From Pseudomonas azotoformans (lineage in GTDB: Bacteria; Pseudomonadota; Gammaproteobacteria; Pseudomonadales; Pseudomonadaceae), in contig NZ_CP014546.1 in NCBI RefSeq assembly GCF_001579805.1, forward strand, positions 1,984,001 to 2,048,000: a stretch of 64,000 bases of DNA. The letters are read 5' to 3'. This document shows positions 1 to 64,000 of the stretch, one piece after another. The position numbers and the translations under genes are program-made. Positions within the stretch are counted from its first letter, which is position 1, and every line of letters starts with the position of its first letter. Below the pieces are notes generated by a model that saw only the letters and a list, made by a program, of their open reading frames with translations, was not told the DNA's origin and ran no database searches.

Positions 1-1
1 C

Positions 2-1168
2 TTGGTTGCCAGCGATGATGTGCAAGGCTCGATCACCCTGCGTCTCAAGGAGGTGCCCTGGGATCAGGCGCTGGACCTGGTGCTGCAAGCCAAGGGTCTA
101 GACAAGCGGGTCAAGGCCGGTGTGTTGCTGGTGGCGCCGGCCGAGGAACTGGCTGCGCGTGAGCTGCTGACGCTGGAATCGCGCAAACAGATGGCCGAAT
201 TGGCGCCGTTGCGCCGGGAGCTGCTGCAAGTCAATTACGCCAAGGCGGCGGACCTGGCCAAGTTGTTCCAGTCGGTCACCGGCCTTGAAGGCGTGACCGA
301 TGAGCGCGGTTCGGTGGCGGTGGATGATCGCACCAACAACATCATCGCCTACCAGACCGTTGAGCGGCTGGAGGAGCTGCGGCGGATCGTGGCACAGCTG
401 GATATTCCGGTACGCCAGGTGATGATCGAGGCGCGGATTGTCGAGGCCAATGTCGATTACGACAAAAGCCTCGGCGCACGTTGGGGTGGGCGGCTCAATC
501 GGGGCAACTGGGGTGCCGGGGGCATTCCGAAACCTCAGCCTGAAGGCTCGGAACCGCCGGAAAATCCACCCAGTTCGCCTTTCGTGGACTTGGGATCACT
601 CACCGGCACTTCGGGCCTCGGCATCGCCTATATCACCGACAACCTGCTGCTGGACCTGGAACTCACCGCCATGGAGAAAACCGGCAACGGTGAAATCGTC
701 TCGCAACCCAAGGTGGTCACGTCCGACAAGGAAACCGCGCGCATCCTCAAAGGCACCGAAATTCCCTATCAGGAATCCAGCTCCAGTGGCGCTACGTCGG
801 TTTCATTCAAGGAGGCCTCGCTATCGCTGGAAGTCACCCCGCAAATCACCCCGGATGACCGTGTGATCATGGAGGTCAAGGTCACCAAGGACGAGCCCGA
901 CTACCTGAACAAACTCAACGACGTACCACCGATCAAGAAGAACGAGGTCAACGCCAAGGTGCTGGTCAAGGACGGCGAGACCATCGTCATCGGCGGGGTT
1001 TTCTCCAATACCCAAAGCAAAGTGGTAGATAAAGTGCCATTTTTGGGCGATGTGCCGTATCTTGGCCGCCTTTTCCGGCGCGATGTGCTGGCGGAGAAAA
1101 AATCCGAGCTGCTGGTATTCCTGACTCCGCGTATTATGAATAACCAGGCGATTGCTGTGAGTCGTTGA
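2..1168 (+). CDS. pilQ: Type IV pilus secretin PilQ (C-terminal part, 5' end outside window)
   Basis: Outer-membrane secretin that forms the multimeric channel through which the type IV pilus passes. Only the last ~388 residues are present. The gene enters from before base 1, so the first codon read here is internal. Visible are the end of an N-domain ([16 protein letters not shown] near residue 18), the secretin core starting around [12 protein letters not shown] (residue ~140), and the secretin signature [15 protein letters not shown] near residue 347. A Pro/Glu/Ser-rich insertion (residues ~176-195) follows the start of the core. The stop lies 4 bases before the aroK start, the usual pseudomonad arrangement in which pilQ is followed by aroK and aroB. 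The identity is firm. The true start cannot be seen. Confidence 0.95.
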
Positions 1169-1172
1169 TTCT

Positions 1173-1691
1173 GTGCGAAATTTGATTCTTGTAGGACCGA
1201 TGGGCGCTGGAAAAAGCACCATCGGCCGTTTGCTGGCCAAAGAGCTGCGCCTGCCGTTCAAAGATTCCGACAAGGAAATTGAATTGCGCACGGGTGCCAA
1301 TATCCCATGGATCTTCGATAAGGAAGGCGAACTGGGCTTTCGTGACCGCGAGCAGGCGATGATCGCCGAGCTGTGCGGCCTCGACGGCGTGGTATTGGCC
1401 ACCGGCGGTGGCGCAGTGATGCGCGAAGAAAACCGTCGCGCGCTGCATGCCGGTGGTCGGGTGGTCTATCTGCATGCGTCGGTCGAGCAGCAGGTGGGCC
1501 GCACCGCCCGCGATCGCAATCGCCCGTTGCTGCGCACGGCCAACCCGGAAAAAACCCTGCGGGACCTGCTCACGCTGCGCGATCCCCTGTATCGGGAAAT
1601 CGCCGATCTGGTGGTGGAAACCGATGAGCGGCCACCTCGGATGGTGGTCCTCGACATTCTTGAGCGCCTGCAACGGCTGCCACCCCGTTAA
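1173..1691 (+). CDS. aroK: Shikimate kinase
   Basis: Phosphorylates shikimate to shikimate 3-phosphate with ATP in the cytoplasmic chorismate pathway. The protein has 172 residues, normal for the family. The P-loop GPMGAGKS is at residues 8-15, followed by the shikimate-binding acidic segment KDSDKEIE (~residues 31-38), a Gly-rich ATGGGAV loop (~residue 76) and a lid-region arginine segment [14 protein letters not shown] start at 1173 is preferred because it puts the P-loop at the usual distance from the N-terminus. It sits 4 bases after the pilQ stop, so translation is probably coupled. The next pathway gene, aroB, follows after ~125 bases. Confidence 0.96.
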
Positions 1692-1761
1692 AGCCCGGCT
1701 CGAAATGCGCTATTCTCGGCGGCGCGCTATCACCCTGTGGGGTGTGGCGTAGAGCCATCAG

Positions 1762-1783
1762 GTGACGTCAGAACGTGACGTCA
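1762..1783. promoter_or_regulatory. Tandem TGACGTCA palindromes upstream of aroB
   Basis: Two copies of GTGACGTCA (1762-1770 and 1775-1783) are separated by GAAC. Each contains the perfect 8-base palindrome TGACGTCA, and the copies are 13 bases apart. They lie in the 125-base aroK-aroB gap, 34 bases before the aroB start. This could be a regulator site or part of an mRNA leader. No known pseudomonad regulator is assigned. Confidence 0.35.
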
Positions 1784-1816
1784 TCGGTCGTCACAATATC
1801 TCTAACGCGGGGACAC

Positions 1817-2917
1817 ATGCAGACACTTAAGGTCGATCTAGGCGAGCGCAGCTACCCGATCCATATTGGCGAAGGTCTGCTGGACCAGCCCGAGTTGCTC
1901 GCACCGCATATTGCCGGGCGGCAAGTGGCGATCATCTCCAACGAAACGGTCGCGCCGCTGTATCTTGAGCGTCTGAGCCGCAGCCTGTCGGCCTATTCGG
2001 TGATCTCCGTGATCCTGCCCGACGGCGAAGCCCACAAGAACTGGGAAACCCTGCAACTGATCTTTGATGGCCTGCTCACCGCACGTCATGACCGCCGCAC
2101 CACCGTGATCGCCCTGGGCGGCGGCGTGATCGGCGACATGGCCGGCTTTGCGGCGGCCTGTTACCAGCGTGGCGTGGACTTTATCCAAGTGCCGACCACG
2201 TTGCTGTCCCAGGTCGATTCGTCGGTGGGCGGCAAGACCGGCATCAATCACCCGCTGGGCAAGAACATGGTGGGCGCGTTCTACCAGCCTCAAGCCGTGC
2301 TGATCGACACCGCGACCCTCAACACCTTGCCGCCGCGCGAGCTGTCGGCGGGCCTGGCGGAAGTCATCAAGTACGGGTTGATCTGCGATGAGCCGTTCCT
2401 GGCCTGGCTGGAAGAACACGTCGACGCGTTGCGCAACCTTGACCAAGTAGCACTCACCGAAGCGATTTCCCGCTCCTGCGCCGCCAAGGCGCTGGTGGTG
2501 AATGCCGACGAACGGGAGTCCGGTGTACGGGCCACCCTCAACCTGGGCCACACCTTCGGCCATGCGATCGAAACCCACATGGGCTATGGTGTGTGGTTGC
2601 ACGGGGAGGCTGTAGCGGCTGGCACCGTGATGGCATTGGAGATGTCGCAGCGCCTGGGCTGGATCAGCGCCGAGGAGCGTGATCGCGGCATCCGCCTGTT
2701 CCAGCGCGCCGGTTTGCCGGTGATCCCGCCGGAGGAGATGACTGAGGCGGATTTCCTCGAACATATGGCAATAGACAAGAAAGTGATCGACGGTCGACTG
2801 CGACTGGTGCTGCTGCGCCACATGGGCGAAGCGGTGGTGACCGACGATTATCCGAAAGAGATTTTACAGGCCACGCTGGGAGCGGATTACCGCGCCCTGG
2901 CCCAGCTTAAAGGTTAA
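1817..2917 (+). CDS. aroB: 3-dehydroquinate synthase
   Basis: Converts DAHP to 3-dehydroquinate, the second step of the chorismate pathway, using NAD+ and a divalent metal. The protein has 366 residues. The nucleotide-binding stretch [19 protein letters not shown] lies near residue 100, the STLL/Lys-rich substrate site ([17 protein letters not shown]) follows, and the metal-binding histidines are seen in [12 protein letters not shown]. The ATG at 1817 is preferred over an in-frame ATG 42 bases earlier. The family N-terminus begins [15 protein letters not shown], and a GCGGGGA ribosome site lies just before it. The gene follows aroK and ends 10 bases before the DamX-like gene. Confidence 0.96.
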
Positions 2918-2927
2918 TAAGATCCCG

Positions 2928-4493
2928 ATGACTAGTTTGCATGCCGACGAGGCGTTCCTCGGCCATTACCAGTTAAGCCACGACCCTTTTGCTCCACGGG
3001 TGCCTGGCTTCAAATTTTTCCCGGCCCAGCGCAAGCCAGTGCTTGGCCAGCTGCACCACCTCGCACGTTACAGTCAGCTGCTGCTGGTCGTGACCGGCCC
3101 GCTGGGCAGCGGCAAGACCCTGCTGCGCCAGGCCCTGGTGGCCAGCACCAACAAGCAGTCGGTGCAGAGTGTGGTGGTGTCGGCCCGTGGTGCCGGTGAT
3201 GCGGCGGGCGTTCTGCGCCAAGCCGCCCAGGCGCTGGACGTGGCGACTGCCGAGCCGAATGCGATCCTCAAGCAAGTGGTGCAGCTGGGCCTGACCGGCC
3301 AGGAAGTCTACCTGCTGGTGGATGACGCCGAGCAGCTCGACGAATCCGCCCTGGAAGCGCTGCTGGCGCTGGCAGCCGGTACGCCGGAAGGTCGCCCGCA
3401 CGTGTTCCTGTTTGGTGAGTCGTCGCTGATCGCCGAGTTGGAGCAGATCAGCGGTGACCAGGAGCTGTTCCACGTCATCGAGCTGCAGCCGTACGAAGAG
3501 GAAGAAACCCGCGAATACCTGGCTCAACGCCTTGAAGGCGCAGGGGCCGGTATCGAACTTTTCTCCGCTCAGCAGATCTCTGATATTCACGAAAGCTCCG
3601 ACGGCTGGCCTGGCACCATCAACCAGGTTGCCCGCGATGCCATGATCGAAGCCATGATTGCCAGCCGCACTGCGGTCAAGCGTCCAAAGATGGGGTTCAC
3701 TATGCCTAAGAAACACGTATTGGCTATTTCCGCCGTTGTCGTGGTCGCTGTCGCCGCCGCCTGGTTGATTCCAGGCCGCAGCAAGGCACCGACCACGGCC
3801 GGCGCGCCAACCGAACAGGCGCAGTTGCCACTGGGCAAGCCCACGCCAAACGTCGAGTTCGCCAACTCCGGCCAACCGACCAACCTGCCGATGGTCGGCC
3901 AGCCTGTGATGCGCGGTCCGCTCGCCGAAGAAGCCGGTGGCATCTCCGAAGGCGACGACGGCGTGCCGCTGGAAGGCTCCAGCGCCACACCACCTACCGT
4001 GACCACCACTGCGCCGCCTGCGGGCGTTCCAGCGGGCCAGCCGGCTGCGGTTGCCAAGCCGACTCCGGCACCGACTGTCGCCACCGCCAAGCCAGCGCCT
4101 GTAACCAAGCCGGTCGCGCCTGCGCCAGCCGCCAAGCCAGCACCGGCTGCGGCTGCCAAGCCTGCTGAAAAACCGGCCGCCACCGTTGCTAAAGCCGGCG
4201 CTGCTGGCGGCAGCTGGTACGCCAGCCAGCCGACCGGCAACTTCGTGGTGCAGATTCTCGGCACCAGCTCCGAAGCCAACGCCCAGGCGTTCGTGAAAGA
4301 GCAGGGCGGCGAGTACCGTTATTTCAAGAAAGTGCTCAACGGCAAGCCTCTCTACGTGATCACCTACGGCAACTTCTCCAGCCGTGCAGCCGCCGATTCT
4401 GCGATCAAAACCTTGCCAGCGAAGGTCCAGGCTGGTAAACCTTGGCCTCGCACTGTTGCCAGCGTTCAACAAGAACTCGCAACAACTCGCTGA
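2928..4493 (+). CDS. DamX-like AAA ATPase with transmembrane segment and C-terminal SPOR domain
   Basis: Predicted inner-membrane cell-division-associated protein of 521 residues. The N-terminal part resembles ExeA-type AAA ATPases, with Walker A GPLGSGKT at 57-64 and Walker B-like VYLLVDDAEQ at ~125. A single membrane segment (residues ~264-281) follows. Next comes a long low-complexity Pro/Ala/Lys region (~residues 345-430, repeats of PAPxxKP type), and last a SPOR domain (~437-510), the module that binds denuded septal peptidoglycan. Enterobacterial DamX sits in the same place after aroB, but the pseudomonad protein is more ExeA-like at its N-terminus. The 10-base spacing from aroB suggests co-transcription. 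The exact function is inferred from the SPOR domain and synteny. Confidence 0.85.
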   Translation: MTSLHADEAFLGHYQLSHDPFAPRVPGFKFFPAQRKPVLGQLHHLARYSQLLLVVTGPLGSGKTLLRQALVASTNKQSVQSVVVSARGAGDAAGVLRQAAQALDVATAEPNAILKQVVQLGLTGQEVYLLVDDAEQLDESALEALLALAAGTPEGRPHVFLFGESSLIAELEQISGDQELFHVIELQPYEEEETREYLAQRLEGAGAGIELFSAQQISDIHESSDGWPGTINQVARDAMIEAMIASRTAVKRPKMGFTMPKKHVLAISAVVVVAVAAAWLIPGRSKAPTTAGAPTEQAQLPLGKPTPNVEFANSGQPTNLPMVGQPVMRGPLAEEAGGISEGDDGVPLEGSSATPPTVTTTAPPAGVPAGQPAAVAKPTPAPTVATAKPAPVTKPVAPAPAAKPAPAAAAKPAEKPAATVAKAGAAGGSWYASQPTGNFVVQILGTSSEANAQAFVKEQGGEYRYFKKVLNGKPLYVITYGNFSSRAAADSAIKTLPAKVQAGKPWPRTVASVQQELATTR

Positions 4494-4499
4494 AGATCC

Positions 4500-4520
4500 G
4501 GCGGCCTTACCCAGGCCGCC
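4500..4520 (+). terminator. Hairpin after the DamX-like gene
   Basis: GGCGGCCT (4500-4507) pairs perfectly with AGGCCGCC (4513-4520) across a 5-base loop, starting 7 bases after the damX-like stop. No T-tract follows, so it may only stabilise the 3' end or act with Rho. Confidence 0.5.
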
Positions 4521-4706
4521 CTCCCGGCACCTCAAAAAATAACCGCAAGTGCGTGCAGTCTCTAGAGACCGCGCGCTTTGTGGTGTCTGCGTCACAGTAG
4601 CTTTTGAGTCGTAGCGGTCAGAATTAAAAAAGTTTTGACTAGCACAGCATATCGCTTTAAACCTTTCATAAATGCGACATAGATTTGCGACATTTCGTCG
4701 CTAAAT

Positions 4707-4735
4707 TTGTGAGCGTCTGTGTCGGTGTGTACAAT
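4707..4735 (+). promoter_or_regulatory. Candidate sigma-70 promoter for gltBD
   Basis: TTGTGA (4707-4712) and TACAAT (4730-4735) are separated by 17 bases, about 110 bases before the gltB start. The rest of the 353-base gap (4494-4846) holds only the hairpin at 4500-4520 and an AT-rich stretch around 4620-4700. No gene is seen there. Confidence 0.45.
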
Positions 4736-4846
4736 GACCTCCCTTTTGCCCCCGCTAAGCCGGCGTACGTTCGGCGTGGAAGGTAACCGGTTGAATTGAA
4801 AAGAAATTTGCCTCGATATAAGAGGCAGCCTGGTGAGAAAGTGTCT

Positions 4847-7800
4847 ATGAAAGCAGGTCTGTACCAACCCGATGAATTCAAGGATAACTGCGGTTTCGGC
4901 CTGATAGCCCATATGCAGGGCGAGCCCAGTCATACCCTTTTGCAAACGGCCATCGAGGCCCTGACCTGCATGACCCACCGCGGTGGGATCAACGCCGACG
5001 GCAAGACCGGTGACGGTTGTGGCTTGCTGATTCAAAAGCCCGACCAGTTCCTGCGCGCTGTCGCAAAAGAGCAATTTGCGGTCGACCTGCCCAAGCAGTA
5101 CGCCGTGGGCATGGTGTTTTTCAACCAGGACCCGGTCAAGGCCGAAGCCGCCCGCGAGAACATGAACCGCGAGATCCTGGCCGCCGGCCTGCAACTTGTC
5201 GGCTGGCGCAAAGTGCCGATCGACACCAGTGTGCTCGGCCGTCTCGCGCTTGAGCGCCTGCCGCAGATCGAACAAGTGTTTATCGCAGGCAGTGGCCTGA
5301 GCGACCAGGACATGGCGATCAAGCTGTTCACCTCGCGTCGTCGTTCGTCGGTTTCCAACGCCGCCGACACCGACCACTACATCTGCAGCTTTTCGCACAA
5401 GACCATCATTTATAAAGGCCTGATGATGCCGGCGGACCTCACCGCCTTCTATCCAGACCTGAGCGATGAGCGCCTGCAAACCGCAATCTGCGTGTTCCAC
5501 CAGCGCTTCTCCACCAACACCCTGCCGAAATGGCCGCTAGCCCAGCCATTCCGCTTCCTCGCCCACAACGGCGAGATCAACACCATCACCGGCAACCGCA
5601 ACTGGGCCGTGGCCCGTCGCACCAAGTTCGCCAACGATTTGATGGACCTGGAAGAGCTCGGCCCGCTGGTTAACCGCGTGGGTTCCGACTCCTCCAGCAT
5701 GGACAACATGCTCGAACTGATGGTCACCGGCGGCATCGACCTGTTCCGTGGCGTGCGCATGATCATTCCGCCAGCGTGGCAGAACGTCGAAACCATGGAC
5801 CCGGACCTGCGTGCGTTCTACGAGTACAACTCGATGCACATGGAACCGTGGGACGGCCCGGCCGGCGTGGTCATGACTGACGGCCGCTACGCGGTGTGCC
5901 TGCTTGACCGTAACGGTCTGCGCCCGGCGCGTTGGGTCACCACCACCAACGGCTTCATCACCCTCGCGTCGGAAATCGGCGTGTGGGACTACAAGCCTGA
6001 AGACGTTATCGCCAAAGGCCGCGTGGGCCCTGGCCAGATTTTGGCCGTGGACACCGAAACCGGTCAGATCCTCGACACCGACGCCATCGACAACCGCCTG
6101 AAGTCCCGTCACCCGTACAAGCAATGGCTGCGCAAGAACGCCCTGCGCATCCAGGCGACCATGGAAGACAACGACCACGGTTCGGCTTTCTACGATGTCG
6201 ACCAGCTCAAGCAATACATGAAGATGTACCAGGTCACGTTCGAAGAGCGCGACCAGGTGCTGCGTCCGCTCGGCGAGCAAGGCTACGAGGCGGTCGGTTC
6301 CATGGGCGATGACACGCCAATGGCCGTGCTGTCCCAGCGCGTGCGCACGCCGTACGACTATTTCCGCCAGCAGTTCGCCCAGGTGACCAACCCGCCGATC
6401 GACCCGCTGCGCGAAGCCATCGTGATGTCGTTGGAAGTGTGCCTCGGTGCCGAGCGCAACATCTTCCAGGAATCGCCTGAGCACGCCTCCCGCGTGATCC
6501 TCAGCTCGCCGGTCATTTCCCCGGCCAAGTGGCGCTCGTTGATGACCCTGGATCGCCCAGGCTTCGACCGCCAGATCATCGACCTGAACTACGACGAAAG
6601 CCTCGGCCTTGAAGCCGCTGTGCGCAACGTCGCTGACCAGGCCGAAGAAGCCGTGCGCGCCGGTCGTACCCAGATCGTGTTGACCGACCGCCATATCGCA
6701 CCAGGCAAGCTGCCGATCCACGCTTCCTTGGCGACCGGCGCAGTGCACCACCGCCTGACCGAAAAAGGCCTGCGCTGCGACTCCAACATCCTTGTGGAAA
6801 CCGCCACCGCCCGCGACCCGCATCACTTCGCGGTGCTGATCGGCTTCGGCGCCTCGGCGGTGTACCCATTCCTCGCGTACGAAGTGCTGGGTGACCTGAT
6901 CCGCACCGGTGAAGTGCTGGGCGACCTCTACGAGGTGTTCAAGAACTACCGCAAGGGCATCACCAAGGGGTTGCTGAAGATCCTGTCGAAGATGGGCATC
7001 TCCACGGTTACCTCGTACCGCGGCGCACAGCTGTTCGAAGCCATCGGCCTGTCCGAAGAGGTTTGCGACCTGAGCTTCCGTGGCGTGCCGAGCCGTATCA
7101 AGGGCGCGCGTTTCGTCGACATCGAAGCCGAGCAAAAAGCCCTGGCAGCCGAAGCCTGGAGCGCGCGCAAGCCGATCCAGCAAGGCGGTCTGCTCAAGTT
7201 CGTGCACGGTGGCGAATACCACGCCTACAACCCGGACGTGGTCAACACCCTGCAAGCCGCCGTGCAGCAGGGCGACTACGCCAAGTTCAAGGAATACACC
7301 TCGCTGGTGGACAACCGCCCGGTGTCGATGATCCGCGATTTGTTCAAGGTGAAGACCCTGGACACGCCGATGGACATCAGCGAAGTCGAGCCGCTGGAGT
7401 CGATCCTCAAGCGCTTCGACTCTGCCGGTATCTCGCTGGGCGCCTTGTCGCCTGAGGCTCACGAAGCCCTGGCCGAAGCCATGAACCGCCTGGGTGCGCG
7501 TTCCAACTCCGGCGAAGGCGGTGAAGACCCGGCGCGCTACGGCACCATCAAAAGCTCGAAAATCAAGCAGGTTGCGACCGGTCGTTTCGGTGTGACCCCG
7601 GAATACCTGGTCAACGCCGAAGTGCTGCAGATCAAGGTGGCTCAGGGCGCCAAGCCCGGTGAGGGCGGCCAACTGCCGGGTGGCAAGGTCAACGGTCTGA
7701 TCGCCAAGCTGCGTTACGCAGTGCCGGGTGTGACCCTGATTTCGCCGCCGCCGCACCACGACATCTACTCGATTGAAGACTTGTCGCAGCTAATTTTCGA

Positions 7801-9292
7801 CCTGAAACAAGTCAACCCGCAGGCGCTGGTCTCGGTGAAACTGGTAGCAGAAGCCGGCGTGGGCACCATCGCCGCCGGCGTGGCCAAGGCCTATGCCGAC
7901 CTGATCACCATCTCCGGCTACGACGGCGGCACCGGCGCTTCGCCGCTGACCTCCATCAAGTATGCGGGCGCACCGTGGGAACTCGGCCTGGCTGAAACCC
8001 ACCAGACCCTGCGCGGCAACGACCTGCGCGGCAAGGTCCGTGTGCAGACCGACGGCGGCTTGAAAACCGGCCTCGACGTGATCAAGGCCGCGATCCTCGG
8101 CGCCGAAAGCTTCGGCTTCGGGACTGCGCCAATGATCGCCCTGGGCTGCAAATACCTGCGCATCTGCCACCTGAACAACTGCGCCACCGGTGTCGCCACT
8201 CAGAACGAAAAGCTGCGCAAGGATCACTACATCGGCACCGTCGACATGGTGGTGAACTTCTTCACCTACGTCGCCGAAGAGACCCGTGAGTGGCTGGCCA
8301 AGCTGGGCGTGCGTTCCCTCGAAGAGCTGATCGGTCGCACCGACCTGTTGGAAATCCTTGAAGGCCAGACCGCCAAGCAACATCACCTGGACCTCACGCC
8401 GCTGTTGGGCAGCGATCACATTCCGGCCGACAAACCGCAGTTCTGCGGCGTCGAGCGCAACCCGCCCTTCGACAAAGGCCTGCTGGCCGAAAAGATGGTG
8501 GAAATCGCCGGTTCGTCGATCAACGATGCCAGCGGTGGCGAATTCGCCCTGGATATCTGCAACTGCGACCGTTCCATCGGCGCACGCATCTCCGGCGAAA
8601 TCGCGCGCAAGCACGGCAACCAGGGCATGGCCAAGGCGCCGATCACCTTCCGCTTCAAGGGCACTGCGGGCCAGAGCTTTGGCGTGTGGAACGCCGGCGG
8701 CCTGCACATGTACCTGGAAGGTGACGCCAACGACTACGTGGGCAAGGGCATGACCGGCGGCAAGCTGGTGATCGTTCCGCCAAAAGGCAGCGTCTACAAG
8801 ACTCAGGACAGTGCCATCATCGGCAACACCTGCTTGTACGGCGCCACCGGTGGCAAGCTGTTCGCCGCCGGCACCGCCGGTGAGCGTTTCGCCGTGCGTA
8901 ACTCCGGTGCCCACACCGTGGTGGAAGGCACTGGCGATCACTGCTGCGAGTACATGACCGGGGGCTTTGTCGCGGTACTGGGCAAGACCGGTTACAACTT
9001 CGGTTCGGGCATGACCGGCGGTTTCGCCTACGTGCTCGACCAGGACAACACCTTCGTCGACAAGGTCAACCACGAGTTGGTCGAGATCCAGCGGATCAGC
9101 GGCGAAGCCATGGAATCCTACCGGAACCACTTGCAGCACGTGCTGGACGAGTACGTCGAGGAAACCGGCAGCGAATGGGGCCGCAACCTCGCCGAAAACC
9201 TCGATGATTACCTGCGTCGTTTCTGGCTGGTCAAGCCCAAGGCTGCCAACCTGAAATCGTTGCTTTCCAGCATCCGTGCCAACCCGCAGTGA
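4847..9292 (+). CDS. gltB: Glutamate synthase (NADPH) large subunit
   Basis: The large subunit of GOGAT transfers the amide of glutamine to 2-oxoglutarate to give two glutamates, the main nitrogen-assimilation route with glutamine synthetase. The protein has 1481 residues. Order of parts: short propeptide and class II amidotransferase domain (catalytic Cys15 in NCGFG after processing, THRGG near residue 46), central domain, FMN-binding synthase domain with GGTGASPL, the cysteines [12 protein letters not shown] that bind the [3Fe-4S] cluster, and a C-terminal beta-helix GXGXG domain. The ATG at 4847 is preferred over an in-frame TTG at 4796 because it places Cys15 at the family position. gltD follows after 32 bases. 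Confidence 0.97.
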
Positions 9293-9315
9293 TATGCGCC
9301 TGAAGAGTTTGATGA

Positions 9316-10743
<1,428 letters not shown>

Positions 10744-10777
10744 GCCCTGATACCCGCGACAAATTGACCCGATAGAC

Positions 10778-10805
10778 AAAAGGCACGGCTCATACCGTGC
10801 CTTTT
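10778..10805 (+). terminator. Rho-independent terminator after gltBD
   Basis: AAAAGGCACGG (10778-10788) pairs with CCGTGCCTTTT (10795-10805) across a 6-base loop. The A-stem/T-tail symmetry means it could work in both directions, but hemE lies downstream on the same strand. Confidence 0.85.
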
Positions 10806-10852
10806 GCGTCTGGCTCTGAGAAAATGCCCGCACTTTTTTTGCGGATGCCGAC

Positions 10853-11920
10853 ATGACTGCCCTCAAGAACGACCGTTTCCTTCGTGCCCTGCTCAAGCAA
10901 CCTGTGGACGTCACCCCTGTGTGGATGATGCGCCAGGCCGGTCGCTACCTGCCGGAATACCGCGCCAGTCGCGCCAACGCCGGCGACTTCATGAGCCTGT
11001 GCATGAACCCGGAGTTCGCCTGCGAAGTCACGATGCAGCCGCTGGACCGCTACCCGCAACTGGACGCGGCCATCCTCTTCTCCGACATCCTCACCATCCC
11101 TGACGCCATGGGCCAAGGCCTGTACTTTGAAACCGGCGAAGGCCCGCGTTTCAAGAAGGTCGTCAGCACCCTGGCCGATATCGAAGCGCTGCCGATCCCG
11201 GATCCGCACAAAGACCTCGGTTACGTGATGGACGCCGTGAGCACCATCCGCCGCGAACTCAACGGCCGCGTGCCGCTGATCGGCTTCTCCGGCAGCCCCT
11301 GGACCTTGGCCACCTACATGGTCGAAGGCGGCTCGTCGAAAGACTTCCGCAAGACCAAGGCCATGCTCTACGACAACCCACAGGCCATGCACCTGCTGCT
11401 GGACAAGCTGGCGCAGTCGGTCACTTCCTACCTCAACGCGCAGATCATGGCCGGCGCGCAAGCCGTGCAGATCTTCGACACCTGGGGCGGCAACCTGTCG
11501 GCGGCGGCGTACCAGGAATTCTCCCTGGCCTACATGCGCAAGATCGTCAGCGGCCTGATCCGCGAACACGAAGGCCGCAAAGTGCCGGTGATCATGTTCA
11601 CCAAGGGTGGCGGCCTGTGGCTGGAAAGCATTGCCGACGCCGGTGCCGACGCCTTGGGCCTGGACTGGACGTGTGACTTGGGCGAAGCCCGCCAGCGCGT
11701 GGGCAACCGCGTCGCCCTGCAAGGCAACATGGACCCGACCGTGCTGTACGCCAAGCCAGAAGCGATCCGCAGCGAAGTCGGCCGCATCCTCGCCAGCTAC
11801 GGCAAAGGCACTGGGCACGTGTTCAACCTCGGCCATGGCATCACCCCGGAAGTGAACCCGGAGCATGCGGGTGCGTTCCTGCGCGCGGTGCATGAGTTGT
11901 CGGCGCAGTATCACGAATAA
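10853..11920 (+). CDS. hemE: Uroporphyrinogen decarboxylase
   Basis: Decarboxylates the four acetate side chains of uroporphyrinogen III to give coproporphyrinogen III in heme synthesis. The protein has 355 residues, the family length. The N-terminal signature [16 protein letters not shown] is at ~residues 22-37, and [17 protein letters not shown] is near residue 144. The C-terminal half shows the TIM-barrel motifs [12 protein letters not shown] and [10 protein letters not shown]. It is monocistronic, bounded by terminators at 10778-10805 and 11934-11965. Confidence 0.97.
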
Positions 11921-11933
11921 TTGTTGCCCAATG

Positions 11934-11965
11934 AAAAACGCCCGGTTTATCCGGGCGTTTTTATT
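11934..11965 (+). terminator. Rho-independent terminator after hemE
   Basis: AAAAACGCCCGG (11934-11945) pairs with CCGGGCGTTTTT (11951-11962) across TTTAT, ending in a T-rich tail 14 bases after the hemE stop. Confidence 0.88.
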
Positions 11966-11974
11966 TGAGTTGGG

Positions 11975-12040
11975 CGGACGTAAGGTACTTGTAATGTCCG
12001 TTATTGCGGACATAATCACGGTATCTATCTTAAAAGTCCG
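11975..12040 (+). promoter_or_regulatory. Promoter and operator of hipBA
   Basis: TTGTAA (11989-11994) and CATAAT (12011-12016), 16 bases apart, form a plausible sigma-70 promoter. The spacer and -10 box are covered by the perfect inverted repeat TGTCCG-N6-CGGACA (11995-12012). Two more half-sites, CGGAC at 11975-11979 and GTCCG at 12036-12040, flank it. This layout fits autorepression by the HipB-type antitoxin encoded from 12055. The specific binding is inferred. Confidence 0.6.
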
Positions 12041-12054
12041 TTCTGGGTGACATC

Positions 12055-12306
12055 ATGTTGCTGGTTAATCCACCTGAGCTGGGTGAAAGAATACGGCAAC
12101 TGCGTCGCGCCAAGGGCTATAGCCAAGCGCAACTGGCGGACCGTGCCAAGTGCAACCGCAAGACCATCATGGATCTTGAAGCGGGTGAAAATGTCGCGAT
12201 GTATACCGTGTTCAGGGTGATTTCTGCCTTGGGAATGGCACTCGAAGTCGTCGATAAACGCATTGATCTCAAATCCCTGGCTGATCTGGTGGAGCACGAT
12301 GAGTAG
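12055..12306 (+). CDS. hipB: HipB-type antitoxin, helix-turn-helix transcriptional regulator
   Basis: An 83-residue Cro/CI-type DNA-binding protein. The helix-turn-helix covers ~residues 9-63 (RIRQLRRAKGYSQAQLADRA ... NRKTIMDLEAG). It is the expected partner of the HipA kinase encoded next: it neutralises the toxin and represses the operon. The hipA ATG overlaps the end of this gene by 8 bases. The palindromic operator at 11995-12012 lies just upstream. The pair sits between hemE and the MFS gene, where the flanking genes are ordinary housekeeping genes, so it is probably an acquired accessory element. Confidence 0.85.
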   Translation: MLLVNPPELGERIRQLRRAKGYSQAQLADRAKCNRKTIMDLEAGENVAMYTVFRVISALGMALEVVDKRIDLKSLADLVEHDE

Positions 12307-13570
12307 AGTCAAATTGCTCAACGTTGTCACCCCTCAGGGACATTCAGGCGAATTGTCCAAGGGCTCGCAGTTTGCGTTTTCCTATGCGTCTGCTGATGCC
12401 GAGCGTGAGGCATCGCTGGTCATGCCCTACGACCCGACGCCTTCAGTCAGCAATGTGCTGCATCCGATTTTCGATATGAACGTACCAGAAGGTTTTCTGG
12501 CCGATCAGATCAAGCGACGGATGGCTAAACACATGCAGGTGGATGAGATGCGCCTGTTGTCGATCATCGGTGGGAACCAGATTGGACGGCTGACGTACCA
12601 GAATCCTGCCGAGGCGTCGGTTCCCGTACAGGCTCAGGTAGGGCTCCAGCAAATACTGTCAGCCGACAGCTCTCAACACGTATTTGAATTTCTGGTAGAG
12701 ACGTATTTCGAGTCGGGCATTTCCGGCGTGCAGCCCAAGGTGCTGGTACCCGATCTGGACAAGCTCGCGGGCAACCGCAAAACCATGCTCAGTTCTGATC
12801 TGATCGTGAAATCTGGCGCCGATGAGTACGCTCACCTGGCCCAGAACGAATTCCTCTGCATGGAAGCTGCCCGAATAGCGGGCATGGAGACACCGCCTTT
12901 CTGGTTGTCCGAAGGAGGCGATCTGTTTGTCATGGAGCGCTTTGACCTGACACCCTCGGGGCGGCTTGGTTTTGAAGACATGGCCGTGTTGTTGGGGCTC
13001 AACAAAGATCCCCATGACAATTACAAGTACTCCCAGAGCTACGAAACCCTCGCTGCGGTCATCAACCACGTGTGCGCGCAAGGTGAACCGCTGCGTGAAC
13101 TTGAGCGGTTTTTCTCTTCGGTTTGCTTGTCGGTCATGGTGCGTAACGGTGATGCTCACCTGAAAAACTTTGGTGTGATCTATACCCATCCGGGAGCCCG
13201 CGAAACGGTACAAATGGCGCCGGTATTCGATGTCACAACGACCACCGTGTATGAGCATTACAATCCCAAGTCCGGTCGTTCATTGGTTGATCGCACCCTG
13301 GCAATCAAAATGAACAAGACGAAGGCTTACCCAGACCGTCAGCAACTAATGGAGTTTGGTCGTAAGTACTGTGCGGTGGAGAAGCCGAGTGTGATCATCG
13401 AGCGAATCGCAGAGGCGATGTCCGAGGCGCTCGGTACGCATCAGGCGCGCATCGACGTCGAACTGTTTTCGGCGATGCAAGCTGAGTGGGACGGGGGACG
13501 TGCCATGGCGCTCCATGACTCGGTGTCCACTGGGATGAAGCGAAAACCTGTGGTGAAAAAACCGCGATGA
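12299..13570 (+). CDS. hipA: HipA-type serine/threonine kinase toxin
   Basis: A 423-residue HipA-family kinase. Family members phosphorylate a translation component (glutamyl-tRNA synthetase for E. coli HipA) and cause growth arrest or persistence. An N-terminal couple_hipA domain (~residues 1-110) is followed by the kinase fold. The ATP-loop region GISGVQPKVLV lies near residue 143, the LIVKS lysine follows, the catalytic segment NGDAHLKNF is near residue 283, and FDVTTTT is the metal-binding motif. The ATG at 12299 overlaps hipB by 8 bases, while an in-frame upstream start would lie deep inside hipB. Both halves look intact, so the toxin is probably functional. Its target is not known from sequence. 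Confidence 0.87.
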   Translation: MSRVKLLNVVTPQGHSGELSKGSQFAFSYASADAEREASLVMPYDPTPSVSNVLHPIFDMNVPEGFLADQIKRRMAKHMQVDEMRLLSIIGGNQIGRLTYQNPAEASVPVQAQVGLQQILSADSSQHVFEFLVETYFESGISGVQPKVLVPDLDKLAGNRKTMLSSDLIVKSGADEYAHLAQNEFLCMEAARIAGMETPPFWLSEGGDLFVMERFDLTPSGRLGFEDMAVLLGLNKDPHDNYKYSQSYETLAAVINHVCAQGEPLRELERFFSSVCLSVMVRNGDAHLKNFGVIYTHPGARETVQMAPVFDVTTTTVYEHYNPKSGRSLVDRTLAIKMNKTKAYPDRQQLMEFGRKYCAVEKPSVIIERIAEAMSEALGTHQARIDVELFSAMQAEWDGGRAMALHDSVSTGMKRKPVVKKPR

Positions 13571-13581
13571 AGCGGTTTTTT
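13556..13581. terminator. Bidirectional terminator overlapping the hipA stop codon
   Basis: AAAAAACCGC (13556-13565) pairs with GCGGTTTTTT (13572-13581). The hipA stop codon TGA (13568-13570) lies in the 6-base loop, so the last hipA codons form the left arm. The A/T-tailed stem can serve both hipA and the converging MFS gene. Confidence 0.8.
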
Positions 13582-13594
13582 CTTTAACACAACG

Positions 13595-14869
13595 TTATGC
13601 CGTTACCTGTCCCAACGGCGGCAACTTCGCCAACTTCAACGCCACCAGCAACGCGCCGATCAGCAGCGCGATGATGAACGCCCCAATCCCATTCCACCCG
13701 GCAAAATGCCAGAAGAACCCGCCCGCTGTCCCGGCAATACTCGACCCCACGTAGTAGCAGAACAGGTACAGCGACGACGCCTGCCCCTTGGCTTTCACCG
13801 CGCGGCGGCCGATCCAGCTGCTGGCCACGGAGTGGGCGCCGAAGAAGCCGAAGGTGAAGATCAGCATGCCCGGCACCACCAGCCACAGTGGAGTGAACAG
13901 GGTCAGGGCCATGCCGGCCAGCATCAGCACGATGGTGCTCCACAGCACACGACGGCGGCCGAGGCGGTCGGCCAGGGAGCCGATTTTCGCCGAGCTGTAG
14001 ATACCCGAGAGGTACACCAGCGACAGCAGGCCCACCACCGCTTGGCTGAGGTCGTAGGGATCGGCCAGCAGGCGATAGCCGATGTAGTTGAACATCGTCA
14101 CGAACGCGCCCATCAGCAGGAATGCTTCGAGGAACAGCCACGGCAGGCCTGCGTCCTTGAAGTGCATGACGAAGCCATCCACCAGGCTGCGCGGCTTGAG
14201 GCTGGTGGCGCGGAAGTTGCGCGATTCGGGGAGGATTTTCCAGAACACCGTGGCGGCAATCAGCGCCAGGGCGCCGATGATCAGCATGGCGGTGTGCCAG
14301 CTGACGAAGTCGATCAACACGCCGATGATCAGGCGCCCGCTCATGCCGCCAATCGCGTTGCCGCCGATGTACAAACCCATGGCCAGGCCGATGTGCTGCG
14401 GATGGATCTCCTCGCTCAGGTAGGTCATTGCCACGGCGGCCAGGCCGCTCAGCGACAAGCCCACCAGTGCACGCATGAACAGGATGCCTTCCCAGGTCGG
14501 CATCAGACCGCTGGCGATGGTGGCTAATGCGGCGCAGAACAGCGCGGAGACCATCACCGGCTTGCGCCCCAGGCGGTCGGAAATCGGTCCGGTAATCAGC
14601 AAACCGAATGCCAGCATCGCCGTGGCCACCGACAGGATCAGGCTGCTTTGTGCCGCATTGATGGAAAATTCGTGGGACAGCGCCGGCATCATCGGCTGCA
14701 CGCAATACAGCAGCGCAAAGGTGGCGAAACCACCGGAGAACAGCGCCAGCACCGTGCGCATGAACATCGGCGTGCCTTTTTCGATGAACTCGTCATTGAG
14801 CTGGGCCACCACTTCATCCAGGGCGGTAGGCGGTACGTCTTGAGCGAGTGGAGCGACAGCAGCTTTCAA
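13595..14869 (-). CDS. MFS transporter, YnfM-like efflux family
   Basis: A predicted 12-helix inner-membrane exporter of the major facilitator superfamily (~424 residues from the TTG start). The first helix starts near MRTVLALFSGGFATFALLY. The hallmark loop between helices 2 and 3, GPISDRLGRKPVMV, is present. The closest family by eye is YnfM-like drug/arabinose efflux proteins. The substrate cannot be told. A TTG at 14869 with GAGG 5 bases before it is chosen. An ATG at 14995 would overlap the divergent LysR gene and the promoter at 14918-14945. Divergence from LysR suggests regulation by that protein. Confidence 0.82.
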   Translation of the reverse strand: MKAAVAPLAQDVPPTALDEVVAQLNDEFIEKGTPMFMRTVLALFSGGFATFALLYCVQPMMPALSHEFSINAAQSSLILSVATAMLAFGLLITGPISDRLGRKPVMVSALFCAALATIASGLMPTWEGILFMRALVGLSLSGLAAVAMTYLSEEIHPQHIGLAMGLYIGGNAIGGMSGRLIIGVLIDFVSWHTAMLIIGALALIAATVFWKILPESRNFRATSLKPRSLVDGFVMHFKDAGLPWLFLEAFLLMGAFVTMFNYIGYRLLADPYDLSQAVVGLLSLVYLSGIYSSAKIGSLADRLGRRRVLWSTIVLMLAGMALTLFTPLWLVVPGMLIFTFGFFGAHSVASSWIGRRAVKAKGQASSLYLFCYYVGSSIAGTAGGFFWHFAGWNGIGAFIIALLIGALLVALKLAKLPPLGQVTA

Positions 14870-14917
14870 GGGGACCTCGGGGAGGAAGAGCGTGCCAGGA
14901 CAGGCAATGCAAAAAAG

Positions 14918-14945
14918 AATATAGCTCCCTAATGATTCTTTCCAA
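14918..14945 (-). promoter_or_regulatory. Candidate promoter of the MFS gene
   Basis: Read on the minus strand, TTGGAA (14945-14940) and TATATT (14923-14918) are 16 bases apart, about 50 bases before the TTG start at 14869. The 124-base space between MFS and LysR is AT-rich compared with its surroundings and is the obvious place for a LysR binding site. Confidence 0.45.
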
Positions 14946-14993
14946 TATATTGTTCGACCTGTTTGATAGCTTTGACGACCTAATGAGGCTCCC

Positions 14994-15917
14994 ATGGAAT
15001 TGCGTCACTTGCGGTACTTCATCGCCGTCGCCGAAGAACTGCATTTCGGCCGGGCCGCGCAGGTGCTGGGCATCTCGCAACCGCCGCTCAGCCAACAGAT
15101 CCAGGCGCTGGAACAGGAGGTGGGGGCGCGGTTGTTTGAGCGTACCAATCGTCGGGTCGAACTGAGCGAGGCGGGGCGGTTGTTCCTGCACGAGGCGCGA
15201 TTGGTGCTGGCACAGGTCGACAAGGCGGCGGACGTAGCGCGCCGGGCGCAGTTGGGTGAACTGGGTGAATTGAAGATTGGCTTCACCTCGTCGGCGCCGT
15301 TCAACTCCAGCATCCCCCAGGCGATCTTTGCGTTTCGCCAGGCGTTCGCGGCGGTGCATCTGAACCTGCAGGAGATGAGCAGCACCGAAGTGGCCGAGTC
15401 GCTGGTGGATGAGTCGATTCAGGTAGGGCTGATGCGGCCGCTGCCGTTGCCGGATTCGCTGAGTGTGGTCGAGTTGATGCGTGAGCCGCTGGTGGCCGTG
15501 TTGAACGCCGGTCATCCTTTGGTGGAGGGCAGTGAACGGGGCTTGCACCTGGCGCAACTGGCGCAGGAACCGTTTGTATTTTTCCCACGCACCTACGGCA
15601 GTGGTCTCTATGCCCAGTTGCTCAGCCTGGCGCGTGACGCCGGCTTCAGCCCGCACTTTGCCCAGGAGGCCGGGGAGGCGATGACCATCATCGGCCTGGT
15701 GGCGGCGGGGTTGGGCGTGTCGGTGCTGCCGGCGTCATACCAGCGCATCCGCATTGATGGCGTGGTCTATCGCACGTTGCTGGATGAGGACGCGGTGACG
15801 GCAGTATGGCTGGTGCAGCGCAAGGGCGCGCAGACGCCGATGGCAGAGGCGTTTGTGGAGTTGCTGGTGGCGAGGGAGCTTGCTCCCGCTGGGCTGCGTA
15901 GCAGCCCTAAAACCTGA
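14994..15917 (+). CDS. LysR-family transcriptional regulator
   Basis: A 307-residue LysR regulator. The winged helix-turn-helix is at the N-terminus (MELRHLRYFIAVAEELHFG, AQVLGISQPPLSQQIQALE, residues ~1-60). The periplasmic-binding-like effector domain (~90-295) follows. It most likely controls the divergent MFS gene. The last ~17 codons (from VARELAPAGLRS) are formed by REP repeat sequence, and the stop lies inside the REPIN at 15867-15996, so the original C-terminus was probably replaced or extended by repeat insertion. The effector is not known. Confidence 0.88.
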   Translation: MELRHLRYFIAVAEELHFGRAAQVLGISQPPLSQQIQALEQEVGARLFERTNRRVELSEAGRLFLHEARLVLAQVDKAADVARRAQLGELGELKIGFTSSAPFNSSIPQAIFAFRQAFAAVHLNLQEMSSTEVAESLVDESIQVGLMRPLPLPDSLSVVELMREPLVAVLNAGHPLVEGSERGLHLAQLAQEPFVFFPRTYGSGLYAQLLSLARDAGFSPHFAQEAGEAMTIIGLVAAGLGVSVLPASYQRIRIDGVVYRTLLDEDAVTAVWLVQRKGAQTPMAEAFVELLVARELAPAGLRSSPKT

Positions 15918-15996
15918 CACCGCGATCTGCCGGAACAGTCGCGGTGATCTTACTGGGGCTGCTGCGCAGCCCAGCGGGAGCAAGCTCCCTCGCCAC
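15867..15996. repeat. REPIN (paired inverted REP sequences)
   Basis: A left REP (15867-15907, starting GTGGCGAGGGAGCTTGCTCC) and an inverted right REP (15955-15996, ending GCTCCCTCGCCAC) flank a short spacer with its own hairpin (ACCGCGA ... TCGCGGT). Each REP has an internal stem (GGGCTGC/GCAGCCC). This is the common doublet form of REP elements in the P. fluorescens group, moved by RAYT-type transposases. No RAYT gene is in the window. The element forms the 3' end of the LysR gene and separates it from the minus-strand cluster. Confidence 0.9.
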
Positions 15997-16012
15997 AGGG
16001 GGCGGTCCCGGT

Positions 16013-16456
16013 TTACTTGGTGGTGCCGGTTTGTTCAAACAACTGCGCCGCCGACCCCGCCTCATTCACGCCATTGCTGCGCAACCCCGCCATGATGTCG
16101 CTATCCAGGTTGTTCACCCAGCGGTTGTAGTTGCGATGGATCTTGCCGTCCTTGTAGCCCAAGTCGCGGCTGTCGCGGTAGGTGATGGCGTAGCTGTTGC
16201 GGGTGTAGCGGATGTCGATGGCTGCGTAGTATTGGTTACGCACGTTGATTTCGGCTTGCACCAGTTGCGGGCTCAGGCGTTGTACCGTCCACTCGCGCTT
16301 TTGCAGGGCGTTGACGATCACCGTTTTCATTTTTTCTTCGCTGACCTGGGCGTCGGCCGGCAGGTCGTGCTGGGTGTTGAGGATCGGCTTGTTGGTGCAA
16401 CCGGCGGTGACCAACAGGGCCAGGGTGATCAAGGTGACGCGCAGCAAGGAAGACAT
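16013..16456 (-). CDS. Small predicted lipoprotein
   Basis: A 147-residue protein with a lipoprotein signal peptide: a hydrophobic N-terminus and lipobox LVTAGC with the acylated Cys at residue 20. The mature part is basic with several Tyr/Arg-rich stretches (YYAAIDIRYTRNSYAITYRD). I do not recognise a functional family. It lies 26 bases downstream of the last ketosynthase gene on the same strand, so it may be read through with the pigment cluster. A similar small lipoprotein gene is, from memory, found next to the LysR gene in pseudomonads without the cluster, which would make it a resident gene. Confidence 0.75.
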   Translation of the reverse strand: MSSLLRVTLITLALLVTAGCTNKPILNTQHDLPADAQVSEEKMKTVIVNALQKREWTVQRLSPQLVQAEINVRNQYYAAIDIRYTRNSYAITYRDSRDLGYKDGKIHRNYNRWVNNLDSDIMAGLRSNGVNEAGSAAQLFEQTGTTK

Positions 16457-16482
16457 TCCGTATTCTCCAATCGATTTAAAAG

Positions 16483-17709
16483 TCAGGACCAGCGGCGGAA
16501 GATCAGCGAGGTGTTGACGCCGCCAAAGGCAAAGTTGTTGTTCATCACGTAGTCGTGGTGCATCTCGCGGAACTCACCTTGCAGGTAATCCAGCTCGCCG
16601 CACTGCGGGTCGACCGAATCCAGGTTGAAGGTGTGCACGTATTGGTCGCGGTTCATCATCTCGATGCTGAACCACGACTCCAGCGCGCCGCACGCGCCCA
16701 AGGTGTGACCGAGGAAACTCTTCTGCGAACTGATGGGCATGCGGCTGCCGAACAGGCTGCTGGTCGCCAGCGTCTCGGCGATATCGCCCTGGTCGGTGGC
16801 GGTGCCGTGCCCGTTCACGTAGCCGATTGCGGATGGCTCCAGCCCGGCATCTTCCAGGGCCAGTTCCATCGCGCGGCGCATGGTTTTCTGTTCCGGGCGG
16901 GTGGTGTGCTGGCCGTCGGCGTTGCTGCCGAAACCGACCAGCTCGGCGTGGATATGCGCACCGCGCGCCAGGGCGTGTTCCAGTTCTTCAAGCACCAGCA
17001 TGCCGCCGCCTTCGCCGATCACCAGGCCGTCGCGGCCGCTGTCGTAGGGGCGTGGGCTGGTCTGCGGCGCGTCGTTTTTCAGGCTGGTGGCGTAGAGCGC
17101 GTCAAACACCATGGCTTCGGTGGGGCACAACTCCTCGGCGCCACCGGCGAGCATCAGCGGCAGACGGCCGAACTTGATCGCCTCATAGGCATAACCAATG
17201 CCCTGGCTGCCGCTGGTGCAGGCGCTTGATGTAGGGATCAGCCGCCCGGTCAGGCCAAAGAAGATGCTGATATTCGCCGCCGTAGTGTGCGGCATCATGC
17301 GTACATAGGAGTTGGCATTCAGCCCCTCGGCCACCGAATTCAGCAGCATGTTGCCGAACGCCTTGATCTCGTCGGTGCTGCCGGTGGACGAGCCACAGGC
17401 CACGCCCATGCGCCCGTCCTTGATCGACTCGTCGCCCAGCAAACCCGCGTCCTGCAACGCCTGTTCCGCTGCCCACACCGCCAGGCGCGAGACCCGACCC
17501 ATGCTGCGCAGTTGCTTGCGCGTCCAGTGCGCGGGTACGACAAAGTCGTCGATCGGCCCGGCCAGGCGTGTGTTCAATTCAGTAAAACGGTCCCACTCGT
17601 CCATGCGCCGAATGCCGCTGCGATTGGCGCGGAAGTTGGCGGATATGGTCGCCCAATCGCCGCCCAGGGAAGTCATGCCGGCCATGCCGGTCACTACGAC
17701 GCGTTTCAT
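16483..17709 (-). CDS. Beta-ketoacyl-ACP synthase of the aryl polyene cluster (ApeR-like)
   Basis: A 408-residue FabF-type condensing enzyme. The nucleophilic cysteine is in SSACTSGSQG (Cys164), and the two histidines are in GHGTATDQGD and LGHTLGACGAL, so the Cys-His-His triad is intact. In described aryl polyene pathways a ketosynthase at this end of the cluster (ApeR in E. coli) works beside the main ApeO/ApeC ketosynthase pair. The ATG at 17709 overlaps the stop of the reductase gene (TGATGA), which is better than an ATG two codons earlier. It is the last enzyme gene of the minus-strand operon. Confidence 0.88.
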   Translation of the reverse strand: MKRVVVTGMAGMTSLGGDWATISANFRANRSGIRRMDEWDRFTELNTRLAGPIDDFVVPAHWTRKQLRSMGRVSRLAVWAAEQALQDAGLLGDESIKDGRMGVACGSSTGSTDEIKAFGNMLLNSVAEGLNANSYVRMMPHTTAANISIFFGLTGRLIPTSSACTSGSQGIGYAYEAIKFGRLPLMLAGGAEELCPTEAMVFDALYATSLKNDAPQTSPRPYDSGRDGLVIGEGGGMLVLEELEHALARGAHIHAELVGFGSNADGQHTTRPEQKTMRRAMELALEDAGLEPSAIGYVNGHGTATDQGDIAETLATSSLFGSRMPISSQKSFLGHTLGACGALESWFSIEMMNRDQYVHTFNLDSVDPQCGELDYLQGEFREMHHDYVMNNNFAFGGVNTSLIFRRWS

Positions 17710-18437
17710 CAGCACAGGCCTCCATTCACGGCCAAGACCTGGCGCGTGATGTAACCGGCTTCGGCCGACATCAGGAAGTTCACTGCACCGGCCACCTCTT
17801 CCGGCGTGCCCATGCGTTGCGCCGGGATCATCTTCATCAGTTCTTCCACCGGCACGTTTTCATCCAGCATGGCGGTGTCGATCAAGCCGGGGGCGACGCA
17901 GTTGACGGTGATCTTGCGCTTGCCCAGCTCGATGGCCAGGGCCTTGGCGGCGCCGATCAACCCGGCTTTAGAGGCGCTGTAATTGACCTGGCCGCGATTG
18001 CCGATCAGCCCGGAAACCGAGGTGATACACACGATGCGCCCGGCGGCGCGACGACGAATCATCGGCATCATCACCGGGTGCAGCACGTTGTAGAAACCGT
18101 CGAGATTGGTGCGCATCACCACGTCCCAATCGTCTTCCGACAAGGCCGGGAAGGCGCCGTCACGGGTCAGGCCGGCATTGAGCACCACGCCGTAATAAGC
18201 GCCGTGTTGCTCGACGTCAGCGTCGAGGATTTCCTTGCACGCAGCCCGATCCGCGACATCGAATTGCAGCACCCGCGCCTTGCGGCCCAGGGCTTCAACC
18301 TCGGCCTGCACTGCATCGGCGTCACTACGACCGCTGCGGCAATGCAGCACGATGTCATGCCCGGCCTGGGCCAGGCGCAGGGCGATGGCGCGGCCGATGC
18401 CACGGCTGGAGCCGGTGACCAGTACGGATTCAGTCAT
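17709..18437 (-). CDS. 3-ketoacyl-ACP reductase, FabG-like (ApeQ-like)
   Basis: A 242-residue short-chain dehydrogenase that would reduce the beta-keto group of each polyene extension cycle with NADPH. The cofactor loop TGSSRGIG is at residues 8-15, NAG is at ~90-92, and the catalytic set is Ser in ITSVSG with YSASK. The length and motifs match FabG. It overlaps its neighbours on both sides by 4 bases or fewer (upstream dehydratase, downstream ketosynthase), so translation is coupled. The counterpart in the E. coli cluster is ApeQ. Confidence 0.9.
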   Translation of the reverse strand: MTESVLVTGSSRGIGRAIALRLAQAGHDIVLHCRSGRSDADAVQAEVEALGRKARVLQFDVADRAACKEILDADVEQHGAYYGVVLNAGLTRDGAFPALSEDDWDVVMRTNLDGFYNVLHPVMMPMIRRRAAGRIVCITSVSGLIGNRGQVNYSASKAGLIGAAKALAIELGKRKITVNCVAPGLIDTAMLDENVPVEELMKMIPAQRMGTPEEVAGAVNFLMSAEAGYITRQVLAVNGGLC

Positions 18438-18895
18438 GGCGTTACGTCCTTCGATTCATCTAAATAGGTGGCCGCCTGGGGCGGTCGAAATACATTCAAG
18501 CGGGCGCTGGCCTGGATCCCATCACCGGTCAGGTGGCATTCGAACACACCCATGCCGTTGTCGTCTTCCAGGGAACGCAGGCCGTGGATCTTCAGCTCGG
18601 CGCCCGCCGGGAAGTGCTCCACGTTGCATTCGAACTTACGTGTGCCGAGCAGGAAGCCCAGTTCCACCGCTTCACCTTTCTGGCGCGCGCGGCAACCGGC
18701 GTAGGCGGCGACGCTTTGCGCCATCAACTCGATGCCGACCCAGGCCGGCAGGCTGCCGTCCGGGCGGTTGAACAGGCCGCCGGGTTTGACGCTGACGCGG
18801 GTGTGGATCTGCTCTTCATCGAACGACAGCACCTGGTCGATCAGGATCATGTCGCCCGCATGGGGCAGCAGTTCAGCGAGTGGCCAATCGATCAT
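18434..18895 (-). CDS. 3-hydroxyacyl-ACP dehydratase, hotdog fold (ApeP-like)
   Basis: A 153-residue FabA/FabZ-like hotdog protein. The catalytic His is in LLPHAGDM near residue 12, and the acidic partner is in GIELMAQSVAAYAG near residue 55. It would remove water from the beta-hydroxyacyl intermediate to give each polyene double bond. In the studied E. coli system the dehydratase works as a heterodimer of two hotdog proteins (ApeP with ApeI). Here the second one is likely the C-terminal domain of the ligase fusion at 29037-30707. The start overlaps the upstream ketosynthase stop by 4 bases. Confidence 0.88.
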   Translation of the reverse strand: MIDWPLAELLPHAGDMILIDQVLSFDEEQIHTRVSVKPGGLFNRPDGSLPAWVGIELMAQSVAAYAGCRARQKGEAVELGFLLGTRKFECNVEHFPAGAELKIHGLRSLEDDNGMGVFECHLTGDGIQASARLNVFRPPQAATYLDESKDVTP

Positions 18896-20058
18896 GGGGC
18901 CTCTCCGATAATCAGGCTGACGTTATTGCCGCCGAAGGCAAATGAATTGCTCATCAGGCAGCGCTTTCCCAGGGTTTCCGAGGCCTGCGCCCACTGCAAG
19001 GCGGGCAGGGCCGGGTCGGCCTGGCCGTCCCACACGTGGGGTGGGACACGGTTGTGAGCCAGGCTCAACCAACAGAACGCCGCTTCCAGCGCCCCGGCTG
19101 CGCCCAGGGTGTGGCCGCTCATGGGTTTGGTCGATGAGCAGGCCACGCCGTGCGGGAACAGGCTGGCGACGGCCAGGCTTTCCATGGCGTCGTTATGTTG
19201 GGTGGCGGTGCCGTGCAGGTTCAGGTAGCCGATCTGCTCAGGCTGCAATCGGGCGCTGGCCAAGGCCTTGCGCATCGACTGCAACGCGCCTTTGCCGGTG
19301 GGCTCGGGCGCGGAGATATGGTGAGCGTCGCAACTGGCGCCGCTGCCCAACAGGGCGATGGGCGCGGCTTGCTTGCTCATCAGGAACAGTACGGCCGCTT
19401 CGCCGATGTTGATGCCGTTGCGGTTCACCGAGAACGGATTGCAGCGCTCGTTCGACACCGCTTCCAATGAGCTGAAACCGTTGAGGGTCAGCTTGCACAG
19501 GCTGTCGACGCCGCCGCAGATCATCGCATCGCACACACCCAGGTCCAGCAGGCGCTGGGCACTCATCAAGGCGCGGGCGCTGGAGGTGCAGGCGGTAGAG
19601 ATCACATAGGCCGGGCCGCTCAGTTGCAGCCAGTCGGCGAGGAAATTCGCCGGAGCGCTGAGTTCCTGCTGCTGGTAGTCGTAGTCACCGGGGAACTGGT
19701 GTTCCCGCAGAAAATGCGCGATGCCCCGACTGGCTTCGTCGATGCCCGAGGTGCTGGTACCGAGTACAACGCCGACGCGCGATGCGCCGTAGGTGTGGAT
19801 CGCCTGGCGGATATCGCCCTCAATCTGCAACGCCGCTTCCAGCAGCAACTGGTTATTGCGGCTGCTTTGCTGGCCCAGTTCGGCGGGGATGGTCGCCAAC
19901 TCGCCGTGCACACCGGCCACTGGCAACACGCGTTCCGGCACCCAGCCGCTTTCGGCGCGCATACCGGAGCAGTCGCCGGCAAACAGGCTGCGGCTGACTT
20001 CATCCTGGCCTCGGCCTAGGGCGCAGATCACGCCCAGGGCGTTGAGGTAGGCGCTCAT
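18892..20058 (-). CDS. Beta-ketoacyl-ACP synthase, main condensing enzyme (ApeO-like)
   Basis: A 388-residue condensing enzyme. The nucleophile is in STACTSSARAL (Cys157), with the histidines in HGTATQHND and GHTLGAAGAL. By position it is the counterpart of ApeO, which pairs with a small chain-length factor. The chain-length-factor-like gene lies at the far end of the operon (32545-33264). The ATG at 20058 gives MSAYLNALGV and overlaps the upstream lipoprotein stop by 4 bases. An in-frame ATG 93 bases earlier would lie inside that gene. Confidence 0.88.
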   Translation of the reverse strand: MSAYLNALGVICALGRGQDEVSRSLFAGDCSGMRAESGWVPERVLPVAGVHGELATIPAELGQQSSRNNQLLLEAALQIEGDIRQAIHTYGASRVGVVLGTSTSGIDEASRGIAHFLREHQFPGDYDYQQQELSAPANFLADWLQLSGPAYVISTACTSSARALMSAQRLLDLGVCDAMICGGVDSLCKLTLNGFSSLEAVSNERCNPFSVNRNGINIGEAAVLFLMSKQAAPIALLGSGASCDAHHISAPEPTGKGALQSMRKALASARLQPEQIGYLNLHGTATQHNDAMESLAVASLFPHGVACSSTKPMSGHTLGAAGALEAAFCWLSLAHNRVPPHVWDGQADPALPALQWAQASETLGKRCLMSNSFAFGGNNVSLIIGEAP

Positions 20059-20537
20059 CGGGCGGCCCCGAGCGGCGTGATGCGGTAGCTCAACGGCTGG
20101 CCGGTCATGTTCACGCTGAAGACCTCGGACGATTGATACACGATCTGCCAATGCCCCGGCAGGGTGCGCGTCAGGTCCATGGCCTGGGCGCTGGGGTAGA
20201 GCGCACGTACGTCATCGGCCGACGTCAGGGCAAACAGCAGTGCGGCGAACAGCTCGCGCGCCTGGGGATTGGGTGGCAGCAAGCCGTCAGCCTGCCATTC
20301 ACCCTTGATCAGTTTTTGTCGGGCCTGTGGGATGCCCAACGGGTCCATCATCGACCAGCGAATGCCGCCGTTTTCGCGCTGGATCACCAACAGCCAGTCC
20401 TGGCTCTGGCCGTCGGCCAGGCGCTGCACATGCAGTTGCAGCGGCAAGGCCAGGGCAGGGGTTTTCTCCGGCAGCGGCGGCTGGCTGGCGCAGGCGCTCA
20501 GCAGCAACAGGCAGCCGATCAACAGCATGCGCATCAT
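20055..20537 (-). CDS. DUF3261-type lipoprotein of the aryl polyene cluster
   Basis: A 160-residue predicted outer-membrane lipoprotein. The signal peptide ends in lipobox LLSACAS (Cys ~16). The rest resembles the small DUF3261 lipoproteins found in aryl polyene clusters (ApeN-like position). Together with the LolA-like protein and the MMPL exporter it probably helps carry the finished polyene lipid to the outer membrane. That role is inferred from context. The ATG at 20537 overlaps the methyltransferase stop (ATGA) and begins the hydrophobic leader directly. Confidence 0.82.
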   Translation of the reverse strand: MMRMLLIGCLLLLSACASQPPLPEKTPALALPLQLHVQRLADGQSQDWLLVIQRENGGIRWSMMDPLGIPQARQKLIKGEWQADGLLPPNPQARELFAALLFALTSADDVRALYPSAQAMDLTRTLPGHWQIVYQSSEVFSVNMTGQPLSYRITPLGAAR

Positions 20538-21268
20538 GGGGCAGCGCTCGTCAGAGGTTTGCGTGCCACGCAGTTGACCAATGTTTCCTCGCGCTGGCCC
20601 ACCGGCGGCGCCTTGCGCAGGCCCCAGCGTTCCAGCAGGCCGAAGTCGCTGGAGCGGCTCCACCACAAGTACGGGTACGAGACGTTCTGCGGGCCAAATT
20701 CAAAGCCCTGCTCGCGGAGCATCTCCAGGTACTCCTCGGCGCTTTTCTGCACATGCATCGGGTGGCGGAATAGCCAGCGAATCACCCAGGTGTCGATATA
20801 GGCTTCGGTGGATTCGGCAAACAGCAGATAACCGCCCGGCTTGAGCACACGGTAGAACTCCTTGAGCGCGCGGTGTTGCTCGACCAGATGGTGGAAGGTC
20901 TGGTGGCAGAACAGGATATCGACGCTGGCGTCCGGCACTTGCAAGGTCGCGCAGTCGCTGCCGATCAGCTCGATGGCCAAGCCTTGGCGCTGGGCTTCTT
21001 CACGGCTCAGCTCCAGGCTGTGCGGGTCGGCGTCCAGGCCGATCAGGCGCTCGGGGGCGAACACCTGCTGCAAGTACTGGAACGACTTGCCCTGGCCACA
21101 ACCGGCGTCGAGCAATACCGGCGCCTCTGGCAAGGGGTCGGTAAACAGGCTGCGCAGGTCGTTGATCGCCACGCGCAGCACATGGTGCTGCCAGGTGTGG
21201 CTGCGCAGGAACCAGAAGCCGAACTTGGTTTCCTCGACGTAGTTTTTACTCAGGTACTGGCTAGTCAT
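20534..21268 (-). CDS. SAM-dependent class I methyltransferase
   Basis: A 244-residue Rossmann-fold methyltransferase. The SAM-binding motif I is LLDAGCGQG near residue 50, with DADPHS as the acidic loop and a post-I segment FYRVLKPGGYLLFAES. It probably methylates the aryl head or another part of the aryl polyene. E. coli aryl polyenes carry a methylated 4-hydroxyphenyl head, and a methyltransferase is a usual cluster member. O- and C-methylation cannot be told apart here. It overlaps the flavoenzyme gene by 4 bases. Confidence 0.85.
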   Translation of the reverse strand: MTSQYLSKNYVEETKFGFWFLRSHTWQHHVLRVAINDLRSLFTDPLPEAPVLLDAGCGQGKSFQYLQQVFAPERLIGLDADPHSLELSREEAQRQGLAIELIGSDCATLQVPDASVDILFCHQTFHHLVEQHRALKEFYRVLKPGGYLLFAESTEAYIDTWVIRWLFRHPMHVQKSAEEYLEMLREQGFEFGPQNVSYPYLWWSRSSDFGLLERWGLRKAPPVGQREETLVNCVARKPLTSAAP

Positions 21269-22512
21269 ACCGGCTCACTCGCACAAATCTCCGACAACAT
21301 CCGCAACCGCCGCTTGGGCTCGCTGACAAACGGGTTGCGCTCATCCCACGCGTAGCCGGCGAGGATCGAGCAGATCATCCGGCGAATCTCCGGCGAGCTG
21401 TCCGGGTGATAGATCACATCCTGGAACGTCCCGGCATACCAGCCCTCGACGTAACAGCGGAAGGTGTCCACGCCGCGTTTCAAGGGCACGGCGAACTCGC
21501 TTTCCCAGTCGACGGTTTCGCCCTTGAGCTGACGGTGCAACACAGCGGCTGCCATGCTCGCCGAACGCATGGCGATGGTCACCCCGGAAGAAAACACCGG
21601 GTCGAGAAATTCCGCCGCATTGCCCAGCAAGGCAAAACCCGGCCCGTGCAGGGTTTTGACGTTGGCTGCGTAGCCGCCGAGGGTGCGCGCCGGGGTATCC
21701 CACACGGCGTTTTGCAGCACGCCGGCAAGGCTTGGGGTTTCATTGATAAAGCCGCGCAGGCAGGCGTCGAGGTCGCCATCACGGCCGTCGAAATGCTCCT
21801 TGGCCGCGACCACGCCCACCGAGCAACGCCCGTTACTGAACGGAATGGTCCAGAACCAGATATCACGCTGGGTGGGATGGGTGGTCACCAGAATCTTGCT
21901 GCGATCAAAACCTTGATGTTCGATGCGGTCTTCGACGTGGGTGAACACCGCCTGGCGTACGGGGAAGTCGGACGGCAGATCCAGGTCCAGCAGGCGCGGC
22001 AGCACGCGGCCATAGCCGCTGGCGTCGAGCACAAACTTGGCCTTGAGGTGGTACTCGGTGCCGTTCTCGCGGCGTACGTGCAGGTAACGGGATTCGCCCT
22101 GGAAGTCCACGCCGACGATGGTTTCGCCGTAGCGGATCTCCACGCCTTGCAGCGCGGCTTGATCGGCCAGCAACTTGTCGAACTCGCCGCGCTGCACCTG
22201 GAAGGTGGTCGGCTTGCCATTGCTGAAAGTGTCACTGAAATCAAATGCGCTGTAGCGCTCGCCCCAGGCGAACGCGGCGCCGGTTTTCAGCTGGAACCCC
22301 GCGGCCTGCACGGCGTCGAGCATGCCGGCTTCTTCGATGAAGTCGATGCAGTGGGACAGCAGGCTTTCGCCAATCGAGAAGCGCGGGAAATGCTGGCGCT
22401 CGATGATCAATACATCATGCCCTTTGCGCTTTAACAGCGCGGCGGCGATGGCCCCGGACGGACCGGCACCGATCACCACCACCTGGCGACGTTCCATTTC
22501 AACTGTGGGCAC
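21265..22512 (-). CDS. FAD-dependent oxidoreductase with flavin-halogenase signatures
   Basis: A ~415-residue flavoprotein. The FAD Rossmann motif GAGPSG is at residues 15-20, a lysine (Lys76, in LKTGAAF) lies near the catalytic lysine position of tryptophan halogenases, WFWTIP (219-224) matches the halogenase motif WxWxIP, and FLDPVFSSG (302-310) matches the second motif FxxPxxSxG. Xanthomonadins, relatives of aryl polyenes, are brominated, so halogenation of the aryl head is a reasonable guess. An ordinary monooxygenase or reductase of the same fold is the alternative. GTG at 22512 is chosen because AAGGAG lies 5 bases before it. ATGs at 22530 and 22497 are alternatives. Confidence 0.78.
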   Translation of the reverse strand: MPTVEMERRQVVVIGAGPSGAIAAALLKRKGHDVLIIERQHFPRFSIGESLLSHCIDFIEEAGMLDAVQAAGFQLKTGAAFAWGERYSAFDFSDTFSNGKPTTFQVQRGEFDKLLADQAALQGVEIRYGETIVGVDFQGESRYLHVRRENGTEYHLKAKFVLDASGYGRVLPRLLDLDLPSDFPVRQAVFTHVEDRIEHQGFDRSKILVTTHPTQRDIWFWTIPFSNGRCSVGVVAAKEHFDGRDGDLDACLRGFINETPSLAGVLQNAVWDTPARTLGGYAANVKTLHGPGFALLGNAAEFLDPVFSSGVTIAMRSASMAAAVLHRQLKGETVDWESEFAVPLKRGVDTFRCYVEGWYAGTFQDVIYHPDSSPEIRRMICSILAGYAWDERNPFVSEPKRRLRMLSEICASEPV

Positions 22513-22545
22513 GAGGGCTCCTTGCCACATTGGCGATAATCACAT

Positions 22546-24858
22546 TCATAAGGCGTGTTTCTGTTGCCCGGCCCAGGGTGCCAGCATAAAGCTGAATGCC
22601 AGGCCCAGGCTGACCGATAAGCCGAAATTGCTCACCGCCGGTGTACTGGACACCGCCAGCAGCCCAAACGACAACCAGGTCGTCACCGCTGCCAACAAGG
22701 TCCCCAAGAGACTGACCGCAGGGCCGCCGATTTGCTCGCGCATCAGGATCGCGTAATCGACGCTGATGGCCGTGACCAACAGCAGGCCGAACAGGCTGAA
22801 TAGCGTCAGCGGTTGGCCGAGCCAACCGAGGCTGGCCAGGCTGCACAGGGCTGCCAGCAGCGGCAAGGCGACGATGCGCAAGGCCCCGCCGAAACCGAAC
22901 GGCAGGATCAGCAGCAACACGATCAGCACGCAAGACATCAACTTCAATTCAGCGGCGCTGATCTGCGTGTCGGCGAACACCCGGTTCAAGTCGCCCAATC
23001 GGTCGACCAATTGCACGCCCGGCAAGTCCAGCGCCTGTACACGCAGCAAGGCGGGGTTGTTCAAGCCTTGCAGGCTGACCATGGCCGCCACGCCGCCCTC
23101 GACCTTGCCGAGCCACAGCGTGCGCCAAGGTTCGGCCATTGGGCCGGCCAGCGCGGCGTCGATGTCTTGGGTGGGCAGCGCTTGCAGGTGCGCGACTTCG
23201 GCTTGCAGGGCGCTGGCGGGCACGCCGAGGTCCAGCAGCGGCTGCCAGTGTTGCGCCAGGTTGTTCAGCGCATCACGCAGTTGTTGCTGTTCGGCGGGCT
23301 GGCTGACCAATTGATTGAGCGCCAGGTAGCCCTGGAGCTTGTCCATGTTCACCAACTGATCCAGGCGCTGCGCCAACGCGCTCTGACGCTCCAGCAGCTG
23401 TTGCTGGTTGTCCGCCCGCACCAGGAAGAACTGGCTGGTGGGTTGGAACCCGGTAATTCGCGCCACGGCCTGCGCCTCTTGCAGCAACTGCGGTGGTGCG
23501 CCGATCCATTGGCGGATATCGTTTTTGCTGTTCAGGTGCCACAGGCCACCGGCGCAGAACAGCAGCACCAGGGCCAGCAGGACCGCGCTCGGCACGCGCT
23601 TGAGCAGCGATTCGCGCACCAACCACAGGCATTCGGCGATGCGTAGCGGCCATTGCGCCGGGCGCAGTTCGACGCCCTTGAGCAGCGCCGGCAGCAGGCA
23701 CACGGCGGACAGGTAGGCACCGACCAGGCCGGCGGCTGAGAAGATGGCGATTTGCGTCAAGGCCGGGAACGGCGTCCAGGCCAGCGCCAGGTAGCCGATG
23801 CAACTGGTCGCCAGGCTCAGGCTCAACCCCGGCAAGGTGATGCGCAACGCCGGCCAACTGCGCCACGGGTTCATGCTCCAGCTTTTCGACAGGTAGTGCA
23901 GCGGGTAATCCACCGCAACGCCGATCAGGCTGGAACCCAGCACCAGCGTCATCACGTGCATATGGCCGAACAGCGCCACACAGGCCACCGCGCCAAACAG
24001 CATGCCCACCAGCACCGGTACAAAGGCCAGCAACACCCGCCAGCGGCGGAAGGCGAGCAACAGCAACAACAGGATGCCGACGGTTGCGCCGCCGCCGACC
24101 CAGGTGATTTCCCGCGTGGCTTGCTGCTGACCATTGGCGGCGTAGAGCAAGCCGCTGGCGGCGAGTAATTGCGCGCCGTGTTCGCTGGCCTGCGCGCGAC
24201 TGGCCTGGAGCAAATCCGCCACTTGCAGCGGCAGTTTCATGTCGAAGGCATTGCCGGTGGTGCGCGCACGCAGCAGCACCCAGCTCTTGCCGTCGGCATC
24301 GGCGATCAACGCGCCGCTACCGATATCCAGTTGCACCGAGCCGTGCTGCGGCTGGCTGTTCTGGATGCGCCCGGTAAGGCCCAGCCAGTCGTCCTGGCTC
24401 GGCACCAGGCTGAAGCCGGTAAAGGGGTCGAACAGCGCTTGCACGCGCTGTTGGATAAACGCGTCGGGCTGTTCGATCAGTTGTTCGCGGTCCTTGGCCG
24501 AGAGCATCGCCAGGCGCCCACGCAGCAATTGCTCGCGCAGCGCCGGCAGGTCGGCTTGCAGGTTCCATTGCACTTTTTCAAACAGCCCGCTGGTTTGCCA
24601 GCGCTCGCCCAATTGTTGCGCGACGGCCACGGCTTGCTGGCGGTCGGCATGGCCCACCAGCACCAACATCTCGCGGTTCAACGGTTCCTGCATGCGCTGT
24701 TCGGCTTGCTGTTCCAGGGCGTCCGGCGTGTTGCCCGGCACCAGTTCCATCAGGTTGGCCGACAACGGCGCGCCATGACGCCACTGCCAGCCGGCCAGGG
24801 CCAGCACGGCCACCAGCAGGATCAGGAACAGGCGTGGTAACAGGCGCTCACTGGGCAA
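22546..24858 (-). CDS. MMPL/RND-family exporter of the aryl polyene cluster
   Basis: A 770-residue inner-membrane protein with the two-halved MMPL/RND layout. One N-terminal helix and a large periplasmic loop (~35-245) are followed by a helix bundle containing GVAVDYPLHYLSKSW. A second periplasmic region (~445-635) is followed by another helix bundle containing ISVDYAILMREQIGG. It is likely to flip or extrude the polyene lipid from the inner membrane (ApeM-like position). The start is a TTG at 24858 overlapping the LolA-like stop by 11 bases. No ATG or GTG fits better, so the exact start is uncertain. Confidence 0.85.
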   Translation of the reverse strand: MPSERLLPRLFLILLVAVLALAGWQWRHGAPLSANLMELVPGNTPDALEQQAEQRMQEPLNREMLVLVGHADRQQAVAVAQQLGERWQTSGLFEKVQWNLQADLPALREQLLRGRLAMLSAKDREQLIEQPDAFIQQRVQALFDPFTGFSLVPSQDDWLGLTGRIQNSQPQHGSVQLDIGSGALIADADGKSWVLLRARTTGNAFDMKLPLQVADLLQASRAQASEHGAQLLAASGLLYAANGQQQATREITWVGGGATVGILLLLLLAFRRWRVLLAFVPVLVGMLFGAVACVALFGHMHVMTLVLGSSLIGVAVDYPLHYLSKSWSMNPWRSWPALRITLPGLSLSLATSCIGYLALAWTPFPALTQIAIFSAAGLVGAYLSAVCLLPALLKGVELRPAQWPLRIAECLWLVRESLLKRVPSAVLLALVLLFCAGGLWHLNSKNDIRQWIGAPPQLLQEAQAVARITGFQPTSQFFLVRADNQQQLLERQSALAQRLDQLVNMDKLQGYLALNQLVSQPAEQQQLRDALNNLAQHWQPLLDLGVPASALQAEVAHLQALPTQDIDAALAGPMAEPWRTLWLGKVEGGVAAMVSLQGLNNPALLRVQALDLPGVQLVDRLGDLNRVFADTQISAAELKLMSCVLIVLLLILPFGFGGALRIVALPLLAALCSLASLGWLGQPLTLFSLFGLLLVTAISVDYAILMREQIGGPAVSLLGTLLAAVTTWLSFGLLAVSSTPAVSNFGLSVSLGLAFSFMLAPWAGQQKHAL

Positions 24859-25438
24859 AGTCGTGTTGCTCCGCTTCGCTCAGGGGTTGGCTGGCGGTGC
24901 TGTCCTGCATGCGCAAAACAGTGCTGTCGCCTTGGGTTTCCAGCAATTCGATGGTCTGCACCAAGTCGCCGCCGTCGATGTTGATCTGGGTGAACACCTG
25001 CTTGAGCAACAGTGAACGCGGGATCAGCGTGAGCTTCCATTGTTTCGCCTCGCCTTGCAGCTGCAATTCGAAGTCACGCTGCAAGCCGCTGCTGTCGCCC
25101 TGGAGCACGGCCAGGAACAGGCGATTCTGCTCGGCGCCGGCACTCTTGTTCGGCAGCAGTTGCCAGCCATTGGCGTCACGGCGGGCGATGCCCTGGGCGC
25201 TGATGCGGTAGTCCTGTTGCAATGGGGTTTTCAGCAGCCACAGCAGGCCGTGGTCTTTCGCCAGCACAAAGGTGCCTTTGCTGACCAAGGGCTGGGGCAG
25301 GGCGCGCAGGTGTTTTTCCTGGGTGAAGCTGCCGTGGATCACGCTGGGTTTGGCCAACTGCTCGCTGAGCTGTTGCAGATCGAAGGCGTGGGCATGCAGC
25401 GACAGCAGCAGCGCACCCAGAAAGGTGATCCATTTCAT
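24848..25438 (-). CDS. LolA-like outer-membrane lipid carrier protein
   Basis: A 196-residue periplasmic protein with an N-terminal signal peptide (LGALLLSLHAHA, cleavage near residue 18). The mature sequence is LolA-like: SFTQEKHLRALPQPLVSKG, then LLWLLKTPLQQDY. LolA proteins carry lipoproteins between membranes. This family member is standard in aryl polyene clusters (ApeL-like position) and is thought to carry the polyene lipid. The ATG at 25438 overlaps the thioesterase stop by 4 bases and starts the signal peptide. Confidence 0.85.
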   Translation of the reverse strand: MKWITFLGALLLSLHAHAFDLQQLSEQLAKPSVIHGSFTQEKHLRALPQPLVSKGTFVLAKDHGLLWLLKTPLQQDYRISAQGIARRDANGWQLLPNKSAGAEQNRLFLAVLQGDSSGLQRDFELQLQGEAKQWKLTLIPRSLLLKQVFTQINIDGGDLVQTIELLETQGDSTVLRMQDSTASQPLSEAEQHDFAQ

Positions 25439-25860
25439 GACAGGGCCTTTTCGACGGCTTCGGTGAATACTTTGGGTGAGGCCAACTGCATCTCGCGACT
25501 GGCGATTTCCACTGCCACTTGCACGGTGCTGGCGCGGGTCAGACGTTCGCCACTGTCTCGGTCTGTGATCAGGTAATTGACCTTCAAACGGTTCTCCCAC
25601 TCCACCAGGCTGGCGCGCACGTTGAGGGTCTGGCCGAACACCGCGCCGCGCACGTAGCGCAGCTGCATGTCGATCACCGGCCAGGCATAGCCGGATTCCA
25701 GCATCGCGGTGTAGTTGTGACCGATCTTGTCCAGCAACGCGCAGCGCGCGACCTCCAGGTACTTCACGTAATGCCCGTGCCACACCACGTTCATGGTGTC
25801 GACGTCAAAAAACGGCACGAGGATTTCAGTGTCGCAATGCAGCACGCCCTGGCTACGCAT
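25435..25860 (-). CDS. Acyl-CoA/ACP thioesterase, 4HBT hotdog family (ApeK-like)
   Basis: A 141-residue hotdog thioesterase. The 4-hydroxybenzoyl-CoA thioesterase signature is near residue 17: the catalytic Asp is in FFDVDTMN, followed by VVWHGHYVKYLE. It may release or edit polyene chains from the carrier protein. Its role in aryl polyene synthesis is inferred from conserved position. The ATG at 25860 overlaps the ammonia-lyase stop by 8 bases and places the catalytic Asp at the usual distance. Confidence 0.87.
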   Translation of the reverse strand: MRSQGVLHCDTEILVPFFDVDTMNVVWHGHYVKYLEVARCALLDKIGHNYTAMLESGYAWPVIDMQLRYVRGAVFGQTLNVRASLVEWENRLKVNYLITDRDSGERLTRASTVQVAVEIASREMQLASPKVFTEAVEKALS

Positions 25861-27394
25861 GCAGCCTCCAGTGTTGCTCGGCAATGCGTTGCAGGCACAG
25901 GCGCAGTTCGCCTTCGAGGGCGCGGTCTTCGATGACAGGTGGGAAGTCCTTGGCCAGTTCTTCGTGCATTGCTGCCAATGCGGGTGGCAACGGTCGCGCA
26001 TCTTCGGCCTGGGCGCGCAGCCACACGCCTTGGTTGGCGGCGAGCAGCGTGGCAGCGGCGACCTGTTCGGTCAGCTCCAGCACACGGATCGCATCGCGGG
26101 CGGCGATGGTGCCCATGCTCACTTTGTCCTGGTTGTGGCACTCGGTGGAACGCGAGAACACGCTGGCCGGCATGGTATTTTTCAAGGCTTCGGCGGTCCA
26201 GGCGCTGGTGCCGATCTGCACGGCCTTGAAGCCGTGGTTGATCATGGCGCGGTCGGCTGGCGCGCCGGACAGGTTGCTCGGCAGGCCGTGGTTGTAGCGC
26301 ACGTCCACCAGCAGCGCGAGCTGGCGGTCGAGCAGGTCAGCGACGTTGGCCACGAGGGTCTTGAGGCTGTCCATGGCGAAGGCGATGTGCCCGCCGTAGA
26401 AATGCCCACCGTGCAGCACGCGTTCTTCCTCGGCGTCGATGATCGGGTTGTCGTTGGCGCTGTTCAGTTCGATCTCGATGAACGAGCGCAGCCAGTTCAG
26501 GCTGTCAGCCAGCACGCCAAGGACGTGGGGCGCGCAGCGCAGCGAGTAACGGTCCTGCAGGCGATGCAACGGCGCGGTCGGCGCGTCGATGGCCAGGTCC
26601 TTGCGCAGCCAGGCGGCGACTTGCATCTGCCCAGGGTGCGGCTTGGCGGCGAACAGGCGCTCGTCGAAGTGTTCCGGGTTGCCTTGCAGCGCAACTACGT
26701 TCAGCGCGGTGATGCGCGTGGCCAGTTGCAGCAGGTAGTCGGCGCGGGCGAAAGCCAGGCAGGCCAGGCCGGTCATCACGGCGGTGCCGTTCATCAGTGC
26801 CAGGGCTTCCTTGGGGCGCAGCACCAGCGGTTCCCAGCCCAGCTCGCGGTGCACGTCGGCGGCTTGGCGGCGTTCGCCACGGAACATCACTTCGCGTTCG
26901 CCGGACAGGGTCGCGGCCACGTAGGACAGCGGCGTCAGATCACCGCTGGCGCCCACCGAACCTTCTTCCGGGATCAGCGGCAGCACGTCGTGTTCCAGGA
27001 AGGCATGCAGGCGTTCCAGCAGCTCCACGCGCACGCCGGACACTCCGTGGCACAGCGACTGCAAACGCGCCGCCAGCACGGCGCGGGTGGCCTGGGCGTC
27101 GAGCAGCTTGCCCAAGCCGCAACCGTGGAAGGTGTACAGATGACGCGGCAACGCTTCGACGTGCTGCAACGGCACCGCCACCACGCACGAGTCGCCGTAG
27201 CCGGTGGTCACGCCGTAGATCACGCCTTCCTTGTCCAGCAGCGAGTCGAGGAACTGCGCGCCCTTGGCGATGCGCTGGCGATAGGCGGCATCGTCCTGCA
27301 ATTGGGTCGGCGCCTGACGGTTGGCCAGGGCCAACACGTCTTCGATGCGCAAAGCGCGTTCGCCAAAGGTTACCGGCTCAAGATGCGTCGTCAT
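25853..27394 (-). CDS. MIO-dependent aromatic amino acid ammonia-lyase (HAL/PAL/TAL family)
   Basis: A 513-residue aromatic ammonia-lyase. The self-processing Ala149-Ser150-Gly151 in GSVGASGDLTPLSY forms the MIO electrophile. The catalytic Tyr60 is in YGVTTGYGDS. The residue numbers coincide with those of Rhodobacter TAL. At the substrate-selectivity pair (TAL His89-Leu90, HAL Ser-His) this protein has Phe89-His90 (LYTFHGCGLG). Phe at 89 favours phenylalanine in engineered TAL, but His90 is HAL-like, so the substrate is uncertain. A starter acid (cinnamate or 4-coumarate) for the ligase is the likely product. No hut genes are nearby, so a histidine catabolic role is unlikely. It overlaps its neighbours by 8 and 17 bases. 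Confidence 0.87.
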   Translation of the reverse strand: MTTHLEPVTFGERALRIEDVLALANRQAPTQLQDDAAYRQRIAKGAQFLDSLLDKEGVIYGVTTGYGDSCVVAVPLQHVEALPRHLYTFHGCGLGKLLDAQATRAVLAARLQSLCHGVSGVRVELLERLHAFLEHDVLPLIPEEGSVGASGDLTPLSYVAATLSGEREVMFRGERRQAADVHRELGWEPLVLRPKEALALMNGTAVMTGLACLAFARADYLLQLATRITALNVVALQGNPEHFDERLFAAKPHPGQMQVAAWLRKDLAIDAPTAPLHRLQDRYSLRCAPHVLGVLADSLNWLRSFIEIELNSANDNPIIDAEEERVLHGGHFYGGHIAFAMDSLKTLVANVADLLDRQLALLVDVRYNHGLPSNLSGAPADRAMINHGFKAVQIGTSAWTAEALKNTMPASVFSRSTECHNQDKVSMGTIAARDAIRVLELTEQVAAATLLAANQGVWLRAQAEDARPLPPALAAMHEELAKDFPPVIEDRALEGELRLCLQRIAEQHWRLHA

Positions 27395-28313
27395 CGGTCT
27401 TCCAGAAAGGGTAAAAGTTGAACCATTGTTGGGGCGCTTCCAGGCAGAACTGGCCTAGGCGTGCGGCGTAGCGCGCGGTCCACAGGGCTATGACCTGCTC
27501 GCGGGTGTTGCGTTTCCATTCAATCAATTCAGCGAAAGGCTCAATGCTCAGGCGGTAGCGGCCTTTGTGCTTGAGGCACATCAGCAGGTTTACCGGGCAT
27601 TTGAGCAGGCCGGCCAGCAGCCACGGGCCCTGGGGGAAGGCGGCGTCGTGGCCGAGGAAATCCACGCGCACCGTGCGCCCGCCGTGCAGAGGCACGCGGT
27701 CGCCGGCGATTGCCAGCCATTCGCCGTCGTCCAGGCGCTGGCTGAGCAGCAGCATGGTGGCCGGGTCCAACTCGCTGACCTGGATCAGGCGCAAATGGGT
27801 CGCCCCGGCTTCGCCCAGCAGGCGGTTGAATTGCTCGGCGTGCTTGGTGTGCACCAGCACGTTCATGGTGACCTGCTCGCCTATTTCGGCGAGGGCGCGA
27901 CACACTTCGAGGTTGCCCAGGTGCGCGCCCACCAGCATCTGCCCGCGCTCGCCGCGCAGTTGCCCGCGCAATTGCGCCGGGTCGTTGATCTCGATCTGCT
28001 CCAGGCGCAGCTTACCGTTCCACACGTCGAGTTTGTCGAGCAGCGAGTCGGCAAACGCCATGAACTGGCCGAAGACTTTCCAGTGGCTGGGGCGCAGTTC
28101 ATCGCGCCCGCTCCAGTCGGCCAGGCGCTGCTGGTACTGCCAGGCGCTGCGGCGCGCGGTGCGACCGAACAGGAAGAAGTACAACACGATGCCGTACAGC
28201 ACCGGGCTCAACAGGCGGCGGCCAAGGACCTTGGCGGCGAAGGCGGTGAGTTTCATCAGCCAATAGCTGCCGCGTTCCTCGCGGTCGGCCCAGTGTTTGC
28301 CGCTGTCGCTCAT
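27378..28313 (-). CDS. LpxL/HtrB-like lysophospholipid acyltransferase
   Basis: A 311-residue membrane-anchored acyltransferase of the lipid A acyltransferase type. A hydrophobic segment (LLSPVLYGIVLYFFLFG, ~residues 35-50) comes first, then the HX4E-type motif in GAHLGNLEV (~residue 131) and a later GDRVPLHGG segment. It may acylate the lipid part to which the polyene is attached. In the E. coli cluster the glycosyltransferase and acyltransferase are one protein (ApeJ). Here they are two genes overlapping by 4 bases. The ATG at 28313 is preferred for that overlap. Confidence 0.84.
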   Translation of the reverse strand: MSDSGKHWADREERGSYWLMKLTAFAAKVLGRRLLSPVLYGIVLYFFLFGRTARRSAWQYQQRLADWSGRDELRPSHWKVFGQFMAFADSLLDKLDVWNGKLRLEQIEINDPAQLRGQLRGERGQMLVGAHLGNLEVCRALAEIGEQVTMNVLVHTKHAEQFNRLLGEAGATHLRLIQVSELDPATMLLLSQRLDDGEWLAIAGDRVPLHGGRTVRVDFLGHDAAFPQGPWLLAGLLKCPVNLLMCLKHKGRYRLSIEPFAELIEWKRNTREQVIALWTARYAARLGQFCLEAPQQWFNFYPFWKTDDDAS

Positions 28314-29044
28314 GCCTGCCACCGTCGCCACAGGATCATCGGCGCGCGCACCAACATGCCGAAGAACAACCGGGTGTGCATGGCCGAGATGCGTACGTTG
28401 TCGCGGAACAGCCGGAAGTGCGACAGGCCGTCAGCGGGGTAATGCACCTGGGTCGGCAGCCAGCGCATCGGCTGGTTGCGCCAGGCCAGGCGCACCAGGA
28501 TGTCGGAGTCGAAATCCATGCGTGTTCCGATGTAGGCCGAGTCCATCAGCGCCAGCACCGGCGCCAGCGGGTACACGCGAAAGCCGCACATCGAGTCGCG
28601 GATCTGCAGCGACAAGGTGTTGATCCACACCCACACGTGTGTCAGGTAGCGCGCGTACAGGCGGCCTTTGGGCACGCTGTCGTCGTATTCGGGGTAGCCG
28701 CAGATGATCGCGTCCGGGTGTCGGCGCGAGGTGTCGAGGAAGGTCTCGACTTCGCGCAGATCGTGCTGGCCGTCGGCGTCGACTTGCAGGGCGTGGCTGA
28801 AGCCCAGGCGTGCGGCCTCGCGGAAACCGGCCATGACGGCGCCGCCTTTGCCCTGGTTGGTGGGCAGGGTCAGCAGGGTGACGTTTTCCAAGGTGGCCAG
28901 TTGCGCCAGCACGGCGGCGCAGGCCGGGCTGCTGCCATCGTCCACCAGCAGGCAGGGCAGGCCACTGTTCAACAGACTCCGGACCACGGCGGGCACGGCG
29001 GCTTCGTGGTTGTAGACCGGGATCAGGGCGCAGGGGTTATGCAT
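28310..29044 (-). CDS. Family 2 glycosyltransferase
   Basis: A 244-residue GT-A fold glycosyltransferase. The N-terminus CALIPVYNHEAAV and LLVDDGSSP are typical, the DXD-type motif is DADG in LQVDADGQHD (~residue 90), and CGFRVYPL follows. Dolichol-phosphate-mannose-synthase-like members of this type often work on lipid-linked acceptors. It likely builds the glycolipid part of the aryl polyene lipid. The sugar donor is unknown. The start overlaps the ligase-dehydratase stop by 8 bases. Confidence 0.87.
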   Translation of the reverse strand: MHNPCALIPVYNHEAAVPAVVRSLLNSGLPCLLVDDGSSPACAAVLAQLATLENVTLLTLPTNQGKGGAVMAGFREAARLGFSHALQVDADGQHDLREVETFLDTSRRHPDAIICGYPEYDDSVPKGRLYARYLTHVWVWINTLSLQIRDSMCGFRVYPLAPVLALMDSAYIGTRMDFDSDILVRLAWRNQPMRWLPTQVHYPADGLSHFRLFRDNVRISAMHTRLFFGMLVRAPMILWRRWQA

Positions 29045-30707
29045 GCGCGGCCTCCAGTAAAATCCGGCCGCTGGAGCAGGCCGCGACGCCGTTGCGATAG
29101 GCGAAGTACAACTTGCCGCGCTCCCGGTCGAAGCGCAGATGCAGCTCTATTGCATCGCCGGGGCGGACCAATTGCTGGAACTTGAGCACTTCCATCCCGG
29201 CAAACGTTGCCGGTAAATCGAGCAGTTGCTGGCCCAGGTTGAACGCCCATTCCACCTGCACCACGCCCGGCAATACTGGGGTGACCGGAAAGTGCCCGCT
29301 GAAATAGGCCAGGTCTGGCGGGACGCTCAGTTGCAAGGTCCATTCGCCATCGGCTTCGACCTGCTCCAGTACTTCCGGGGCTTTCGGTCGTGGTGCTAAC
29401 AAGAGCGCTTCGACCTGCGCCTGGGGCAGTTTGCCTTGGCTGTTCAGCGGCAACTGTCTCAGTAAACGCCAGCGACGCGGCAGCGCCAGGGCTTCGCAAT
29501 GTTGGCTTAAGTGTTGGCGCAGGGTTTGGGTGAGCGTGCGTCGGCCCTGATTGCGCAAGGCATGCAGGCCTTCGGCACTCAGCACCACCAGGGCACCCAG
29601 GGATGCGCGGTTTTCCTGCACCACACCCAGGCGCGTTTCCGCGACCCACGGGTGAGTCATCAATGCGTGTTCCAGCATGGGCAGGGAGATGCGTTTTTCT
29701 TCCAGCTTGACGATGCGATCCAGGCGCCCGAGCAACTCGAAACGGCCATCGGCATGGATGCGCGCGGCGTCGGCGGTCTGTTCGACATGCCCTTCAGGCA
29801 AATACGGTGAAGCGATGCGCAAGGCGCCGTCGGCGTCCTGGCTCAGGTGCACGTCGGCAAACGGTTGCCAAGGCTGCGCACCCTGGCGCCAGGCGATACC
29901 GCCGGTTTCCGAACTGCCGAGGATTTCTGTGGGCCATTGTTGCAAACGGTCGTACAGGCTGCCGGCGGCTTCCACCGGCAATGCGCCGCCGGAGGAAAAT
30001 ACCCGTGACACCTGGCTCAGCGCCGGCCAGTCGAGATTGTCGCCCATGCGCTTGAGCAACGCCGGGCTGGCGACCCAGGCGAACCGGGCATGCTCGCGGC
30101 TGGCGCGCTGCAAGTCTTCTGGGAAGGCCAGTTGCTTGCGCACGAAAGTGCGGCCGGCGCACAGCGGCCACAACACACGAAATAGCAAACCGTAGATATG
30201 CTGGGTGGCGACGCTGCCGATGATGCAGGCGTCCTTAAGGTCCGGTCCCCACAGCGTTTCCAGGGCTTCGACCTCGTTGGCCAGCTGGCGCAGGGTCTTG
30301 TCGATGCGCTTGGGCTCGCCGCTGGACCCGGAGGTGCACAGGCTCAGGTCGCAAGCGTCCAGATCGAGTGCGGCAGCGGTCAGTGGCGCCTGGTACAGCG
30401 TGTCCAGGTCTGTCGCTTCGGTCAGCCAGGCATCGACGGCCTCGTCCCAGCGTTGGCGGGTCTGAGGTTGCAGGTCTGCGGGCAGCAACACGCTGACCCC
30501 GGCGCGCCAGGCGCCCAGCAGGGCAATCGCCAGCAGGCCGGCATCTTCCAGGTACACGGCCAGGCGCTGGATGCCGCGCGCTTGCAGGCCTGCGGCCAGG
30601 CTCAGGGACTGCGCCCACAACTGGGCATGGTTCATTGCAGGTTCGGTGGTGACCGGACGCTGTTCCAGCGGCTCAAGCAACAAGTGCTCAAGTTTCAACC
30701 CATTCAT
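29037..30707 (-). CDS. Fused AMP-dependent acyl ligase and hotdog dehydratase (ApeH-ApeI-like)
   Basis: A 556-residue two-domain protein. Residues ~1-440 are an acyl-adenylate ligase with [40 protein letters not shown] and the C-terminal Lys motif [11 protein letters not shown]. It would activate the aryl starter acid and load it on an ACP. Residues ~445-556 are a FabZ-type domain with [14 protein letters not shown] and [10 protein letters not shown], carrying the His and Glu expected of a dehydratase. In E. coli these functions are two genes, apeH and apeI. The ATG at 30707 overlaps the membrane-protein stop by 4 bases. The second domain probably pairs with the dehydratase encoded at 18434-18895. 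Confidence 0.86.
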
Positions 30708-31249
30708 ACGCGGCCTCGAACCCTTTGTCGTACCAGCCATTCCACGGCAAACAACAACCCCATCAGCCCGTAGGCGATCAGGCCGTTGTACAACGTCCAC
30801 CAGCTCAGCGGCGCCCACAGGGTGAGGGCGGCGGCGAGCAGGCCATTACACAGAAAAAACACGCTCCACACCACGGTGACCTGGCGGGTATACACAATGG
30901 CATGCGGGGGCAGCACCGGATCGGTCATGCGCGCCAGGCGCTCGACCATCGGCGGGCCGTATTTGAGGCTCAAGCCAAACAACGCCAGCATGAACCCGCT
31001 GACCAGGCTCGGGTACCAGCGCAGCAAGTGCGGGTTGTCGAACCAGGCCAGCAGCAGGCAGAACACGATCACCGCCACTGCCATCCAGCGGGCGCCGGGG
31101 CGTCGCGCACCGGTCAGAGCGCGCAGCAGCCACAAACTGCCGAGCAGCAGGCCGAATTGCCACGGCGCAAAGTGTTCGGTGCCGTAATACACCGCAAAGG
31201 GGTACAGCAGCCCCGCCAACAACAGGCCAAGGCCGATCAGCCGGCTCAT
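30704..31249 (-). CDS. Inner-membrane protein, COG4648 type (ApeG-like)
   Basis: A 181-residue protein with about six predicted membrane helices (first LIGLGLLLAGLLYPFAVYY, last LIAYGLMGLLFAVEWLV). The conserved MVERLARMTDPVLPP loop is seen in the middle. This family of unknown function is a regular member of aryl polyene clusters. Its work may concern membrane placement of the product. It overlaps the ACP gene before it and the ligase gene after it by 4 bases each. Confidence 0.82.
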   Translation of the reverse strand: MSRLIGLGLLLAGLLYPFAVYYGTEHFAPWQFGLLLGSLWLLRALTGARRPGARWMAVAVIVFCLLLAWFDNPHLLRWYPSLVSGFMLALFGLSLKYGPPMVERLARMTDPVLPPHAIVYTRQVTVVWSVFFLCNGLLAAALTLWAPLSWWTLYNGLIAYGLMGLLFAVEWLVRQRVRGRV

Positions 31250-31500
31250 GCGGCAGGCGTGACCAGACGGTACACCGCCTCAACCACGTCGTTGACGGTG
31301 CGCACGGCCTTGAATTCTTCGGCGGCGATCTTCTTGCCGGTCTGGCGCTTGATGTGGTCGATCAAGTCGACGGCGTCGATGCTGTCGATTTCCAGGTCCT
31401 GGTACAGGTTGGCGTCAAGGGTGACGCGTTCCGGCGGCAGTTCAAACAGTTCCACCAAGGCGTCGCGCAAGGTGTTGAAAATATCGTCACGAGTTTGCAT
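31246..31500 (-). CDS. Acyl carrier protein (ApeF-like)
   Basis: An 84-residue acidic acyl carrier protein. The phosphopantetheine serine is Ser40 in the motif EIDSIDAVDL. One of two ACPs in the cluster, encoded 9 bases after the other. In aryl polyene synthesis the starter and growing chains are carried on such ACPs. A dedicated phosphopantetheinyl transferase gene was not seen, so the host enzyme must activate it. Confidence 0.9.
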   Translation of the reverse strand: MQTRDDIFNTLRDALVELFELPPERVTLDANLYQDLEIDSIDAVDLIDHIKRQTGKKIAAEEFKAVRTVNDVVEAVYRLVTPAA

Positions 31501-31509
31501 GGTCCGGTC

Positions 31510-31779
31510 TCAAGCTGCCTGTCTGGCCGTGACGAACGCCGCAAGGCTGGCCACGTTGGTGAAGTGATTGCGGGTGTCCTTGGCGTCGGCATCGATCTTG
31601 ATACCGTACTTTTTCTGGATCGCCAGGCCCAATTCCAGGGCGTCTACCGAATCCAGGCCGAGGCCTTCGCCGAACAGGGTCTGCTCGCTGCCGATGTCGT
31701 CGACACTGATGTCTTCCAGGCCCAGGGCCTCGATGATCAGCGTCTTTATGTCGTGCTCAAGGCGGTGTTGGTCGCTCAT
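31510..31779 (-). CDS. Acyl carrier protein (ApeE-like)
   Basis: An 89-residue acyl carrier protein. The phosphopantetheine serine is Ser44 in GLGLDSVDALELG. The sequence is clearly different from the second ACP, which fits a division of labour between starter loading and chain elongation. That division is inferred. It overlaps the end of the upstream acyltransferase gene by 23 bases. Confidence 0.9.
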   Translation of the reverse strand: MSDQHRLEHDIKTLIIEALGLEDISVDDIGSEQTLFGEGLGLDSVDALELGLAIQKKYGIKIDADAKDTRNHFTNVASLAAFVTARQAA

Positions 31780-32569
31780 CTTCGGCGAGCTCCTTAATAA
31801 AATAGTGGTGCAGGTAATCGTTGAGCTTGCGTGAGGCCTGGGGCGCGGGCCCCCTTGATGCGAACGCCTGTGGTTCTATATCGGCACCCACCCGCAAACT
31901 GAAGTGCACGCGGCATTTTGGGATGCGATACCAGGGTTCGGCCTTGGTCAGCGTGGTGGGGCTGACCTTGATCACCACGGGGGTGATGATTGTCGCACCG
32001 CGCAGCGCAATGGCGGCGCCGCCGCGATGAAAGGCAGGCGCCGCGCCGGGTGTGGTGCGGGTGCCTTCGGGAAAGATGATCAGGGTCTGGCCGCTGCGCA
32101 GGGCATCTGCCGCCGCATCGAGCATCTCGGCACTGCCGTCATTGCTGATATAGCCCGCGTCGCGCACCGGCCCACGGGTGAAGGGGTTCTGCCACAGGCT
32201 CTGCTTGACCACGCAATTGGCCTGGCGTACCAGGCCGATCAGGAACACCACGTCGATCAGCGACGGGTGGTTGGCGATGATCATCTGGCCTGGGCGGCCG
32301 AGGTTTTCCGCGCCTTCGACGCTGTAGGTGAGCACGCCTGCGCGCTGCATTAGGCGAATAAAGAACCAGAACAGCCAACTGATGGTGTGGCGGGCGCGGT
32401 TGCGGTGTTTGGCAGCGTCCCCTGGCAGGCAACTGAGCAACGGGAATACCAGCAAACGCAGGCACAGGCCGCCGAAGCCGAACAGCGCGAAGCTGGCGGC
32501 GGTGGCGAACAGACGCCAGTAGTAGGCGTCCCGTGGTTTTTCTTTCAGGGCTTGCGTTGCCAATTCCAT
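31757..32569 (-). CDS. 1-acyl-glycerol-3-phosphate acyltransferase-like protein (PlsC family, ApeD-like)
   Basis: A 270-residue PlsC-type acyltransferase. N-terminal hydrophobic segments come first (~residues 22-50 and 62-80). The catalytic NHX4D motif is in NHPSLIDVVF (~residue 99), and the substrate motif is FPEGTRTTPG (~residue 172). A second acyltransferase besides the LpxL-like one fits the making of a diacyl or acylated lipid anchor. The ATG at 32569 is preferred. It overlaps the upstream gene by 25 bases, while an in-frame ATG 126 bases earlier would overlap it far more. Confidence 0.85.
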   Translation of the reverse strand: MELATQALKEKPRDAYYWRLFATAASFALFGFGGLCLRLLVFPLLSCLPGDAAKHRNRARHTISWLFWFFIRLMQRAGVLTYSVEGAENLGRPGQMIIANHPSLIDVVFLIGLVRQANCVVKQSLWQNPFTRGPVRDAGYISNDGSAEMLDAAADALRSGQTLIIFPEGTRTTPGAAPAFHRGGAAIALRGATIITPVVIKVSPTTLTKAEPWYRIPKCRVHFSLRVGADIEPQAFASRGPAPQASRKLNDYLHHYFIKELAEDERPTPP

Positions 32570-33264
32570 ACACGGTTCTTCCAGGCATGTTGGCAGGCGA
32601 CCTGTTCGGTGAGCAGGGTGCGCAGCAGGTTCAGGGCGTGGGGCCACTGGGTTTGAGTGGGTTGGACAGTGCCGCTGCTCAGTTCCAACTGCCACTCGTC
32701 GCCCGGCGTCAGCAGCAGGCCAAGGGCGTAGGGAAACGGCACGTCGACAATCCAGCTGGCGTAGGCCTCGGGCGGCTGTTCTTCGGTGATCACCAGCAAT
32801 ACGGCCGGGGCACCTTCGTTGAGCAGGGCGGCGGCTTCGAGCATGCCGTGTTCCAGTCCGTCACCTGCGGCGGCGAGGGCGGTCATTTCGCTGGTTTCAT
32901 TGCGCAGGATCGACCATAGGCCAATCACCGCGTTGTGCACTGACAGGCTGAACTGGGTCGGCGACAGCGGCTGGTCGTTGGCCAGGTCACTGAGGATGTC
33001 GAGGGTGCGCGGGGTCTCGCCATGCCGGGAGACAAACACCAGCGGCAGGTCCTGCAAACCCTCGGCCAGTGGCCAACCCACGCTGAACGCCATGCGCGCC
33101 AAGCGGCTCAGGCGGCGGCGTTGCATGGCCGGCAGGAATGACACATCGGGGCAGGCTTCGCTGGCAGGCAGCAACACCGGGGCTTGGCACCAGGCGCGCC
33201 AGTCGTCCACGCTATCGAGCCCTGGGGCCCAGGCGCGCCATTGGGCGATGTTGAAGTTGATCAC
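32545..33264 (-). CDS. Small chain-length-factor-like ketosynthase (ApeC-like), first gene of the operon
   Basis: A 239-residue protein resembling the N-terminal half of beta-ketoacyl synthases (LSVHNAVIGLWSI, MTALAAAGDGLEHGMLEAAALL) without a catalytic Cys-His-His set. In E. coli ApeC, a short ketosynthase of this kind, forms a complex with ApeO and sets chain length. The length here is about right for that subfamily, so it is not simply a truncated gene. It is the promoter-proximal gene of the whole minus-strand operon. 348 bases separate it from the divergent ParA gene. Confidence 0.8.
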   Translation of the reverse strand: MINFNIAQWRAWAPGLDSVDDWRAWCQAPVLLPASEACPDVSFLPAMQRRRLSRLARMAFSVGWPLAEGLQDLPLVFVSRHGETPRTLDILSDLANDQPLSPTQFSLSVHNAVIGLWSILRNETSEMTALAAAGDGLEHGMLEAAALLNEGAPAVLLVITEEQPPEAYASWIVDVPFPYALGLLLTPGDEWQLELSSGTVQPTQTQWPHALNLLRTLLTEQVACQHAWKNRVWNWQRKP

Positions 33265-33612
33265 TGAGAAGTTATCCCGCCCCTGCGGGCTTCCATGTGC
33301 GGCTTTTGGCCCCGAATACCGGGACAGGGAGCAATAGCCGAATGGCGCGCATTATCCCGGTGCCGTGGGGTTCTAGCAAACTTTGGTAAAGATTTGTGCA
33401 CGGTTGATTACAAAATAGTGGAAAGGATTTACAGATTGTCCTTTACCAGGGGACTGATTGGATTGTCGGACCGTTCTTTTTAATCTGTCGGCTGCGTATG
33501 ACAGGCAGGTCGCCGATCGGCCGTGATGCAGCAGTGCATGGATGAACGAGGTAGCTAACAGGCGCTTTTGCCCTCTACACTCGGACATTCATTGATACAC
33601 GGAGGTTTTTCC
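33265..33612. promoter_or_regulatory. Divergent intergenic region between the aryl polyene operon and parA
   Basis: 348 bases with no gene seen. The middle (33371-33482) is AT-rich compared with its surroundings and is the likely promoter zone for both directions, but I could not settle on convincing -35/-10 pairs. An inverted repeat AAAGGA-N11-TCCTTT (33422-33444) overlaps a wider pair GGTAAAG (33385-33391)/CTTTACC (33441-33447). These are possible regulator sites. The parA ribosome site GGAGG is at 33601-33605. Confidence 0.4.
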
Positions 33613-34383
33613 ATGCGGCGTGTGGTGTTCAATCAAAAAGGCGGCGTTGGCAAGTCCAGCATTGCCTGCAACCTGGCGGCAGTCAGCGCCAGCGAAGGTT
33701 ATCGAACCCTGTTGGTGGACCTCGATGCACAAGCCAACTCAACCCAGTACCTCACCGGGTTGACCGGCGACGATATCCCAATGGGTATCGCGGATTTTTT
33801 CAAGCAAACCCTGTCTTCCGGGCCGTTTTCCAAGAAGAACAAGGTGGATATCTACGAAACCCCGTTCGACAACCTGCACGTCATCACTGCAACCGCAGAG
33901 TTGGCCGACCTGCAGCCCAAGCTTGAGGCCAAGCACAAGATCAACAAGCTGCGAAAGTTGCTGGATGATCTGAGCGAGGATTACGACCGGATCTACCTAG
34001 ATACACCGCCAGCTCTGAATTTTTATGCGGTTTCGGCGCTGATTGCCGCTGATCGTGTGTTGATCCCTTTCGATTGCGACAGCTTTTCGCGCCAGGCCCT
34101 GTATGGCCTGCTGGCGGAAATCGAAGAATTGAAGGAAGACCACAACGAAGGCCTCGAAGTGGAAGGCATCGTGGTCAACCAGTTCCAGGCCCGCGCGAGT
34201 TTGCCGCAGCAGATGCTGGACGAATTGATTGCCGAAGGGTTGCCGGTATTGCCGGTGTACCTGGCCAGCTCCGTGCGCATGCGTGAGTCGCACCAGGAGA
34301 GCAAGCCGCTGATCCACCTGGATCCACGGCATAAGCTGACGCAGCAGTTTGTGGAGTTGCATAACCTGCTGGAAAACGCGTGA
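33613..34383 (+). CDS. Orphan ParA/MinD-family ATPase
   Basis: A 256-residue deviant-Walker ATPase. The signature KGGVGKSS is at residues 9-16, with LVDLDAQANST (Walker A') and IYLDTPPALN (Walker B). The family positions plasmids, chromosomes or protein complexes, or acts in gene control. No ParB gene or parS-like array is adjacent. ATG 33613 with GGAGG seven bases before it is preferred over an in-frame ATG at 33568. It is divergent from the pigment operon. From memory a ParA-like gene also sits near selO in P. aeruginosa, so it is probably resident and not part of the cluster. Confidence 0.88.
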   Translation: MRRVVFNQKGGVGKSSIACNLAAVSASEGYRTLLVDLDAQANSTQYLTGLTGDDIPMGIADFFKQTLSSGPFSKKNKVDIYETPFDNLHVITATAELADLQPKLEAKHKINKLRKLLDDLSEDYDRIYLDTPPALNFYAVSALIAADRVLIPFDCDSFSRQALYGLLAEIEELKEDHNEGLEVEGIVVNQFQARASLPQQMLDELIAEGLPVLPVYLASSVRMRESHQESKPLIHLDPRHKLTQQFVELHNLLENA

Positions 34384-34394
34384 TTGATGTCGAT

Positions 34395-34419
34395 CCTTCT
34401 TACAGGGGGTGTAGGAAGG
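34395..34419 (+). terminator. Hairpin after parA
   Basis: CCTTCTTACA (34395-34404) pairs with TGTAGGAAGG (34410-34419) with one G-T pair, across a GGGGG loop, 11 bases after the parA stop. No T-tract follows. Confidence 0.5.
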
Positions 34420-34516
34420 GTCTGGCTATAGGGGTTAAGCCTTGTAACGTTGCCTACAGGTACTCCAGAATCCGCTGGCTTGTGCGTCTGGATGGGCTTC
34501 TCTTAAGGTTCTCGGG

Positions 34517-34713
34517 CCACTGAATTCTCAGTGGTCGGGTTTAGTAGCCCGTGTTGAGACGTACAGCAAAATCGTCGATCAGGACCTTCCTGAATTTGAT
34601 GGTGGCTGTACGGAGGGCGCTCTTGAGCGCGCCGGTTGCGTCTCCCGGTCTACTAACCTGCGTACAGCTGCCACCCCCGTTTAGTAGCGGTCGGTTGCGG
34701 CTCCTGCTCGGAG
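34517..34713 (+). ncRNA. Structured mRNA leader with competing pairings and a sequestered ribosome site
   Basis: Several elements precede the small gene at 34721. CCACTGA/TCAGTGG forms a stem at 34517-34534. A CGGG/CCCG hairpin presents the loop TTTAGTAG (34540-34547). TCAGGA/TCCTGA pairs at 34579-34593. GGTGGCTGTACG (34601-34612) pairs with CGTACAG(CTG)CCACC (34661-34675) around an inner GCGCTC/GAGCGC hairpin. A second TTTAGTAG loop lies at 34680-34687. CTCC (34701-34704) pairs with GGAG (34710-34713), which is the ribosome site 7 bases before the ATG. CGTACAGC occurs on both sides of GCTGTACG, and CTACTAA (34650-34656) can pair with either TTTAGTAG loop. Similar leaders recur before such genes in pseudomonads as far as I remember. 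The function is unknown. Confidence 0.55.
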
Positions 34714-34720
34714 ACGATCC

Positions 34721-34945
34721 ATGGTTAACCTTTATACCGTCACCCCCAACCTCCCCACCGAAACCCTCGTCCTCAACAGCTACGAAACCTTCTCCTCCGT
34801 CCGCACCCTGTTGCTCAACCTGTCCAACGACCTCACCGGCGAACACCGCGACGTGGCACTGGCGATCCACCAATTGAGCGAACTGGGTGTACTGCTGGTC
34901 GGCCAGATGATGGACCGTGAAGCCCCGGTGGCTCACACCCCCTGA
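34721..34945 (+). CDS. Small hypothetical protein of a pseudomonad-specific family (DUF6124-like C-terminal part)
   Basis: A 74-residue protein without membrane or signal segments. The pattern (TVTPNLPTETLVLNSYET, then a helix SSVRTLLLNLSND, then EHRDVALAIHQLSELGVLLVGQMMD) resembles the C-terminal half of small pseudomonad proteins annotated as DUF6124. Those are usually longer at the N-terminus, so this may be a short form. The ribosome site GGAG at 34710-34713 supports the ATG at 34721. The end overlaps the converging trxC by 13 bases. The function is unknown. Confidence 0.65.
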   Translation: MVNLYTVTPNLPTETLVLNSYETFSSVRTLLLNLSNDLTGEHRDVALAIHQLSELGVLLVGQMMDREAPVAHTP

Positions 34946-35367
34946 CTGCGCAACCAGCTCATCAACTGCGGCAACGGAAACGCACCACTCTGGCGTGCCA
35001 CTTCGCGGCCGTTCTTGAACAGAATCAAACTGGGAATCGAGCGAATCCCCAACTGCGCCGACAACTGCTGATTGGCCTCGCTGTCCAGCTTGGCCAACCG
35101 GCACTTGCCCGCCAACTGCCCAGCCGCCTGTTCGAACACCGGCGCAAACGATTTACACGGCCCACACCAGTCGGCCCACACATCCACCAGCAACGGCAAA
35201 TCGCCTTTGACCTGGCTGGCGTAGTCGCCTTGCTTCAGCTCAAACGGTTTGTTCAGTAAAACCGGCTGCTTGCAGCGCCCGCATTTGGGCGCATCGCCCA
35301 GGCGTTCGCCGGGGATGCGGTTGAGGCCGTTGCAGTGGGGGCAGGGGATTACAAGTGGTTCGGACAT
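34933..35367 (-). CDS. trxC: Thioredoxin 2 (zinc-binding thioredoxin TrxC)
   Basis: A 144-residue cytoplasmic thioredoxin that reduces protein disulfides and takes part in oxidative stress defence. An N-terminal zinc module has two CxxC pairs (CPHC near residue 9 and CGRC near residue 29), typical of TrxC. The thioredoxin fold follows with the active site WADWCGPCK near residue 64 and the cis-proline segment SIPSLILF. The ATG at 35367 begins MSEPLVIPCPHC as in the family. An in-frame ATG 63 bases earlier is less likely. Confidence 0.95.
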   Translation of the reverse strand: MSEPLVIPCPHCNGLNRIPGERLGDAPKCGRCKQPVLLNKPFELKQGDYASQVKGDLPLLVDVWADWCGPCKSFAPVFEQAAGQLAGKCRLAKLDSEANQQLSAQLGIRSIPSLILFKNGREVARQSGAFPLPQLMSWLRSQGV

Positions 35368-35537
35368 GGTGAAGCTCCAACGAAAGCAGTCAGTGAAGCT
35401 CAATGTGGAGTCGGGCGAAGGTGTTATCAAGTTCTGAAGCGGCGTTGCATATGCTCACAGATTTTTGCGCGTCGATTGCGCGCGCCTATCTAGGCTGTGA
35501 AAGCGTGCTCGACAAAGCACCACCGGTCCGATCGGCT

Positions 35538-35595
35538 CTATAGCAAATTGCGATAGTCAGTGTTCGGGTATAACCTTCATAGCAAGATGCGATAG
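35538..35595 (+). promoter_or_regulatory. Repeated palindromic operators of the higBA pair
   Basis: CTATAGCAAATTGCGATAG (35538-35556) and a second copy, TCATAGCAAGATGCGATAG (35577-35595), are near-palindromes (CTATxGCAA / TTGCGATAG) 39 bases apart. The second ends 9 bases before the toxin start. A TATAAC box (35569-35574) lies between them. This is the layout expected for autorepression by the HigA-type antitoxin. Confidence 0.6.
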
Positions 35596-35604
35596 GGATG
35601 TTGC

Positions 35605-35904
35605 ATGCGAGTGATCAGTGCGAAGCAAATACGAAATGCCAAGGAAAAATGGCCTCACTCAGCCAGTGCTCTGGATGAGTGGCATCGGAAGGTCAAAGTC
35701 ATCAGCCCTGAAGATTTTGCGACGTTGAGAGCCGTTTTCCCGGCTGTGGATAAAGTTGGGGCGCTGCATGTGTTCAATATCGGAGGCAACAAGCTCCGCC
35801 TTGTTGCCATCGTGCGCTATCGAATGCAGCGCCTCTATATCCGGCATATTTTGGACCATCGTGAATACGACAAGGGTAAATGGAAGGAGTCATGGGAAAA
35901 ATGA
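35605..35904 (+). CDS. higB: HigB-family toxin (type II toxin-antitoxin, mRNA interferase)
   Basis: A 99-residue basic protein of the HigB/COG4680 kind: N-terminal ISAKQIRNAKEKWPHSASALDEWHR, then FNIGGNKLRLVAIVRYRMQRLYIRHILDHREYD split over residues ~55-90 with the usual conserved Arg/His/Asp near the end. Members cleave mRNA on ribosomes. Toxin gene first, antitoxin second is the HigBA order. The antitoxin ATG overlaps the stop (ATGA). Low GC compared with the neighbours supports acquisition by transfer. Confidence 0.88.
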   Translation: MRVISAKQIRNAKEKWPHSASALDEWHRKVKVISPEDFATLRAVFPAVDKVGALHVFNIGGNKLRLVAIVRYRMQRLYIRHILDHREYDKGKWKESWEK

Positions 35905-36302
35905 GTGTATTGATCGAGCAAGTCGCCGAGCATTGGCAGTTCGTGTCCCCCTTGTTGCGTAAGCCGAAAACCGAGGCTGATTACGATCTGTTGGTCGAGG
36001 CGCTCGACGAATTGCTGGATATCGTGGGGGACGATGAAACCCATCCGCTGATGGGGCTGGTCGATATCATCGGTGACTGGGTTGAGGCCTACGACTTAGA
36101 GCATTGGCCAATACCTGAGGCGAGCGGTGTCGATGTATTGCGGTCAATGATGCAGGAGCATGGCTTGACGCAAAGTGACCTGCCTGGGGTCGGCGCTCAG
36201 TCGGTTGTCTCAGAAATCCTGAGTGGAAAACGCCAGCTGAACGTTCGGCAGATTCGTTGGCTGGCGGAGTTCTTCAAGGTGCCGGTGGACATGTTCATCT
36301 GA
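35901..36302 (+). CDS. higA: HigA-type antitoxin, helix-turn-helix protein
   Basis: A 133-residue antitoxin. The N-terminal part (~1-75) is acidic and probably binds the toxin. The C-terminal Xre-type helix-turn-helix (~80-130: RSMMQEHGLTQSDLPGVGAQ, then VVSEILSGKRQLNVRQIRWL) binds the operator. The ATG at 35901 overlaps the toxin stop by 4 bases. ATGs at 35880 and 35892 are alternatives, but the AAGGAG at 35884-35889 lies too close to the latter. It converges with selO. Confidence 0.87.
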   Translation: MSVLIEQVAEHWQFVSPLLRKPKTEADYDLLVEALDELLDIVGDDETHPLMGLVDIIGDWVEAYDLEHWPIPEASGVDVLRSMMQEHGLTQSDLPGVGAQSVVSEILSGKRQLNVRQIRWLAEFFKVPVDMFI

Positions 36303-36341
36303 TCACGATCAAGGCGGTGGGTGATCTTCTGGATAGGCCTC

Positions 36342-41195
<4,854 letters not shown>

Positions 41196-41245
41196 AGAGA
41201 CCGGTCTTGCAAGGTGAAGAATCGGGGGCGTCGTCGCCCCGCAGT

Positions 41246-42988
<1,743 letters not shown>

Positions 42989-43147
42989 AGGCAGTACTCC
43001 AAGAGCAAACAAGACGGGGCGCAAACTGACCATGCAGTCTGCGTGCCAGCGATTCTAACCTGTTGAATTGCTGCGCTGTCAAAAAGCTTTTTCTGATTAG
43101 TGCAGGGTTAATGTGGAAGCTGGCTTGCTGTAGTGGGCAGGGCCCTT

Positions 43148-43280
43148 GTAGTGAGCAGGCTTGCCCTGCGCTGGGCTGCGGAGCAGCCCCAACAGGAACA
43201 CCTCATGTTTACAGACAGTATGCGGTGACTGGTTTTGGGGCTGCTTCGCAGCCCAGCGCAGGGCAAGCCTGCTCACTACA
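43148..43280. repeat. REPIN (paired inverted REP sequences), second family
   Basis: A left REP (43148-43190, GTAGTGAGCAGGCTTGCCCT at its start) and an inverted right REP (43237-43280) share the core GGGCTGC/GCAGCCC with the element at 15867-15996 but have a different outer stem (GTGAGCAGGCTTGCC). It lies between the antiporter and the chemoreceptor gene, just after the latter's stop. Confidence 0.9.
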
Positions 43281-43297
43281 GGGTTCTGTGGTGTTCG

Positions 43298-44923
43298 TTA
43301 CAGGCGGAAGCGGCCGACCATTCCGTTCAAATCCACCGCCAGGCGCGACAGTTCACTGCTCGCCGCGCTGGTCTGGCTGGCGCCGGTTGCCGATTGCACC
43401 GACAGATCGCGGATGTTCACCAGGTTGCGATCCACTTCCCGCGCCACCTGGGCCTGTTCTTCCGCCGCGCTGGCGATGACCAGGTTGCGTTCGTTGATCT
43501 CGACGATCGCGGTATTGATGGTATCCAGCGACATGCCGGCGCCTTTGGCGATGTTCAGCGTCGATTCGGCGCGTTCGGTGCTGTTGCGCATTGAGTCTAC
43601 CGCGTGCTCGGTGCCGGCCTGGATACTGCCGATCATCCGCTCGATCTCGCTGGTGGATTGCTGCGTGCGATGGGCCAGGGCGCGCACTTCATCGGCGACC
43701 ACTGCAAAACCGCGACCGGCTTCACCGGCACGCGCCGCTTCAATCGCTGCGTTCAGGGCCAGCAGGTTGGTCTGGTCGGCCAGGCCGCGAATCACATCCA
43801 ACACCTTGCCGATGTCGCGCGACTCATTGGCCAGGTCGCCAATCAGCGTGGCCGTGGCTTGCACGTCGCCGCTCATGCGTTCGATGGCGCTGACGGTTTC
43901 CTGCACCAGGTCACGGCCATCGCCGGCGGAGGTGGTGGCGTTGCGCGAAGCTTCGGAGGTGCTCACAGCGTTGCGGGCGACTTCTTCGACGGCGCTGGTC
44001 ATCTCGTTCACCGCCGTGGCGGCTTGTTCGATTTCGTTGTTCTGCTGGGTCAGGCCGCGGGCGCTTTCGTCGGTGACGGCGTTCAGTTCCTCGGCTGCCG
44101 ACGCCAGTTGGGTCGCTGACCCGGCGATGCGTTGCAGGGTGTCGCGCAGCTTGTCCTGCATCTTGGCCATGGCGGCCAGCAGGCGCCCGGCTTCGTCGTT
44201 GCCGTCGACCTTGATCGGCCGCGTCAGGTTGCCTTCGGCCACTTCTTCGGCGGCTTCGAGTGCCTGGGAAATAGGCAGGGTGATACTGCGGGTCAGCAGC
44301 CAGGCGAACAGCAGGGTCAACGCCGTGGCGATCACCAGCAGGCCGACCACCAGGTCAAAGGCCAGGTTGTATTGGTCTTCGGCTTGCTGATTGGTGGCCA
44401 GGGCCATCTTGTTGTTGATGTCCAGCAGGCGGGTGAGCACGGCGTTGACCTGCTCGGAGTTGCTCAGCAGTTCGGTGTTGAGCAGGGCGCGCAGTTCTTC
44501 CACTTGATTGGCGCGCGACAGGCTCTTCATGCGCTCTTCAATCTGATGGTACTGGCCCAGCAGGCGTACGTATTCGTCGTAGGTCGAGCGCTCTTCGCTG
44601 CTCTCGATGAGTTTTTCGTAGATGCCCTGGGCCGTGCGAATCTGCTGGTTACGTAGTTCAAAGGCTTCCAGGGTCTTTTGCTGAACCTCCGGCTCGCGGT
44701 TGGTCAGCAGGCGGTACGACAGCACCCGCAATCGCAGGGTCAGCTGGGTAAATTCATCGAGGGCACGAATGCTCGGCACGCTGGACAGGGTGATGTCTTC
44801 GGTGGCGCCACGGATCTTGCTCATCTGGTTCAGGGCAAACACACCGAGAAACAACATCAACGCGCCAATAAACGCGAAGCCGAGGAAGGCCCTCGGAGCG
44901 ATATTCATATTACGAAGCGACAT
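43298..44923 (-). CDS. Methyl-accepting chemotaxis protein
   Basis: A 541-residue chemoreceptor. The first membrane helix (~residues 10-30, [20 protein letters not shown]) precedes a periplasmic four-helix-bundle sensor domain (~35-185). A second helix ([20 protein letters not shown], ~190-210), a HAMP domain and the cytoplasmic signalling domain follow. The CheA/CheW contact hairpin has the hallmark [19 protein letters not shown] and [16 protein letters not shown]. The ATG at 44923 ([11 protein letters not shown]) is preferred over one 39 bases earlier. The ligand is unknown. No che genes are nearby. Confidence 0.92.
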
Positions 44924-45201
44924 GCGGGAATCCTGGGGGAGAAGCGCGATCCGTGCGGCCATGAGACGGGGTGTCCCTCTCTATCGGTCGTACGACTAAA
45001 GTCTAAAGGGGCGTGTGCGGTTTTGTCGCATCTGACGAGGGGTTTCGCCGATTCAGGAACCAGATCCGGTAAATGCAGTCACTAAGGCTCGAAAGTGCGG
45101 CCCGGCCCTTAAAAATCGGGCTGCGCGCCGGGGATAACCCTGGCATCCGAGGTGAATTTTCTTTATCGTCACCGCCCTTTGAAAAAGCCCGAGAAATCAA
45201 A

Positions 45202-45432
45202 ATGTTAGAAGCATCCCTCAGCCAATTGGAACAACTCGTCAGCGACCTAGTACAGCAGAACCAGGACCTGCTGGGCACCAACGAATCCCTCAAGGCGGAA
45301 CTGGCCCGCGCCAAGGACGAGAACGACAGCCTGCAACTGAACCTGATGGAGCAGGAAGAAAAGCACGGCGCCACCGCCGCGCGTATCCAGGCGCTGGTTG
45401 AGCGTGTGAGCGCAGGGCCTGTCGGCGCATGA
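45202..45432 (+). CDS. Small coiled-coil protein, TIGR02449/ZapB-like
   Basis: A 76-residue protein that is nearly all heptad coiled coil (LEQLVSDLVQQNQDLLGTNE, then LKAELARAKDENDSLQLNL). It resembles the TIGR02449 family, which lies upstream of zapA in many gammaproteobacteria, and the division factor ZapB in size and composition. The ATG at 45202 is preferred over one at 45073, as the upstream part lacks coiled-coil character. Its stop overlaps the start of the ZapA-like gene (ATGA), which supports a joint function. Confidence 0.78.
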   Translation: MLEASLSQLEQLVSDLVQQNQDLLGTNESLKAELARAKDENDSLQLNLMEQEEKHGATAARIQALVERVSAGPVGA

Positions 45433-45722
45433 GTGAAGGGATAAAGGTCGTTTCGATTCTCGGAGAGGATTACTCGATCAAGGCTCCGGCCGGGGAAGAG
45501 AAAACCCTGATGCACGCCGTGACCCTGCTCAAGGCGTCCCTGGCCACCACCAAGAAGAAGTACCCGACCCTGATCGGTGACAAGCTACTGGTGCTGGCGG
45601 CGCTGAACCTGTGTGCCGAGCAGATCGAAATGCAGCAGGCGCACCAGCAGGAACTCGACCGTTACCAAGAGCAAGTCAGCGCCACGGTCGATGTGATTTC
45701 CAAGGCGATCGGAACGCCTTAG
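45429..45722 (+). CDS. zapA: ZapA-like cell division protein
   Basis: A 97-residue ZapA-family protein. The N-terminal globular part has VVSILGEDYSIKAPAGEEKT followed by LMHAVTLLKASLATTKKKYP. The central segment GDKLLVLAALNLCAEQIE is the family core, and a C-terminal coiled coil (QQAHQQELDRYQEQV) follows. ZapA stabilises the FtsZ ring. The sequence is divergent from what I recall of canonical pseudomonad ZapA, and neither the 6S RNA gene nor a 5-formyltetrahydrofolate cyclo-ligase gene follows, so this may be a second copy. It overlaps the converging dehydrogenase gene by 4 bases. Confidence 0.8.
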   Translation: MSEGIKVVSILGEDYSIKAPAGEEKTLMHAVTLLKASLATTKKKYPTLIGDKLLVLAALNLCAEQIEMQQAHQQELDRYQEQVSATVDVISKAIGTP

Positions 45723-47521
45723 AACCACTCATCTTGCATGCCGAGGCACGTGTCATCACGGGCCTCCAAGATTGCCAGTTCATGATGGCAGCTCGGCACT
45801 TCCCAGGTCAGGAAGTACCGGGCGGCCTGGAGCTTGCCTTTATAGAAGGCCACATCCGCCGCATTGCCCTTGGCCAAGCCGGCTTCGGCGTGAATCGCCT
45901 GTTCCAGCCAGCGCCAGCCAATCACCGTATGCCCGAACACCTTCAGGTACAGCGCCGAATTCGCCAGGCTGCTGTTGACCTTGCCGTGGGCGAGATCCGT
46001 CAGCAAACCGAGGGTGACGCTTTGCAGGCGGTTGACCAGTTGCTCCAGCGGTTCCCTCAGCGCGGTAAGGCTTGGGTATTCCTGGGCGCGGGCGCCGGCT
46101 TCGGCGATCAGTCGGATGAGTTGCTTCAAGCCCGCGCCACCGTTCTGCGCCAGTTTGCGCCCGAGCAGATCCAGGGACTGGATGCCGTGGGTGCCTTCGT
46201 GGATCGGGTTCAGGCGGTTGTCGCGGTAGTACTGCTCCACCGGGTATTCGCGGGTGTAGCCATGGCCGCCGAGAATCTGGATCGCCAGTTCGTTGGCCTT
46301 GAGGCAGAACTCCGACGGCCAGGATTTGACGATGGGCGTGAGCAGGTCCAGCAGTTCGTGGGCTTGTTTGCGTTCGGTTTCGGTGGCCAAGGTGGTGGTG
46401 TCGTCAAACAGCCGTGCGGCGTAGAGGCCGAGGTCGAAGGCGCCTTCCACGTAGGATTTTTGGGTAAGCAGCATGCGCTTGATGTCCGCGTGCTGAATGA
46501 TCGAGACCGGTGCGGTCTTGGGATCTTTACTGTCGGGCAGGCGACCTTGCGGGCGTTCGCGGGCGTACTCCAAGGAGTAGAGGTAGCCGGCGTAACCGAG
46601 CATGACCGCGCCCATGCCGACACCAATCCGCGCCTCGTTCATCATCTGGAACATGCAGCTCAACCCCTGGTGCGGCTTGCCCACCAGATAGCCGACGCAA
46701 TTCCCGTTATCGCCGAAGTTAAGCGCGGTGGACGTGGTGCCACGCCAGCCCATCTTGTGGAACAGCCCGGCCAGCAACACATCGTTGCGCTCGCCCAGGC
46801 TGCCGTCGTCGTTGACCAGGAACTTGGGCACGATAAACAGCGAAATACCCTTCACCCCGGCCGGCGCGTCCGGCAGTTTGGCCAGCACCATGTGCACGAT
46901 GTTTTCCGACAGCGGGTGGTCGCCGCCGGAAATGAAGATCTTGTTGCCTTTGAGTCGATAGCTGCCGTCAGCCGCAGGCTCTGCGCGTGTACGAATATCT
47001 GACAGCGAAGAACCGGCGTGGGGTTCGGTGAGGGCCATGGTGCCGAAGAAACGGCCGTCGATCATGGGTTGCAGGAAGCGTTGTTTCTGATCCTCGGTGC
47101 CGAAGCTTTCAATCAGGTTGGCGGCGCCCATGGTCAGGAACGGGTAGGACGTGGATGCGGCGTTGGCCGACTGGAAGTGCGCGAAACAGGCTTGGGACAG
47201 CAGGGTCGGCAGTTGCATGCCACCCGCTTCGAAACTGCGCGCGGCGTTGAGGAAGCCGGCTTCCAGGAAGGCGTCCACGGCGGGTTTCACTTCCGGGATC
47301 AGGATGGCCTGGCCGTCTTCGTAGCGCGGTTCGTTTTCGTCGTTCTTGCGGTTGTGTGGGGCGAAGTACTTCTCCGCGATGGTGCGGGCGGTGCTGATGG
47401 CTGCATCGAAGGTTTCGCGGTTGTGCTCGGCAAACCGCTCACGCTGGGTCAGGCCCTCGGCATCGAGGACTTCGTACAGCTCGAAAGCCAGATTGCGGGA
47501 ACTGAGCAGCGACTCGGACAT
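45719..47521 (-). CDS. Acyl-CoA dehydrogenase, long (~600 residue) type
   Basis: A 600-residue flavoprotein that oxidises acyl-CoA to enoyl-CoA in fatty acid breakdown. The FAD-binding middle domain shows GTMALTEPHAGSSLSDIRT (~residue 162) and KGNKIFISGGDH. The catalytic glutamate lies in IHEGTHGIQSLDLLGRK (~residue 443), and the C-terminal extension found in the 600-residue subfamily (FadE5-like) is present. The substrate length cannot be told. It is monocistronic, with putA read from further upstream on the same strand. Confidence 0.92.
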   Translation of the reverse strand: MSESLLSSRNLAFELYEVLDAEGLTQRERFAEHNRETFDAAISTARTIAEKYFAPHNRKNDENEPRYEDGQAILIPEVKPAVDAFLEAGFLNAARSFEAGGMQLPTLLSQACFAHFQSANAASTSYPFLTMGAANLIESFGTEDQKQRFLQPMIDGRFFGTMALTEPHAGSSLSDIRTRAEPAADGSYRLKGNKIFISGGDHPLSENIVHMVLAKLPDAPAGVKGISLFIVPKFLVNDDGSLGERNDVLLAGLFHKMGWRGTTSTALNFGDNGNCVGYLVGKPHQGLSCMFQMMNEARIGVGMGAVMLGYAGYLYSLEYARERPQGRLPDSKDPKTAPVSIIQHADIKRMLLTQKSYVEGAFDLGLYAARLFDDTTTLATETERKQAHELLDLLTPIVKSWPSEFCLKANELAIQILGGHGYTREYPVEQYYRDNRLNPIHEGTHGIQSLDLLGRKLAQNGGAGLKQLIRLIAEAGARAQEYPSLTALREPLEQLVNRLQSVTLGLLTDLAHGKVNSSLANSALYLKVFGHTVIGWRWLEQAIHAEAGLAKGNAADVAFYKGKLQAARYFLTWEVPSCHHELAILEARDDTCLGMQDEWF

Positions 47522-47608
47522 GGCGGATTACCTTTAGAAAAGTATGCCGCAGTCTAGGAGTGCTGATAAAAACGGGGAAGGAAGATAGATGGGGGTGATG
47601 GGGCGGCA

Positions 47609-47677
47609 CAAGTTGCAAGCTTCAAGCTACAAGTAAGAGCGCGATGCTTTTACTTGCAGCTTGTAGCTTAAAACTTG
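47609..47677. repeat. Imperfect inverted repeat downstream of putA
   Basis: AAGCTACAAG (47624-47633) pairs with CTTGTAGCTT (47660-47669), CAAGTAA (47630-47636) can pair with TTACTTG (47650-47656), and the outer CAAGTT (47609-47614) pairs with AACTTG (47672-47677). The 'gcaagcttcaagctacaag' kind of element is a common short intergenic repeat in pseudomonads. It starts 10 bases after the putA stop on the minus strand and may end putA transcription. Confidence 0.7.
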
Positions 47678-47687
47678 CCGCTGCTGA

Positions 47688-50600
47688 TCAGCCGATAGTC
47701 ATCAGGCTGGCGTTACCGCCCGCCGCAGCGGTGTTGACGCTCAACGCTCGCTCAATCACCAAGCGCTCCAGCGCAATCGCCGTCTCGCCTTGCGACAAGC
47801 CATGCACCCCGACAATCGCCCCACCACGCTGCGCCACTTGCTGGCACACCGCACGCAGTTGGTCGGAATCACCGTGATGCAGAACTGCATCAAACACCAC
47901 GTCGTCCTTGGTCCAGTCGGCCACGCGCTTTATCTTCGCCTGAATCTCCTTCGGCAGGCGTGGGAACAAGGCTTTGGTCAGGTCGGATTCGGGCCATACC
48001 GCCGAGCCGCCCACAGCCAACACTGCCGCCAGTTGCGTCAACAGGTCGCCTTCCACTTCCGCCAGGCACAGTACGTGCTCGCGGGGCAGGATGGCGTAGC
48101 TGTTGCGTTCGCCGGTCGGGCCAGCCAGTTGGCGGGTGATACCGCTTTGCGATTGCGCGGCGAACTGGCTGCACAGGGCACTCAGGTCGCTGAACTTATT
48201 GCTGTCAGCCCAGGTTTTCAGGGCGGTCAGCGGCTGGCTCATGGCGTCACGTAGGCGCACGTCTGGTGCGGCCAATGCGTCGCCGCGTACGAAGGATTGC
48301 TCAATGGCATTCGTAGGGCGCGTCGACAGCAGGCGGTACAGGTACAGCGGGCCACCGGCTTTCGGGCCAGTGCCCGACAGGCCCTCGCCGCCGAACGGTT
48401 GCACGCCGACCACCGCGCCGACGATGTTGCGGTTCACGTAGACGTTACCGGCATGGACGTTGTCGATCACCTTGGCGATGGTCTCGTCGATACGGGTGTG
48501 CACGCCCAGGGTCAGGCCGTAGCCGGAAGCGTTGATCTGGCCGATGAGTTGGTCGATTTCTTTGCGCTTGTAGCGCACCACGTGCAGCACTGGGCCGAAG
48601 ATCTCGCGTTGCAGTTCGTCGAAGCTTTCCAACTCGATCAGGGTCGGCATCACGAAGGTGCCACGCTTGATCTCTTCACCGTCGGCAATCGCTACCTGGT
48701 ACACATTGCGGCCTTTGTCGCGCATGGCCTGGATGTGTTTCTCGATGCCGGCCTTGGCTTCGGCGTCGATCACCGGGCCGATGTCGACGGACAGGCGCTC
48801 CGGGTTACCCAAGCGGCATTCCGCCATGGCGCCCTTGAGCATTTCGATGACACGGTCTGCCGAATCTTCCTGCAGACACAGCACGCGCAGGGCCGAGCAG
48901 CGTTGGCCGGCACTGTCGAAGGCCGAGGACACCACGTCGATGACTACTTGTTCGGTCAGCGCCGAGGAGTCGACGATCATCGCGTTCTGGCCACCGGTTT
49001 CGGCGATCAGCGGGATCGGACGGCCCTGGGCATCCAGACGACCGGCGACATTGCGTTGCAGCAGGCGCGCCACTTCGGTGGAGCCAGTGAACATCACGCC
49101 TTTGACGCGATCATCACCCACCAGGCGGGCACCGACGGTTTCGCCTTGGCCCGGCAGCAATTGCAGCACGCCTTCCGGAATACCGGCTTCCAACAGGATG
49201 CGCACGGCTTGCGCGGCCACCAATGGGGTTTGCTCGGCAGGCTTGGCCAGTACCGGGTTGCCGGCGGCCAATGCGGCGGCGACTTGGCCGCTGAAGATGG
49301 CCAGCGGGAAGTTCCACGGGCTGATGCAGACCACCGGGCCCAGCGGGCGGTGGGCGTCGTTGGTGAAGTCGTTACGTGCCTGCACCGCGTAGTAGCGCAG
49401 GAAATCCACGGCTTCACGCACTTCGGCGATGGCGTTGGCGAAGGTCTTGCCGGCTTCACGGGCCAGCAGGCCCATCAGCGGTTGGATCTCGCCTTCCATC
49501 AGGTCGGCGGCACGTTCCAGGATGGCGGCGCGCTCGGCGGGCGGGGTGGCCTGCCAGATCGGACCGGCGCTGATGGCGCACTGGATCGCGTTGTCGACGT
49601 CTTGAACGGTGGCTTCTTGTACGTGACCGACCACGTCACGCAGGTCGGACGGGTTCAGTACCGGTGCGGCGGGTTGCTCGCTGGAGGCGCAGCCGAGCAT
49701 CGGCGCCGCTTTCCAGTGGTTGTGCGCGGTGGCCAGCAAGGCGCAGGACAGCGACGCCAAGCGGTGTTCGTTGGCCAGGTCGATACCGGCCGAGTTGGCA
49801 CGGTCGCTGCCGTACAGGTCACGCGGCAAGGGGATGCGCGGGTGCGGCAGGCCGAAGCCGCCTTCCAGCGTGGCCATTTGCTCGATGCTGGCCACTGGGT
49901 CGGCCACCAGCTCCTGAATGGAGATGGATTGGTCGGCAATGCGGTTGACGAACGAGGTATTCGCGCCGTTTTCCAGCAGGCGACGCACCAGGTAAGCCAG
50001 CAGCGTTTCGTGGGTGCCAACCGGTGCATACACGCGGCATGGACGGTTCAGCTTGCCTTCGGAAACCTTGCCTACAACCTGCTCGTACAGCGGTTCGCCC
50101 ATGCCGTGCAGGCATTGGAACTCGTACTGGCCGGGGTAATAGTTCTGACCTGCGATGTGGTAGATGGCCGACAGCGTGTGGGCGTTGTGCGTGGCGAACT
50201 GAGGGTAGATGACTTCCGGCACCGACAGCAGTTTGCGTGCGCAGGCAATGTAGGAAACGTCGGTGTACACCTTGCGGGTGTAGACCGGGTAGCCTTCCAG
50301 GCCTTCGACTTGGGCGCGCTTGATCTCGCTGTCCCAGTACGCGCCTTTTACCAGGCGGATCATCAGGCGATGGCGGCTGCGGCGCGCCAGGTCGATGACG
50401 TAGTCGATCACATACGGGCAACGCTTCTGGTAGGCCTGGATCACGAAACCGATGCCGTTCCAGCCGGTCAGTTGCGGCTCGAAGCACAGGCGTTCGAGCA
50501 GGTCCAGGGACAGCTCCAGACGGTCGGCTTCTTCAGCGTCGATGTTCAAGCCGATGTCGTATTGCTTGGCCAGCAGGGTCAGGGACAGCAGGCGCGGGTA

Positions 50601-51641
50601 CAACTCGTCCATCACACGCTCGTACTGCGCACGGCTGTAGCGCGGGTGCAGGGCCGACAGCTTGATGGAAATGCCCGGACCTTCATAAATCCCACGGCCG
50701 TGGGACGCTTTACCGATCGAATGAATGGCTTGTTCGTACGAGGCCAGGTACTTCTGCGCGTCGTGTTCAGTCAGCGCGGCTTCACCGAGCATGTCGTAGG
50801 AGTAGCGGAAGCCCTTGGCTTCGAACTTGCTCGCGTTGGCCAGGGCCTCGGCAATGGTTTCGCCGGTGACGAACTGCTCGCCCATCAGGCGCATCGCCAT
50901 GTCGACGCCCTTGCGGATCATCGGCTCGCCGCTCTTGCCGATGATGCGGCTCAGGGACGAGGTGAGGCCCGCTTCGTTGTGGGTGGCGACCAGTTTACCG
51001 GTCAGCAGTAAGCCCCAGGTCGCGGCGTTAACGAACAGCGACGGGCTGTTGCCCAGGTGCGGCTGCCAGTTGCCGGTGCTGATCTTGTCGCGGATCAGTG
51101 CGTCGCGGGTGCCCTTGTCCGGGATACGCAGCAGCGCTTCGGCCAGGCACATCAGTGCTACGCCTTCCTGGGACGACAGGGAAAATTCTTGCAGCAGGCC
51201 CTGAACAATACCGGCACGGCCGCCGGCACTCTTCTGGTTACGCAGTTTTTCAGCGATCGAGGCGGCCAGCTTGTTGGTGGCTTCGGCCATCGGGGCCGGC
51301 AGTCGAGCCTGTTCGATCAGCATCGGCACCACTTCCGGCTCGGGGCGGCGGTAAGCGGCGGTGATCGAGGCGCGCAAGACGGATTGCGGCAGGATGCTCT
51401 CGGCGAACTCCAGGAAGCACTGGTGGGCGTGGTCGGTCTGAACCTCGCCCGCATCGTCGGCGTCTTTGCTGCTCAAACCATTGAGTTCGGTCAGGGTTGC
51501 ACCACCCTCCAGTTTCTCCAGGTAATTGAAAATCGCCTGCTTGATCAGCCAGTGCGGCGTGCGATCAATGGAGGTCGCGGCAGCCTTCAGGCGCTCGCGG
51601 GTCGGGTCGTCGAGTTTGACCCCAAGGGTGGTCGTAGCCAT
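47688..51641 (-). CDS. putA: Trifunctional proline dehydrogenase / P5C dehydrogenase / transcriptional repressor
   Basis: A 1317-residue trifunctional PutA. It oxidises proline to glutamate in two steps at the membrane and represses the put genes when proline is absent. Residues ~1-45 are a ribbon-helix-helix DNA-binding domain (TTTLGVKLDDPTRERLKAAA). A linker and the FAD proline dehydrogenase barrel follow (~180-560, e.g. RGIYEGPGISIKLSALHPRY). The NAD+ P5C dehydrogenase (~640-1120) has the catalytic Cys in SAGQRCSALRVL and ETGGQNAMIV, and a C-terminal lid-like domain is last. ATG at 51641 gives the RHH domain at the N-terminus. Operator-like sites precede it at 51712-51953. Confidence 0.96.
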   Translation of the reverse strand: MATTTLGVKLDDPTRERLKAAATSIDRTPHWLIKQAIFNYLEKLEGGATLTELNGLSSKDADDAGEVQTDHAHQCFLEFAESILPQSVLRASITAAYRRPEPEVVPMLIEQARLPAPMAEATNKLAASIAEKLRNQKSAGGRAGIVQGLLQEFSLSSQEGVALMCLAEALLRIPDKGTRDALIRDKISTGNWQPHLGNSPSLFVNAATWGLLLTGKLVATHNEAGLTSSLSRIIGKSGEPMIRKGVDMAMRLMGEQFVTGETIAEALANASKFEAKGFRYSYDMLGEAALTEHDAQKYLASYEQAIHSIGKASHGRGIYEGPGISIKLSALHPRYSRAQYERVMDELYPRLLSLTLLAKQYDIGLNIDAEEADRLELSLDLLERLCFEPQLTGWNGIGFVIQAYQKRCPYVIDYVIDLARRSRHRLMIRLVKGAYWDSEIKRAQVEGLEGYPVYTRKVYTDVSYIACARKLLSVPEVIYPQFATHNAHTLSAIYHIAGQNYYPGQYEFQCLHGMGEPLYEQVVGKVSEGKLNRPCRVYAPVGTHETLLAYLVRRLLENGANTSFVNRIADQSISIQELVADPVASIEQMATLEGGFGLPHPRIPLPRDLYGSDRANSAGIDLANEHRLASLSCALLATAHNHWKAAPMLGCASSEQPAAPVLNPSDLRDVVGHVQEATVQDVDNAIQCAISAGPIWQATPPAERAAILERAADLMEGEIQPLMGLLAREAGKTFANAIAEVREAVDFLRYYAVQARNDFTNDAHRPLGPVVCISPWNFPLAIFSGQVAAALAAGNPVLAKPAEQTPLVAAQAVRILLEAGIPEGVLQLLPGQGETVGARLVGDDRVKGVMFTGSTEVARLLQRNVAGRLDAQGRPIPLIAETGGQNAMIVDSSALTEQVVIDVVSSAFDSAGQRCSALRVLCLQEDSADRVIEMLKGAMAECRLGNPERLSVDIGPVIDAEAKAGIEKHIQAMRDKGRNVYQVAIADGEEIKRGTFVMPTLIELESFDELQREIFGPVLHVVRYKRKEIDQLIGQINASGYGLTLGVHTRIDETIAKVIDNVHAGNVYVNRNIVGAVVGVQPFGGEGLSGTGPKAGGPLYLYRLLSTRPTNAIEQSFVRGDALAAPDVRLRDAMSQPLTALKTWADSNKFSDLSALCSQFAAQSQSGITRQLAGPTGERNSYAILPREHVLCLAEVEGDLLTQLAAVLAVGGSAVWPESDLTKALFPRLPKEIQAKIKRVADWTKDDVVFDAVLHHGDSDQLRAVCQQVAQRGGAIVGVHGLSQGETAIALERLVIERALSVNTAAAGGNASLMTIG

Positions 51642-52101
51642 TTTCTTATCCTCATGGGTGCCACTACCGAGTGGCATCAGCTGGCGGCAAGATTAGCTTT
51701 GCGCATGCAGAGGTGCAACCGGGTGCAACCCTTTTTGTTCAGGAAATTTTCGATCGTGATCGGGAAAAAAATACACCGCCGACGGATTGCGCTCCGCCTT
51801 GGTGCGTTTGCTTCTGAGATCGGCTGTTCTTGCTCCGAAAAGGAGCAAAAACAGGCTGTTTTCCGCAAAACATATCCAGGTGCAACTTATTCTCACGAAA
51901 CTGGTTGCACCTTATTTGCTTTGTTGAATAGCATTCGCGCCCAAGGTGCAACCACCTCAACGAGTCGGTTCATCGGCTGACGGCTTTCCTGGGGAAACGT
52001 CAGTCATAAATGCGCGGCACGCAGCTACGTCTACCTACTTCCAGTGGGTGGCCGTCTGACAGACCGCTGCTACATAAAAACAAAGCCAGGGCGTCACTCT
52101 T
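51642..52101. promoter_or_regulatory. putA-putP divergent control region with five GGTGCAAC-type sites
   Basis: 460 bases without a gene. GGTGCAACC occurs at 51712-51720, 51722-51730 and 51945-51953. GGTGCAACT is at 51879-51887, and the reverse-complement form GGTTGCACC is at 51903-51911. Each holds GTTGCA or its complement, the core sequence reported for E. coli PutA operators. The first two sites are exactly 10 bases apart. The array sits near the putA start and ~150 bases before putP, fitting autorepression of both genes by PutA's RHH domain. The segment 51740-51870 is AT-rich and likely holds the promoters. Confidence 0.75.
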
Positions 52102-53586
52102 ATGAGCGTTAGTAATCCAACCCTGATCACGTTCGTGATCTACATCGCAGCAATGGTGCTGATCGGCTTCATGGCCTATCGCTCCACCAACAACCTTTCC
52201 GATTACATCCTGGGCGGTCGCAGCCTCGGTAGCGTGGTGACTGCCTTGTCGGCCGGCGCTTCCGACATGAGCGGCTGGTTGTTGATGGGCCTGCCGGGCG
52301 CGATCTACATGTCTGGCCTGTCGGAAAGCTGGATCGCCATCGGCCTGATCGTCGGTGCCTACCTCAACTGGCTGTTCGTTGCCGGTCGCCTGCGGGTCCA
52401 GACCGAACACAACGGCGACGCCCTGACCCTGCCGGATTACTTCTCCAGCCGTTTCGAAGACAAGAGCGGCCTGCTGCGGATCATCTCCGCCGTGGTGATC
52501 CTGGTGTTCTTCACCATTTACTGCGCTTCCGGCATCGTCGCCGGTGCCCGCCTGTTTGAAAGCACCTTCGGCATGTCCTACGAGACTGCGCTGTGGGCCG
52601 GTGCTGCAGCGACCATTGCCTACACCTTCGTCGGTGGTTTCCTGGCAGTGAGCTGGACCGACACCGTACAAGCCACGCTGATGATTTTCGCGCTGATCCT
52701 CACGCCGATCATCGTGCTGCTGGCCACCGGTGGCGTCGACACCACGTTCCTGGCCATCGAAGCCAAGAACCCTGACAACTTCAACATGCTGAAAAATACC
52801 ACCTTCATCGGCATCATCTCGCTGATGGGCTGGGGCCTGGGTTACTTCGGCCAGCCGCACATCCTCGCGCGTTTCATGGCGGCGGACTCGGTGAAGTCGA
52901 TCGCCAATGCGCGTCGCATCTCCATGACCTGGATGATTCTGTGCCTGGGCGGCACCGTGGCGGTGGGTTTCTTCGGTATTGCCTACTTCTCGGCGCACCC
53001 GGAAGTTGCGGGCCCGGTCAACGAGAACCACGAGCGTGTGTTCATCGAACTGGCCAAGCTGCTGTTCAACCCGTGGATTGCCGGGGTACTGCTGTCGGCC
53101 ATCCTGGCGGCGGTGATGAGCACCTTGAGCTGCCAACTGCTGGTGTGCTCCAGCGCCCTGACCGAAGACTTCTACAAGACCTTCCTGCGCAAAAACGCCT
53201 CCCAGCTTGAGCTGGTATGGGTCGGTCGCCTGATGGTGCTGGTGGTTGCACTGATCGCCATCGCCATGGCGGCCAACCCGGAAAACCGCGTACTGGGCCT
53301 GGTGAGCTACGCCTGGGCCGGCTTCGGCGCCGCGTTTGGTCCTGTGGTGCTGATCTCGGTGATCTGGAAAGGCATGACCCGCAACGGCGCACTGGCCGGT
53401 ATCCTGGTTGGCGCGATCACTGTGATTGTGTGGAAACACTTCGAACTGCTGGGTCTGTACGAAATCATCCCAGGCTTCATCTTTGCCAGCCTGGCGATCT
53501 ACTTCGTGAGCAAGATGGGCGCACCGACTGCCGGTATGGTCGAGCGTTTTGATGCTGCGGAAAAAGACTACAACCTCAATAAGTAA
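52102..53586 (+). CDS. putP: Sodium/proline symporter
   Basis: A 494-residue SSS-family Na+/proline symporter with about 13 membrane helices. Signature segments are LGGRSLGSVVTALSAGASDM (~residues 38-56), SGWLLMGLPGAIY, GLGYFGQPHILARFM and the C-terminal GAPTAGMVERFDAAEKDYN. It imports proline for PutA and for osmoprotection. It is divergent from putA and shares the control region at 51642-52101. A strong terminator follows at 53621-53656. Confidence 0.95.
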   Translation: MSVSNPTLITFVIYIAAMVLIGFMAYRSTNNLSDYILGGRSLGSVVTALSAGASDMSGWLLMGLPGAIYMSGLSESWIAIGLIVGAYLNWLFVAGRLRVQTEHNGDALTLPDYFSSRFEDKSGLLRIISAVVILVFFTIYCASGIVAGARLFESTFGMSYETALWAGAAATIAYTFVGGFLAVSWTDTVQATLMIFALILTPIIVLLATGGVDTTFLAIEAKNPDNFNMLKNTTFIGIISLMGWGLGYFGQPHILARFMAADSVKSIANARRISMTWMILCLGGTVAVGFFGIAYFSAHPEVAGPVNENHERVFIELAKLLFNPWIAGVLLSAILAAVMSTLSCQLLVCSSALTEDFYKTFLRKNASQLELVWVGRLMVLVVALIAIAMAANPENRVLGLVSYAWAGFGAAFGPVVLISVIWKGMTRNGALAGILVGAITVIVWKHFELLGLYEIIPGFIFASLAIYFVSKMGAPTAGMVERFDAAEKDYNLNK

Positions 53587-53620
53587 TTCGCTGGGTGTTT
53601 AGCGCCAAGTGAGTTGAAAG

Positions 53621-53656
53621 AAAGGCCCGCGTCCTACGGATTGCGGGCCTTTTTTT
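53621..53656 (+). terminator. Rho-independent terminator after putP
   Basis: AAAGGCCCGC (53621-53630) pairs with GCGGGCCTTT (53643-53652), followed by a run of T to 53656. It isolates putP from the VgrG gene downstream. Confidence 0.88.
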
Positions 53657-53790
53657 GCGTGCGTTTTACGTCGGTCCGAAGAGGATTCAGACGCGTCTGT
53701 GTAGGGCTTTACTGATTTAGCGGCGACCTGCTCAGCCAGGGGGAGCCGTGATGCAGAATCGGTCCTCCACACCTAGCAGAGAAACACCGG

Positions 53791-55752
53791 ATGTTCGCTC
53801 CTGCCAATCAAAGCGCCTTCACCCTGACCCTCGATGGGGAGCCCAGTGAATTCCAGGTCCACGGGTTCATGGGAGATGAATTCATCAGCCTGCCTTTTCG
53901 CTTTGACCTTGAGTTGGTCAGCGAACAGTCCGATCAAGACCTTGAGAGGCTGCTACACCGCCAAGCGTTCCTGGGGTTTGACGCCCATGGTCATGGGATT
54001 CATGGCCTGGTGTATCGGGTGGCGCAGGGCGATTCGGGCAGACGCCTTACCCGTTACCAGATCACTCTGGTGCCGCAGTTGGCTTATCTGGAACACAGCA
54101 CCCATCAGCGGATTTTTCAGAAGAAAACGGTGCCCGAGATCATTGCGCAGGTATTGGAGGCTCAGGCTATCCAAAGTGATGCCTTTGCGTTTCAACTGAG
54201 CGGCAAGTATCCGCAGCGTGAATACTGTGCTCAGTTCGGTGAAACCGATCTGGAGTTCATTCAGCGCCTATGTGCCGAATCGGGCATTCACTATCACTTC
54301 CAGCACAACCCTGAGCGACACCTGATGGTGTTTGGCGACGATCAAAGTGTTTTTGCGCAGCCTGATCAATCCACGCCGTATTCGCCTGGTACCGGGATGG
54401 TTGCCGACGAGCCGGCGATCAAGCGCTTTATGCTGCGGCTGAAGACGCGTACCACTGGCGTGAGCCTGCGGGACTACGATTTCCAGAAGCCGGGCCTGAC
54501 GTTGGAAAGCGAAGCATCCAGTCGGCTGCGGCCCTCCCTGGATGACCAGCGCTACCCTGGGCATTTCACGGATCGTGAGCGTGGCAAGTACTTGGCGCAA
54601 CGACTGCTGGAGCGTCATCGCAGCGATTACTGTCAGGCCAGTGGCGCTAGCGACCAGCCGGCGTTGGTGACAGGGCAGTTCTTGAAGATGACTGGGCACC
54701 CGCGTCAGGAATGGAATGATTTATGGCTGGTTACCCAGTTGCACCATGTAGGGCACCAACCTCAGGTGCTTGAGGAGTCTGTGGGCGATGAGTCGCCTCA
54801 AGGCTACAGCAATGACTTTGTTGTAACGCCCTGGGACGTAGCGTTTCGAACACCTCTGATTATGTCTCGGCCTCAAATAGCGGGTTACCAGAACGCAGTG
54901 GTGACCGGCCCTGCCGACAGCGAAATCCATTGCGACGAATACGGTCGGGTCAAGGTGCAATTGGCGTGGGATCGCGATGGCGAACACAACGACCATTCCA
55001 GCTGTTGGCTGCGGGTTGCCAGCGGCTGGGCGCATGATCGTTATGGGGCGGTATTGATCCCTCGGGTGGGTATGGAAGTGCTGGTGGGCTTCGTCAACGG
55101 CGACATGGATATGCCGCTGGTCATGGGCTGCCTGCCCAATGCGGCCACCCAGACTCCCCTCGATTTGCCGGCCGACAAGACCCGCAGCATCTTTCGCAGC
55201 CAGAGCAGCCCTGGAGGGGGTGGCTACAACGAGCTGCGCATCGAGGACCGCAAGGGGGCCGAGGAAATCTACCTGCGCGCCCAGCGGGATTGGACGCAGC
55301 ACGTGCTGCATGACCTTCGGGTAAAGGTGGACGGTGAGTCGCATCACGAACTGCAAGGCGAGGAGCAGCGCATCATCCATGGCAACCGTCTGACCGACCT
55401 GAAGCAAGACGACCACTTGATGGTGGGCGGCTCACGGCAGGTTAGGGCAGGGCAGACCATCCAGATAGGCGCGGGGCAAAGCGTTGTGATCGAGGGCGGC
55501 GCAACCGTCACGATTCAGGCGGGCGGGCAGTCGATCACGCTGTCTGCGGGCGGGATTTTCAGCAGTGTGCCGATCCAGCTTGGCAGTGCGCCCGCTGCTA
55601 CTGCAGCGCCGTTAACGCCTGGACTGAAGGAAACATTGCTGGCGGTGATCCCCGCTCCGCTCAGCCGCGTGCAAGTGGCCAGCCTGAAGCGCAGCGCGCC
55701 GTTTTGCGAGGAATGCGAGCGTTGCAAAAACGGCCAGTGCGGCCCCATCTGA
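53791..55752 (+). CDS. vgrG: Type VI secretion tip protein VgrG with a four-cysteine C-terminal tail
   Basis: A 653-residue VgrG spike protein. The gp27-like base (residues ~8-330: FTLTLDGEPSEFQVHGFMG, then YCAQFGETDLEFIQRLCAESG) is followed by the OB-fold gp5 part (DEYGRVKVQLAWDRDG near residue 380, CWLRVASGWA) and a repetitive beta-prism needle (HELQGEEQRIIHGN, then TIQIGAGQSVVIEGGATVTI). A hydrophilic tail ends FCEECERC with cysteines at 639, 642, 645 and 650. It forms the puncturing tip of the T6SS. No other T6SS structural gene is present, so it is an orphan vgrG island. It is followed after 21 bases by a DUF4123 adaptor gene. Confidence 0.92.
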   Translation: MFAPANQSAFTLTLDGEPSEFQVHGFMGDEFISLPFRFDLELVSEQSDQDLERLLHRQAFLGFDAHGHGIHGLVYRVAQGDSGRRLTRYQITLVPQLAYLEHSTHQRIFQKKTVPEIIAQVLEAQAIQSDAFAFQLSGKYPQREYCAQFGETDLEFIQRLCAESGIHYHFQHNPERHLMVFGDDQSVFAQPDQSTPYSPGTGMVADEPAIKRFMLRLKTRTTGVSLRDYDFQKPGLTLESEASSRLRPSLDDQRYPGHFTDRERGKYLAQRLLERHRSDYCQASGASDQPALVTGQFLKMTGHPRQEWNDLWLVTQLHHVGHQPQVLEESVGDESPQGYSNDFVVTPWDVAFRTPLIMSRPQIAGYQNAVVTGPADSEIHCDEYGRVKVQLAWDRDGEHNDHSSCWLRVASGWAHDRYGAVLIPRVGMEVLVGFVNGDMDMPLVMGCLPNAATQTPLDLPADKTRSIFRSQSSPGGGGYNELRIEDRKGAEEIYLRAQRDWTQHVLHDLRVKVDGESHHELQGEEQRIIHGNRLTDLKQDDHLMVGGSRQVRAGQTIQIGAGQSVVIEGGATVTIQAGGQSITLSAGGIFSSVPIQLGSAPAATAAPLTPGLKETLLAVIPAPLSRVQVASLKRSAPFCEECERCKNGQCGPI

Positions 55753-55773
55753 CTTTTAAAGGGACTTACGAAG

Positions 55774-56457
55774 ATGCAGCAACCTATGTTGCCTGGTGAA
55801 CAGATGTTTGCAGTGCTGGGCGCTGCCAGCGACGCCAAACCCCTTGACGCTTGGCGGGCGCTCGCCGCCGGGGGCCCCCTGCACCCCGTTTGGGCCGGCA
55901 CGGCCTATGCGGCATGGGACGAGGTCATGCCCTATGTAGGCATCGTCGAGCCGGGCAGTCCTTTCCTGGAATGGGCCGCCTCCACTGATGCCACGGATTG
56001 GGGGTGGTTGGCCCTATCGACCCACCCGCTAGTAACCGTGATTGCACACCTGCAAGGGCTGACCAAGGTGTACCTGCCCGATGGCCAGGAAGTGTTCTTA
56101 CGGTTCTGGGATGGTGCTCAATTCCTGCCGATTCTTCAGCAGGCGGGCGATGAGCTATTGCCGGTTTTCCAGCGCTACGTGATCAACGGCCAGTCGCTGA
56201 CTGTCGCCACCGGCCCAGTCACTGCCGCCAAAGCGAGCCCGTGGTGGCGAGTGCCTGCGCCGTTACTGCAACATCTGGCCGAGCAATCGCCGCAAACCCT
56301 GATCGATAACCTCCTGCAAGGGCTCGAAGAGCAGCGCCCCGACCTCCACACCGCGTTTATTCCGACGACCTTGCGGCACAAGGTCGCCTACTTCACGCGC
56401 CGCCGCGACGTCAGCCATCAGGGTTTGGCGGACTATCTGGCTTCAGAGTTGAGTTGA
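55774..56457 (+). CDS. DUF4123-domain T6SS effector chaperone/adaptor
   Basis: A 227-residue DUF4123 (Tap/TEC) protein. The family segment HPLVTVIAHLQGLTKVYLP and RFWDGAQFLPIL (~residues 85-120) marks the domain. These adaptors bind a specific effector and load it on the cognate VgrG. The gene pair vgrG-DUF4123 is normally followed by the effector and immunity genes, but here rlmJ follows after only 97 bases, so the client effector is missing at this locus or is encoded elsewhere. The C-terminal part (~150-227) holds helix-rich segments and no second known domain. Confidence 0.87.
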   Translation: MQQPMLPGEQMFAVLGAASDAKPLDAWRALAAGGPLHPVWAGTAYAAWDEVMPYVGIVEPGSPFLEWAASTDATDWGWLALSTHPLVTVIAHLQGLTKVYLPDGQEVFLRFWDGAQFLPILQQAGDELLPVFQRYVINGQSLTVATGPVTAAKASPWWRVPAPLLQHLAEQSPQTLIDNLLQGLEEQRPDLHTAFIPTTLRHKVAYFTRRRDVSHQGLADYLASELS

Positions 56458-56554
56458 ACCCAGCGCGCCCCTTCGACTTAAGCGCCGCCCGGCACACCGC
56501 ACTGCACCAACGCCCGCGTAAAAGGTAAACTTCGCCCCCTGCGCAGGAGCAACC

Positions 56555-57391
56555 ATGAATTATCGTCACGCCTTTCACGCCGGCAACCACGCCGATGTCT
56601 TCAAACACCTGACCTTGACCCGCCTCATCGCCCTGATGTCGCGCAAGGAGCAGCCGTTCGCCTACCTCGACACCCACGCCGGGATTGGCCTGTACGACCT
56701 GCAGGGCGACCAGGCCAACCGTACGGGTGAATACCTGGAAGGCATTGCGCGCCTGTGGGGCGAAAGCGACCTGCTGCCGTTGACCGATGATTACATGCGC
56801 GTGCTGCATGAGATGAACCCGGACGGCCAGTTGCGTTACTACCCCGGCTCGCCGGAACTGGCGCGACGCCTTACCCGCCCCCAGGACCGCGTGCTGCTCA
56901 ATGAAAAACACCCGGAAGACGGCGTGCTGCTCAAGGACAACATGAAGGGTGATCGTCGGGTGAAGGTTCACCTGGGCGAAGGCTGGCATGTGCCGCGTGC
57001 CTTGTTGCCGGTGCCGGAAAAGCGCGCATTGATGCTGATCGATCCGCCGTTCGAAAAACTCGACGAGATGCAACGCTGCGCCGCTTCCCTCAAGGAAGCC
57101 GTGAGCCGCATGCGCCAGACCGTCGCCGCCATCTGGTACCCGGTGAAAGATCAACGCCTGTTGCGCCGTTTCTACCAGGACCTGGCCGGCACCGGTGCGC
57201 CGAAGTTGCTGCGTGTGGAATTGCTGGTGCATCCGCTGGACACACCCAACACCCTGACGGGCTCGGGCCTGGCGATTGCCAACCCGCCGTGGGGCTTGGA
57301 GGAGGAGTTGCGCGAGCTGCTGCCGTGGTTGTCCAAGCAGCTGGGTCAGACCCAGGGCGGGTGGCAGATGGATTGGTTGATCGCTGAGTAA
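56555..57391 (+). CDS. rlmJ: 23S rRNA (adenine(2030)-N(6))-methyltransferase
   Basis: A 278-residue SAM-dependent methyltransferase that makes m6A2030 in 23S rRNA. Family N-terminus MNYRHAFHAGNHADVFKH, SAM-site segment YLDTHAGIGLYDL (~residue 37), and the DPPF catalytic motif in MLIDPPFEKLDEMQ (~residue 164). A GCAGGAGC ribosome site precedes the ATG. The conserved pseudomonad order rlmJ, msrA, dipA, aceF, aceE follows. A hairpin at 57413-57438 separates it from the converging msrA. Confidence 0.95.
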   Translation: MNYRHAFHAGNHADVFKHLTLTRLIALMSRKEQPFAYLDTHAGIGLYDLQGDQANRTGEYLEGIARLWGESDLLPLTDDYMRVLHEMNPDGQLRYYPGSPELARRLTRPQDRVLLNEKHPEDGVLLKDNMKGDRRVKVHLGEGWHVPRALLPVPEKRALMLIDPPFEKLDEMQRCAASLKEAVSRMRQTVAAIWYPVKDQRLLRRFYQDLAGTGAPKLLRVELLVHPLDTPNTLTGSGLAIANPPWGLEEELRELLPWLSKQLGQTQGGWQMDWLIAE

Positions 57392-57412
57392 ATAGTTGCC
57401 TGTCAGGACACT

Positions 57413-57438
57413 ATCGCGGGATTGCCCGCGATGCTTTT
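57413..57438. terminator. Terminator between converging rlmJ and msrA
   Basis: ATCGCGGG (57413-57420) pairs with CCCGCGAT (57425-57432) across ATTG, followed by GCTTTT. It lies 21 bases after the rlmJ stop and just past the msrA stop on the other strand. Confidence 0.75.
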
Positions 57439-57442
57439 GGCC

Positions 57443-58090
57443 TTAGATCGGGCAGGTCACGCCCGTGCCGCCAATCCCGCAATACCCCTGCGGATTCTTC
57501 GCCAGGTATTGCTGGTGGTACGCCTCGGCAAAATACACCGTCGGCGCTTCTTCGATCTCGGTGGTGATCGCACCCAGGCCAGCCTTGGTCAACTCACCCT
57601 GATAAGCCTCGGCGCTCGCCTGCGCTGCCGCCAGTTGCTCCGGCGTGGTCGCATAGATCACTGAGCGGTACTGGCTGCCGATGTCGTTGCCTTGGCGCAT
57701 GCCCTGGGTCGGGTTGTGCAGTTCCCAGAACATCTTAAGCAGGTCTTCGTATTTCACCTTGGCCTGGTCATACACCACCAACACCACTTCGCTGTGGCCG
57801 GTCAGGCCCGAGCAGACTTCTTCGTAGGTCGGGTTCGGCGTATAGCCGCCGGCGTAACCGACCACGGTGCTGACCACGCCATCGCGCTGCCAGAACCGGC
57901 GCTCCGCACCCCAGAAGCAGCCCAGGCCAAAGATCGCAAAACCGACGTCGTCCAGGAATGGACCCAGTAGCGGGTTGCCGTTGACGAAATGCGTCTCCGG
58001 CAGGTTCATCGGGGTTTCACGGCCAGGCAGAGCTTGTTCTTGAGTGGGCAGCACGTTTTTGTTCACCAGAATTTCCGAGCGCAAGACCAT
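57443..58090 (-). CDS. msrA: Peptide methionine sulfoxide reductase A
   Basis: A 215-residue MsrA that reduces methionine-S-sulfoxide in proteins using thioredoxin. The catalytic motif [13 protein letters not shown] lies near residue 55. [18 protein letters not shown] and [19 protein letters not shown] follow, and the recycling cysteines are in [14 protein letters not shown] at the C-terminus. An N-terminal extension of ~45 residues before the catalytic Cys matches the longer gammaproteobacterial form. trxC is within the same window but not in the same operon. Confidence 0.96.
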
Positions 58091-58163
58091 GATCAGTCCT
58101 CTCGTCAGGTTGAGTTAGCGGTAAAGATTCAGACAGCCAGTGTGCCCGAGTGTTACGGCGCTG

Positions 58164-60857
58164 TCAGGCGATTGGCCCGCGCGGGTAGCGTTTGAGCATC
58201 GCCAGCAGCTCTGCACCGGGGATCGGCCGGTCAAACAGGTAACCCTGGCCAACATCGCAACGGTGCCGGCGCAGGAACGCCAGTTGTTCGGCGGTCTCGA
58301 TGCCTTCGGCCACGACCTTGAGCTTGAGGTTGTGGGCCATGGCGATCACGGCCGAGGTGATTTCCATGTCGTCCTGGTTATCCGGGATTTCGTGGATGAA
58401 GCTGCGATCGATCTTGATGATGTCGATGGGGAATTTTTTCAGGTAACTCAGCGACGAGTAGCCGGTGCCGAAGTCGTCCATGGCCAGGGTCAGGCCAAAG
58501 CTTTTCAGTTGATCAAGCTGCAGGCGTGTGTCTTCGGTGGCTTCCAGCAGCAGGCCTTCGGTGAGTTCCAGCTCCAGCAGGTTGGCCGGCAGCTGTTCTT
58601 CCTTGAGGATCGCGGCAATCGAGGCCACCAGGTCCGGGTCGGAGAACTGCTTGGGCGACAGGTTGATCGCCACCTGCAAGTTGCCCATGCCGCCGGCGCT
58701 CAGTTGCTTGCTCATGCGGCAGGCCTGGCGGGCGATCCATTTGCCGATGGGGATGATCAGGCCGGTCTCTTCCGCCACGCTGATGAATTGGTCCGGGCGG
58801 ATCATGCCCTTTTCCGGATGGTTCCAGCGCAGCAGCGCTTCCATGCCCAGCAGGCGGCCGCTGCGCAGGCACAGCTTGGGCTGGTAGAACACGTCCAGCT
58901 CGTTCTGGGTGAGGGCGCGGCGCAGGTTGTTCTCGACGAATAGCTTGTAGCTGGCTTCGGCGTTCAGCGCTTCGGTAAACACTTGGACCTGATGCTTACC
59001 GTTGGCCTTGGCCTTGTGCAAGGCCAGGCCGGCGTTGCGCATCAGGGTCTGCGGGTCGCGGCCATGCAGCGGCGCGCAGGCCAGGCCCACGGAACCGGTG
59101 ACGCTGATCAATTGGTTGTCGACGAACATCGGTTTGTCGAGCGTCGCCAACAACTGGCTGGCAACCTGCTGGCCGCTCTCCAGGTCGGTGTCATCGAGCA
59201 GCACCGCGAATTCGTTACTGGCAAACCGCGCCAGGCTACCACCGGCACTCAGGCTGTTGCGCAAACGCCGCGCGAGGCTGATCAGCAGCTTGTCGCCGGT
59301 CTGATGGCCAAGGCTGTCGTTGATGCGCTTGAAGTTGTCGATGTCCACCAGCAACAGGCTGATCGGGCTGTCGCTGTCGCGGGCAAAGCGTTCGTCGAGG
59401 TTGCGGATGAACGCCGGGCGGTTGCCCAGGTTGGTCAGGTTGTCGGTGTAGGCCAGGCGCTCGATGCGCTGCTGGGCCAGCTTGGTCTGGGTGATGTCTT
59501 CGTAGATGCCGATGTAGTGGGTCAACTCGCGGTTGTCGCCATACACCTTGGAGATCGACAGCTGGCCCCAGTAGGGTTCGAGGTTTTTGCGCCGGCTCTT
59601 GAATTCACCCTGCCAGCTGTTGCTCTTGGCCAGGCTCGACGGCGCATCGAACAGCAATTCACTGAGGTTTTCCAGCGCCGGCAACTGGGCCAGGCGGTGG
59701 CCGTGGACCTCTTCGGCGCTGTACTGGGTGATCGCGGTAAAGCTCGGGTTGACGTACTCGACTATGCCGTCGCAATTGACCAGCAGAAAGGCGTTGGCAC
59801 TTTGCTCCACGGCGCGCTGGAACAGGTGCAGGGCGCTGGTCGCGGTACGGCGGTTGTGGTTGTTGATGACCTGCGCGAACTGATCGGCCAGCTCGCCGGC
59901 AAAGGCGATTTCGTCAGCCTGCCAGGCGCGGGTGCTGCCGCTTTGTTCCAGGCACAGCACGCCCACCACATGGCCGTCGACGCGAATGCTCGCGTCGAGC
60001 ATGGCGTGAATGTCTTTGTCGCGCAGGCTGTCGGCCATTTCCCGGGTGCGTGGATCGCGCAGCGCATTGGTGGCGTCGATCGCCCGGCTGCTGTGCAAGG
60101 CTTCCAGGTAGTCCGGGAAGCAGCTGGCATCGATGGATTCAGGCAGGTGGTGCTGCTCGTCGGCGCGGTGGTAGGCCGAGATCGGCACCAGGCGCTGACC
60201 TTCGAGGTTCCAGATGCTGGCGCAGTCAATCTGGTAGATATCACAGGCACTGCGGGTGATCAGCTCGGCGGCTTCTTGCAGCGAATTGTTAGCTGTGTAG
60301 CGCTGGCGGGCCAGCAGCAGGATCAGCTCCTGCTGGGCGCGCACCCGCTCCAGGTGCTGCAATTGTTCCTGCTGGGCGCGCTGGTTGAGCTCCAGGGCGA
60401 TCTGCAGGCGGCTGTTCTGGTTCTCCAGGTCTGCCGTCGGGGCAGCGGTGGGAATCTCGCTGAACAGGCCGTCGACCACCATCAAGTAACCGCGCAGCAG
60501 GTGGCGATTGTGTTGTTTGTAGGCCTCGCCCATCTCCAGCAGGCTCAGCGGCCCGTCGCTGGTGTGCAGGGTGTAGCGCACCAGGTAATGCGGGCTCTGG
60601 GTCAGTTGCTGCTGGATGGTGTCGTGCAGTTGATAGCGTGCCTGGGGCTCCATCAGGCTGGCGTAGGGCGTGCCGATCAAGGCACACAGCTCGACCGCCG
60701 GCAGGCCGAATTGGCGTTCGCAATTGGGGTCGAGGTAAAGGAGGGCCCAGCTTGCCTCATTCAGCCGCTCGAAACGCAGCATACCGAGGCGCGAAGGCAC
60801 CGGTAACTGCGTCACTACCTCGGCCGCCATACGGGCGACATCGGGTTGGCTTTTCAT
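58164..60857 (-). CDS. dipA: DipA-like cyclic-di-GMP phosphodiesterase (PAS-GAF-PAS-GGDEF-EAL)
   Basis: An 897-residue cytoplasmic signalling protein. An N-terminal PAS-like region (~20-130) and coiled linker precede a GAF domain (~165-335, ending VVGVLCLEQSG). A PAS domain with PAC (~345-465) and a degenerate GGDEF domain (~470-630, ASNEF in place of GGDEF, so cyclase activity is unlikely) follow. The EAL domain (~640-890) has EALLRWNHPEKG, ELELTEG, DDFGTGYSSLSYL and KIDRSFI, so phosphodiesterase activity is expected. Its position between msrA and aceF is the same as that of P. aeruginosa DipA, which lowers c-di-GMP and promotes biofilm dispersal. Confidence 0.88.
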   Translation of the reverse strand: MKSQPDVARMAAEVVTQLPVPSRLGMLRFERLNEASWALLYLDPNCERQFGLPAVELCALIGTPYASLMEPQARYQLHDTIQQQLTQSPHYLVRYTLHTSDGPLSLLEMGEAYKQHNRHLLRGYLMVVDGLFSEIPTAAPTADLENQNSRLQIALELNQRAQQEQLQHLERVRAQQELILLLARQRYTANNSLQEAAELITRSACDIYQIDCASIWNLEGQRLVPISAYHRADEQHHLPESIDASCFPDYLEALHSSRAIDATNALRDPRTREMADSLRDKDIHAMLDASIRVDGHVVGVLCLEQSGSTRAWQADEIAFAGELADQFAQVINNHNRRTATSALHLFQRAVEQSANAFLLVNCDGIVEYVNPSFTAITQYSAEEVHGHRLAQLPALENLSELLFDAPSSLAKSNSWQGEFKSRRKNLEPYWGQLSISKVYGDNRELTHYIGIYEDITQTKLAQQRIERLAYTDNLTNLGNRPAFIRNLDERFARDSDSPISLLLVDIDNFKRINDSLGHQTGDKLLISLARRLRNSLSAGGSLARFASNEFAVLLDDTDLESGQQVASQLLATLDKPMFVDNQLISVTGSVGLACAPLHGRDPQTLMRNAGLALHKAKANGKHQVQVFTEALNAEASYKLFVENNLRRALTQNELDVFYQPKLCLRSGRLLGMEALLRWNHPEKGMIRPDQFISVAEETGLIIPIGKWIARQACRMSKQLSAGGMGNLQVAINLSPKQFSDPDLVASIAAILKEEQLPANLLELELTEGLLLEATEDTRLQLDQLKSFGLTLAMDDFGTGYSSLSYLKKFPIDIIKIDRSFIHEIPDNQDDMEITSAVIAMAHNLKLKVVAEGIETAEQLAFLRRHRCDVGQGYLFDRPIPGAELLAMLKRYPRGPIA

Positions 60858-61064
60858 GGGGGAAACTCACTTGAAATTACGCGCACGGCGCCGGGCTCAC
60901 GCCCTCTTTTCTGTTGCCTGCGGCAAGGTTGCATCATGCGGCGCGGGCTGACAAGAGAGGATGAAGGCTAAGTGCTATAAGGGTGTTATCGGCCGCGAAA
61001 GGGATTTCTGCAATCGGGGTGATGGAAGGTGTACAAGCCTGTTTTTGTTGTCCAACAAACCGGC

Positions 61065-61090
61065 AAAAAAAGCCCCGCCAAGTGGCGGGG
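61065..61090 (-). terminator. Rho-independent terminator of the aceEF operon
   Basis: On the minus strand CCCCGCC (61090-61084) pairs with GGCGGGG (61079-61073), followed by a run of T (61071-61065). It lies ~75 bases after the aceF stop. The remaining part of the 305-base gap up to dipA (60858-61064) shows no gene and should contain the dipA promoter, which I could not place. Confidence 0.88.
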
Positions 61091-61127
61091 TTGAGGTACG
61101 AGCGTGGCGCTCGAAAATCGGTGCAAC

Positions 61128-61155
61128 CAGGCCTCCCGGGTGAACGGGAGGCCTG
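61128..61155 (-). other. Perfect 11-bp hairpin directly after aceF
   Basis: CAGGCCTCCCG (61128-61138) and CGGGAGGCCTG (61145-61155) pair without mismatch across 6 bases, 7 bases after the aceF stop and ~38 bases before the true terminator. There is no T-tract. It may protect the 3' end of the aceEF mRNA from exonucleases. Confidence 0.6.
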
Positions 61156-61162
61156 TTCGTGC

Positions 61163-62803
61163 TTACAGCAGGATGGTGCGGATGTCGTTCAGCAACTGGC
61201 TCAGACGCTGGGTGAAGCGAGCCGCAGCAGCGCCGTTGATCACACGGTGATCGTAGGAAAGCGACAGCGGCAGCATCAGCTTCGGCTGGAACGCTTTACC
61301 GTCCCACACAGGCTGGATGGTGGCCTTGGACACGCCCAGGATCGCCACCTCCGGCGCATTGACGATTGGCGTGAAGCCAGTGCCGCCAATGTGGCCGAGG
61401 CTGGAGATGGTGAAGCACGCGCCCTGCATGTCGTCCGGGGTGAGCTTCTTGTCGCGGGCCTTGGCAGCCAGTGCAGCGGCTTCGGCAGCGAGTTGCAGCA
61501 GGCTCTTCTGGTCGACGTTCTTGATGACCGGTACCAGCAGGCCATCCGGGGTGTCGACGGCAAAGCCGATATGCACGTACTTCTTACGGATGATTGCCTT
61601 GCCGCTTGGCGCCAGCGAAGCGTTGAAGTCCGGCAGTTCCTTGAGCAGGTGCGCGCAGGCCTTGAGCAGCAGTGGCAGCACGGTCAGTTTCACGCCGGCT
61701 TTTTCGGCCACGGCTTTCTGCGCAACGCGGAAAGCTTCCAGGTCGGTGATGTCGGCCTGGTCGAACTGAGTCACGTGCGGGATGTTCAGCCAGCTGGCGT
61801 GCAGACCGGCCGCGCCGATTTGCATCAGGCGGGTCATCGGCACTTCTTCGATTTCACCGAAGCGGCTGAAGTCCACGGTACGGATCGGCGGAATGCCCGA
61901 ACCACCGGTAGCGCCGCCAGCAGCCGGAGCTTCCTTGGCTTTCTGCATCATGGCCTTGACGTAGACCTGCACGTCTTCCTTCAGCACGCGACCGTGAGGG
62001 CCGGTGGCCGACACAGCGTTCAGCTCAACGCCGAACTCACGGGCCAGCTGACGCACGGCAGGGCCAGCGTGAACCTTGGCACCGCTTGGCGCAGGTGCGG
62101 CAGCAGCAGGGGCCGGTGCGGCCTCGGCTTTTGCAGCAGGTGCAGGCGCAGTAGCCGGTGCGGCTTCAGCCTTGGCGGCGGGAGCGGCGGCCGGGGCCGG
62201 CGCAGCAGCAGGTGCAGCGCCTTGTACTTTCAGCTTGAGGATGAAGTCGCCAGTGCCGACTTCGTCTTCCAGCTTGACCGCGATGCTTTCCACTACGCCA
62301 GCAGCCGGCGAAGGGATTTCCATGGAGGCCTTGTCGGACTCCAGGGTGATCAGCGACTGGTCGGCTTCGACGGTGTCGCCGACCTTGACCAGCAGCTCGA
62401 TGATCTTGGCCTTGCCCGACGAACCGATGTCCGGCACGTGGATATCCTGGACGCTGGCGGCGGCAGGTGCAGCAGCCGGGGCCGGAGCGGCCTCGGCAGC
62501 CGGCTTTTCAGCAGCGGGCGCAGGTGCAGCAGCGGCAGCAGGCGCTGCCGCAGGGGCCGCATCAGCGGCACCTTCGATTTCCAGTTCCAGCAGTTCGTCG
62601 CCTTCTTTCAGGCGGTCGCCCAGCTTCACTTTCAGGCTCTTGACCACGCCGGCCTTGGGGGCAGGGATTTCCATGCTCGCCTTGTCCGATTCCAGGGTCA
62701 GGATGCTCTGGTCGGCTTCGACGGTGTCGCCGACCTTCACAAACAGCTCGATTACTTCACCTTCACCGCTGCCGATGTCAGGTACGCGAATGAGTTCGCT
62801 CAC
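61163..62803 (-). CDS. aceF: Pyruvate dehydrogenase E2, dihydrolipoamide acetyltransferase
   Basis: A 546-residue E2 core of pyruvate dehydrogenase that passes acetyl groups from lipoyl arms to CoA. Two lipoyl domains have their modified lysines at Lys41 and Lys158 (both ESDKASMEIP). They are joined by Ala/Pro-rich linkers, then a peripheral-subunit binding domain (~residues 240-280, AVRQLAREFGVELNAVSATG). The catalytic domain has the LSYDHRVINGAAAARF motif near residue 517. The GTG at 62803 is preceded by GAGGAG, which overlaps the aceE stop codon, so translation is coupled to aceE. Confidence 0.96.
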   Translation of the reverse strand: MSELIRVPDIGSGEGEVIELFVKVGDTVEADQSILTLESDKASMEIPAPKAGVVKSLKVKLGDRLKEGDELLELEIEGAADAAPAAAPAAAAAPAPAAEKPAAEAAPAPAAAPAAASVQDIHVPDIGSSGKAKIIELLVKVGDTVEADQSLITLESDKASMEIPSPAAGVVESIAVKLEDEVGTGDFILKLKVQGAAPAAAPAPAAAPAAKAEAAPATAPAPAAKAEAAPAPAAAAPAPSGAKVHAGPAVRQLAREFGVELNAVSATGPHGRVLKEDVQVYVKAMMQKAKEAPAAGGATGGSGIPPIRTVDFSRFGEIEEVPMTRLMQIGAAGLHASWLNIPHVTQFDQADITDLEAFRVAQKAVAEKAGVKLTVLPLLLKACAHLLKELPDFNASLAPSGKAIIRKKYVHIGFAVDTPDGLLVPVIKNVDQKSLLQLAAEAAALAAKARDKKLTPDDMQGACFTISSLGHIGGTGFTPIVNAPEVAILGVSKATIQPVWDGKAFQPKLMLPLSLSYDHRVINGAAAARFTQRLSQLLNDIRTILL

Positions 62804-62814
62804 AAAAAATCTCC

Positions 62815-64000
62815 TCAGCAGTCCAGTGGGTTGCGTTTTTCCGGGTTGATCCCGAACTTGACGATAGCGTCTGCCACCACCTTAGGTTCGATCTCACCAC
62901 GGTCAGCCAAGGCTTCCAGGGCTGCCAACACCACGAAGTGACGGTCAACTTCGAAGAAGTGACGCAGCTTCTTGCGGCTGTCACTGCGACCGAAACCGTC
63001 GGTGCCCAGGACTTTGAATTCCTTGGACGGGACCCACTGGCGAATTTGTTCAGCAAACAGTTTCATGTAGTCGGTCGAAGCGATCACCGGACCTTTACGG
63101 CCATTCAGGCACTCTTCAACGAAGGTGAGCTGTGGCTTCTGGCCAGGGTGCAGGCGGTTGTGACGCTCTACGGCCAGGCCATCGCGACGCAGTTCGTTGA
63201 AGCTGGTAACGCTCCACACGTCAGCGCCGACGTTGAACTCGTCACGCAGGATCTTCGCCGCTTCACGCACTTCGCGCAGGATGGTGCCGGAGCCCATCAG
63301 CTGTACGTGGTGCGCTGCTTCCTTGGTGTCTTCTTCGAGCAGGTACATGCCCTTGATGATGCCTTCTTCCACGCCAGCCGGCATTGCAGGCTGCTGGTAG
63401 GACTCGTTCATCACGGTGATGTAGTAGAAAACGTCCTGCTGCTCTTCGGTCATCTTCTTCATGCCGTCCTGGATGATCACCGCCAGCTCATAGCCGTAGG
63501 TTGGATCAAAGGTGCGGCAGTTCGGGATGGTGGCAGCCAGGATGTGGCTGTGACCGTCTTCGTGTTGCAGGCCTTCGCCGTTCAGCGTGGTCCGGCCAGC
63601 GGTACCGCCGATCAGGAAGCCACGGGTACGGCTGTCGCCTGCTGCCCACGCCAAGTCGCCAATACGTTGGAAGCCGAACATCGAGTAGAAGATGTAGAAC
63701 GGCAGCATCGGCTGGTTGTGGCTGGAGTACGAAGTACCGGCAGCGATGAAGGAGCTCATGGCGCCCGCTTCGTTGATGCCTTCTTCGAGGATCTGGCCCT
63801 TCTTGTCTTCCTTGTAGAACATCACCTGGTCTTTATCGACTGGCTCGTAGAGCTGGCCGACGGAGGAGTAGATGCCCAACTGACGGAACATGCCTTCCAT
63901 ACCGAAGGTACGGGCCTCGTCCGGGATGATCGGAACGATGCGCGGGCCGATTTCCTTGTCCTTGACCAGTTGCGCCAGGATGCGCACGAAAGCCATGGTG
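62815..64000 (-). CDS. aceE: Pyruvate dehydrogenase E1 component (C-terminal part, 5' end outside window)
   Basis: The C-terminal ~395 residues of the homodimeric thiamine-diphosphate pyruvate decarboxylase (full length about 880 residues). The coding frame runs on past base 64000. The ATG near 63996 is internal (MAFVRILAQLVKD). Visible are PRIVPIIPDEARTFGMEGMF, GINEAGAMSSFIAAGTSYS with the catalytic-site Glu, HEDGHSHILA and a C-terminal transketolase-like domain with LGTDGFGRSDSRKKLRHFFE. aceF follows after 11 bases, the standard aceEF operon. Confidence 0.95.
   Translation of the reverse strand, partial: TMAFVRILAQLVKDKEIGPRIVPIIPDEARTFGMEGMFRQLGIYSSVGQLYEPVDKDQVMFYKEDKKGQILEEGINEAGAMSSFIAAGTSYSSHNQPMLPFYIFYSMFGFQRIGDLAWAAGDSRTRGFLIGGTAGRTTLNGEGLQHEDGHSHILAATIPNCRTFDPTYGYELAVIIQDGMKKMTEEQQDVFYYITVMNESYQQPAMPAGVEEGIIKGMYLLEEDTKEAAHHVQLMGSGTILREVREAAKILRDEFNVGADVWSVTSFNELRRDGLAVERHNRLHPGQKPQLTFVEECLNGRKGPVIASTDYMKLFAEQIRQWVPSKEFKVLGTDGFGRSDSRKKLRHFFEVDRHFVVLAALEALADRGEIEPKVVADAIVKFGINPEKRNPLDC

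Follow-up and report, generated by a model that had tools for sequence, protein, structure and literature searches.

What does the long leader in front of the small protein gene at 34721 do? In the 64,000-nucleotide stretch of Pseudomonas azotoformans DNA analyzed here (the window), short words recur around single complements upstream of this gene: CGTACAGC is present twice, at 34560-34567 and 34661-34668, on either side of its complement GCTGTACG (34605-34612); TTTAGTAG lies at both 34540-34547 and 34680-34687, on either side of CTACTAA (34650-34656); and CTCC (34701-34704) stands just before the GGAG at 34710-34713, a second GGAG being found at 34612-34615. A first-pass annotation had read these words as two nested either-or pairings that end at a sequestered ribosome site, i.e. 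as a switch for the small protein. Direct reading of the sequence placed each of these elements where it had been reported, with the exception of a further, inner CTCC, which lies at 34642-34645 and not, as claimed, one base later at 34643-34646. The leader repeats are real and beyond chance, and in MFE folding the leader (34500-34760) beat 200 of 200 dinucleotide shuffles (z -3.71). Our analysis indicates that the leader is very probably a chromosomal antisense module of the C4 type that represses the downstream gene, which encodes a DUF6124 protein.

The Rfam C4 family (RF01695) matched 34595-34678 with 67.9 bits against a cut-off of 45 (E 4.5e-11), which places the element within the family by score. 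No other Rfam family exceeded its cut-off in the 64-kb window, and no riboswitch family did so. The layout agrees with the score: two segments of C4, a' and b', are complementary to a downstream target pair, a2/b2 (7 + 7 nt), with b2 lying over the ribosome site, and to a second target pair, a1/b1, upstream (7 + 6 nt), with a promoter-like site farther upstream (Table 1). Two further models stayed below the scores needed for membership, i.e. c4-a1b1 (RF03163; 34503-34555, 41.4 bits, cut-off 46.7, E 5e-9) and isrK (RF01394; 34516-34599, 23.8 bits, far under its cut-off of 50). The names of the targets follow phage P1 usage and were checked on the annotated P1 record, in which promoter, a1, b1, C4, a2, b2 and the small ORF icd follow one another and for which the same models gave 68.8 bits (C4) and 51.0 bits (c4-a1b1). 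The first-pass annotation knew of no named riboswitch with such a layout, but the layout is that of the C4 antisense RNA family, as is evident from the Rfam match and from the flanking a1/b1 and a2/b2 of the P1 record. The window leader belongs to a named class of switch, of which it is a chromosomal variant present in many copies with diversified codes. It resembles P1 C4 in its fold, in the order a1-b1-C4-a2-b2, in its upstream promoter (here a promoter-like site) and in having a small ORF whose ribosome site is covered by b2; it differs in being chromosomal, in preceding DUF6124 rather than icd-ant, in having no terminator between b1 and C4, and in occurring as many copies with differing codes in one genome.

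Table 1. Features of the leader and the gene behind it, in window coordinates.
Feature	Position	Strand	Evidence or remark
Promoter-like site: -35 TTGTGC (34480-34485), 18-nt spacer, -10 TAAGGT (34504-34509)	34480-34509	+	
First leader hairpin of the c4-a1b1 element	34516-34535	+	RF03163 match below cut-off; paired in MFE fold
Hairpin CGGG-TTTAGTAG-CCCG, loop 34540-34547 = target a1	34536-34551	+	P1 record has a1 at the matching place
Target b1 (GAGACG), complement of b'	34556-34561	+	6 Watson-Crick pairs, 2 more by G-U (hand count)
Extra upstream CGTACAGC, can pair with C4 5' arm; lineage-specific	34560-34567	+	
C4 antisense RNA	34595-34678	+	RF01695
b' of C4 (CGTCTCC), loop and edge of third helix	34639-34645	+	Complement at 34710-34716 (7 nt) and 34556-34561 (6 nt)
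a' of C4 (CTACTAA), three-way junction	34650-34656	+	Complement at 34541-34547 and 34681-34687 (7 nt each)
Target a2 (TTTAGTAG)	34680-34687	+	
Weak 4-bp CTCC/GGAG hairpin at ribosome site	34701-34713	+	Sequence reading
Target b2 (GGAGACG), includes ribosome site GGAG	34710-34716	+	
DUF6124 protein gene, 74 aa	34721-34945	+	Pfam PF19619

The repeated words can be reassigned within this layout. The pairing of 34605-34612 with 34661-34668 is part of the C4 closing stem. The inner CTCC had been paired with the GGAG at 34612-34615; it belongs instead to b', which matches the ribosome site, and that GGAG lies inside the C4 stem. Of the two nested alternative sets, the one formed by TTTAGTAG and CTACTAA corresponds to a1/a'/a2 and is general among C4 loci, whereas the upstream CGTACAGC is specific to this lineage.

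The module is one of many. The same genome contains 18 C4 copies, all above the cut-off, and a second Pseudomonas genome (G005), searched alone, contains 42, of which 39 are above it. C4 was found in 138 of 149 sampled Pseudomonas genomes (above the cut-off in 137) and was absent from 11; the median was 14 copies per genome, with at least 10 in 94 genomes and at least 27 in 35. Among the matches listed for these 149 genomes, treated as independent, the numbers of C4 copies and of DUF6124 genes per genome were correlated (Spearman 0.87). Across the 18 own-genome copies, 8 pairs of the C4 helices were changed on both sides and the covariation score was 0.352, neither value being reached in 500 shuffles, whereas further pair types were no more numerous than in shuffles (130/500). 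As the first-pass annotation would have it, related sequences vary in a matched fashion, both in the C4 helices and in b'/b1/b2.

We quantified the matching of codes as the mean longest perfect complement in a locus's own flanks compared with the flanks of other loci, searching 170 nt upstream and 75 nt downstream of C4 with position left free; the permutations treat loci and strains as unrelated. For the 18 loci of the own genome, complements were longer in the own flanks at every target (a1 6.94 vs 5.00, a2 7.06 vs 4.50, b1 6.94 vs 5.16, b2 7.11 vs 4.77; 0/10,000 permutations each), and this was also the case for the best 30 of the 42 loci of the second genome (a1 7.03 vs 4.77, a2 7.07 vs 4.37, b1 6.70 vs 5.35, b2 7.47 vs 4.95; 0/10,000 each). 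When a2 and b2 were combined, the cognate gene was the unique best target for 15/18 own and 22/30 second-genome C4s. With a single site it was the unique best for just 5-9 of the 18 and 7-16 of the 30, and this weaker single-site specificity means that insulation between the modules is partial. The set of 132 Pseudomonas C4 copies consists of 18 from the own genome, 83 from loci of the protein's relatives and 31 best-scoring copies of the genus, i.e. the genus loci were taken by score rather than at random, and relatives of a single protein account for 83 of the 132. A perfect complement to a' of at least 7 nt occurs upstream of 130 and downstream of 131 of these copies, and outside the genus upstream of 25 and downstream of 24 of 27. 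Over the 132 copies a' takes 18 forms when read as a 12-nt segment, and a single form accounts for 88 copies.

Codes also differ at a single chromosomal site. Directly upstream of the leader is a ParA-like ATPase gene (33613-34383), which is likewise upstream in 30 of 80 loci of the protein's relatives, 29 of these with C4. The site adjoining parA was compared between the window and 29 strains with C4. In 28 of these strains the next gene encodes a thioredoxin, and in L066 the sequence ends before that point. L087, the second C4 of L067, and L125, which has no C4, were left out of this set, and the reverse-strand duplicates L102, L112 and L037 were removed before counting. The 30 strains have 13 forms of b', which by eye make up about six groups. 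Taking one representative per b' form, the complement in the own flank was longer than in others for both b1 (5.69 vs 4.70) and b2 (7.38 vs 5.01), with 0/20,000 permutations in each case. In single strains the complement ranged from 4 to 9 nt for b1 and from 5 to 10 nt for b2, short matches being those of L068 (b1 4, b2 5) and of L064 and L138 (b1 4). Part of the matched change may reflect the exchange of whole leader cassettes between paralogues, and the N-termini of the syntenic DUF6124 proteins, where by eye the first few codons (5-12 residues) are far more variable than the core, suggest the same. In L084 the first residues seem, by eye, to be read in another frame.

The promoter-like site of the window is a weak sigma-70-type site with 6 of 12 consensus bases, and a stricter promoter scan reported none at this locus. 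We scanned for sites of the form TTnnnn, 16-18 nt, TAnnnT, about 31 nt before a1, omitting loci with an a1 match below 7 nt or too near the locus end (which left 17/18 own, 30/31 genus-best and 25/27 outside-genus loci). Such a site was found in 16/17 own C4 loci (base shuffles 0.85), before 83/83 C4 copies of the gene's relatives (base shuffles 4.9), in 27/30 best-scoring loci of the genus (base shuffles 1.0) and in 21/25 loci outside the genus (base shuffles 2.8). From the position of the site, transcription would be expected to start near 34515-34517. A start downstream of 34660, which would have left most of the leader out of the mRNA and which the first-pass annotation had named as fatal to its proposal, is unlikely, because the promoter-like site at 34480-34509 has counterparts of the same form at a fixed distance in the other loci.

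The gene behind the leader is recognizable as a member of a family, with 89.3 bits against PF19619 (cut-off 27). In 30 syntenic coding sequences (the window and 29 strains, with L125 included and L138, for which no start was found, left out) the median dN/dS was 0.138 over 435 pairs, and the DUF6124 protein is therefore under purifying selection. Its predicted structure is a two-helix hairpin (mean pLDDT 87.3) without a match among solved structures at E 0.001 or better; a ciliary protein gave one weak sequence match (E 0.016). The window protein had no match in PHROG or NCBIfam and none among phage or plasmid records at E 0.01, and with a DUF6124 gene that lacks a PHROG match the locus falls outside the P1-type c4-icd-ant operons, in which an antirepressor is controlled. 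C4 was present in 79 of 80 loci encoding relatives of the protein and in 12 of 13 DUF6124 loci of the own genome, L026 being the one without. The exception among the 80, the natural strain L125, has a DUF6124 gene in whose leader a1 runs directly into the ribosome site, and it looks as though C4 was lost between the direct repeats a1 and a2. Among 195 sampled genomes of the order, DUF6124 occurs in 3, all of this genus, with none in the 190 outside it; C4 occurs in 30, of which 26 are outside the genus. Farther downstream in the window (0.7 kb), 35605-36302 holds a HigB-like toxin gene (PF09907, 81.4 bits) and, behind it, a gene that matches a helix-turn-helix domain weakly (20.6 bits, under the cut-off of 23).

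Could the leader instead act purely in cis, as a riboswitch-like element in which a ligand or condition decides between alternative folds (the upstream CGTACAGC or a1 against the arms of C4) that expose the ribosome site or hide it, with C4 never released? The MFE fold of the leader does join 34560-34567 to 34605-34612, the 5' arm of C4, and the upstream CGTACAGC is perfect in 9/30 syntenic loci. Judged by eye, however, it can pair with the help of G-U in just 5 more and is missing from the remaining 16 even so, while the C4 stem and the a/b targets are kept; in the own genome a complement of at least 8 nt to the C4 5' arm is present in 2/18 loci and lacking in 16. The complement between arm and spacer was longer for cognate than for other loci in the own genome (5.22 vs 4.66, 21/5000 permutations), at the syntenic site (5.33 vs 4.76, 0/5000) and among the relatives (4.53 vs 4.17, 0/5000), an excess that relatedness may explain. 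The purely cis arrangement is in our view quite unlikely: the permutation result is not negative, but the upstream CGTACAGC is lineage-specific, a C4 match exists and is the sole Rfam family above its cut-off in the window, and published C4 RNAs are processed and antisense-acting (PMC5320573, as far as its available text goes). The upstream CGTACAGC could possibly serve as a helper in this lineage. What stands of the first-pass interpretation, which is partly supported overall, is the apparent RNA switch, with its alternative pairings, at the ribosome site of the gene at 34721; a purely cis either-or form does not, antisense pairing being likelier.

Pairing of the ribosome site itself was also compared across C4 loci. 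On average it was more paired than after shuffling of the preceding stretch (0.658 vs 0.531; higher in 102 of 143 distinct regions), an observation that would favor control in cis. A ribosome-site stem of at least 5 pairs was common, being found in 10/16 own, 24/30 genus-best and 11/23 outside-genus distinct regions, but it was absent from all 74 distinct regions of the gene's relatives, and a strong hairpin of this type was rejected for the window locus. The 4-bp CTCC/GGAG hairpin of the window is perhaps a relic, and might possibly act as a helper. An attenuator between b1 and C4 was rejected in the same way: a hairpin followed by a T run is found there in 5/18 own, 17/31 genus-best and 13/27 outside-genus loci, but in 0/83 C4 copies of the relatives.

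It is extremely unlikely that the module is simply a repeated DNA element, such as a mobile intergenic repeat, that regulates nothing and whose RNA folds only incidentally. The copies are numerous and dispersed, some lie side by side, and the P. fluorescens intergenic repeat R178, described as 101 bp long with an internal inverted repeat and 18, 28 and 9 copies in SBW25, Pf0-1 and Pf-5 (PMC2718517, in the text available), may be a C4 module and hence the same element. A neutral repeat would, however, hardly be expected to show compensatory changes in its helices, codes matched right into the ribosome site, a promoter-like site at a fixed distance and a position before small genes in most loci.

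What can be read from the sequences is the fold of C4, its complementarity to the targets and the way both vary together, the presence of a promoter-like site, the family of the gene and the purifying selection on its protein; the processing of C4, its action in trans, repression and a decoy role for a1/b1 we infer by analogy with published work on C4 and IsrK. In the antisense module that we propose, one promoter (34480-34509) would give a transcript carrying a1/b1, C4, a2/b2 and the gene, from which C4 would be cut free (by RNase P, as in P1). The a' junction and b' loop of C4 would then pair with a2 and b2 and, because b2 contains the ribosome site, translation of DUF6124 would be blocked. 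The a1/b1 pair would provide a second binding place that could hold or titrate C4. The module would be self-limiting because C4 would be made in step with its own mRNA. Such modules, with differing codes, are numerous in many genomes, most C4s best fitting their own gene. By analogy with the RNase P site of known C4 RNAs, the mature 5' end is expected at G34601, in the GGT at 34601-34603; RNase P would trim C4 to about 77 nt. Points that weigh against this reading include the c4-a1b1 score below its cut-off, the b1 match of just 6 nt, the 4-5-nt b1 or b2 matches of some syntenic strains, the lower specificity of single sites, the possible exchange of cassettes, the missing terminator between b1 and C4, and L125 with its missing C4.

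In published work, as given in the partial texts available, RNase P cuts C4 RNA from its transcript, b' covers the ribosome site of the target and a' gives specificity (PMC5320573). The Group 1 C4-like sRNAs of A. baumannii described there likewise have many copies per genome and variable target loops, were seen by RNA-seq and are apparently processed; targets were proposed for them, but the text does not name adjacent cognate genes, whereas in Pseudomonas each code can be matched to its own flanks and the genes assigned to a family. The same paper cites Weinberg for C4 in Pseudomonadales among others, and Weinberg 2010 itself includes both c4 antisense RNA and c4-a1b1 among the RNAs of proteobacteria and phages. 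The IsrK/STnc1160 region of the Salmonella prophage Gifsy-1 likewise has one RNA upstream, another of ~80 nt that arises by processing, and a small ORF downstream, IsrK and the processed RNA having complementary sequences in common (PMC4825925). IsrK activates the downstream genes in trans, and it was not countered when the C4-like STnc1160 region was expressed constitutively (PMC4825925); by analogy, this failure counts against repression by C4. IsrK differs from the window locus in ending at a terminator, which was not found here, and in targeting orf45 and anrP. As the relatives lack a terminator before C4, a short IsrK-like RNA is not expected. The CI RNA of P4, with seqA and seqC, is also one small RNA between two complementary targets (PMC4825925), but it acts via transcription termination and is likened to the window leader by description only.

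Chromosomal C4 RNAs might also be directed chiefly, in trans, at invading phages that share their code, as an RNA superinfection immunity in which the adjacent gene is secondary. C4 is part of the immunity of P1 and P7, and such a role is one of two suggested for the multicopy C4s of A. baumannii in the available portion of PMC5320573. When the own C4s were compared with targets on predicted viral contigs, 13 of 1044 pairs, involving 12 of 58 targets, reached the cognate level of at least 14 nt (a2 + b2); among non-cognate pairs of the own genome 1 of 306 did so. The rate was, however, similar for the own C4s against the targets of the second Pseudomonas genome (5/540), and the C4s of the second genome gave 5 of 1740 pairs with the viral-contig targets. 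Moreover, all 12 matched targets precede ORFs that by eye begin with MxKxxPxPP, as DUF6124-type proteins do, and so may be homologous modules rather than phage antirepressors. With no clear enrichment of code matches on viral contigs, this reading was rejected as very improbable. One relative of the window protein (66% identity) is on a predicted viral contig (L264), and other C4-bearing viral contigs carry DUF6124-like starts, as judged by eye.

A broader reading is that Pseudomonas has converted a phage immunity RNA into a genome-wide collection of antisense circuits, in some genomes several dozen and largely insulated from one another, each a cassette of targets, C4 and ribosome site with a code of its own, for small helical proteins limited to the genus in our samples, and that these putatively sense phage: foreign transcripts with matching a/b segments would soak up C4 and thereby turn DUF6124 on in response to infection. 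The part concerning a bank of circuits is supported by the sequence comparisons; as a whole we consider this reading unlikely. C4 as a kind of RNA is already known, and it is the variant and its scale in Pseudomonas that are new; in the open-licence literature on C4, RF01695 and DUF6124/DUF3077, as far as its text was available, neither the control of DUF6124 by C4 modules nor the existence of matched code sets in Pseudomonas is described. The results offer candidate targets for chromosomal C4 RNAs, for which one multicopy report was found (A. baumannii, PMC5320573, available in part), and a likely regulator for the uncharacterized DUF6124/DUF3077 proteins. They also point to a single genome with as many as 42 natural antisense modules, mostly fitting their own targets best, a collection that could be useful for studying the evolution of RNA specificity and for building independent RNA switches.

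The genes behind C4 were also scanned for protein families. In the own genome 17 of the 18 were covered, giving 12 DUF6124 and 4 DUF3077 matches, some proteins having both, and L018 has a C4 without a recognizable small gene behind the ribosome site. In the second genome 29 were scanned, with at least 16 DUF6124, at least 2 DUF3077 and at least 1 Bro-N; these counts are lower bounds, as the ORFs were picked by a script and some picks look wrong (e.g. L172-L174, L180, L186 and L192). No ORF was picked behind C4 for L036, L160 and L185. Outside the genus, the 26 genes scanned included 5 Bro-N, 2 KilA-N and 1 Rha; these domains are familiar from the regulators of phages. Seven Pseudomonas C4 loci (L044, L046, L049, L050, L052, L053 and L056) have gene starts in common; the L044 gene matches phage antirepressors (PHROGs), and the Bro-N match of the second genome is, by length and start, L053. 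Loci of the L044 type therefore have the phage-type arrangement within Pseudomonas too. Proteins of about 52-60 aa with, by eye, a common core are found behind C4 in L002, L033, L034, L041, L047, L048 and others; L002 and L033 had no PHROG match, and L002 no NCBIfam match.

Some C4 copies lie in tandem about 0.8 kb apart, with three at G005:C1:3628832-3630617 and two at G000:C1:6056709-6057599. In L014, a second, degenerate C4-like hairpin that ends in a T run (1598-1680, minus strand; 40.2 bits with model R1) lies just upstream of the full C4.
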